Part shown: positions 1 through 34,339 of the stretch, in pieces
Position numbering within the stretch: the first letter of the stretch is position 1
Layout of the letters: every line of letters begins with the position of its first letter
DNA from: an uncultured Selenomonas sp.
GTDB lineage: Bacteria > Bacillota > Negativicutes > Selenomonadales > Selenomonadaceae
Direction of reading: 5' to 3'
Assembly (NCBI GenBank): GCA_900552565.1
Contig: USAK01000018.1
Coordinates: 1 to 34,339, forward strand
DNA: 34,339 nucleotides
Position numbers and translations under genes: made by a program
Notes under the pieces: model-generated
What the model saw: the letters and a program-made list of their open reading frames with translations, nothing else
What the model was told of the DNA's origin: nothing
Databases searched by the model: none

Positions 1-55
1 ACTGTAAATCTGTCATCTTCGGATTACGATGGTTCGAATCCATCCCTGCCCACCA
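1..55 (+). tRNA. tRNA-Tyr(GTA), 3' part, cut by window edge
   Basis: The window opens inside the anticodon arm. The anticodon GTA is at 4-6 in a ctGTAaa loop. A long variable arm follows, as expected for the class II bacterial tRNA-Tyr. The T arm is at 28-44 with TTCGAAT in its loop, then the 3' acceptor strand, a discriminator A and an encoded CCA at 53-55. The 5' half lies outside the window. Confidence 0.85.
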
Positions 56-68
56 CCTTGAATGTACA

Positions 69-92
69 GCGTCGCGCAAGCGGCGCTTTTTT
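69..92 (+). terminator. Intrinsic terminator after tRNA-Tyr
   Basis: A 7-bp GC-rich stem (69-75 with 80-86) closes a GCAA tetraloop and is followed directly by six T residues. It ends the tRNA transcript before the glycosidase gene. Confidence 0.85.
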
Positions 93-105
93 CATGCCTG
101 AAATC

Positions 106-134
106 TTGCCGCTTTTTTATAAACATGATACGAT
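106..134 (+). promoter_or_regulatory. Candidate promoter of the GH1 gene
   Basis: TTGCCG (106-111), a 17-bp spacer and TACGAT (129-134) lie about 78 bp before the start codon. A perfect inverted repeat, CTGAC-TT-GTCAG (151-162), sits just downstream of the expected transcription start, where a repressor would block initiation. The regulator is not identifiable from the window. Confidence 0.45.
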
Positions 135-208
135 GCACTTATGAATCTTGCTGACTTGTCAGTGATGAGTCGCGAAATGAATAATGAGAATAATGAATGG
201 AGCGATAG

Positions 209-1621
<1,413 letters not shown>

Positions 1622-1643
1622 AATATAAACTCGGCGCAATAAA

Positions 1644-1674
1644 AAATCCGCTCCCTGAGGGGGCGGATTTTTTT
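1644..1674. terminator. Bidirectional terminator between convergent genes
   Basis: AAATCCGCTCC and GGGGCGGATTT form a stem flanked by A and T runs on either side. It can therefore terminate both the GH1 gene (+) and the hypothetical gene at 1697-2089 (-). Confidence 0.85.
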
Positions 1675-1696
1675 GTGCTGCATAATTGTATCGAAT

Positions 1697-2089
1697 TTAT
1701 TTTTCAATCGGGCAGGAGTGGACCGTGCCGTTGCTGCGTTCCGCGGCATGTTTTCCTTCAAACAGGGCCTGGCTTACGCGGCGCATGAGTTCTTCTTCTT
1801 CAGCTGCGGCACTGAAGACAAGCTGCTTGTCCTCAGGCTGTACCTCACTCTCGAGGCCGGTGATGGCCAGCTGCAGGCGGTGGTCTTTATCTTTGCGGAA
1901 GGAATACGTCTGGCGCGTGGCCAGCCATTCAGTAATCATCTCGATGTTCTGGAAGGAGGCATTTTTGTTGTAGTCCTTGTAGACATCTGCGGCGATGGCG
2001 GCAGCGCGTTTCTTGTCCTCTGAGGCTCCGATGATGGAGAAAGCCTTCTGCTGTCCTTCGGTGATGAGTTTGGTGATGATGTAAAGCAT
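1697..2089 (-). CDS. Hypothetical protein, 130 aa
   Basis: I do not recognise this family. The start at 2089 is chosen because AAAGGAACG lies just upstream; a further-upstream in-frame ATG at 2164 would run through the tRNA-Arg terminator hairpin and is not supported. The product is soluble, rich in Ala, Glu and Lys, and has no signal peptide or membrane segment. It begins MLYIITKLITEGQQKAF and has a central stretch alternating charged and hydrophobic residues. It lies downstream of tRNA-Arg on the same strand but is separated from it by that terminator, so it is probably transcribed independently. Codon use resembles that of neighbouring genes, which supports it being real. Confidence 0.65.
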   Translation of the reverse strand: MLYIITKLITEGQQKAFSIIGASEDKKRAAAIAADVYKDYNKNASFQNIEMITEWLATRQTYSFRKDKDHRLQLAITGLESEVQPEDKQLVFSAAAEEEELMRRVSQALFEGKHAAERSNGTVHSCPIEK

Positions 2090-2142
2090 GCAATCGTTCC
2101 TTTCTATAATACCTACATCGGCAGATTTTCGCAGGTGATACG

Positions 2143-2170
2143 AAAAAAGCACTTGCCGAGGCAAGTGCTT
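2143..2170 (-). terminator. Terminator of tRNA-Arg
   Basis: Reading the minus strand, AAGCACTTGCC and its complement form a tight hairpin with a 3-nt loop, followed by six T residues (A run at 2143-2148 on the plus strand). Confidence 0.8.
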
Positions 2171-2181
2171 GTACTTTCAAA

Positions 2182-2259
2182 TGGTGACCCAGGAGGGACT
2201 CGAACCCCCGACCCTTTGATTCGTAGTCAAATACTCTAATCCAGCTGAGCTACTGAGTC
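2182..2259 (-). tRNA. tRNA-Arg(ACG)
   Basis: On the minus strand the acceptor stem GACTCAG/CTGGGTC, D arm, anticodon loop ctACGaa (anticodon complement at 2222-2224), T arm with TTCGAGT and an encoded CCA are all present. The ACG anticodon implies conversion to inosine by TadA, as is usual for bacterial CGN-reading tRNA-Arg. Confidence 0.95.
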
Positions 2260-2296
2260 ATGTTCTTGTTGGCGTTTATCGCTGTCAACGGATATT

Positions 2297-2325
2297 ATAA
2301 TATCACCTTCTGGGGATACTGTCAA
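2297..2325 (-). promoter_or_regulatory. Strong promoter of tRNA-Arg
   Basis: On the minus strand there is a perfect TTGACA (2325-2320), a 17-bp spacer and TATTAT (2302-2297), placing the start about 30 bp before the mature tRNA. A second TTGACA on the same strand lies at 2288-2283. Confidence 0.75.
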
Positions 2326-2390
2326 CACTTTTTATAAAGAAATTTCTTTTTCGGTACTTTTTTGAAATATACGGGCTCAAAAATAAAAAG

Positions 2391-2441
2391 ATGAATTAAG
2401 TTCATTTTTCCCTTTATAAAATGATTCTTTTCCGATATAAT
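2391..2441 (+). promoter_or_regulatory. Promoter/operator region of the TetR gene
   Basis: TATAAT at 2436-2441 is a good -10, with only a weak -35 (TTTATA, 2413-2418). Just upstream, ATGAA-N5-TTCAT (2391-2405) is a perfect inverted repeat that could be an operator, perhaps for the TetR protein encoded downstream. The operator role is inference. Confidence 0.4.
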
Positions 2442-2490
2442 AGAATAGTCAACAGAAGACAGGTATTTCTTATAGACGGGAGCGATACGA

Positions 2491-3093
2491 ATGGAAGAGA
2501 AGATGGGACGCAGAGAGAGAAAGAAACTGCTGTCACGCAAGGCAATCCTCGATGCCGCTGTCCGCGAGTTTTCCCGCCAGGGCTTCAAGGAAACGTCCAT
2601 TGCTGATATCATGAATGCCGCTGACCTCGGCCTTGGCACGTTCTACAACTACTTCGAGTCGAAGGAAGAGATTCTCATGTGCCTGCTCGGACGCTTTGTA
2701 CAGGAAGTCAATGCGGAACTGCAGTGCATGCGTGAGGCGAAACGGCCTTCCTATGAACTTTTGGAAGCGGGCAGTGCCATCACGGCGCGTTTCCTCGATG
2801 AGAACCGTTTTCTGCTGCCGCTGTTCCTTTCGGCAGCGGAGCACTCGGCCAAACCGCAGGCGAAAGCAGCGAAAGGCATGACAACGCCTGGGTTTAAGTC
2901 CATATTTGAGGACATTCTGCGGCAGGGGCAGGCAGCGGGAGAAATCCGCGACGATGTGCCGGCAGACCTCATTGCGGAAATGTTCCATTCCATTTATCAG
3001 GCGGCGGCCTTCAGCCGTCTGCCTATCAGCTTCCAGCAGAATGTAGCGCTCAAGACGCGCCTGCTGCTTTCGGGCATCCGCAGGCAGTCATAA
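2491..3093 (+). CDS. TetR/AcrR-family transcriptional regulator
   Basis: A 200-residue one-component regulator. Residues about 10-60 form the TetR DNA-binding domain: RKAILDAAVREFSRQGF, then TSIADIMNAADLGLGTFYNYF, matching the family helix-turn-helix with its Gly-Thr-Phe-Tyr-Asn-Tyr-Phe end. The remaining ~140 residues are the helical ligand/dimer domain, whose ligand cannot be read from sequence. The start at 2491 follows GGGAGCG at a suitable distance; ATG at 2503 is an alternative. The gene ends 86 bp before ahbC on the same strand, so it may control the ahbC-ahbD pair. The intergenic palindromes at 3121-3151 are candidate binding sites. Confidence 0.9.
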   Translation: MEEKMGRRERKKLLSRKAILDAAVREFSRQGFKETSIADIMNAADLGLGTFYNYFESKEEILMCLLGRFVQEVNAELQCMREAKRPSYELLEAGSAITARFLDENRFLLPLFLSAAEHSAKPQAKAAKGMTTPGFKSIFEDILRQGQAAGEIRDDVPADLIAEMFHSIYQAAAFSRLPISFQQNVALKTRLLLSGIRRQS

Positions 3094-3120
3094 ACGCTGT
3101 AAAGGCTGTAGGGAATGAAA

Positions 3121-3151
3121 CTGTCTTTGGGACAGCCATGTGCTGCTGTCC
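3121..3151 (+). promoter_or_regulatory. Overlapping palindromes before ahbC
   Basis: CTGTC (3121-3125) can pair with GACAG (3131-3135). Alternatively GGACAGC (3130-3136) can pair with GCTGTCC (3145-3151). The two share the central segment and are mutually exclusive as RNA helices. As DNA they are two overlapping inverted repeats, a plausible operator for the adjacent TetR protein. Confidence 0.4.
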
Positions 3152-3179
3152 TGCAACTTTATATCTTGGGAGAAAATGT

Positions 3180-4370
3180 ATGATTAGTGTAACAAAACTT
3201 TTATTCGCACGGGAATACTTTGGTGACCGCCTGCGTTATACGAAAAACGCGCATACGATGCGCAATGGTGCGGCTGAAGGTGTGGGCCCTGTCGTCGTCT
3301 GGAACTCGACGAAGACCTGCAATCTGAAATGCATGCATTGTTATATGAAGTCAGATGCCAAGAAATACAAGAATGAGCTGACGACGGAAGAAGCCAAGAA
3401 GTTCATCGATGACCTTGCAGATTTCCATGTGCCGGTGCTGCTGTTCTCCGGCGGCGAGCCATTGATTCGCCCGGACTTCTTTGAACTCGCGGCCTATGCA
3501 CAGGCAAAAGGCGTGCGTCCGACGCTTTCGACGAACGGCACGCTGATTACGCGCGAAGTCGCGCAGCGCATCAAGGATATCGGTGTCGGCTATGTCGGCA
3601 TCTCGCTCGACGGCCTTAAAGATGTCAACGATAAATTCCGCGGCGTCGAAGGTGCTTATGAAAAAGCCATGCAGGGCATCAAGAACTGCGTAGCCGTTGG
3701 CCAGCGCGTCGGCCTGCGTTTCACAATCAACCACCACAATATCCAGGAGCTTGACCGTATCTTCGATTTTATTGAAGAAGAAAATATCAACCGTGTCTGC
3801 TTCTACCATCTCGTTTACTCCGGACGCGGCGAACAGATGATGGACCAGGATGTCACGCCGGAAGAATCGCGCCGTGCGATGGATACAATTATCCGCCGCA
3901 CAAAGGATTTTGAGGAGCGCGGCCTGCAGAAGGAAATTCTCACGGTCGACAATCACTGCGATGGTCCGTATATGTATCTCAAAGCCCTCGAAGCCGGCGA
4001 TATGGAGACGGCCGCCCAAATCAAGAACTATATCTCGATGAACGGCGGCAACCGCTCGGGCATTGCCTTTGGCGAGGTTGACCCGTTGGGCTATGTTCAT
4101 CCGGACCAGTTCACGCAGCATCATACGTTCGGCAACGTGCGTGAGCGCAAGTTCGGCGATATCTGGCAGGATACGTCGAATCCCATCATGGCAGGTCTTA
4201 AAGACCGCAAGCCGCTGCTCAAAGGACGCTGCGCGAAATGCAAATGGCTCGACAACTGCAACGGCAATTTCCGCACGCGTGCTGAGGCGCGGACGGGCGA
4301 CTTCTGGGAGTCGGATCCGAGCTGCTATCTGACGGATGAGGAAATCGGACTGACGGAGGAAAAGAAATGA
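3180..4370 (+). CDS. ahbC: AhbC-like radical SAM heme-biosynthesis protein (NirJ1 type)
   Basis: A 396-residue radical SAM/SPASM protein. AhbC removes two acetate side chains from 12,18-didecarboxysiroheme to give Fe-coproporphyrin III in the siroheme-dependent heme pathway. The SAM [4Fe-4S] cysteines are C47, C51 and C54 (CNLKCMHC), followed by the SAM-binding FSGGEP motif. The C-terminal auxiliary-cluster cysteines are C351, C354, C360 and C382. The N-terminal ISVTKLLFAREYFGDRLRY is typical of NirJ1/AhbC proteins, which distinguishes it from generic SPASM proteins. ATG 3180 is preferred over an upstream in-frame ATG at 3138 because GGGAGA stands just before it and homology begins there. It overlaps ahbD by the four bases ATGA, indicating translational coupling. 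AhbA/AhbB and siroheme synthase are not in this window. Confidence 0.82.
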   Translation: MISVTKLLFAREYFGDRLRYTKNAHTMRNGAAEGVGPVVVWNSTKTCNLKCMHCYMKSDAKKYKNELTTEEAKKFIDDLADFHVPVLLFSGGEPLIRPDFFELAAYAQAKGVRPTLSTNGTLITREVAQRIKDIGVGYVGISLDGLKDVNDKFRGVEGAYEKAMQGIKNCVAVGQRVGLRFTINHHNIQELDRIFDFIEEENINRVCFYHLVYSGRGEQMMDQDVTPEESRRAMDTIIRRTKDFEERGLQKEILTVDNHCDGPYMYLKALEAGDMETAAQIKNYISMNGGNRSGIAFGEVDPLGYVHPDQFTQHHTFGNVRERKFGDIWQDTSNPIMAGLKDRKPLLKGRCAKCKWLDNCNGNFRTRAEARTGDFWESDPSCYLTDEEIGLTEEKK

Positions 4371-5365
4371 AAATCATCTCGTGGAACACGACAAATGCCT
4401 GCAATATGTACTGTGCCCACTGCTACCGTGAGGCAGGCTGCAAGGCTGAGGAAGAACTCAGCACCGAAGAGGGCAAGAAACTCCTGCGCGAGATTGCCAA
4501 AGCCGGTTTTAAAATCATGATTTTCTCGGGCGGCGAGCCTTTGATGCGCCCCGACATCCTCGAGCTCGTCAAATACGCTTCGGACCTCCATATGATTCCT
4601 GTCTTTGGCACGAACGGCACGCTGATTACGCTTGACATGGCGAAGAAGCTCAAGGAAGCCGGTGCCCGTGCGATGGGCATCTCGCTTGATTCTCTCGACC
4701 CAGCCAAGCATGATAAATTCCGCAGCTTCCCCGGCGGTTGGGAAGGTGCCGTACAGGGCATGAAGAACTGCCGTGCCGTCGGACTGCCGTTCCAGATTCA
4801 TACGACAGTCATGGACTGGAATCAGGGCGAACTTGAGGCCATGACGGATTTTGCTGTCGAGATTGGCGCCAAGGCACATCATTTCTTCTTCCTCGTGCCG
4901 ACGGGACGCGCCAAGACGATTGAAGAAGAGTCGCTGCGTGCGGAGCAGTATGAAGACGTGCTCACGCGCATCATGAAGAAGCAGCAGGAAGTCGACATTG
5001 AGCTTAAACCGACGTGTGCGCCGCAGTTTCTGCGCATCGCGGACCAGCTTGGGTATAAAACGCGCTTTCACAGAGGCTGCCTTGCAGGCCTTTCCTACTG
5101 TATCATCAGCCCGCGCGGCAAGGTACAGCCGTGTGCTTACCTCAATATGGAGCTCGGCGATGTGCGCGAGACGCCGTTTGATGAGATCTGGGCCAAGAAT
5201 GAAGTCCTGCAGAAGCTGCGCACGCTCGACTACAGTGGCGGCTGCGGCTCCTGCCAGTACAAGGGCGCCTGCGGCGGCTGCCGTGCGCGTGCTGCCTACT
5301 ATCATAATGGCGATTACATGAGCGAAGAACCATGGTGCCTTTATCACGGCCGCCGTGGTGAATGA
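4367..5365 (+). CDS. ahbD: AhbD-like radical SAM heme synthase (NirJ2 type)
   Basis: A 332-residue radical SAM/SPASM protein. AhbD performs the last step of the alternative pathway, oxidative decarboxylation of two propionates of Fe-coproporphyrin III to the vinyl groups of heme b. The SAM cluster is C12, C16 and C19 (CNMYCAHC), followed by FSGGEP. The C-terminal half has the SPASM-type cysteines: CAYLNMELGDV, then CGSCQYKGACGGC and a final Cys near the end. It starts within the stop of ahbC, so the two enzymes should be made together. Assignment of AhbC versus AhbD within the pair rests on order, length and the longer N-terminus of AhbC, so a swap or a related tetrapyrrole function cannot be fully excluded. 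Confidence 0.8.
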   Translation: MKIISWNTTNACNMYCAHCYREAGCKAEEELSTEEGKKLLREIAKAGFKIMIFSGGEPLMRPDILELVKYASDLHMIPVFGTNGTLITLDMAKKLKEAGARAMGISLDSLDPAKHDKFRSFPGGWEGAVQGMKNCRAVGLPFQIHTTVMDWNQGELEAMTDFAVEIGAKAHHFFFLVPTGRAKTIEEESLRAEQYEDVLTRIMKKQQEVDIELKPTCAPQFLRIADQLGYKTRFHRGCLAGLSYCIISPRGKVQPCAYLNMELGDVRETPFDEIWAKNEVLQKLRTLDYSGGCGSCQYKGACGGCRARAAYYHNGDYMSEEPWCLYHGRRGE

Positions 5366-5380
5366 TTCCTTACATAAACG

Positions 5381-5433
5381 AAAAGGCAAAAAAAACGCGG
5401 ACCCTTTGGGAACGCGTTTTTTCTTTGCCTTTT
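5381..5433. terminator. Bidirectional terminator between ahbD and the DUF4405-like gene
   Basis: AAAAGGCAAA...AACGCG pairs with CGCGTT...TTTGCCTTTT in a long nested hairpin with A and T runs on the two sides. It serves the convergent genes on both strands. Confidence 0.8.
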
Positions 5434-5438
5434 ATTAT

Positions 5439-5684
5439 TTACCGAGATTTACCGAGCTGCTTTTTCGCCACGGCCTTGACCCACTGCCAGTGCCAGACCA
5501 GATGGAAGAGCAGTCCAACCATCATGATGTAGCCGCTGTAGGTATGGATGTTGGTAACAATCCCCTTGACGGCACGTCCATTGCCGAGACCGGCAAACAG
5601 GTGAAAGTCGAGCACGATGCCCGTGGCGATGCAGATAAGACCGCTGAAGAAGAGCAGCAGGTCGAGATAAAAATTCTTTTTCAT
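5439..5684 (-). CDS. Small DUF4405-like membrane protein, 81 aa
   Basis: Two hydrophobic segments, about residues 8-27 and 47-67, span the membrane. The second is preceded by IHTYSGY and followed by LFHLVWHWQW, the His-containing pattern of DUF4405-type small membrane proteins, which resemble di-heme cytochrome b subunits. H28, the His in the NIHTYSG segment and the HLVWH pair are possible heme ligands, but heme binding is inference. AAGAAGGG precedes the start. It converges on the heme genes ahbC/ahbD without sharing their transcript. It may be an electron-transfer or scaffold subunit; no partner is encoded beside it. Confidence 0.7.
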   Translation of the reverse strand: MKKNFYLDLLLFFSGLICIATGIVLDFHLFAGLGNGRAVKGIVTNIHTYSGYIMMVGLLFHLVWHWQWVKAVAKKQLGKSR

Positions 5685-5790
5685 AGAGACCCTTCTTTCT
5701 GTCGGAGGTACTTCACTTGGTTTCAGTCTAACGAAACCGGCTGAAAATCAGGTGTAGAATCTATGAAAATGAGATGAGATTTTCTTATCT

Positions 5791-5996
5791 TTAGGCTTCC
5801 GGCTTCAGTCTGCGGTTCCATCTGATATGGAAAATTCCTGCATGAGCGTTGGAAAGGTGATGTTCATGGCCGTTTCGATGACGACGCCGGTAAATGACAG
5901 CAGTCCGGCCGCGATGATGGAAAGAAAAAAGCGCAGGTCAGCCCGGCGCTCGAATGGGGGCATGGCCGAAGCATGTGTAGATTTTCTGACAGACAT
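5791..5996 (-). pseudogene. Remnant of an MFS drug exporter (N-terminus joined to C-terminal tail)
   Basis: Reading begins at 5996 with an AAGGAG site. The first ~60 residues include one membrane helix and the segment ETAMNITFPTLMQEFSIS, the start of DHA2/EmrB-type MFS exporters. The frame then stops at 5805, after one of the usual 12-14 helices. In another frame, 5820-5791 reads WNRRLKPEA-stop, which looks like the C-terminal tail of such a transporter. This suggests that a single out-of-frame internal deletion removed roughly 1.2 kb; the deletion size is inferred from typical family length. It lies 4 bp after the broken marR gene, in the usual regulator-exporter order. Confidence 0.65.
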
Positions 5997-6000
5997 AGGA

Positions 6001-6506
6001 TTAAGACTCCTTTTCTTTTGATGATGTTGCATCTTTGGGGCCGGGCTGCTCAGCAAAGTCAGTAAAAATGGATTTTACCGGCTGAATCTCAGCAGCGACA
6101 CGGTCAATGACACGAATCGCTGTGTTCATATCCTCGGAGGAAAGACCGTTGAGCCGTTCGTTGAGCCAATGATGGAAATCATAGACATAATGCTTATAAA
6201 TGCTGTTGCCGCTGGGGGTCAGCTGCACGGAAAAAACGCGCCGGTCAGAGGCCTGACGAATTTTTTGACATAGCCAAGGGCAGTCAGCTTGTTGAGAGAG
6301 CGCGTGATGCTCGGGGCGGTGCCGTTCATGAGATGGCTGACATCACCGACGCGCACAATGTCCTGCTGCGACTGCAGCTGGTGGATGACATCGATGATGC
6401 GGACAAGCCGCGGCGTGAGGCCCTGCGGCAGCTCCGGCATGCTTTCGCAGATATGCCTCGCTGTATGGCAGGCCAGCAGAAAGCGTTTGGTTAATTGTAT
6501 ATCCAT
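6001..6506 (-). pseudogene. MarR-family regulator with a frameshift
   Basis: Two overlapping frames together make one MarR protein of about 165 residues. The N-terminal frame (6506-6219) carries the winged-helix core VGDVSHLMNGTAPSITRSLN and LTALGYVKK, then becomes nonsense. The C-terminal frame (to 6001) continues with DRRVFSVQLTPSG, the MarR wing and following helix. Adding one base to the six-T tract at 6261-6266 restores a continuous VKKIRQASDRRVF reading. It may therefore be a real null mutation, a phase-variable tract or a sequencing error. Its own promoter and a palindromic operator are intact upstream. Confidence 0.8.
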
Positions 6507-6531
6507 GAGATAATGGTCGTTCCTTTCTTTA

Positions 6532-6543
6532 GATAATTATCTT
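6532..6543. promoter_or_regulatory. Candidate MarR operator
   Basis: AGATAATTATCT is a perfect 12-bp palindrome. It lies between the -10 of the marR promoter and the marR start, at about +5 to +16 of the expected transcript, where MarR proteins commonly bind for autorepression. Confidence 0.6.
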
Positions 6544-6554
6544 AGGGAAATAAA

Positions 6555-6582
6555 TTATAACAGCAAAACCCGATAAGTCAAG
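6555..6582 (-). promoter_or_regulatory. Promoter of the marR-MFS unit
   Basis: On the minus strand: TTGACT (6582-6577), a 16-bp spacer and a perfect TATAAT (6560-6555). The unit it serves is broken, but the promoter is still near consensus. Confidence 0.7.
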
Positions 6583-6641
6583 TCAGACGATTTTTGCTGC
6601 AGTACCGGAAAAGAAACGAATTGATTTTTTTAGGGGAATTG

Positions 6642-6666
6642 GGTAGAATGAGTTTGATTCTCTACC
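6642..6666. promoter_or_regulatory. Inverted repeat before the MFS exporter gene
   Basis: GGTAGA (6642-6647) and TCTACC (6661-6666) form an inverted repeat 48 bp before the exporter start. It could be an operator or a leader hairpin. It differs in sequence from the MarR palindrome at 6532-6543. Confidence 0.3.
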
Positions 6667-6713
6667 AAGGAATACGAGAGGTATTTTTGATATTTATGGA
6701 TTCGTGGTGACTT

Positions 6714-8063
6714 ATGAAAGTAACAAATCGCAGCAAAATTCTTTTTATCATGATGATGTCGTCGTTTGTGACGCCATTTACAAGCAGTGCCCTGACGCTT
6801 TCCCTGCCAGACATCGGCAGTGCCTATGCAGCTTCAGCCAACGAGCTTGGCTGGGTGCTGGAGATTTTTCTGCTGGTCTCCATTGTCTTTCTGCTGCCCA
6901 TGGGCAAGCTGGCCGACCGGCTGGGCAAGCGGCGCATCTTTTTCTGGGGGACGATACTGTTTACGGTATCATCCTTTCTCTGTATTTTTACGCCGGATAT
7001 GACTTTTCTGCTGGCAGCGCGGGGACTGCAGGGGTTGGCGGCGGCGATGCTCTATGCGACGAATATGTCCATTGTGGCACTTGCTTTCCCGCCGGAAAAA
7101 CGAGGCTGGGCACTTGGCTGGATGGTCTCGATGGTCTATGTCGGTCTGGCCTGCGGTCCGGTTCTTGGCGGACTGCTCAATTATTATGCCGGCTGGCAGA
7201 GCATCTTTGTTTTCATTACCTTGGCCTGTCTTGCCTGCGTGCTCGCGACGAAGTATTATCTGCATGAAGAATGGCTTGCACAGAACGCCACGGGTGTGGA
7301 TGCGAAAGGCGCGGTGCTCTATGGCATTGCCATGGTGCTCGCGATGTTCGGCCTTTCGGAGCTTGCCAATCTTTCCTGGGCGTGGGGCGTGCTCTTGGGC
7401 GGCCTTTTTGTCTTTGGCTTTTTTGTACGTCATGAGCTGGGGGCAAAAGACCCTATTTTGCCGCTTTACATCCTGTCCGGCAACAGGGAATTCTCCTTAT
7501 CGAATCTCGCGGCCATGATTAACTATAGTGCGACATTCGGCATCAGCTTCCTGCTTTCCATTTATTTGCAGTCGATTCTCGGCCTTTCGTCGCGTGAAGC
7601 TGGCTTCATGATGCTGATTCAGCCTATCGTCATGGCTATGCTTTCTCCCGTGACAGGAAAACTCTCCGATAAGCATGCACCGGGGAAACTCGCTTCTCTG
7701 GGCATGGGCGTTACTGCTTTGGGACTTTTGGGGCTGGTTTTCGCTGTTCACCTGCGGTCTCTCTGGCTCGTCGTGCCCGTAGTCATGGTCATTGGCGTGG
7801 GCTTTGCCTTGTTTGCCGCGCCGAACAACAATGCCATCATGGGCTCGGTGCCAAAGAAATACTACAGTCTGGCAACATCGATGCTCGGCACGGTGCGCCT
7901 GGTCGGGCAGGTCACGTCCGTGGCCATTGTGACGATGCTTTTGTCACTGGATTGGAATTTCCTGACGCCAAGTGATGAACTTCTGCGCAATATCGAGATA
8001 TCGTTTATCGTCTTTACGATTCTCTGCACGATAGGCGTTGTACCCTCGGCGGCCCGTAAATAA
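6714..8063 (+). CDS. MFS transporter, DHA2-like drug exporter
   Basis: A 449-residue polytopic membrane protein that appears complete. The loop after the second helix reads GKLADRLGKRRIF, the MFS signature A (G-x-L-aD-r-x-G-r-k/r). Another family feature is the long helix with GLACGPVLGGLL, matching the antiporter motif C (GP..GG) of drug:proton exporters. The substrate is not predictable, but the similarity is to multidrug exporters. The start has a weak GGTGA. It is transcribed divergently from the broken marR-MFS unit. With that unit inactive, it is the only exporter of this type left in the window. Confidence 0.87.
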   Translation: MKVTNRSKILFIMMMSSFVTPFTSSALTLSLPDIGSAYAASANELGWVLEIFLLVSIVFLLPMGKLADRLGKRRIFFWGTILFTVSSFLCIFTPDMTFLLAARGLQGLAAAMLYATNMSIVALAFPPEKRGWALGWMVSMVYVGLACGPVLGGLLNYYAGWQSIFVFITLACLACVLATKYYLHEEWLAQNATGVDAKGAVLYGIAMVLAMFGLSELANLSWAWGVLLGGLFVFGFFVRHELGAKDPILPLYILSGNREFSLSNLAAMINYSATFGISFLLSIYLQSILGLSSREAGFMMLIQPIVMAMLSPVTGKLSDKHAPGKLASLGMGVTALGLLGLVFAVHLRSLWLVVPVVMVIGVGFALFAAPNNNAIMGSVPKKYYSLATSMLGTVRLVGQVTSVAIVTMLLSLDWNFLTPSDELLRNIEISFIVFTILCTIGVVPSAARK

Positions 8064-8074
8064 AATGCACCAAT

Positions 8075-8116
8075 AAAAAATTCTCTCCATGCCCGCAGAC
8101 AGGAGAGAATTTTTTT
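8075..8116. terminator. Bidirectional terminator between MFS and nagA
   Basis: AAAAAATTCTCTCC pairs with GGAGAGAATTTTTTT. The T run reaches the nagA stop codon from the other side, so both convergent genes use it. Confidence 0.85.
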
Positions 8117-9281
8117 ATTTTATAGGATGGACCTCACGGCCTTCCACAAGCGTATGCTTGATATGGAAGGATTCATCGAAAATCGTGATATCGGCCTTTT
8201 TGCCGATGCTCAGGGACCCGAGCGTATCATAAAGATGGAGTTCCTGAGCTGGGGTCTTGGTGACCATGGAGATGACTTCTTCAATGGGGGCGTTCGTATT
8301 CTCGCGGAAGATGCGCAGTCCGTCGTTCATGCAGAGCACGCTGCCGGCAATCGTGCCGTCCTCAAGTGTGGCCAGCGTGCCCTTAACGAAGACTTTCTGT
8401 CCGCCGAGCTCAGAGGGGCCGTCGCCGAGGCCGCAGGCACGCAGGGAGTCGGTGATGAGAATCAGGTGGTCTTTTTTTAGCTGATAGACGAGGCGCTGGA
8501 CCGCCGGATGGATGTGGACGTTGTCGACAATGAGTTCGCAGTTGGCCTCGGTATCGAGCGCGGCACCGACGACACCCGGGCGGCGCTGATGGAGGCCCGT
8601 CATGGCATTGAAGAGATGTGTAATATGCGATGCACCGTAAGTTTCGATGGCCTTGCGTGCCGTGTCGTAGTCAGCTGCCGTATGGCCGAGGGAGACGACG
8701 ATGTTGTTTTTCAGGCAGTCGGCAATGAAACGGCCGTCATCATGGAGCTTCTCGGGAGCGACGGTGATGATGCGCACGATGTCTTTATACGGGGCAATCT
8801 TGGCAAAATTGGCCTTGGCAATATTTTTTTCGGCCTGCGCTCCCTTTTTGGCGGGGCTGATGAACGGGCCTTCCATATGACAGCCGAGCACGCGCGCGCC
8901 GTCATGGCGCTCCATGGCCTCACGCACATGGGTAAAGGCACGGTCCAGCGTCTTGAAGTCGTAGGTCATGGTCGTGGGCAGGAACGAGGTCACGCCGGTT
9001 TTTGCCTGAAACAGCTGCATTTTGTGGATAGCCTCAGGGTCGTCGTCCATCGTATCGGCACCGACACAGCCATGGATATGAACATTGAGGAAGCCCGGCG
9101 AAACATAGCAGCCATCGGCATCGATGGTTTCATTGACGGAACCCTGCGGCAGAGCCGCAAATTCTTCTTCCGTCAGGATGTCGCGGATGTTCTCGTCGAA
9201 CAGCAGGACAAGCCCTCGGCGTATGGTGAAATTTTCTTCTTTGTCAGGCAGGATGGTTTTGCCGTGTATGATTGCTTTCAT
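8115..9281 (-). CDS. nagA: N-acetylglucosamine-6-phosphate deacetylase
   Basis: A 388-residue amidohydrolase that converts GlcNAc-6-phosphate to glucosamine-6-phosphate and acetate, in the cytoplasm, for amino-sugar catabolism and wall recycling. The metal-site motifs are present: H68 and H70 in NVHIHGC, E137 in CHMEGPFISPAKKGA, the His of SLGHTAADYD, THLFNAM, and the catalytic Asp in LITDSLRACG. Length and order fit NagA throughout. GTGAGG lies before the ATG. No nagB or GlcNAc transporter is adjacent, so the pathway is split across the genome. Confidence 0.94.
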   Translation of the reverse strand: MKAIIHGKTILPDKEENFTIRRGLVLLFDENIRDILTEEEFAALPQGSVNETIDADGCYVSPGFLNVHIHGCVGADTMDDDPEAIHKMQLFQAKTGVTSFLPTTMTYDFKTLDRAFTHVREAMERHDGARVLGCHMEGPFISPAKKGAQAEKNIAKANFAKIAPYKDIVRIITVAPEKLHDDGRFIADCLKNNIVVSLGHTAADYDTARKAIETYGASHITHLFNAMTGLHQRRPGVVGAALDTEANCELIVDNVHIHPAVQRLVYQLKKDHLILITDSLRACGLGDGPSELGGQKVFVKGTLATLEDGTIAGSVLCMNDGLRIFRENTNAPIEEVISMVTKTPAQELHLYDTLGSLSIGKKADITIFDESFHIKHTLVEGREVHPIK

Positions 9282-9341
9282 ATATATTCAACCTCACAAT
9301 CGAATGGAATCAACGGATATATGGATGATTTCTATGGATTC

Positions 9342-9370
9342 ATTATAGAGCACGGAACGGGATTCGACAA
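9342..9370 (-). promoter_or_regulatory. Promoter of nagA
   Basis: TTGTCG (9370-9365), a 17-bp spacer and TATAAT (9347-9342) read toward nagA and give a leader of about 55 nt. It overlaps the last codons of the broken PucR-type gene. Confidence 0.6.
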
Positions 9371-9914
9371 ATCCCTGTGCGTTCTAAGGAATGGGCGGTG
9401 TATAGTTTCTCGGAGTTCGGTTCATGAAGCCGCAGGTAATCTTCCATATAAAAGGCCAGCATATAGTGGAAACAGACGACAGAATCCGTAAAGTCACTGC
9501 CTGTGAGTTCCTTGATTTTATTCATGCGGTAATTGACGGTGTTGCGGTGGGTGAAGGTGAGGGCCGCCGTCTGCTGCAGGCTGTTATTGTGGAAGAGATA
9601 CGCGCGCAGCGTAGAGAGAAGATGGGCATGATGAGCCCTGTCGTAATCTTTCAGGAGCAGGAGCTGCTCGTCGCGCATTTTTTTCAGCAGGGCAGTATCT
9701 CCGGCGCGGAAGAACAGCCGGTAGATGCCGAGTTCATCAAAGGCAAGGCTGTTTTTTTCTGACAGCTGGCAGCTGCCGCCGCTGTGCAGGCTTCCTCGTA
9801 GTCTGAGGAAAGTTCCTGCCATGAGTCATGGACAGCACTCTGGCCGGCATATCCTTGAAAAATCCCTGCGGGCATGATGGCCTCAATATCCCTGAGAAAA
9901 TCCGTATTTGCCAT
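9343..9914 (-). pseudogene. PucR/CdaR-type regulator, truncated and frameshifted
   Basis: Two frames combine into one protein. The 9914 frame gives the end of a GGDEF-like CdaR middle domain (SWQELSSDYEEACTAA), then goes out of frame. The second frame continues with FDELGIYRLFF and the PucR C-terminal helix-turn-helix (NNSLQQTAALTFTHRNTVNYRMN). One extra base in the seven-T tract at 9752-9758 would rejoin them. Intact relatives carry a further ~150-200 N-terminal residues with a sensory domain. None are present here, because the opposite-strand aminotransferase remnant begins within 80 bp. Such regulators typically control a divergent catabolic operon, which fits the remains of gabT and aspA. 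It is almost certainly nonfunctional. Confidence 0.75.
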
Positions 9915-9988
9915 CTATCCTGCACAATATCCATATCCAAGCAGATGTGAAAGAAATCATCTGGAAGCAGACATGGGAGGGAGTCATC

Positions 9989-10666
9989 ATGTTAAGCGAT
10001 GCATTACCTGAAATCATAACCGAGACGCTGCCGGGGCCAAAATCGGCAGCTCTGATTGCCCGCCGTGAGCAGGCCATTCCCGATGCCATTCACTGCGGCG
10101 CGGAGGCCGATGAGAATGCGGTCAAGGTGGCCAAGGCCTTCACGAAGCGGCCGAATATCATTGTCTTTTCCGGCGCGTTTCATGGGCGCACGCTCCTGAC
10201 GATGTCCATGACGGCGAAAAAAGCGTATGCCAAGGGCATGGGGCCTTTCCCAGACGGCGTTTACCGCGCGGAATTCCCGTACATTTACCGGCGTCCTGCA
10301 GGCATGCCGAAGAAAGCAGCCCTTTCGTATTACATTGGCAAGCTCAAAGAAGTTTTCGAGAACTGTTCGCCGGCAGGATACGTCGCAGCCATTGTCGTAG
10401 AACCCCTGCAGGGCGAGGGCGGCTTCATCCCAGTCCCGATTGAATGGATTAAGGATGCCCTGGCCTGTGCGGCTGCGCTCAAGACCATCGAAATCATGGA
10501 GCGTGACCACTTAGCGGAGCGTTCTGTTTCCATGGGCCGGAAAGTCATGGCCCGTTACGAAGAATGGAAGCAGAAATACGGCGTCATCGGCGATGGGCGG
10601 GGCTTCGGCGGCATGGTCGGCATTGAATTTGTCAAGAGGAGCAGAAAAAATGAGAACGGAACATGA
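9989..10666 (+). pseudogene. 4-aminobutyrate-type aminotransferase with large internal deletions
   Basis: The remaining 225 residues align in order with class III aminotransferases such as GabT (usually about 430-450 aa), but with blocks missing. After IPDAIH the reading jumps to CGAEADENAVK, losing about 80 residues. A second gap after WIKDA jumps to LACAAALKTIEIME, losing about 85-90 residues including the PLP-binding lysine. The C-terminal ~70 residues after VGIEFVK are gone, and the tail runs into the aspA ribosome site. The first two junctions are in frame. GGGAGGG precedes ATG 9989. Without the lysine it cannot be a transaminase. Deletion sizes are judged from family knowledge, not an alignment. 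Confidence 0.82.
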
Positions 10667-11165
10667 TTTCTTAGGTGAGATGGAAGTGCCGGATGCGGTC
10701 CTGTATGGCGTACAGACGATGCGTGCCATGGAGAATTTCAAGATCACGCATCAGCATCTGGATCCTGAGTTCATCGCTTCTCTGGCAAAAGTCAAGAAGG
10801 CGGCCGCCATTGCCAATATGGAGACGAGCCGTCTGACTCCGAATATCGGACAAGCCATCATCACAGCGGCAAATGAAGTCATCAATGGCCGCTGGAATGA
10901 CCAGTTTCCTGTCGACCCGATTCAGGGCGGTGCCGGGACTTCCATCAATATGAATATGAATGAAGTCCTCGCCAACCGCGCCCTTGACCTTTGGGAGAAA
11001 CCGCGCGGCTCCTATGATATTGTTTCGCCGAACAATCATGTCAACATGGCACAGTCCACGAATGATTTGTTCCCGACCAGCATCAAAGTCTGCCTCTGCG
11101 TCAAGAGCCGCCTGCACAGCATTCTTTCGCCGGAGCACATGACGACGCCGGGCATTGCCAGCTGA
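10650..11165 (+). pseudogene. Aspartate ammonia-lyase with internal deletion
   Basis: The 171-residue reading frame starts like a full aspartase (about 465-470 aa normally) and keeps PIQGGAGTSINMNMNEV and NMAQSTNDLFPTS. After about residue 150 it jumps, in frame, to ILSPEHMTTPGIAS-stop, which is the normal aspartase C-terminus. About 300 residues are missing, including the GSSxMPxKxNP loop that carries the catalytic serine. AGGAG precedes the ATG, and the frame overlaps the end of the aminotransferase remnant because of the deletion there. The intact parent would have deaminated aspartate to fumarate. Confidence 0.82.
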
Positions 11166-11193
11166 CCGAGCATCGAGAAAATTAACCACCCTG

Positions 11194-11225
11194 AACTGCT
11201 GCACATTTTTTGTGCGGCAGTTTTT
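11194..11225 (+). terminator. Terminator after the aspA remnant
   Basis: AACTGCTGCACA and TGTGCGGCAGTT form a 12-bp stem with one G-U pair, followed by T residues. Confidence 0.8.
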
Positions 11226-11231
11226 ATTTGA

Positions 11232-11261
11232 TTGAAACAAGGCCGTTGTTCCTGATATAAT
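11232..11261 (+). promoter_or_regulatory. Promoter of the HAD-PHP operon
   Basis: TTGAAA (11232-11237), an 18-bp spacer and TATAAT (11256-11261), about 63 bp before the HAD start. Confidence 0.6.
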
Positions 11262-11323
11262 GGGATTGTCTTTGAATATGGAAAAAACGTTCCTCGGGAA
11301 CGGCTGAGAATGTGAGGGTATCT

Positions 11324-12127
11324 ATGATCAAGATAATTTTCTCGGATATGGATGGGACGCTGCTTGATGACCAGGGCAATGTGCCAGAGGGCTTCGATGA
11401 AATCGTGGCTGAACTCAAAAAGCGAGGCGTGATGTTTGCGCCGGCCTCCGGACGCCAGTATTATTCGCTGGAAGACAGTTTCAGCAAATATAAGGATGAT
11501 TTTCTGTTCCTCGCGGAAAACGGCACGATGGTCATGTATCGCGACGAATTGATTTTTTCCTGCCCGATGGAGAAAACGCTGGCCCAGCAGGTCCTCAAGA
11601 CAGCAGAGAGCCTGCCGAATATTTACGGTGTCTTCTGCGGTATGAAGAATGGCTATGTGCTGACGAGCCAGTATACGGAAGAATTTCTCAAGGAGCTCCA
11701 TAAATACTATACGCATTCAGAACCCATCCCTTCCTTCATCGATGTGCCGGATACCCCGATAAAGACCTCGTTCTTTGACCCTTCGGGCCATGCGGCGGAG
11801 ACGATTTATCCGGTCATGAAGCCGTTCGAGCCGGACCTGCAGGTCGTCCTGTCGAGTGACTACTGGGTCGACCTCATGCATCCGGATATCAATAAGGGCA
11901 TTGCCGTCAAAGAAGTCCAGAAACGCTTTGGCATCCGTCCGGATGAATGCGCGGCCTTTGGCGATTTTATGAATGATGCGGAAATGCTGCAGGCTGTGGA
12001 TTACAGTTTCGCGATGAAGAATGCGTATCCTGAAATCAAGAAGATTGCGCGCTTCGAGACGGGGACGAATGAGGAAAAGGGCGTACTGCAGGGAATCCGC
12101 CGTTTGATGAAAGAAGGACTGATGTAA
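11324..12127 (+). CDS. HAD-superfamily (Cof-type) phosphatase
   Basis: A 267-residue HAD hydrolase of the Cof/IIB subgroup, acting on small phosphorylated metabolites; the exact substrate is not readable. Motif I is DMDGTLLDD at residues about 8-16, where the first Asp is the nucleophile and the second the acid/base. A conserved lysine lies in DINKGIAVKEV and the motif IV acidic residues in FGDFMNDAEML. The central insert is the Cof-type cap. ATG 11324 is chosen because GAGGG stands just upstream and the family begins here; an in-frame GTG at 11312 is less likely. It abuts the next gene with no gap, so the two phosphatases form an operon. Confidence 0.88.
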   Translation: MIKIIFSDMDGTLLDDQGNVPEGFDEIVAELKKRGVMFAPASGRQYYSLEDSFSKYKDDFLFLAENGTMVMYRDELIFSCPMEKTLAQQVLKTAESLPNIYGVFCGMKNGYVLTSQYTEEFLKELHKYYTHSEPIPSFIDVPDTPIKTSFFDPSGHAAETIYPVMKPFEPDLQVVLSSDYWVDLMHPDINKGIAVKEVQKRFGIRPDECAAFGDFMNDAEMLQAVDYSFAMKNAYPEIKKIARFETGTNEEKGVLQGIRRLMKEGLM

Positions 12128-12982
12128 ATGCGCACAGACTATCATATGCATTTTGAGAAGGGCTCGTATGATGAAAACTGGGTCGAGGGCTTTTTCACGG
12201 CAGCGAAAAAACGCGGCCTTGGGGAAATTGGCATCTCGGAACATTCGCATACGTTTCCGGAGTTCAAATCCCTTTACTACGAAGACCTCGTACTCGATGA
12301 TTCCTTCATCGGCAAATTTCAGCAGCAGTGGCTCAAGAGCAACAAGTTCAAGTATACGATTGATGAATACTTTGCCTTTATGCATAAGCTGCAGAAGAAA
12401 CACAATGTCAAGATTGGCATGGAAGTCTGCAATTTCCAGGACCAGGGGAAAGTGCGGGACATTCTCAAGGACTATGATTTTGATTATTTGATTGGCTCCG
12501 TTCATTTCCTGCACGGCTGGGCGTATGATTCTTCGGAAATCAAGGCCGAGTGGGATAAGCATCCTCTGGAAGACATTTACGAGTGGTATACGGAGGAAGT
12601 CGAGAAGCTCGCGGACTCGGGTCTCTATGATGTGCTCGGCCATCCGTTCAACATCCGCCTGTTCCGCTATCTGCCGGACTTTGATGTCACGCCGTATCTT
12701 GTGCGTGCTGCCAAGGCTCTTAAGAAGGCCAACATGGTCGTCGATGTCAACACGGGTACGTACTACCGCTATCCGATTCATGAAATCTCGCCGTACCCTG
12801 ACTTCATGAAGATTGCGGCCAAGTACGAGCTCCCCATCATCACGACGTCCGATGCCCATAAGCCGGAGGACTGCGGCAATTACAACCAGATGGCCGTGGA
12901 CTATGCAAAAAGCTTCGGCTATACGGGAACGGTGCGCTTCGACAAACGCCAAAGAACATTTACTTCGTTCGATTTGGAATAA
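12128..12982 (+). CDS. PHP-domain phosphoesterase, HisK (histidinol-phosphatase)-like
   Basis: A 284-residue PHP-superfamily protein. The metal-binding signatures appear in order: DYHMHFE (residues about 4-10), GISEHSHT, MEVCNF, SVHFLHG, DVLGHPFNIR and TSDAHKP. This is the pattern of HisK-type histidinol-phosphatases and related phosphoesterases. Histidinol-phosphate is the best-known substrate, but no histidine genes are nearby and other sugar or nucleotide phosphates are possible. It begins one base after the HAD stop codon and uses AAGAAGGA inside that gene, so translation is probably coupled. Confidence 0.82.
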   Translation: MRTDYHMHFEKGSYDENWVEGFFTAAKKRGLGEIGISEHSHTFPEFKSLYYEDLVLDDSFIGKFQQQWLKSNKFKYTIDEYFAFMHKLQKKHNVKIGMEVCNFQDQGKVRDILKDYDFDYLIGSVHFLHGWAYDSSEIKAEWDKHPLEDIYEWYTEEVEKLADSGLYDVLGHPFNIRLFRYLPDFDVTPYLVRAAKALKKANMVVDVNTGTYYRYPIHEISPYPDFMKIAAKYELPIITTSDAHKPEDCGNYNQMAVDYAKSFGYTGTVRFDKRQRTFTSFDLE

Positions 12983-13020
12983 ATTTCTTATATTGTATCA
13001 TGCTTTTTATTGATTACCCC

Positions 13021-13049
13021 TTGACGGTTGGAACCGGTCACGTTATAAT
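13021..13049 (+). promoter_or_regulatory. Near-consensus sigma-70 promoter
   Basis: TTGACG (13021-13026), exactly 17 bp, then TATAAT (13044-13049). It is among the strongest promoters in the window. Expected transcription start is near 13056, leaving about 205 nt before the 67-residue ORF. Confidence 0.8.
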
Positions 13050-13055
13050 ATACAT

Positions 13056-13261
13056 CGAACCGAGATACACCTCAGCTTGAAAGAAAGTCATCTGATTAGC
13101 AAGATGGTGGCACAGACTTTTAGCCACGTGGGAATGTTCTCCTTGAGAACCAGCACATGAAGGAAAGTTTGTCTTGTGATCTGGACGATTGACAGAAGTG
13201 AGTCGTGGGTGTTTGTTACCATTACTGATTTTGCGATCATGCAGTTCAAGGAGAGATTATC
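13056..13261 (+). other. Long foldable leader or small RNA upstream of the 67-aa ORF
   Basis: The transcript from 13056 can form GTGGC (13107-13111)/GCCAC (13123-13127), or instead ACAGACTTT (13112-13120)/AAAGTTTGT (13164-13172). The first helix has the second's 5' arm in its loop, so the two exclude each other. A perfect 6-bp hairpin GTTCTC-CTT-GAGAAC (13136-13150) fits inside the second arrangement. I do not recognise a known riboswitch, T-box or 6S RNA here. It could be a regulatory 5' leader or a separate small RNA. Confidence 0.45.
13104..13160 (+). CDS. Possible 18-codon leader ORF
   Basis: ATG to TGA encoding MVAQTFSHVGMFSLRTST inside the leader, covering both alternative 5' arms. There is no good ribosome-binding site, only GCAAG just before the ATG. 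Its translation would open or mask the helices. It may well be chance. Confidence 0.2.
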   Translation: MVAQTFSHVGMFSLRTST

Positions 13262-13465
13262 ATGAAAGTACAGATTTATTCGCAGTGGATGGAAGAAGTT
13301 TATGTTCCGGTAAGAGTCAGACAGTTCGGCAAGGCAGCTAAACTCATGGGCAAGAGCTTTGCAGAATATGCGACGGGCAGTGAAGCCTCGGCCAAAGACG
13401 AACATGAGCTCGTACAGGCTTGGCTCAACAAACGCACGGCAGCAGCTGCTGAAGGCGTTGCCTGA
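13262..13465 (+). CDS. Small hypothetical protein, 67 aa
   Basis: I do not recognise this protein. AAGGAGAG stands ten bases before the ATG, a strong translation signal. It is soluble, with a start that alternates aromatic and charged residues (QIYSQWMEEVYVPVRVRQF), then an Ala/Lys/Glu-rich helical half (GKAAKLMGKSFAEYA...) and a C-terminal Ala tract. There is no signal peptide, membrane span or Cys cluster. A near-consensus promoter, long leader and its own terminator imply an abundantly transcribed monocistronic gene. A small regulatory or nucleoid/ribosome-associated role would fit abundance, but nothing in the sequence shows it. Confidence 0.7.
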   Translation: MKVQIYSQWMEEVYVPVRVRQFGKAAKLMGKSFAEYATGSEASAKDEHELVQAWLNKRTAAAAEGVA

Positions 13466-13490
13466 TTGATGTTGTAAAATATAGTAAAAT

Positions 13491-13520
13491 AAAAAGCTCG
13501 TCCGTCAGGGCGAGCTTTTT
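13491..13520. terminator. Bidirectional terminator
   Basis: AAAAAGCTCGTCC and GGGCGAGCTTTTT pair around GTCA. A and T runs allow it to end both the 67-residue gene (+) and the gene at 13565-14167 (-). Confidence 0.85.
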
Positions 13521-13564
13521 TATGCAGTTTTTCTGTATATATTATAATGAAGGAAAGTGCTGTT

Positions 13565-14167
13565 TCAGTGCAGTTTTTTACTGCTGACAGCATTCGTTTG
13601 TGCTATCTGAGAAGGAGCTTTGGGGATGGCAAGAGGGACGCTCTGCACGGCAGAAGCTTTTTGGCGCATCATGGCCGGTGTCATTTTCTGCCAGATGCTC
13701 TGGACCTTTTTGCGGAAGCCCTCATCCGAGAAGGGCTTCTTTTTTTGTGCTGCGGCGTGCTTCTGGATGATGGCCTGGCACTTGCTGTTTAGCTCGATAT
13801 CGCGTTGGGCGAGGAGAATCTGCAGCGTCGTATCGACGAGATAGAGGTGCAGCGTCTTGTCCTGCAGGCTCTTTTCTGTCGGCAGCAGCTCTGGCTTCAG
13901 CGTGTGCAGGGAAAGCGGCGCATCGCCCCAGCCTTCCTTGAAGATGCCGTCAATCTGGTAGAGCAGGAAAAGGAGTCCGTCCTGTTCATAGAAGGCAAAT
14001 TCCATTTTGCCGGTACGGAAGGCTTCGCGCGCGATGACGTCGGTACGGGAGAGCTGCAGGATGAACATGGCGCCGTTGGCATCGACCTGGAACATGGCAC
14101 CATCCGCCTGTGTGGCAATGGGCAGCGGGAATTTCTGCCCGACTTCGAAATTCGTGTAATCACTCAT
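13565..14167 (-). CDS. Hypothetical protein, 200 aa
   Basis: I cannot assign a family. ACGAGG precedes ATG 14167. Residues 1-120 look like a compact alpha/beta domain with alternating hydrophobics (GAMFILQLSR, FAFYEQDGLLFLLYQIDGIF, LHLYLVDTTLQILLAQRDIEL). Residues about 125-200 are a low-complexity, Lys/Gln/Ala/Ser-rich tail with KKVQSIWQKM and little predicted order. There is no signal peptide or membrane segment. It diverges from hydF and converges on the 67-residue gene, so it is its own transcription unit. Codon use matches the neighbours. Confidence 0.65.
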   Translation of the reverse strand: MSDYTNFEVGQKFPLPIATQADGAMFQVDANGAMFILQLSRTDVIAREAFRTGKMEFAFYEQDGLLFLLYQIDGIFKEGWGDAPLSLHTLKPELLPTEKSLQDKTLHLYLVDTTLQILLAQRDIELNSKCQAIIQKHAAAQKKKPFSDEGFRKKVQSIWQKMTPAMMRQKASAVQSVPLAIPKAPSQIAQTNAVSSKKLH

Positions 14168-14281
14168 GATAAAACCTCGTTTTCCTCATATAGTATTCAC
14201 TTTATTTTATCATGCAGAGGGACATTCGGCTATGCTATACTGAAGATGTCTTATGACATATCCTGATGGGAGGGAATTTTT

Positions 14282-15514
14282 ATGCGCCTTAATGATACGC
14301 CGCGGGCCATGCGCCTGCATATCGGTCTTTTTGGACGTCGCAACAGCGGCAAGTCGTCGCTGGTCAATGCTTTGACAGGACAGCGCGTGGCGACCGTTTC
14401 ACCGGTGCCGGGCACGACGACCGACCCTGTCTATAAATCCATGGAAATTCACGGCATCGGTCCGGTGGTCTTTATCGACACGGCTGGTTTTGACGATGTC
14501 GGCAGCCTTGGCGGCCTGCGCGTCAAACGCACGGAAGATGCGGCGAAAGAAACGGATATTGCCATGGTCCTGTTTCATCAGGATGCGGCTGTGCAGGAAT
14601 ACGGGAAAGAGGATGATTTCTCAGAGGAATTTGACTGGCTGCAGCGCCTGCAGGCGCAGAAGATTCCCGTCATTCCCGTCGTCAGCCGTGTGGATGAGGT
14701 CAAAGACGGCGGCAGGGCGCTGCAGAAACGGATACTGCAGGCCACGGGAGAACCGGCCGTGCTCGTCAGCTCGCGTTCCGGTGAGGGCGTAGAAGCGCTG
14801 CGTACGGAAATTGCCCGCCATCTGCCGGAAGATTATCAGGCGCGTTCCATCACGGGCGAGGTATGCACAGCGGGCAGCCGCGTGCTGCTCGTCATGCCGC
14901 AGGATATCCAGGCACCAAAAGGACGTTTGATTCTGCCGCAGGTGCAGACGCTGCGCGAACTCCTGGACCGCAAGTGCCTCGTCTCGTGCTGTACGACGGA
15001 CTGCCTGCCGTCGATGCTGGCAGCGATGAAGCAGCCGGACCTCGTCATCACGGATTCTCAGGCATTTCGTCAGGTCCATGAACTTTTGCCGGAAGGCAGC
15101 CAACTGACGTCGTTTTCCGTGCTCTTTGCTGCGTATAAGGGCGATGCAGCATTTTTTGCCGCTTCGGCCCGCCGGATGCTGGACCTTCCTGCCGATGCGC
15201 ATATCCTGATTGCCGAGGCCTGCACGCACAAGCCGCTGCATGAAGACATCGGGCGCGTCAAACTGCCGCGGCTCCTGCGCAGGCGTTTAGGTGAGAGCCT
15301 TACGATAGATGTGACATCTGGCCGCGATTTTCCGCAGGACCTTTCGCCCTATGACCTTGTCATCCACTGCGGGGCCTGCATGTTCAACCGCGCCTACGTC
15401 ATGAGCCGCGTGGCCGCCTGCCGCCGTCAGCAGGTGCCCATGACGAATTACGGTATGGCCATTGCCGCACTTCTCGGCATTCTTGAGGATGTCAGGATTC
15501 CCGGCGTGCATTAA
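14282..15514 (+). CDS. hydF: [FeFe]-hydrogenase maturation GTPase HydF
   Basis: HydF is the scaffold on which the diiron subcluster made by HydE and HydG is assembled before transfer to the hydrogenase. This 410-residue protein has an N-terminal GTPase domain with P-loop GRRNSGKS (18-25), PGTTTDP and DTAGF. The C-terminal [4Fe-4S] ligand pattern is C314-x-H316, then H362-C363-x2-C366, the HydF C-x-H-x45-HC-x2-C arrangement. GGGAGG precedes the ATG. hydE lies 2.8 kb downstream on the same strand; hydG and hydrogenase structural genes are not in the window. This implies an anaerobic, hydrogen-metabolising host. Confidence 0.94.
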   Translation: MRLNDTPRAMRLHIGLFGRRNSGKSSLVNALTGQRVATVSPVPGTTTDPVYKSMEIHGIGPVVFIDTAGFDDVGSLGGLRVKRTEDAAKETDIAMVLFHQDAAVQEYGKEDDFSEEFDWLQRLQAQKIPVIPVVSRVDEVKDGGRALQKRILQATGEPAVLVSSRSGEGVEALRTEIARHLPEDYQARSITGEVCTAGSRVLLVMPQDIQAPKGRLILPQVQTLRELLDRKCLVSCCTTDCLPSMLAAMKQPDLVITDSQAFRQVHELLPEGSQLTSFSVLFAAYKGDAAFFAASARRMLDLPADAHILIAEACTHKPLHEDIGRVKLPRLLRRRLGESLTIDVTSGRDFPQDLSPYDLVIHCGACMFNRAYVMSRVAACRRQQVPMTNYGMAIAALLGILEDVRIPGVH

Positions 15515-15603
15515 ACGGGATGCTGGGACTGTTTCTTGCCGATTGCGGAGAAATACAGTACAATATGGATAGAAACAGATAAAACAGAACAGAGGTGAAG
15601 CTC

Positions 15604-16479
15604 ATGAAGGCGTTATTTTGTCTGCTGCAGGGATGTCTGCTGCTTTTCGTGTTCATGGTCCTGCCAATGCATGCGGTGCAGGCCGACGGCTGGTACTGGC
15701 TGAGCTCAGACAGCAAGTACAGCAAGTATTTTGACCCCTCGTCCGTAGTCGTATCCCATAAGGCGGCGACGGGCCATGGTGATGTTGCGACGGAAATCGC
15801 CGCGTGGACGAAGACCGCGTACAGCTACGAGGGCGCGCAGGAAACGATTGAGAATTACGGGCTCAATTATCTGCTGCCGGACCCGTCGAAGCTGTCGTAC
15901 AGTCTGGCTGAGGTCATCATCAATCCGCAGAACCGCACCATCCAGTATGCAAAAGAGGATTTTTACGACCCGCAGGGGCAGGTCATCTGGTCGAAAGTCG
16001 ATGGCCGCGTCAAGGAAGTCACGAGTCAGCAGTTTGATGAATCCTTTTACGATGCCATCGTCGACCAGGTCTTCGGGGCAGGCGAGACGCAGCGCGCTGC
16101 GGCGAAGGACCGCTGGCTGACGCTCTGGGAGGATACGGCCGTGGACGGCAGTCAGACGCATGTGACGGCAGATACGACGACGATGCGCATGAAGGGGGAG
16201 AACATGGTGGTCTGGGAATGGGCCGAATACAAGGATGCCGATGGCAATGTCACGCAGATTGCCTTCATGAAGAAGCATGTCAATCTGCCGCAGGGGACGG
16301 AGCGCACGGTGCAGGCAGATATCTGGACACCAGCACAGGGCTGGCAGGATGCCGGTGATTCGCTGGATGGCAGCTACCGCATGCTTGCCGCGGATACGCC
16401 GGAGTATCAGGGCCTCCTGCACCTGCGCGAATATGCTGAGGCAAATTCTTCCTGGGTTCACCGCTACGCCATCTGGTAA
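15604..16479 (+). CDS. Secreted protein, adhesin-E-like (hypothetical)
   Basis: A 291-residue exported protein. ATG 15604 is chosen over an in-frame GTG at 15595 because AGAGGTGAAG then acts as ribosome site and the signal peptide starts cleanly: MK, a hydrophobic core to about residue 22, and a likely cut after AVQA. The mature part begins WYWLSSDSKYSKYFDPSSV. It has a pattern (W..S...Y.DP.S, later NRTIQYAKEDFYDPQGQVIWS) reminiscent of surface-adhesin protein E-like domains common in Negativicutes. That family call is inference. The protein at 17681-18343 shows a parallel layout. A terminator at 16541 separates it from metA. Confidence 0.6.
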   Translation: MKALFCLLQGCLLLFVFMVLPMHAVQADGWYWLSSDSKYSKYFDPSSVVVSHKAATGHGDVATEIAAWTKTAYSYEGAQETIENYGLNYLLPDPSKLSYSLAEVIINPQNRTIQYAKEDFYDPQGQVIWSKVDGRVKEVTSQQFDESFYDAIVDQVFGAGETQRAAAKDRWLTLWEDTAVDGSQTHVTADTTTMRMKGENMVVWEWAEYKDADGNVTQIAFMKKHVNLPQGTERTVQADIWTPAQGWQDAGDSLDGSYRMLAADTPEYQGLLHLREYAEANSSWVHRYAIW

Positions 16480-16540
16480 GACCGGGCCTCAGAATTTGAT
16501 TTTTTACAGATTTACAGATATTTTTTGAATTGTACTAAGA

Positions 16541-16576
16541 CAGGCTGCTTTTGTTCTTGGCAGCCTGCCTTTTTTT
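16541..16576 (+). terminator. Terminator before metA
   Basis: CAGGCTGC (16541-16548) pairs with GCAGCCTG (16560-16568 region) and is followed by CC and seven T residues. Confidence 0.8.
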
Positions 16577-16667
16577 ATGCAGTCTGTGGTATAATAAAAC
16601 AGATTATACATTTTGACAGCCGATGGCGCTGCTGCCATCATCATGGCATGCGGAAGGAAGTGTTTTC

Positions 16668-17603
16668 ATGCCAATCAAGATACCAAACAATCTGCCGGCC
16701 GCACATATCCTCGAAGGAGAGAATATCTTCGTCATGGATTCGGACCGCGCTTACAGCCAGGATATCCGCCCGCTTAAGATTCTCATCCTGAATCTCATGC
16801 CGATTAAATACATCACGGAGACTCAGCTTTTGCGTCTGCTCGGCAATACGCCGCTGCAGATTGAAGTAGATTTCATTTATACGGAGTCGTATACGCCAAG
16901 CCATACACCGCAGGAATATCTGACGGAGTTCTATGGTACGTTTGCGGAAGTGCGCCATAAGAAATACGATGGCATGATCATCACGGGTGCACCTGTCGAG
17001 ATGATGCCGTTTGAAGAAGTCGCATACTGGGACGAGATTGCTGAAATCATGGAATGGAGCAAGACGCATGTCTATTCCACGTTCCACATCTGCTGGGGTG
17101 CGCAGGCCGGCCTTTACTATCATTACGGTATTCCCAAATATCAGGTGCCGCAGAAGATTTTTGGCGTCTATAAGCATCATCTCTGCGTCGAGCATGAAAA
17201 ATTGTTCCGCGGCTTTGATGATGAATTCTATGTACCGCATTCGCGCCACACGGAAAATCACCGCGAGGATATCGAGAAGGTTCCAGAGCTCACGATTCTT
17301 GCCGAAGCAGAGGGCGACGCCGGCGTCTATGCCATCGCCAATCTTAAGAAGCGTCAATTCTTCATCACGGGCCATGCGGAATACGACCCGCTGACGCTCA
17401 AACAGGAGTATGACCGCGATGAGAAGGCGGGCATGCACCCGAAAATCCCGCAGAATTACTACCCAAATGATGACCCGACGCAGAAGCCGGTCGTGCGCTG
17501 GCGCAGTGTTGCCCATCTTCTCTTTGCAAACTGGCTCAACTATTACGTTTATCAGGAGACGCCGTATGTCCTCGATGAACTCTATAAAGAGAGCGATGAT
17601 TAA
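16668..17603 (+). CDS. metA: Homoserine O-acetyltransferase (MetA family)
   Basis: A 311-residue MetA protein that activates homoserine in methionine synthesis. The catalytic Cys is C142 in [16 protein letters not shown] supplies the catalytic His and Glu. Residue 111 is Glu ([12 protein letters not shown]). In this family Glu at 111 marks acetyl-CoA users and Gly succinyl-CoA users, so acetyltransferase is predicted despite the common succinyltransferase label. ATG 16668 follows GGAAGGAAG; an upstream in-frame ATG at 16623 lacks such a site. A TATAAT at 16590-16595 and a hairpin (GATGGC/GCCATC, 16622-16639) lie in the leader. I see no SAM riboswitch. Confidence 0.93.
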
Positions 17604-17680
17604 AGCTGCCTGAGGCTTCACTTAACTTTCAGCCGCATGTTCTATAATAATCTCATTCCAGAATACAGGGGGAATTCTTC

Positions 17681-18343
17681 ATGAGAATGATGAGAACGAT
17701 AAAGAACACCTGCCTCGGCCTGATGGCTGCTGCCGCTGTTTTCACGGCAGTGCCTGCCTGCCAGGCAAGTGCGCAGATAGAAGTGCCGGAGACCGTATTC
17801 CAGTGGGTGCAGTCGACATCGCGGCAGAATTATTACTTCAATAAAGAGCAGATGTGCTACGGCGTCAAGCCAAACGGCGAGATTGACCTCGGCACACTCA
17901 TCGTGCCGACCCTGCGGACCTTCGATGATGTTCAGAAACAGGATGTCATCGACAAGCGCCGCTGGAAAATGGAATCTGTCAAAGGCTACGACGATCTCGT
18001 CGGCTCGGCCGATTATCTGGAATTCAACCTGCGCGACCGCACGGTCAAGGTCACGAAGCATGATGACCTTGACAGCACGTGGTCGACGCTCAGCACATAT
18101 GACAATCTGCCTGTCATCGATATGAAGAAGATGACCGGCAAAGATGTTGAATCCAAATTTTATTATGCCATCCTGCAGTATGCGGCAAATCATCAGGACG
18201 AAATCCTGGCCCGTACAAAGGGAAAGCTGAGTTCGGCGGATGCGAAGATACTCAAGACAAAGAAAGACCCGCTGTTCCAGCCGGTCGTCACGCCGTATCA
18301 GACTTCGCAGACTTCAGCAAGCGCGGTGAAACGTAAAAAATGA
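17681..18343 (+). CDS. Secreted protein, possible relative of the 15604 product
   Basis: A 220-residue exported protein with a signal peptide (about 1-32, likely cleaved near CQASA|Q). The mature part has FQWVQSTSRQNYYFNKEQM and a second half LEFNLRDRTVKVTKHDDLDS, then KFYYAILQYAANHQ. This repeats the order seen in the 15604 protein (W-S-Y/F start, N/D-R-T strand, D-D-x-x-W-S, FY.AI helix), suggesting divergent copies of one domain. The C-terminal tail is Thr/Ser/Gln- and Lys-rich. GGGGGA precedes the start. Its stop overlaps the hydE start by ATGA, so it is in one transcript with hydE, which is odd for a secreted protein. Confidence 0.65.
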   Translation: MRMMRTIKNTCLGLMAAAAVFTAVPACQASAQIEVPETVFQWVQSTSRQNYYFNKEQMCYGVKPNGEIDLGTLIVPTLRTFDDVQKQDVIDKRRWKMESVKGYDDLVGSADYLEFNLRDRTVKVTKHDDLDSTWSTLSTYDNLPVIDMKKMTGKDVESKFYYAILQYAANHQDEILARTKGKLSSADAKILKTKKDPLFQPVVTPYQTSQTSASAVKRKK

Positions 18344-19410
18344 TGACGCCGATGCCAAACGAGGAAAAAATTCTGCAGCTCATTGCCAAGGCAGAACAGG
18401 AACATACGCTGAAAAAAGAGGAACTGACGTGCCTGCTGGCTTCATCGCAGGCAGAGGAGCCCTTAGCGGCAGCTGCCGACCACGTGCGGCAGGAATTTGT
18501 CGGCGATGGCGTGCATCTGCGCGGCCTGATTGAATTCTCGAATATCTGCCGTCAGGACTGCATGTACTGCGGTCTGCGGCGCGATAATCAGCGCTTGGAG
18601 CGCTATCGCCTCGGTGCTGATGAAATCGTCGGACTGGCGGAGAAGGCGAAGGGGGACGGCTATCATACGGTCGTGCTGCAGTCCGGTGAGGATATGTATT
18701 TCACGGCCGAGCGTCTGGCAGGCATCATCCGCCGCATCAAGGCGCTGGACCTGGCCGTGACGCTGTCCGTCGGCGAACGGAGCTTTGACGAATACAGGCT
18801 CTGGCGCGAGGCTGGGGCAGACCGCTACCTGCTGCGCATCGAGACGACGGACCGTGAGGTCTACGAAAAGTTTGACCCCGGCATGAGTTATGACAACCGC
18901 GTGCGCTGCCTCAGGGACTTGCGCACGTTGGGATATGAAGTCGGTACAGGAACGCTCGTGGGCCTTCCGGGGCAGACGCCTGTATCTATTGCCGAGGATA
19001 TCCTCTTTTATCAGAAGCTTGACGCGGATATGGTCGGCATCGGTCCCTTGATTCCGAATCCCGACACGCCGCTTGGCAGCGCCCCTAAAGGGGATTTTCA
19101 TCTGACGCGGCGCATGGTGTCGCTGCTGCGCCTGCTGCTGCCTGAGGCAAATATCCCCGCGACGACAGCGATGGAAACCATGGTGCCGCATGGACGTGAG
19201 CTCATCTTGGCATCGGGGGCCAACGTCGTCATGCCCAATGTCACGGAGGGCGATTCGCGGCGTAAATACGCGCTCTATCCCGGTAAAATCTGCGTGGCCG
19301 ATACGCCGGAGCAGTGCCGCAGATGCATGGGCGGCCGTATCAAGGCCATGGGGCGTTTTATTGCGGAGGATAAGGGCTTCCGCAAACATCGCAGGGACTT
19401 GTCAATCTAA
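18340..19410 (+). CDS. hydE: [FeFe]-hydrogenase maturase HydE (radical SAM)
   Basis: A 356-residue radical SAM enzyme that works on the organometallic precursor from HydG in building the H-cluster diiron site. The SAM cluster motif is C70-x3-C74-x2-C77 (CRQDCMYC), preceded by LIEFSNI and followed by GLRRDN, as in HydE. QSGED, TDREVYEKFDPGMSYDNR and GTLVGLPGQT are further HydE/biotin-synthase-like segments. The start codon sits in the ATGA overlap with the preceding secreted protein. hydF is upstream on the same strand; hydG is absent from the window. Confidence 0.93.
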   Translation: MMTPMPNEEKILQLIAKAEQEHTLKKEELTCLLASSQAEEPLAAAADHVRQEFVGDGVHLRGLIEFSNICRQDCMYCGLRRDNQRLERYRLGADEIVGLAEKAKGDGYHTVVLQSGEDMYFTAERLAGIIRRIKALDLAVTLSVGERSFDEYRLWREAGADRYLLRIETTDREVYEKFDPGMSYDNRVRCLRDLRTLGYEVGTGTLVGLPGQTPVSIAEDILFYQKLDADMVGIGPLIPNPDTPLGSAPKGDFHLTRRMVSLLRLLLPEANIPATTAMETMVPHGRELILASGANVVMPNVTEGDSRRKYALYPGKICVADTPEQCRRCMGGRIKAMGRFIAEDKGFRKHRRDLSI

Positions 19411-19444
19411 GAAAAACTGGACGGCTGGGAAAGGAAGGATCTTC

Positions 19445-20341
19445 ATGAAGAATTATGCAGTCATCGATATCGGCGGCACGTCGATCAAGTACGGCTGTGC
19501 GACAGATGAGGGCCGCTTTCTGGAAAAGTCGGCCTGCCCGACACGGGCACGGGAAGACGGCGGGGCCGCGATTTCGCAAAAAGTCATTGCCCTCGTCAAA
19601 GACCTCAGCCAGCGTCATGAACTGGCCGGCGTGGCCATTGATACGGCCGGCATCGTGCGTCCGGGGGATGATGGCGAGATTGTCTTTGCCGGTGAGGCGA
19701 CATTCCCCGGCTACAGCGGGACGAAGCTTGGCCGAATCGTGCGCGAAGCGGTCAAGCTGCCTGTGCTTGTGGAGAACGACGTCAATGCGGCGGCTCTCGG
19801 CGAAGTCTGGCTTGGTGCTGCGAAGGGCGCAGCTTCGGCTTTCATGATTACGGTCGGCACGAATCTGGGCGGCTGCTTTGTGCAGGACGGGAAAATCTGG
19901 CATGGGGCGAGCTTCAGCGCGGGCGAAATCGGTTATCTGCGCCTGCACGGCGAAAAACGCATCCTTGAGGATGTGGCTTCGACACGTGCCCTGATTCGTG
20001 AGGCCGCGTTCTCGCATAATATGAGTCCGTCGGAAATTACAGGCGAAATGGTCTTTGACTGGGCCATGGAGGCCGATGAAGATGCTCTGGCGGCTATTGC
20101 GGCCCTGGCTGACAATCTGGGCGAAGGCCTGGTGGCCGTCTGCTGTCTGCTGAATCCTGAAGTCATCGTGCTCGGCGGCGGCGTCATGGCCCAGCAGGAA
20201 ATCCTTGGCCCCATGCTGCAGCAGCGGTTGGAAGCCCTGGTCATGCCGGCCATGCGGGAGCATACGCATCTGGCCTTTGCCCGGCTCGGCAATGATGCCG
20301 GGATGCTCGGCGCTCTGTACGCGCTGCTTCACAAGGTATGA
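19445..20341 (+). CDS. ROK-family sugar kinase lacking the zinc motif (beta-glucoside kinase-like)
   Basis: A 298-residue ROK kinase. DIGGTSIKYG (residues about 8-17) is the phosphate-binding start, LVENDVNAAALGE holds the catalytic Asp, and TVGTNLGGCF and VLGGGVM are nucleotide-site glycine motifs. After AGEIGY the usual ROK zinc motif (CxCGxxGCxE) is missing; the sequence reads LRLHGEKRILEDVAST instead. Zinc-less ROK proteins of this shape include beta-glucoside kinase (BglK), which would make 6-phospho-beta-glucosides for the GH1 enzyme at 212. The substrate is inference. GGAAGGA precedes ATG 19445. There is no DNA-binding domain, so it is not a NagC-type repressor. Confidence 0.8.
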   Translation: MKNYAVIDIGGTSIKYGCATDEGRFLEKSACPTRAREDGGAAISQKVIALVKDLSQRHELAGVAIDTAGIVRPGDDGEIVFAGEATFPGYSGTKLGRIVREAVKLPVLVENDVNAAALGEVWLGAAKGAASAFMITVGTNLGGCFVQDGKIWHGASFSAGEIGYLRLHGEKRILEDVASTRALIREAAFSHNMSPSEITGEMVFDWAMEADEDALAAIAALADNLGEGLVAVCCLLNPEVIVLGGGVMAQQEILGPMLQQRLEALVMPAMREHTHLAFARLGNDAGMLGALYALLHKV

Positions 20342-20380
20342 AAGTGCACGACATACAATATCATAGGGAATCTAGGCAAT

Positions 20381-20413
20381 AAAAAAGGTCATCTGCAGGG
20401 ATGACCTTTTTTT
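20381..20413. terminator. Bidirectional terminator between ROK and permease genes
   Basis: AAAAAAGGTCAT and ATGACCTTTTTTT pair around CTGCAGGG, with A and T runs flanking. Confidence 0.85.
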
Positions 20414-20448
20414 GGTGAATGCACGGTTTTATATCTGTTTTATTTATA

Positions 20449-21207
20449 TCAATGGAACAGAATCATGATGATGCCGCCGACGGCCGGCATGCCGACGATG
20501 AAGACGCGCAGCAGGCGCAGCGGTGCGAGATGTGTCCATTTTGCACCGAACCAGGCGCCAATCATGAGTCCGGCGAGTGTCTGGAAGAAAATGGGAAAAT
20601 CGAGACGGCCGTTGAATAGGTAGCTGAGGCCGCCTGCTGCAGAAATCGGCAGGATGACCATCATGCAGGTGCCGATGGTCTGCAGCAGCGGCACGCCAAA
20701 GACGACCATGAGAGCCAGCTGAATGTAAGCTGCTGCACCGATGCCGAAAGCACCGGACAGGAAGCCCATGAAGACACCGAGGGAGAGTCCGTAAATCCAG
20801 AGTTTGCGGCCGGTCAGCAGTTCCTTGCGAACCGGGAAATGACGTTCGAGCCAGGCACCTTGATACATCTTGATGTAGAGCGTGACCGCACTGGAAGCGA
20901 GCAGTAGGCCTGTGACAGCACTGAGGATATTGGAGGGGAGCATATTGGAAAAGTTGGCGCCGAGATACGCACCGAGAATACCGCCGCAGCCCATGATGGC
21001 ACCCGTCTTGACGAGAACTTCGTGCTGACGGAAATGGCTGATGGTGCCGGAGAGCATGGTGAAGACCATCGAGGCAAGAGCCACGGCAAGGGCCGTGTGA
21101 ATGGGCACGTGAAAGCCGACGGTCAGCAGTGTAATCGTGACGCCCGCACCGCCGGCACCGACAAAGCCGATAAGAGCGCCGAGGGCCAGCATAGAGGCAA
21201 AGAGCAT
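20449..21207 (-). CDS. TauE/SafE-family membrane permease
   Basis: A 252-residue polytopic membrane protein with about eight hydrophobic helices in two related halves. The first opens ALIGFVGAGGAGVTITLLT and the second has LGVFMGFLSGAFGIGAA, the repeated G-rich pattern of the TauE/SafE (DUF81) family. These proteins export sulfite, sulfonates or organic anions; the substrate here is unknown. ATG 21207 is selected because GGAAAGGA precedes it; a longer reading frame would run through the tRNA-Glu terminator. Confidence 0.85.
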   Translation of the reverse strand: MLFASMLALGALIGFVGAGGAGVTITLLTVGFHVPIHTALAVALASMVFTMLSGTISHFRQHEVLVKTGAIMGCGGILGAYLGANFSNMLPSNILSAVTGLLLASSAVTLYIKMYQGAWLERHFPVRKELLTGRKLWIYGLSLGVFMGFLSGAFGIGAAAYIQLALMVVFGVPLLQTIGTCMMVILPISAAGGLSYLFNGRLDFPIFFQTLAGLMIGAWFGAKWTHLAPLRLLRVFIVGMPAVGGIIMILFH

Positions 21208-21248
21208 GGGAATCTTCCTTTCCAGATTTTCAAGAGACGCTAGAGAAA

Positions 21249-21281
21249 TAAAAAAGCCAGGAGCTTGCGCATCCTGGCTGT
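21249..21281 (-). terminator. Terminator of the gltX-tRNA-Glu transcript
   Basis: On the minus strand AGCCAGGAT and TCCTGGCT form a stem followed by a T run (A run at about 21250-21255 on the plus strand). It is the first terminator-like structure after the three tRNAs. Confidence 0.75.
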
Positions 21282-21290
21282 AATTTCGAA

Positions 21291-21365
21291 TGGTGACACC
21301 TATGGGATTCGAACCCATGAACCCGGCGTGAGAGGCCGGTGTCTTAACCGCTTGACGAAGGTGCC
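21291..21365 (-). tRNA. tRNA-Glu(CTC), copy 3
   Basis: Acceptor GGCACCT/AGGTGTC, anticodon loop CTCTCAC within a CCGGC/GCCGG stem, TTCGAAT T loop and encoded CCA. It is the copy farthest from gltX. Confidence 0.93.
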
Positions 21366-21367
21366 GA

Positions 21368-21442
21368 TGGTGACGCCTATGGGATTCGAACCCATGAACC
21401 CGGCGTGAGAGGCCGGTGTCTTAACCACTTGACGAAGGCGCC
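21368..21442 (-). tRNA. tRNA-Glu(CTC), copy 2
   Basis: Same body as its neighbours, but the acceptor is GGCGCCT/AGGCGTC: an A-T pair in the other copies is replaced by G-C on both arms, a compensated change showing selection on the fold. The D arm also differs by one base. CCA is encoded. Confidence 0.93.
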
Positions 21443-21443
21443 G

Positions 21444-21518
21444 TGGTGACACCTATGGGATTCGAACCCATGAACCCGGCGTGAGAGGCCGGTGTCTTAA
21501 CCGCTTGACGAAGGTGCC
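21444..21518 (-). tRNA. tRNA-Glu(CTC), copy 1
   Basis: Essentially identical to copy 3. It starts 24 bp after the gltX stop codon on the same strand, with no terminator between, so it is likely cotranscribed with the synthetase. Confidence 0.93.
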
Positions 21519-21542
21519 ACGTAACTGACTTAAATAATTATA

Positions 21543-23003
21543 TTACAACTCCTGCAGTTTGGCAAGACTTTTTTTGAGACGTTCCATAGAAATTTTTTTG
21601 CCAAGCAGCGAGAGGATTTCCGTAGCTCCGCCCGGCGTGACTTTCTGGCCAGCTGCAGCGATGCGCAGGACCCACATGGCAAGGCCCTTCTTGATGCCTT
21701 TTTCTTCAATGTAGGCATTGAGCTTTTCGTAAAGGCTGTCGTTGTTCCACTCTGCTTCAGGTACGGCCGCTAAGAGTTCCATCATGCCCGGCAGCAGCTC
21801 TGCTGCTTTTTCCGGCGTGACTTTGTTGCGCTTATTGACGTAAAGCTCGGCGTCGAATTCCGGCTGCTCGATGAGGAAGGCAATTTCCTGCGGCAGGTCG
21901 GAAAGGCGCTGGATGCGCGTCTTGAGGAGGGCGGAGAGATGGTCCCAGTTGGCTTCGAGATAGTCTGGCAGTTCACCGGCAAACGGACGGGCCATCTTGG
22001 CAAAATCTTCATCGCTCATGGCTTTGAGGTATTCGCCGTTAATCCAGCCGAGCTTGTCGTAGTCAAAGACAGCCGGAGATTTCGAGAGCCCTTCAAGGCT
22101 GAAATGAGCGATGAGCTCATCCATCGAGAAGATTTCCTGATTTGTCGTCTTCGGATTCCAGCCGAGCAGGGCGACGTAGTTGACGATGGCATCGGGCAGG
22201 TAGCCGGCCTTGACGAGGTCATCAAAGCTCGTGGCACCATGGCGTTTCGAAAGCTTCGACGTAGAGCCGTCAGCGTTTTTGCCCATGACCGGAGCGAGGT
22301 GGATGAACGTCGGGACGTCCCAGCCAAAGGACTCGTAAAGCAGGATGTACTTCGGCGTCGACGTGATGAACTCGGCACCGCGCATGATGTGCGTGATGTG
22401 CATGAGATGGTCATCGATGACATTGGCGAAGTTGTACGTCGGCATGCCGTCGCGCTTCAGGAGGACCTGGTCCTCAAGCTCTTCATTCTTGATGGTGATG
22501 TTGCCGTGCAGTACATCGAAGAACGTCGTCTCGCCCGTCAGCGGCATTTTCTGGCGGATGACATAGGGGTCGCCGTTCTTGAGGTGCTCTTCGATGACTT
22601 CCGGCGAAAGATTGCGGCAGGTGCGGTCATAGCCGCCAAATTTGCCGGCCGAGTGGTCTTCCTCAGGGTCGCAGAAGCAGTAGTAGGCATGACCCGTCTT
22701 GACGAGCTCTTCTGCGTATTTCTTGTAAAGGTCAAGGCGTTCGCTCTGAACGTACGGAGCATAAGGTCCGCCGAGGGCCGGGCTTTCGTCCGGAACGATA
22801 TGGGCCATCTCGAGCGTGCGGTTGATGAAATCGACGGCATCAGCGACGTAGCGCGTGCGGTCAGTATCCTCAATGCGCAGGATAAACTGGCCGTGCTGGG
22901 ATTTTGCGTAAAGGTAGCCATAAAGAGCCGTGCGCAGGTTGCCGATATGCATGTAACCCGTCGGGCTCGGCGCGAAACGCGTGCGAACAGTCTGCTTTGT
23001 CAA
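21543..23003 (-). CDS. gltX: Glutamyl-tRNA synthetase
   Basis: A 486-residue class I synthetase that charges tRNA-Glu. The Rossmann start RFAPSPTGYMHIGNLRTALYG contains the HIGH-type motif, and SKLSKRHG is the KMSKS loop. A Cys-rich insert (CFCDPEED...CRN) corresponds to the zinc-site region. The C-terminal helical domain for anticodon binding is complete. The start codon is TTG (23003), fixed by a strong AGGAGG at the correct distance and by homology beginning there. Three tRNA-Glu genes follow directly. Product glutamyl-tRNA also feeds tetrapyrrole synthesis in bacteria using the C5 path, relevant to ahbC/ahbD elsewhere in the window. Confidence 0.95.
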   Translation of the reverse strand: MTKQTVRTRFAPSPTGYMHIGNLRTALYGYLYAKSQHGQFILRIEDTDRTRYVADAVDFINRTLEMAHIVPDESPALGGPYAPYVQSERLDLYKKYAEELVKTGHAYYCFCDPEEDHSAGKFGGYDRTCRNLSPEVIEEHLKNGDPYVIRQKMPLTGETTFFDVLHGNITIKNEELEDQVLLKRDGMPTYNFANVIDDHLMHITHIMRGAEFITSTPKYILLYESFGWDVPTFIHLAPVMGKNADGSTSKLSKRHGATSFDDLVKAGYLPDAIVNYVALLGWNPKTTNQEIFSMDELIAHFSLEGLSKSPAVFDYDKLGWINGEYLKAMSDEDFAKMARPFAGELPDYLEANWDHLSALLKTRIQRLSDLPQEIAFLIEQPEFDAELYVNKRNKVTPEKAAELLPGMMELLAAVPEAEWNNDSLYEKLNAYIEEKGIKKGLAMWVLRIAAAGQKVTPGGATEILSLLGKKISMERLKKSLAKLQEL

Positions 23004-23067
23004 TGGAATTCCTCCTCTTATTCATATAGAAACTTACAGGACTTTGCGCTGCACAATATCTTTTAAA

Positions 23068-23096
23068 AGTATACTACAGAAAAGCAGCAGAGACAA
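23068..23096 (-). promoter_or_regulatory. Promoter of gltX
   Basis: TTGTCT (23096-23091), a 17-bp spacer and TATACT (23073-23068), giving a leader of about 57 nt. No T-box element is visible in that short leader. Confidence 0.6.
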
Positions 23097-23146
23097 GAAA
23101 AGACAAGGGGCGGAGGCCTCCCTGCCTTTGGTCTGCTGGCTTTTGC

Positions 23147-23770
23147 TTATTTTCTGAGGAAATTGTAAAGGGCCCTGTACATGAGCATCGAGCTTACGGC
23201 ACCCGGGTCTTCGTGGCCGATGCTGCGCTCGCCGACGAGGCTGGCGCGTCCGCGGCGGGCGGCGATGGTCTTCGTGAAGTCGACGCCTTCCTTGGCCGCA
23301 TGCGAGGCTTCCTGCAGGACTTCAAACAGCGTTTTGCCCTCGGCATTTTCTGGCAGGAAGCATTCATGAATCGGAATCAGGGCGTCGAGCATGGTCTTGT
23401 CGCCTTTCTGGGCATGACCGCGCTTCTCGATGCCCTCAATAGCGGCACTGAGAAGCTTCTCGAAAGAGGCGACATTGAGTTTTGTCTCGTCATCGCAGAC
23501 CTCAGAAGCCTTGACAAAGCCCGTGCCGTAAAGAGGGCCGGCTGCACCGCCGACGTTGCGGATAAAGGCTTTGCCAATGGTGTAGAGGACAGGTCCTGGT
23601 TTGGTGGTATCGTCCATTTCTTCTACGGCATCGACGGCGGCGCGGAACCCGCGTGCCATGTTGATGCCGTGATCGCCGTCGGCAATCTGGCGGTCAAGGT
23701 CTGTGAGATAATCTTTCTGGGCGATAATGGCGGCAGCCACTGCATCGAGTGCGTCTTTGATTCTCGTCAT
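23147..23770 (-). CDS. Dihydroxyacetone kinase subunit DhaL-like
   Basis: A 207-residue DhaL protein, the ADP/Mg-binding subunit that in PTS-dependent dihydroxyacetone kinases moves phosphate from DhaM to dihydroxyacetone bound on DhaK. LDRQIADGDHGINMARGF (about 25-42) holds the metal-binding Asp residues, and RRGRASLVGERSIGHEDPGA is the C-terminal nucleotide loop. ATG 23770 is chosen for the AAGGAG upstream; the longer frame adds ten unsupported residues. No dhaK or dhaM is adjacent, so partners are elsewhere or the protein serves another kinase pair. A divergent LysR gene shares its upstream region. A likely promoter reads TTGTGC-N16-TATAAT at 23860-23833. Confidence 0.85.
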   Translation of the reverse strand: MTRIKDALDAVAAAIIAQKDYLTDLDRQIADGDHGINMARGFRAAVDAVEEMDDTTKPGPVLYTIGKAFIRNVGGAAGPLYGTGFVKASEVCDDETKLNVASFEKLLSAAIEGIEKRGHAQKGDKTMLDALIPIHECFLPENAEGKTLFEVLQEASHAAKEGVDFTKTIAARRGRASLVGERSIGHEDPGAVSSMLMYRALYNFLRK

Positions 23771-23902
23771 ATGAAAAACTCCTTTATGATAACAATACAT
23801 GGTATCGTAAAACTTCCAATAATACAGCTTATATTATAACATGAGAGAGGAAAAGCACAAGTATGAATTGACAGAAATATAGGAGAAGAATAACTCTTCC
23901 AA

Positions 23903-23954
23903 CCTATAATTTTTAGGAAAAGTATTTGCCTATTTTTGTAGGAAAAAGTATAAT
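23903..23954 (+). promoter_or_regulatory. LysR promoter with two direct 26-bp-spaced operator repeats
   Basis: TTGCCT (23926-23931), a 17-bp spacer and TATAAT (23949-23954). Two copies of CCTA-N6/7-TAGG-AAAA(A)GTAT occur, at 23903-23925 and 23929-23951; each contains an inverted repeat, and they are phased 26 bp apart. The second covers the -35 to -10 span, consistent with autorepression by the LysR protein. Confidence 0.65.
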
Positions 23955-24024
23955 AGCATAAAGAGATATAGAACGTATAAAGATTTGCTATAGGCAGCGG
24001 CTGTGGCCGGAAAGAGAGTGTATT

Positions 24025-24915
24025 ATGGAAATCAAGGATATGCGGGCATTTTATGCCATTGTCGAAGAGGGGAATATCAGCCATGCGGCGCAGCGGCTGG
24101 ACATTGCCCAGCCGGCGCTTTCGCGCCAGATGAAGCGTCTGGAAACCTCCCTCGGCGTGCAGCTTTTTGAGCGCGGCAGCCGCCGTATCCGTCTGACGGA
24201 TGCAGGGCGCGTGCTCTATTCGCGCGTGGAACATATCCTCGGCATGGTCGATGGCACCGTGCGCGAGATTACGGAGATTGGCTCGGGCGTGGCAGGCTCT
24301 ATTCAGCTCGGCACGATTACGACATCCGGAGCCCTGCTGCTGCCGGAGCTCATTTCGGAATTCCATCGCCGCTATCCGCAGGTCACGTACCAGATTTGGG
24401 AGGCAGAAGGCGCGCGTATTCTCGAACTGCTCGACAACCGCGTCATCGAGATTGGCATCACGCGTACGCAGGTGGATTCCAAAGTCTACGAATCCATCGT
24501 TCTGCCTAATGAGCCGCTGGTGGTCGTCATGAATAAAAAGAAGATTCTCGGTGGCTCGAAACAGGAAATCCGCATGGAAGAACTCCGCGATGTCCCCATC
24601 ATCATCCCGCTGCGCTGGCAGAGCATCTTCATAGCAAACTGCCGCAAGCTGGGCTTTGAGCCTAAAATCATCTGTGTCTCGGACAGTATCGTACAGGATC
24701 TGCTGCTCGCCAAGATGGATATGGGCGCAGCCATCCTGCCGGTTTCCTCGCGGACGCTGCTGACGGATGGCAATCTGTACTATAAAAAATTAGTCGAGCC
24801 GGAAATGAGCACGCATACGGTCATTGCCTGGCTCAAGAACCGCACGCTCTCTTCTTCGAGCAAGCACCTCATCAAGCTGTTCCGCGAGATGTTTCTCGGC
24901 GAAAAAGCCCAGTAA
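24025..24915 (+). CDS. LysR-family transcriptional regulator
   Basis: A 296-residue LysR regulator. Residues 1-62 are the winged helix: MRAFYAIVEEGNISHAAQRL, then ALSRQMKRLETSLGVQLFERG. The rest is the two-lobed periplasmic-binding-like effector domain (GSIQLGTITTSGALLLPELI onward), similar to CynR/CbbR-type members. GGAAAGAGAG precedes ATG 24025. It is divergent from dhaL, and the repeat operator in the shared region suggests that it regulates itself and possibly dhaL. The inducer is unknown. Confidence 0.92.
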   Translation: MEIKDMRAFYAIVEEGNISHAAQRLDIAQPALSRQMKRLETSLGVQLFERGSRRIRLTDAGRVLYSRVEHILGMVDGTVREITEIGSGVAGSIQLGTITTSGALLLPELISEFHRRYPQVTYQIWEAEGARILELLDNRVIEIGITRTQVDSKVYESIVLPNEPLVVVMNKKKILGGSKQEIRMEELRDVPIIIPLRWQSIFIANCRKLGFEPKIICVSDSIVQDLLLAKMDMGAAILPVSSRTLLTDGNLYYKKLVEPEMSTHTVIAWLKNRTLSSSSKHLIKLFREMFLGEKAQ

Positions 24916-24998
24916 AATAAGGTTATCGTTTGAAAGCAATTAGATTCGAATTAAATCAGAAGAAAAGGCTTTCTTTTTTATCGCGATTGAGATATAGT

Positions 24999-25031
24999 AG
25001 AGATATATTAAAAAATATATCTCTTTTTTTC
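24999..25031 (+). terminator. AT-rich hairpin after lysR, before the two-component operon
   Basis: AGAGATATATT (24999-25009) and AATATATCTCT (25014-25024) form a perfect 11-bp stem followed by T residues. It probably terminates lysR. Being 35 bp before the response-regulator start, it could also attenuate that operon. A possible -10 (TATAGT, 24993-24998) overlaps its edge. Confidence 0.5.
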
Positions 25032-25065
25032 TTATCTTTTGTTCGCGTAAAACGGAGGGAAAGAC

Positions 25066-25758
25066 ATGGATAAGCCAGTTCGTATTTTTATTGTTGAAGA
25101 TGAGCACCGCATTGCCCGTTTCCTGCAGATTGAACTCGAGCATGAGGGCTTCGAGACGGAAATCGAAGAAAATGGCACGCGTGCTTACGAACGCATCATG
25201 CAGGGGAATTTCGACCTTGTCCTGCTTGACATCATGCTGCCGGGCATGGATGGCCTGACCATCTGCAAGCGCGTGCGCGAGGTATCGTCGCTGCCTATCA
25301 TCATGCTGACGGCCAAGGATGATGTTGAGGATAAGGTTGCCGGCCTCGATATTGGTGCCGATGATTATATGACGAAGCCGTTTGCCATCGAAGAACTCAT
25401 GGCCCGCATCCGCAATGCCCTGCGCAAGCATGTGCCGGACCAGGATGGTGTGCCTCTTGAGGAACGCCTGCAGGTCAAGAACCTTGTCATGTATCCGAAA
25501 CGCTATGAGGTCGAGGTCGATGGCGAGCCGGTACATCTGACGAAGAAAGAATATTCGCTGCTCGAATACATGATGCGCAACAAACGCACGGTACTTACGC
25601 GCGACCAGATTCTCGAGAAGGTTTGGGGCTACGATTACAGCGGCGATACGAATGTCGTCGATGTCTACATCCGTTATCTGCGCGCAAAACTCGACGACCA
25701 TTTCCATGAGAAATACATTTATACGGTCCGGGGCGTAGGCTATGCTGTCAAAGAGTAA
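25066..25758 (+). CDS. OmpR/PhoB-family response regulator
   Basis: A 230-residue response regulator. The receiver domain (1-120) has the acidic pair E11-D12 and phospho-acceptor D55 in LLDIMLPGMDG, followed by the switch residues in MLTAKD and the conserved Lys in TKPF. The C-terminal winged helix (about 130-230) contains LTKKEYSLLEYMMRNKRTVLTRDQIL and the RYLRAKLD and YTVRGVGY elements of OmpR-type DNA binding. GGAGGGAAAG precedes the ATG. Its last codons overlap the kinase start, so the two are cotranscribed and coupled. Targets are not visible. Confidence 0.95.
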   Translation: MDKPVRIFIVEDEHRIARFLQIELEHEGFETEIEENGTRAYERIMQGNFDLVLLDIMLPGMDGLTICKRVREVSSLPIIMLTAKDDVEDKVAGLDIGADDYMTKPFAIEELMARIRNALRKHVPDQDGVPLEERLQVKNLVMYPKRYEVEVDGEPVHLTKKEYSLLEYMMRNKRTVLTRDQILEKVWGYDYSGDTNVVDVYIRYLRAKLDDHFHEKYIYTVRGVGYAVKE

Positions 25759-27220
25759 GGCCGTCCTGCACCGCCTTTATCTGCGCAGCCCGCTCTGGCG
25801 CATGAAAATCTCGACGAAGATTACCTGCCTTTATGCAGCCATCCTGCTCATCGTGCTCATGTTCACGAGCATCATCATGGGGCTGGGCATCTATTTTTCG
25901 TTCTATCATGAAGCGGACCGTGAAATCAATATTGCGATGGAAGGCGTGAAGCGCGGACTCGGGTCTTCCGGGAGCCTTCAGGAATTTCTGGAGGCCGGCA
26001 GTGTTGTGCCGCCGGGCATCGTCCTGCGGGTGACGGACCTCACGGGACGCGTGGTTTATGAAACCGATTCACGCTATCCTTCGCTGGATATGGTGGAAAA
26101 GTACCGCGTGAAAAATCCGCCGTTCTGGGCGGATAAGAGCATGGATGTCGTGGCGTTTGACCGGTTCACGATTTATCATGCGACCATGGACGTCGTGGAC
26201 CATGGTCAGGTTTATCAGATGCATTTTTTCCGTACCATTACGACGGAAAATTATTTTCTGGAGCATCTGCAGCAGCTGATTTTCATCATCACGATTATTG
26301 GCTTCATCGTTGCTTTGCTGGCCGGCTACTTCCTGAGCAGCCGCATCCTGCAGCCGATACGTGACCTTACACAGACGGCGCGCAAGATTGAAGTCGAGCG
26401 CATGGACCGCCGCATCGAGGTGCCGCCGGCACATGATGAACTCGCGGAACTCGCGTCGACATTCAATCATATGCTCGACCGTCTCGAACGCGGCTTTCAG
26501 CAGCAGCAGCGTTTCGTCTCGGATGCCTCGCATGAACTGCGGACCCCGGTGACGGTCATCCTCGGGTATTCGGATCTCCTGTCGCGCTGGGGCAGCTCCG
26601 ACACGAAGATTCTCGAAGAAGGCATCACTGCCATCCGCTCCGAGGCTGAGGATATGCAGGACCTCATAGAGAAGCTTCTTTTCTTAGCGCGGGCTGACCA
26701 AAAGCGCCAGATTCTTCATAAGGACGTCATCAATCTGGCGGAGGTCGTCGATGATGCCGTGCGCAAGATGCAGCTGGTAACGAAGAAACATACGCTGACG
26801 CTGGCAGAAAATGAGGCAGGCTTGATTTTTGCCGACCCCGCGACGATGCGCCAGATGATGCGTATTTTCCTCGAAAATGCCGTCAAGTATACGCCGGAGG
26901 GCGGTCACATCGAAGTAGCATCGCGGTGCGTTCCCGATGAAAAAGCCATGAGACTGACCTTTGCCGACAATGGCATCGGCATTGCGGAAGAAGACCAGTC
27001 CAAAATCTTTGAACGTTTCTACCGCGCGGATACCTCGCGGACGAAGCAGGCAGGCAGTGTCGGCGGTACAGGCCTCGGCCTCTCTATTGCCAGCTGGATT
27101 GCTGAGCAGCATGACATCACGATTGATGTAGAAAGCCAGCTCGGCCAAGGTACAAAATTCATCCTGACCATTCCTTTGGCAGACGAACAAACGATAAAAG
27201 AACATGGACAGCAGGCCTGA
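25742..27220 (+). CDS. Membrane sensor histidine kinase
   Basis: The partner kinase, 492 residues. TM1 is about 30-52, an extracytoplasmic sensor domain of about 125 residues follows, then TM2 (about 180-200) and a HAMP linker (SSRILQPIRDLTQTARKIE). The phospho-acceptor is H264 in DASHELRTPVT. The ATPase domain has N-box NAVKYTPEGG, G1 DNGIGIAEED, F-box FERFYRAD and G2 GTGLGLSIA. ATG 25742 overlaps the regulator by 17 bp; ATG 25802 is an alternative that would still keep TM1. The signal sensed is unknown. A terminator follows. Confidence 0.94.
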   Translation: MLSKSKAVLHRLYLRSPLWRMKISTKITCLYAAILLIVLMFTSIIMGLGIYFSFYHEADREINIAMEGVKRGLGSSGSLQEFLEAGSVVPPGIVLRVTDLTGRVVYETDSRYPSLDMVEKYRVKNPPFWADKSMDVVAFDRFTIYHATMDVVDHGQVYQMHFFRTITTENYFLEHLQQLIFIITIIGFIVALLAGYFLSSRILQPIRDLTQTARKIEVERMDRRIEVPPAHDELAELASTFNHMLDRLERGFQQQQRFVSDASHELRTPVTVILGYSDLLSRWGSSDTKILEEGITAIRSEAEDMQDLIEKLLFLARADQKRQILHKDVINLAEVVDDAVRKMQLVTKKHTLTLAENEAGLIFADPATMRQMMRIFLENAVKYTPEGGHIEVASRCVPDEKAMRLTFADNGIGIAEEDQSKIFERFYRADTSRTKQAGSVGGTGLGLSIASWIAEQHDITIDVESQLGQGTKFILTIPLADEQTIKEHGQQA

Positions 27221-27228
27221 AAAGGCAG

Positions 27229-27268
27229 AAAAAATCCCATTGCCGCATGATATGGCAATGGGATTTTT
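27229..27268. terminator. Bidirectional terminator between kinase and SHMT-like gene
   Basis: AAAATCCCATTGCC pairs with GGCAATGGGATTTT around GCATGATAT, with A and T runs on the two sides. Confidence 0.85.
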
Positions 27269-27287
27269 CGTGTTTGCTGTTTCCTTT

Positions 27288-28604
27288 TTAATGGAATAAG
27301 CGGCCAAACAGATTCTTTTTTTCGCTTGAGGCGATATGGCGGATGCTGAGTTCGTCGGCACCGTTGAAGAATGTGTCGGGGTCTGCTACATCAGCGAGCC
27401 ATTCTTCTGAGTAAATTGGCTTATCGATGAGCATGGAGCTGATTTTTTTGCGGATGGCTTCAAGTTCTGCAGCATCGGTCGTGTGCAGGGCTTTGGCAAG
27501 CATCTGGCCGACCATGACCATCTCTTTTTCTTTGAGAGAGCGTGTGGTCGGATTGAGACTGGAAAGGCGCAGCACAGGGTGAGCCGGCGTATTGTCCTTC
27601 CAGGAAAGATGTGCCGTCTTGACGAGGAAACCGGCGCGGTGCAGATGCTGTTCAATCTGCTGCGGGTCCGTGCCGTCAGGCAGGGCGGCGACGACGAGGT
27701 GACAGTCCGTATCGTCACCCCAGACATTGACGCCGGAGTCCTTGAGCACGATGCTCAGCGTCTTGGCGTTGGCGATGACCTGCTCACCGTAGAGATGGAA
27801 ATTCTGGCTGCCTGCCTCGAGCAGCGCGACAGCAAGAGCTGCCAGACGGTTCTTGTGCAGGGCCGAATGGCCGTGTTCGATGACGGCGCGGTCTAATGTC
27901 TCGGCAAGTTCTTTCTTGCAGAGGATGATGGCACCTTCCGGTCCCTGCAGGGAGTCATTCGTCGGGAACGTCACGATATCCGCGTCCTGGACAGGCGAGG
28001 GCAGAAGCCCTGCCGCGACGAGTCCGACGTTCTGGCCGATATCGACCCAGAGCAGGGCGCCGGCATCATGTGCCGTCTTGGCCAGGCGTTTCGTGTCAAT
28101 GGTGAAAGGAAAGCTTGTCGGCGAAAAGATGATGATTTTTGGCTGATGGCGGTCAATCTGCTCATTGAGCTCCTGCCAGTCGATATCGTGGTTTTTCCAG
28201 TCGGGGCCGAACGTGGAGAAGCGATAGCTGAGGCCCTGGCAGTGTTCTTTCTTGCGCCCGTTGAACGAAAGCACGGGATTGCCGGGCTTCAAGAGGGCGA
28301 GAAATACGACACGCGAGGCAGCGCTGATGCTGCTGAGGCGCACGATGGCGTGTTCTGCACCGAAGCGTTTTTTGGCGCGTTCGACGGCAATGCGTTCAAA
28401 CCGTCCCGTGCGGCTGATGCCGTGGTAATCCGTGCTGACATTGGCGAGGATGCTGCCCTCAAGATAAGCAGCCAGCGGCGATTCAGCATTGACCGTCGGT
28501 ATGAGCGACAGGGTGAAACGCTGCTCTTCAATCTCGTCCTGGAATTCAGCAAAGACTTCTTCATCGAGTTTTTTCAGCGTACCAAGTAATTCTTCTCTAT
28601 CCAT
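27288..28604 (-). CDS. SHMT-like fold-type I protein lacking the PLP lysine (probable pseudoenzyme)
   Basis: A 438-residue protein that follows serine hydroxymethyltransferase from end to end: LDEEVF start, AVERAKKRFGAEHA, LLKPGNPVL, VGLVAAGLLPSPV, SLQGPEGAIIL, and VLRLSSLNPTTRSL with R346. The active site is changed. The segment that in SHMT reads TTTHKTLxGPRGG reads FPTNDSLQGPEGA, so the Schiff-base Lys aligns with D217 and its His with N216. D188 that pairs with the PLP ring is kept, but the DxxH His is Q191, and IASEN becomes IPTVN. It therefore probably cannot bind PLP covalently. ATG 28604 follows ACGAGG; an ATG at 28646 is weaker. It lies 58 bp after the SLC13 gene, likely in one operon. 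Role unknown. Confidence 0.78.
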   Translation of the reverse strand: MDREELLGTLKKLDEEVFAEFQDEIEEQRFTLSLIPTVNAESPLAAYLEGSILANVSTDYHGISRTGRFERIAVERAKKRFGAEHAIVRLSSISAASRVVFLALLKPGNPVLSFNGRKKEHCQGLSYRFSTFGPDWKNHDIDWQELNEQIDRHQPKIIIFSPTSFPFTIDTKRLAKTAHDAGALLWVDIGQNVGLVAAGLLPSPVQDADIVTFPTNDSLQGPEGAIILCKKELAETLDRAVIEHGHSALHKNRLAALAVALLEAGSQNFHLYGEQVIANAKTLSIVLKDSGVNVWGDDTDCHLVVAALPDGTDPQQIEQHLHRAGFLVKTAHLSWKDNTPAHPVLRLSSLNPTTRSLKEKEMVMVGQMLAKALHTTDAAELEAIRKKISSMLIDKPIYSEEWLADVADPDTFFNGADELSIRHIASSEKKNLFGRLFH

Positions 28605-28661
28605 AAATGTACCTCGTATTCTTTCTGTAGATTCAATGATATTCATGATATTCCTGTGTCA

Positions 28662-29921
28662 TCAGAACGGCCAGACCATCGGGATGATGACAGCGCAGAC
28701 AATCAGGGAAATGAAAACAAGCGGCAGGCCGACCTTAACATAATCCATGAAATGGAATTTGCCAGGGCTCAGGATAAGCGTATTCGGCGGCGTAGCAACC
28801 GGCGTCGTGAAGGCGCAGGAGGCAGCGATGCCGATGGCCATGAGCACAGGGAACGGCGAGACGCCGATGGACTGGGCAATCGAGATGCCAATCGGGGCGA
28901 GCAGGGCTGCAGCTGCGGTATTCGACATGAACTGCGTCAGGCCGCACGACAGCAGGAAAAGGGCCACGACAATGATCATCGGGGAGGCGTTGCTGCCGAT
29001 GATGCTGACGACGAAATTGGCAATCATGGCACCGGCACCGGTCTTATCCATAGCTTCTGCCAAAGGCAGCATGCCGGCAAACAGGAAAATCGTCGTCCAG
29101 TCGATGCCGCCATAGGCCTGCTTCTCACTGAGGCAGCCCGTGACGACACAGGCCAGTGCACCGATGATGGCCGAGACCTGCATGGGGACATTGATGGTCT
29201 TGGACATGGCCATAGCCACGACGACAAGAATCAGGATGGCTGCACAAATCGCCATTTTGCGCGTGTCCTTCGGAAGGTCGGAGGTCAGGTCGCTCAGGGC
29301 ACTGTCAATATGGCCATGCGGGCAGAGCCGGCGGCCGATGGTCAGCATGTAGATGAGACCTGTGACAGAGAGCGGGATGCCAATCCAGGCGAACTCAAAG
29401 AAGCCGAATGGCTGCAGGCCGCTGGCTGAAAGCGTCGCACTCATGAGGATGTTCGGCGGTGTGCCGATCATCGTGATGGTACCGCCGACGTTGGCGGCTA
29501 CAGCAAGAGCCATGAGCTGCGGCGAAACAGCGAGACGCGCCACCGCGCAGATCTGGATGACAACAGGCATCAGGCAGGCGACTGTTGCCGTATTGGACGA
29601 GACCGAAGACAGGATGATTGTGACAATCATGATGGCGGCCATCAGCCGTTTTTCGCCGGTGCCGGCTGCATGGACCACGGAGATGCCGATGCGTTGGGCA
29701 AGGCCCGTCTGGAACATGGCAGCACCGATGACGAACATGCCGGCAAACAGGACGACTGTGGAATTTGACAGGCCGGAAAAGACCTGTTTTGGCGTTAGAA
29801 CGCCGAGCAGACCGAGCGCAATCGAAGCACTCATGGCAGTGACTGCCAGCGGGATAAGCTCGGTCACGAAGAAAAAGGCTGCAACCCCGAGGACAATCAG
29901 GGTCAATACTGCTGGATCCAT
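28662..29921 (-). CDS. SLC13/DASS-family anion permease
   Basis: A 419-residue polytopic transporter with two inverted-repeat halves. Each carries the SNT motif (SVSSNTATVACL and FMSNTAAAALL) and a TPPN loop (IGTPPNIL and VATPPNTLIL), the hallmarks of the DASS/SLC13 group, which takes up dicarboxylates, citrate or sulfate with sodium. Length is somewhat short but both halves are complete. GGGAG precedes the start. The SHMT-like gene follows closely on the same strand and the AbrB-family gene precedes it by 157 bp. The substrate cannot be assigned by eye. Confidence 0.88.
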   Translation of the reverse strand: MDPAVLTLIVLGVAAFFFVTELIPLAVTAMSASIALGLLGVLTPKQVFSGLSNSTVVLFAGMFVIGAAMFQTGLAQRIGISVVHAAGTGEKRLMAAIMIVTIILSSVSSNTATVACLMPVVIQICAVARLAVSPQLMALAVAANVGGTITMIGTPPNILMSATLSASGLQPFGFFEFAWIGIPLSVTGLIYMLTIGRRLCPHGHIDSALSDLTSDLPKDTRKMAICAAILILVVVAMAMSKTINVPMQVSAIIGALACVVTGCLSEKQAYGGIDWTTIFLFAGMLPLAEAMDKTGAGAMIANFVVSIIGSNASPMIIVVALFLLSCGLTQFMSNTAAAALLAPIGISIAQSIGVSPFPVLMAIGIAASCAFTTPVATPPNTLILSPGKFHFMDYVKVGLPLVFISLIVCAVIIPMVWPF

Positions 29922-30078
29922 ACATCAGACTCCCTTCCATAAAAAGACAAAGACAAAACGGTACAATTGCAGCGGATGCAGTGAACGCAGCGAATGAAAC
30001 TACGATTTTCTAAGTTATTTATTCGGCGCAATTTTTATTTTTCCTTTTTGTCTTGAGAAAATTTATGGAAGGGAGAAC

Positions 30079-31143
30079 TCAGTCTTTAAAGGTCTGCCCA
30101 GCGCTTTTTTTGCGGTAGAGATAGACGATGCCGCGGGCGATATAAGGAAAGACGAGCATGATGAAAAGCAGGCGCGTGAGCTGATAGGCCACCATCGTTG
30201 AACTGTCCGCACCGACAACAAGTGCGGTGATGCCCATCTCGGTGAGGCCGCCAGGCGCGGTGGAAAGAAAGGCTGTGGCAAGGTCGATGCCGGTCAGATT
30301 GGCGATGACAATGCCCAGAATCATGCTGACGCACAGCACGAGCAGGACACCGCCCAAAAGCACTTTGCCCATGCCGTGATACTGGTGCAGGCGTGTGAGG
30401 TCAATGCTCGAACCGATATACGCACCTACGAGAATCTGTGCGGCGTTGATGTAAGGGACAGGAACGGCCGGTGCGGCAGAATCCGTGATGACGACAAAGG
30501 CTGCGGTACTCAGGATAGGTCCGAGCATTGGCGCAGTGGGCAGATGGATTTTTTTGGCAGTGATGGCACCGAGAACGGCTACAGCGGCAAAGGTCAGGAC
30601 CTCAGCAGGCGAGCCGGCCTGATGTACGGCCTGTGCTGTGCCGGCATGAGAAGCGGGCGGCAGTACATGGATGGTCAAAAACGGGATGACGAAGACGACG
30701 GAGAGCATGCGCAGGGTCTGCATGATGGTGACAGCGGTGAGGTCAGCATCGCGTATTTCATCGGCGAGAATGACCATCTGGGAAAGACCGCCGGGCACGC
30801 AGCCCAAAAGACAGCTCGTGAAGTTGATTTTTGTATGGCGGAACATCAGCCAAGCCGTAAATCCCCCCGCAGAGACCGTAATGAGCGTGGCCGTCAGCAT
30901 CAGGGGGAACTGCGAGAGGATGGCACGGCCCGTTTCCAGCGTAAAAGGGCGGCCCATGGCGTAGCCGAGCAGGATGAGGGCGATATTGCGGACGCGCAGC
31001 GACCAGCGGAACGGGCGCTTGCGGACCAGTGAGCCGAGGGCGACAAAGACAATCGGACCAAGTGTCCATGGCAGCGGTGCATTGAGGTACGTCATGACAA
31101 TGCCGCCGATGATGGAAAGGATCAGGGTCTTTAAGTATTCCAT
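30079..31143 (-). CDS. AbrB-family (ammonia-monooxygenase-like) membrane protein
   Basis: A 354-residue integral membrane protein of about ten helices in two repeated halves. Each half contains an LG-P helix and a CVPGG/TAPGG loop: LLGCVPGGLSQM in the first half, STAPGGLTEMG in the second. This duplication is the mark of the membrane AbrB family, often misannotated as ammonia monooxygenase. It is unrelated to the DNA-binding AbrB. Members are probably transporters or membrane regulators of unknown substrate. GGAG precedes ATG 31143. It heads the minus-strand group with the SLC13 and SHMT-like genes. Confidence 0.82.
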   Translation of the reverse strand: MEYLKTLILSIIGGIVMTYLNAPLPWTLGPIVFVALGSLVRKRPFRWSLRVRNIALILLGYAMGRPFTLETGRAILSQFPLMLTATLITVSAGGFTAWLMFRHTKINFTSCLLGCVPGGLSQMVILADEIRDADLTAVTIMQTLRMLSVVFVIPFLTIHVLPPASHAGTAQAVHQAGSPAEVLTFAAVAVLGAITAKKIHLPTAPMLGPILSTAAFVVITDSAAPAVPVPYINAAQILVGAYIGSSIDLTRLHQYHGMGKVLLGGVLLVLCVSMILGIVIANLTGIDLATAFLSTAPGGLTEMGITALVVGADSSTMVAYQLTRLLFIMLVFPYIARGIVYLYRKKSAGQTFKD

Positions 31144-31401
31144 AGAGTCTCCAATCTTTATGATTCTTCAGGATATAAATGCAGACAACGAGAGTCTGAT
31201 GTGCGTTCATGAGATTCATGTGCGATGCTATCAGTATAACATAGGATGACGGGGATAAAGCAGAACTTATCCGTTTTGTCGTATACTTTTATGGAATAAA
31301 AGCAGGAAGATTGTACCTTCTGGAAGAATAGATAAAAAGATTCAAAGCACGGAACAGCACTGAACGTGCGAAATGGAGAAAATGGAAGGGAGCATGTGAA
31401 G

Positions 31402-32280
31402 ATGAGGGTATTGGTCACAGGCGTTACAGGACAGCTCGGTCATGACTGTGTCATAGAGCTGCAGGACAGAGATATGGAAGTGCGCGGCGTTTCCAGCAAA
31501 GAATTTCCGCTGACGGATGCAGGAGCCATGCGCCGTTATATGGAAGCATACAGGCCGACGGCTGTCATTCACTGCGCCGCGTATACGGCTGTGGACCGCG
31601 CAGAAGATGATAAAGAGACCTGTATGGCCGTCAACGCTGAGGGAACAGCGGCTCTGGCGCGCCTTTGCCGCGATTTCCATGCCAAGATGGTCTATATCAG
31701 CACGGATTATGTTTTCCCAGGAGACGGCACGGAGCCATACGCGGTCGATGCCCCAAAAGACCCTAAAAATGTCTATGGCCAGTCGAAACTCGCCGGTGAA
31801 GAGGCTGTGCAGCAAATCCTTAAGCGTTATTTCATTGTGCGGATCTCGTGGGTATTTGGCATCAACGGCAAAAATTTCGTGCGCACGATGCTGAAGCTTG
31901 GACAGACGCATAAGGCGCTCACGGTCGTGGATGACCAGATTGGCTCGCCGACGTATACGCGCGATCTCGCCGTGCTGCTGGCGGATATGATTCAGACGGA
32001 AAAATATGGCGTCTACCATGCGACGAATGAAGGCTTTTGCTCCTGGGCAGAATTTGCGGCGGAGATTTTTCGCCAGGCCGGTATGGATATTAAGGTTACT
32101 CCTGTACCGTCTTCGGCCTATCCGACGCGTGCCGTACGCCCGCACAATTCCCGCATGAGCAAGAAGAGCCTCAGGGAAGCTGGTTTTTCACTGCTGCCGC
32201 GCTGGCAGGACGCGATAGGAAGATATCTTATTGAGCTTGAGAGTCTGAAAGAACAGGAAGAGATGGCGGCACAGGGATAA
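31402..32280 (+). CDS. rfbD: dTDP-4-dehydrorhamnose reductase
   Basis: A 292-residue extended SDR enzyme, the last step of dTDP-L-rhamnose synthesis for surface polysaccharide. The NAD(P)-binding start is VLVTGVTGQLGHD; the catalytic Tyr/Lys pair is in YGQSKLAGE; STDYVFPGDG and RISWVFG are further RfbD/RmlD motifs. ATG 31402 is chosen as the family start, with GGGAG nine bases upstream; GTG 31396 is possible. rfbA, rfbB and rfbC are not nearby, so the pathway genes are scattered. Confidence 0.92.
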   Translation: MRVLVTGVTGQLGHDCVIELQDRDMEVRGVSSKEFPLTDAGAMRRYMEAYRPTAVIHCAAYTAVDRAEDDKETCMAVNAEGTAALARLCRDFHAKMVYISTDYVFPGDGTEPYAVDAPKDPKNVYGQSKLAGEEAVQQILKRYFIVRISWVFGINGKNFVRTMLKLGQTHKALTVVDDQIGSPTYTRDLAVLLADMIQTEKYGVYHATNEGFCSWAEFAAEIFRQAGMDIKVTPVPSSAYPTRAVRPHNSRMSKKSLREAGFSLLPRWQDAIGRYLIELESLKEQEEMAAQG

Positions 32281-32314
32281 ATAAGCAGAGAATTGATACA
32301 CTTTGTCCTTTTAA

Positions 32315-32351
32315 CGTGTACATTATTATGAAATGTACACGCCTTTTTTTT
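32315..32351 (+). terminator. Terminator after rfbD
   Basis: CGTGTACAT (32315-32323) pairs perfectly with ATGTACACG (32333-32341), followed by CC and a long T run. Confidence 0.85.
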
Positions 32352-32399
32352 ATAATGGATACAGAGTACGCGCATAATAAACAAAATACAGGAAAAGTC

Positions 32400-32428
32400 T
32401 TGCATCCTTGTACTGTTTAGTGTATACT
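32400..32428 (+). promoter_or_regulatory. Promoter of sstT
   Basis: TTGCAT (32400-32405), a 17-bp spacer and TATACT (32423-32428), about 50 bp before the start codon. Confidence 0.55.
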
Positions 32429-32485
32429 AACATATGTATTTTTGAGAGAAACGCGAAGTGTTTGATGCGTTTAAGGAGGATTCAT

Positions 32486-33739
32486 ATGTTACATAAAATC
32501 GGTAAGAAGTACCGGGAGACCGCCCTCATCAAGCTCATTGCGGTCGGACTGGTACTCGGTATCATCATAGCCCTGGCTGCACCGCAGGCCGTACCGGCCG
32601 TGGCAGTTCTCGGCGATCTCTTTGTTCGTGCCCTCAAGGGCGTGGCACCAGTACTTGTCTTCGTGCTTGTCATGAATGCCCTGGCGCAGAAGAATTCGGA
32701 CGCCAGTGCCTCGATGAAGCCGATTGTCCGCCTTTACATCGTGGCGACGTTCTGTGCTTCGCTGGTGGCTGTGGCATATTCCTTTGCCTTCCCGACGGTC
32801 CTGCATCTGCAGGTCGCACCGGATGCGCAGCTCGCGCCGCCATCGGGCATCATCGAGGTCCTGCATAACCTTATCCTGTCGGTCGTCGACAACCCAATTC
32901 ATGCACTCGCGAATGCCAATTACATCGGTATCCTCGCCTGGGCCTGCCTCGCAGGCATTGCCCTGCATGCGGCCAATGACACGACGAAGACCATGCTCAA
33001 TGATTTTGCGAAGACCGTCACGAAAATCGTGCAGTGGATTATCCGCTTTGCTCCGTTCGGCATCATGGGCCTCGTGGCCAACGCCATCGGCACGAGCGGT
33101 CTCGGTGCCCTGCTCGGCTACATTCAGGTCCTCGGTGTTCTGCTCGTAGCGTTCTTCTCGGTGGCTCTCATCATGAACCCGCTGATTGTTTATCTGCACA
33201 TCCATCGCAATCCGTATCCGCTCGTCTGGACGACGCTCAAGGAAAGCGGCCTCTATGCGTTCTTTACGCGCAGCTCGGCAGCGAATATTCCTGTGAACCT
33301 TTCGCTCTGCAAACGCCTCGGCCTTGACGAGGATACGTACTCGATTTCTATCCCGCTCGGCGCAACCATCAATATGAGCGGTGCGGCCATCACGATTGCC
33401 GTGCTTTCGCTGGCTGCGGCTCATACGCTCGGCATTGCCATTGACCTGCCGACGGCGCTGCTGCTCTGCATTGTTTCGACCATCGGTGCCTGCGGTGCTT
33501 CGGGCGTTGCCGGCGGCTCGCTGCTGCTCATTCCTGTGGCCTGCGCATCCTTCGGTATCGGCAATGACATTGCCATGCAGGTTGTCGGTGTCGGCTTCAT
33601 CATCGGCGTCATTCAGGATGCTTGCGAGACGGCTTTGAACAGCTCGACGGATGTTCTCTTCACGGCAACGGCAGAATTTGCCCAGCGCGCTAAAGAGGGC
33701 AAGCTGCGCGATGAGGACCTCGTTCCGCACAATAACTGA
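32486..33739 (+). CDS. sstT: Serine/threonine:sodium symporter SstT
   Basis: A 417-residue member of the dicarboxylate/amino acid:cation symporter family, importing serine and threonine with Na+. It has about eight helices and the family re-entrant-loop features: [13 protein letters not shown] (serine-rich hairpin), [10 protein letters not shown] (the NMxG-type cation site) and [16 protein letters not shown]. The N-terminus fits SstT rather than glutamate carriers. ATG 32486 follows a perfect AAGGAGG; the longer frame from 32408 overlaps the promoter and is rejected. A terminator follows. Confidence 0.93.
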
Positions 33740-33768
33740 GGAATGACTCAACATTGACTTAAGACAGA

Positions 33769-33814
33769 AAAATGCTATCCATGCAGAGAGCAGTCTCTAT
33801 ATGGATAGCATTTT
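33769..33814. terminator. Bidirectional terminator between sstT and the cupin gene
   Basis: AAAATGCTATCCAT pairs perfectly with ATGGATAGCATTTT, with A and T flanks. The 18-nt loop contains a smaller AGAGA/TCTCT hairpin. Confidence 0.85.
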
Positions 33815-33837
33815 ATTGTATGCAGAGATATTGTTGT

Positions 33838-34173
33838 TTATTTGCGGATAATCAGGGCCATGAAAACAAGGTCTTCCGTCTTGGAGATGTTGCGGATGCC
33901 ATGGGTGTCTCCGTCGGCACAGAACGTCGTCGTACCTGCTTCGATGACGGATTCTTCGCCGTTATCCGTATAGAGGGCCTGACCTGAGAGGATGTGATAC
34001 GTTTCCGTGTTGCCCTCGTGTTTATGCACATCGATGCCGCAAAGCGGGGGAATGATGACTTTGGCGAACATGTCGCATTTGCCGTCAAGCTCTTTTGGTG
34101 TCAGGAGCTTGACAAGCGTAATCGTGCCGATGTTTTTATTTGCCTGCATAGGTGCTGGTTCAATAACTGCCAT
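33838..34173 (-). CDS. Small cupin-domain protein
   Basis: A 111-residue single-domain cupin. Motif 1 is GIDVHKHEGNTETYHILSG with two His, a Glu and a further His for metal. Motif 2 is represented by GDTHGIRN with the final metal His. These proteins are metal-binding barrels acting as isomerases, dioxygenases or sugar/auxin-binding regulators; the reaction cannot be named. ATG 34173 has AAAAAGGAGAG upstream. The leader carries a perfect 8-bp hairpin (CTTGCCGC/GCGGCAAG, 34204-34222). Confidence 0.85.
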   Translation of the reverse strand: MAVIEPAPMQANKNIGTITLVKLLTPKELDGKCDMFAKVIIPPLCGIDVHKHEGNTETYHILSGQALYTDNGEESVIEAGTTTFCADGDTHGIRNISKTEDLVFMALIIRK

Positions 34174-34282
34174 GATAAACTCTCCTTTTTGATTCATAGA
34201 TGCCTTGCCGCAGGGCGGCAAGTTTGTTACAATGGATATACAATTTATAGTTTCTAGATAAATGCGGGGATTCCTCTATGCA

Positions 34283-34339
34283 GAGGGTGTGTCAAGAGTT
34301 TTGTGTAAATCGATTCAATAAGCAACATCGTATTGCTGC
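34283..34339. mobile_element. Possible end of an insertion sequence at the window edge
   Basis: From about 34283, GAGGGTGTGTCAAGAG then TTTTGTGTAAAT resembles the terminal repeats of IS256-type elements. No transposase is visible before the window ends. The call rests only on this short resemblance. Confidence 0.25.

Follow-up and report, generated by a model that had tools for sequence, protein, structure and literature searches.

A serine hydroxymethyltransferase (SHMT)-like protein without the PLP lysine is encoded in the window (the whole 34,339-nucleotide stretch of DNA that was analysed), from a gut bacterium, and belongs to a maintained group of SHMT descendants; lysine loss across the family examined, purifying selection, union in one clade, new invariant residues and linkage to transporters were all observed. 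The fold of a former enzyme thus seems to have taken on a different role beside transporters. Tentatively, and with somewhat less than an even chance of being right, the protein may bind a small carboxylate, may contact its partner transporter, and would serve and probably regulate it. The fold and the family are known; searches of open-licence PubMed Central turned up no account of the lysine-less, transporter-linked branch.

Reading frame and domain assignment

The open reading frame at 27288..28604 (−) was characterised by ORF, Pfam, homologue and structure comparison; it comprises 438 aa with zero internal stops. An alternative in-frame ATG lies at 28646; full-length homologues start at the ATG at 28604, and a GAGG ribosome-binding site (28612..28615, −) is placed 7 nt 5' of the latter, in agreement with the preliminary description of an intact frame with a good ribosome site. 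A terminator-like hairpin of 16 pairs, flanked on each side by T runs (27230..27268), is located between the gene and a convergent histidine kinase gene.

The protein has the fold and sequence family of SHMT: Pfam SHMT (PF00464) matched residues 10–368 with 161.4 bits (cut-off 27), and the top PDB relative by sequence was B. stearothermophilus SHMT (bsSHMT; 2vmn, E 8.7e-49). The best 50 matches each of Foldseek and VIA-align were exclusively SHMT and are uninformative on other families. The score with the NCBIfam SHMT subfamily model, 229.2 bits, was below the cut-off of 335, so that model would not name the protein GlyA. The earlier claim that whole length and backbone motifs are kept proved too generous: the loop YAEGYPGxRYYGGCEYVD is shortened and unconserved in the window protein and across 52 genes, and the GSPVN segment is deleted in the alignment to SHMT. 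Residues Tyr51, Glu53, Tyr60 and Tyr61 belong to this loop (bsSHMT numbering), which in SHMT completes the active site of the neighbour subunit.

Active-site and pocket residues

Alignment placed Asp217 (codon 27954..27956, −) where SHMT has its Schiff-base lysine (bs K226), Asn216 at the preceding His and Gln191 at the His of the DxxH motif, exactly as had been described; the IASEN region, reported as altered, reads IPTVN. Lysine was absent from the Schiff-base column in all best 120 of 900 matches of the first search and in 108 further proteins among the matches listed in the second, i.e., 0/228 among the matches listed, some of which are near-identical or partial; it was present in 30/30 canonical GlyA and in 120/120 sister-group proteins among the matches listed, which excludes chance. 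The residues found at position 217 among the 228 matches listed were D (185), E (38), G (3) and A (2), and three of the 61 genes fetched (L094, L121, L123) have an alignment gap there. Judged by these residues, PLP is predicted not to be holdable as an internal aldimine at its normal site in the window protein.

Two other SHMT features are retained in 61/61 genes: Arg346 (codon 27567..27569, −), equivalent to bsSHMT Arg357, the contact of the substrate carboxylate, and Asp188 (codon 28041..28043, −), equivalent to bsSHMT Asp197, the pyridine N contact. Position 121 (bs His122, the PLP-stacking His) is His or Tyr in 58/61. Lost or nearly lost in the 61 lysine-less genes are S172, H200, T223, H225, Y61, G94 and K226; S172 is kept in 0/61, H200 in 2/61, K226 in 0/61 and E53 in 9/61. 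Several bsSHMT pocket residues are named in PDB entry titles; the functional roles of S172, H200, K226, E53 and other pocket positions are those of the bsSHMT residues.

At fourteen columns the lysine-less genes are fixed to at least 97% for a residue that GlyA lacks (S33, P36, R89, S113, R117, K118, F129, S161, P162, W186, G245, L257, S348, W402); the five sister genes described below lack eleven of these residues as well, all except S113, W186 and W402, and several of the fourteen adjoin former PLP or substrate contacts in the alignment. The Arg117-Lys118 pair (codons 28251..28256, −) is new and invariant (228/228 among the matches listed) and occurs in 0/30 GlyA and 0/5 sister genes aligned; Lys118 lies in the segment just N-terminal to the PLP-stacking His and is a candidate for the alternative active-site lysine that the preliminary description had named as grounds for refutation.

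Selective erosion of the PLP site was considered and is unsupported: 2/15 PLP-site columns are kept vs 46/254 other GlyA-conserved columns (Fisher p = 1). Retention at the PLP site is thus no lower than elsewhere: divergence extends over the whole protein without particular loss at the pocket, and the case for a re-made pocket has to be built on the new invariants, not on the losses.

Distribution and selection

A profile search of 189 Mitsuokella-family genomes gave 122 lysine-less genes in 89 genomes, the lysine-less genes scoring at least 456 bits vs at most 310 bits for ordinary GlyA. Across 300 genomes of the whole class, every match of at least 564 bits fell within genomes of the Mitsuokella family; the group is confined to the Mitsuokella/Selenomonas family within the genomes searched. 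A further SHMT match was present in 83/89 genomes (that of G062 is only putatively canonical); the remaining 6/89, which are possibly incomplete genomes (G003, G158, G161, G179, G181, G186), contained the lysine-less match alone.

Orthologues in M. jalaludinii and M. multacida are 79–80% identical to the window protein, with dN/dS (Nei–Gojobori) of 0.111 and 0.117, respectively; in the same comparison the neighbouring DASS gene had 0.05–0.06, the histidine kinase 0.11 and the response regulator 0.02. The SHMT-like gene is under purifying selection, less tight than that on the DASS transporter; identity between the window and locus L001 is 79% for the SHMT-like protein and 94% for DASS, the former being the faster-evolving. 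All 52 genes fetched first are open over at least 411 aa, and 30 columns are fully invariant among 48 lysine-less sequences.

The preliminary description had favoured a maintained pseudoenzyme or a repurposed fold over a decaying gene. This view was upheld by the orthologues and their dN/dS of 0.11–0.12, by the family-wide lesion and by a canonical glyA found elsewhere in both Mitsuokella genomes, as the description had proposed to check. Close relatives that keep the lysine, which it had named as a refutation, were not found; lysine is missing in the whole family examined, which rules out a single-strain mutation. The transporter linkage and the new family-wide invariants had escaped the preliminary description.

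Origin and the lysine-keeping sister group

In the tree, the 52 lysine-less genes lie on one side of a branch vs 30 GlyA on the other (SH-aLRT 100). Next in the class-wide ranking, at 351–378 bits, come five lysine-keeping paralogues from four genomes, followed at 341 bits by an ordinary GlyA (L120). These paralogues are sister to the lysine-less clade with SH-aLRT 100, the lysine-less stem being 1.24 changes/column long; the tree software flagged a meeting of long branches at this attachment, so its exact position is less certain than the support value implies. From this placement, the lysine-less protein is judged to descend from an SHMT paralogue. Across 380 genomes of the class, a search gave just five sister genes, all above 840 bits, the next match scoring 539. 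A homologue search with the sister paralogues gave 8000 scored matches, the best 120 of which (P0230–P0349) all have Lys.

The sister paralogue of Sporomusa and others differs from the lysine-less group in keeping Lys and in having no Arg117-Lys118 pair; Trp402 and mostly Trp186 are common to both. The sister genes (L115–L119) are already without Y51, Y60, Y61, G94 and T223 (0/5 each), with S93 and H225 in 1/5 each, so these losses preceded, or came without, the loss of lysine; S172, H200 and K226 were lost in the lysine-less group only. The sister is presumably still a PLP enzyme, and because it keeps the lysine, the steps that led from enzyme to non-enzyme are open to reconstruction and testing.

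Three of the five sister genes are beside or near SDF or glutamate symporters: L115 (adjoining SDF symporter and Asp/Glu racemase genes), L116 (SDF symporter and fumarase-like lyase) and L118 (glutamate symporter nearby). L117 adjoins a gene without family, with a purine/cytosine-type permease ca. 3 kb off, and L119 has a formiminotransferase gene near. L115 and L116 are ca. 22 kb apart in one Sporomusa-like genome, both near SDF symporters; the two are perhaps catabolic enzymes of some substrate.

Transporter neighbourhood

Directly upstream of the SHMT-like gene is a gene for a DASS/CitMHS anion:Na+ symporter, a VcINDY relative (28662..29921, −); the gap from its stop to the ATG at 28604 is 57 nt, on the same strand, and a repeated intergenic search found no promoter- or terminator-like site within it. 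The SHMT-like protein and this carboxylate-type transporter are probably made together. The transporter belongs to DASS (TIGR00785, 210.2 bits; cut-off 198.6) and has both SNT motifs (S109-N110-T111 and S333-N334-T335), invariant in 14 sequences.

Of the 52 genes fetched first, 49 belong to a transporter unit, most commonly as the gene right after DASS; 3/52 are without a transporter neighbour. DASS is the directly upstream same-strand gene of 26, a CitMHS-clan permease that of 14 and a GPH symporter that of 2; five further genes are second copies in tandem pairs that follow DASS. A split permease precedes the gene of L082, and in L104 the permease is downstream. DASS and permease assignments are by sequence clusters, with Pfam run on representatives. 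Nine genes were added, picked mainly because both transporter profiles had found no neighbour; four have a transporter and five do not, i.e., 8/61 fetched genes are without a recognisable adjacent transporter. Neighbours at transporter-less loci include an AAA ATPase (L125) and genes with no family match (L131, L078).

Among all 122 lysine-less genes, a profile match to DASS (42) or to the permease (41) lies within 2.5 kb of 83, the transporter being upstream on the same strand in 83 of 86 such pairs; the remaining 39, only some of which were inspected by neighbourhood, include diverged DASS genes (L072, L126) and GPH loci (L079, L129). Counted from the transporter side, 31/35 close DASS orthologues and 29/31 closest permeases adjoin a lysine-less gene; only 9/55 second-tier permeases (800–895 bits) do. 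Gene clusters beyond the transporter mostly vary by locus, with longer stretches common to close relatives.

The CitMHS-clan permease scored 26.6–33.1 bits with Pfam CitMHS, around the cut-off of 31.9 (three tested); no NCBIfam family was matched (one tested), no credible PDB relative was found, and the predicted model (pLDDT 45) is too poor for substrate inference.

A GPH sugar:cation symporter is the upstream partner in L079, L095, L122 and L129; a chemotaxis-receptor gene follows in L079, L095 and L129, a Cache domain being shown for L079. Tandem lysine-less pairs behind one DASS occur in Selenomonas-type genomes (L065, L066, L067, L085, L086), the second copy being tail-less; the two copies might heterodimerise with each other.

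C-terminal tails

Residues 403–438, following Trp402, form a C-terminal extension outside the SHMT fold (27291..27398, −) that ends in a short basic helix, EKKxLFxxLF; the terminal helix is of low confidence in the model. In 23 of 26 genes directly behind DASS, 36–42 residues follow Trp402, many ending in an EKKxLFxxLF-like helix; permease- and GPH-linked proteins mostly have a short DLMMKAMxYG-like end, and second copies of tandem pairs end soon past Trp402. Tail type tracks the tree as well as the partner and is thus a hint of docking only.

Function

The missing normal PLP anchor, the kept carboxylate Arg and the location behind carboxylate-type transporters are explained most simply by a carboxylate-binding transporter partner. 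The SHMT fold is kept, and the dimer probably also; the old pocket, keeping R346 and D188 and gaining Arg117-Lys118, would probably bind a small carboxylate or other anion non-covalently. Most likely the protein would be a cytoplasmic sensor of the transporter's intracellular substrate or product, would adjust transport, and might dock on the transporter via its C-terminal tail. A fuller form of this proposal, to which we lend only guarded credence, is that an abandoned B6-enzyme fold became a soluble carboxylate sensor gating secondary transporters, partner-swapped among a DASS elevator, a CitMHS-clan permease and MFS (GPH), with the tail changing alongside. Against the carboxylate-binding partner, the GPH symporters are named for glycosides/hexuronides and not for simple dicarboxylates, and a transporter neighbour also fits an enzyme acting on the imported compound. 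The 8/61 genes lacking a recognisable adjacent transporter, the few second-tier permeases that adjoin a lysine-less gene, the faster evolution of the SHMT-like protein relative to DASS, the even divergence of pocket and remainder, and the cofactor contacts already missing in the lysine-keeping sister likewise count against it. Such a PLP-free enzyme, its re-made pocket (D217, R117, K118, H121, R346) performing, e.g., hydration, isomerisation or retro-aldol cleavage of an imported carboxylate, would agree with the polar and charged invariants aligned at or near former catalytic positions, with the carboxylate- or sugar-type symporter or permease as usual partner, and with quick divergence yet fixed columns; position 217, however, varies (D/E/G/A) or is gapped, unlike a catalytic residue, and none was found in the open-licence PubMed Central literature when SHMT-fold enzymes without PLP were looked for. 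To our knowledge no such enzyme is known, and we regard this reading as unlikely. Continued use of a B6 cofactor, with PLP/PMP either placed non-covalently between H121 and D188 or attached to Lys118 as a Schiff base, is rather improbable: the conservation of D188, of His/Tyr at 121 and of Lys118 speaks for it, as do bsSHMT K226M and K226Q, crystallised with serine or glycine according to PDB entry titles, from which the lysine may be dispensable for binding. The absence of Y51, Y60, Y61, G94 and T223 from a sister presumed to be a PLP enzyme means that those losses alone are no argument against PLP, but beyond them S172, H200 and K226 are (nearly) gone, E53 remains in few genes, and R117/K118 have no counterpart in the GlyA and sister genes aligned.

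SHMTs are dimers, and some PLP enzymes have inactive alpha subunits; the protein might accordingly be imagined as an inactive partner that joins true GlyA and modulates it, the more so as most of the genomes hold a further SHMT match. We think this improbable: the loop that would complete the partner's active site is gone, six genomes (possibly incomplete) have the lysine-less gene alone, glyA is on another contig in two Mitsuokella genomes (G001, G002), and transporters adjoin most loci examined; at tandem loci, another lysine-less copy lies alongside. A dying glyA duplicate is barely conceivable. Lost catalytic residues would suit it, as would one partial match (G062; profile positions 1–351, open frame 363 aa), but it is refuted by a dN/dS of 0.11 and the 30 invariant columns among 48 sequences, and the 52 frames open over at least 411 aa also count against it.

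Comparison with known systems

Compared with GlyA (PF00464), the lysine-less protein is without the PLP lysine, the trans-acting Tyr/Glu loop and most PLP contacts; it has the Arg-Lys pair, the C-terminal extension and mostly transporter neighbours. Inactive fold-type I subunits are known from serine palmitoyltransferase (LCB1/SPTLC1) and from glycine decarboxylase (alpha subunit). Such subunits are likewise fold-type I, lysine-less and maintained by selection, but they pair with an active homologue, whereas the conserved neighbour here is a transporter. The PMP-dependent sugar dehydratases E1 and ColD have His in place of Lys; this is likewise a replaced lysine in a fold-type I protein, but E1 and ColD still use the cofactor, and the replacement here is usually Asp or Glu.

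The window's partner is a DASS member like VcINDY, with both SNT motifs; no soluble SHMT-like partner for DASS/VcINDY was found in the open-licence transporter literature searched, a passage of PMC7553777 included, and no report of a lysine-less SHMT-like family was found in open-licence PubMed Central. Most of the matches listed are unnamed; several named members are labelled 'serine hydroxymethyltransferase' or 'glycine hydroxymethyltransferase', so one-carbon predictions for Selenomonas/Mitsuokella can miscount such a gene. A functional transporter link would mean that the fold of a PLP enzyme now serves several different transporters as their carboxylate-binding partner; if the sensor reading is true, a new class of transporter regulator would have been derived from a dead PLP enzyme.

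Additional observations

An SDF sodium:dicarboxylate symporter gene at 32408–33739 (+) of the window, ca. 4 kb from the SHMT-like gene, constitutes a second dicarboxylate carrier near it. A response regulator and a histidine kinase (25066–27220, +) converge on the SHMT-like gene; in L070, genes of these clusters precede DASS on its own strand. Three tandem tRNA-Glu(ctc) genes are at 21291–21518 (−); L001 has two and L002 three. In five loci (L065, L066, L068, L069, L085) the gene right after the lysine-less copy is one for a RelB/DinJ-like antitoxin; that of L066 (7069–7365, cluster c10), the only one tested, scored 43.7 bits, just below the cut-off of 45.65. Protein P0056 resembles a 411-aa paralogue in its N-terminal part and a 441-aa paralogue in its C-terminal part, a mosaic due to either gene conversion or an assembly chimera.
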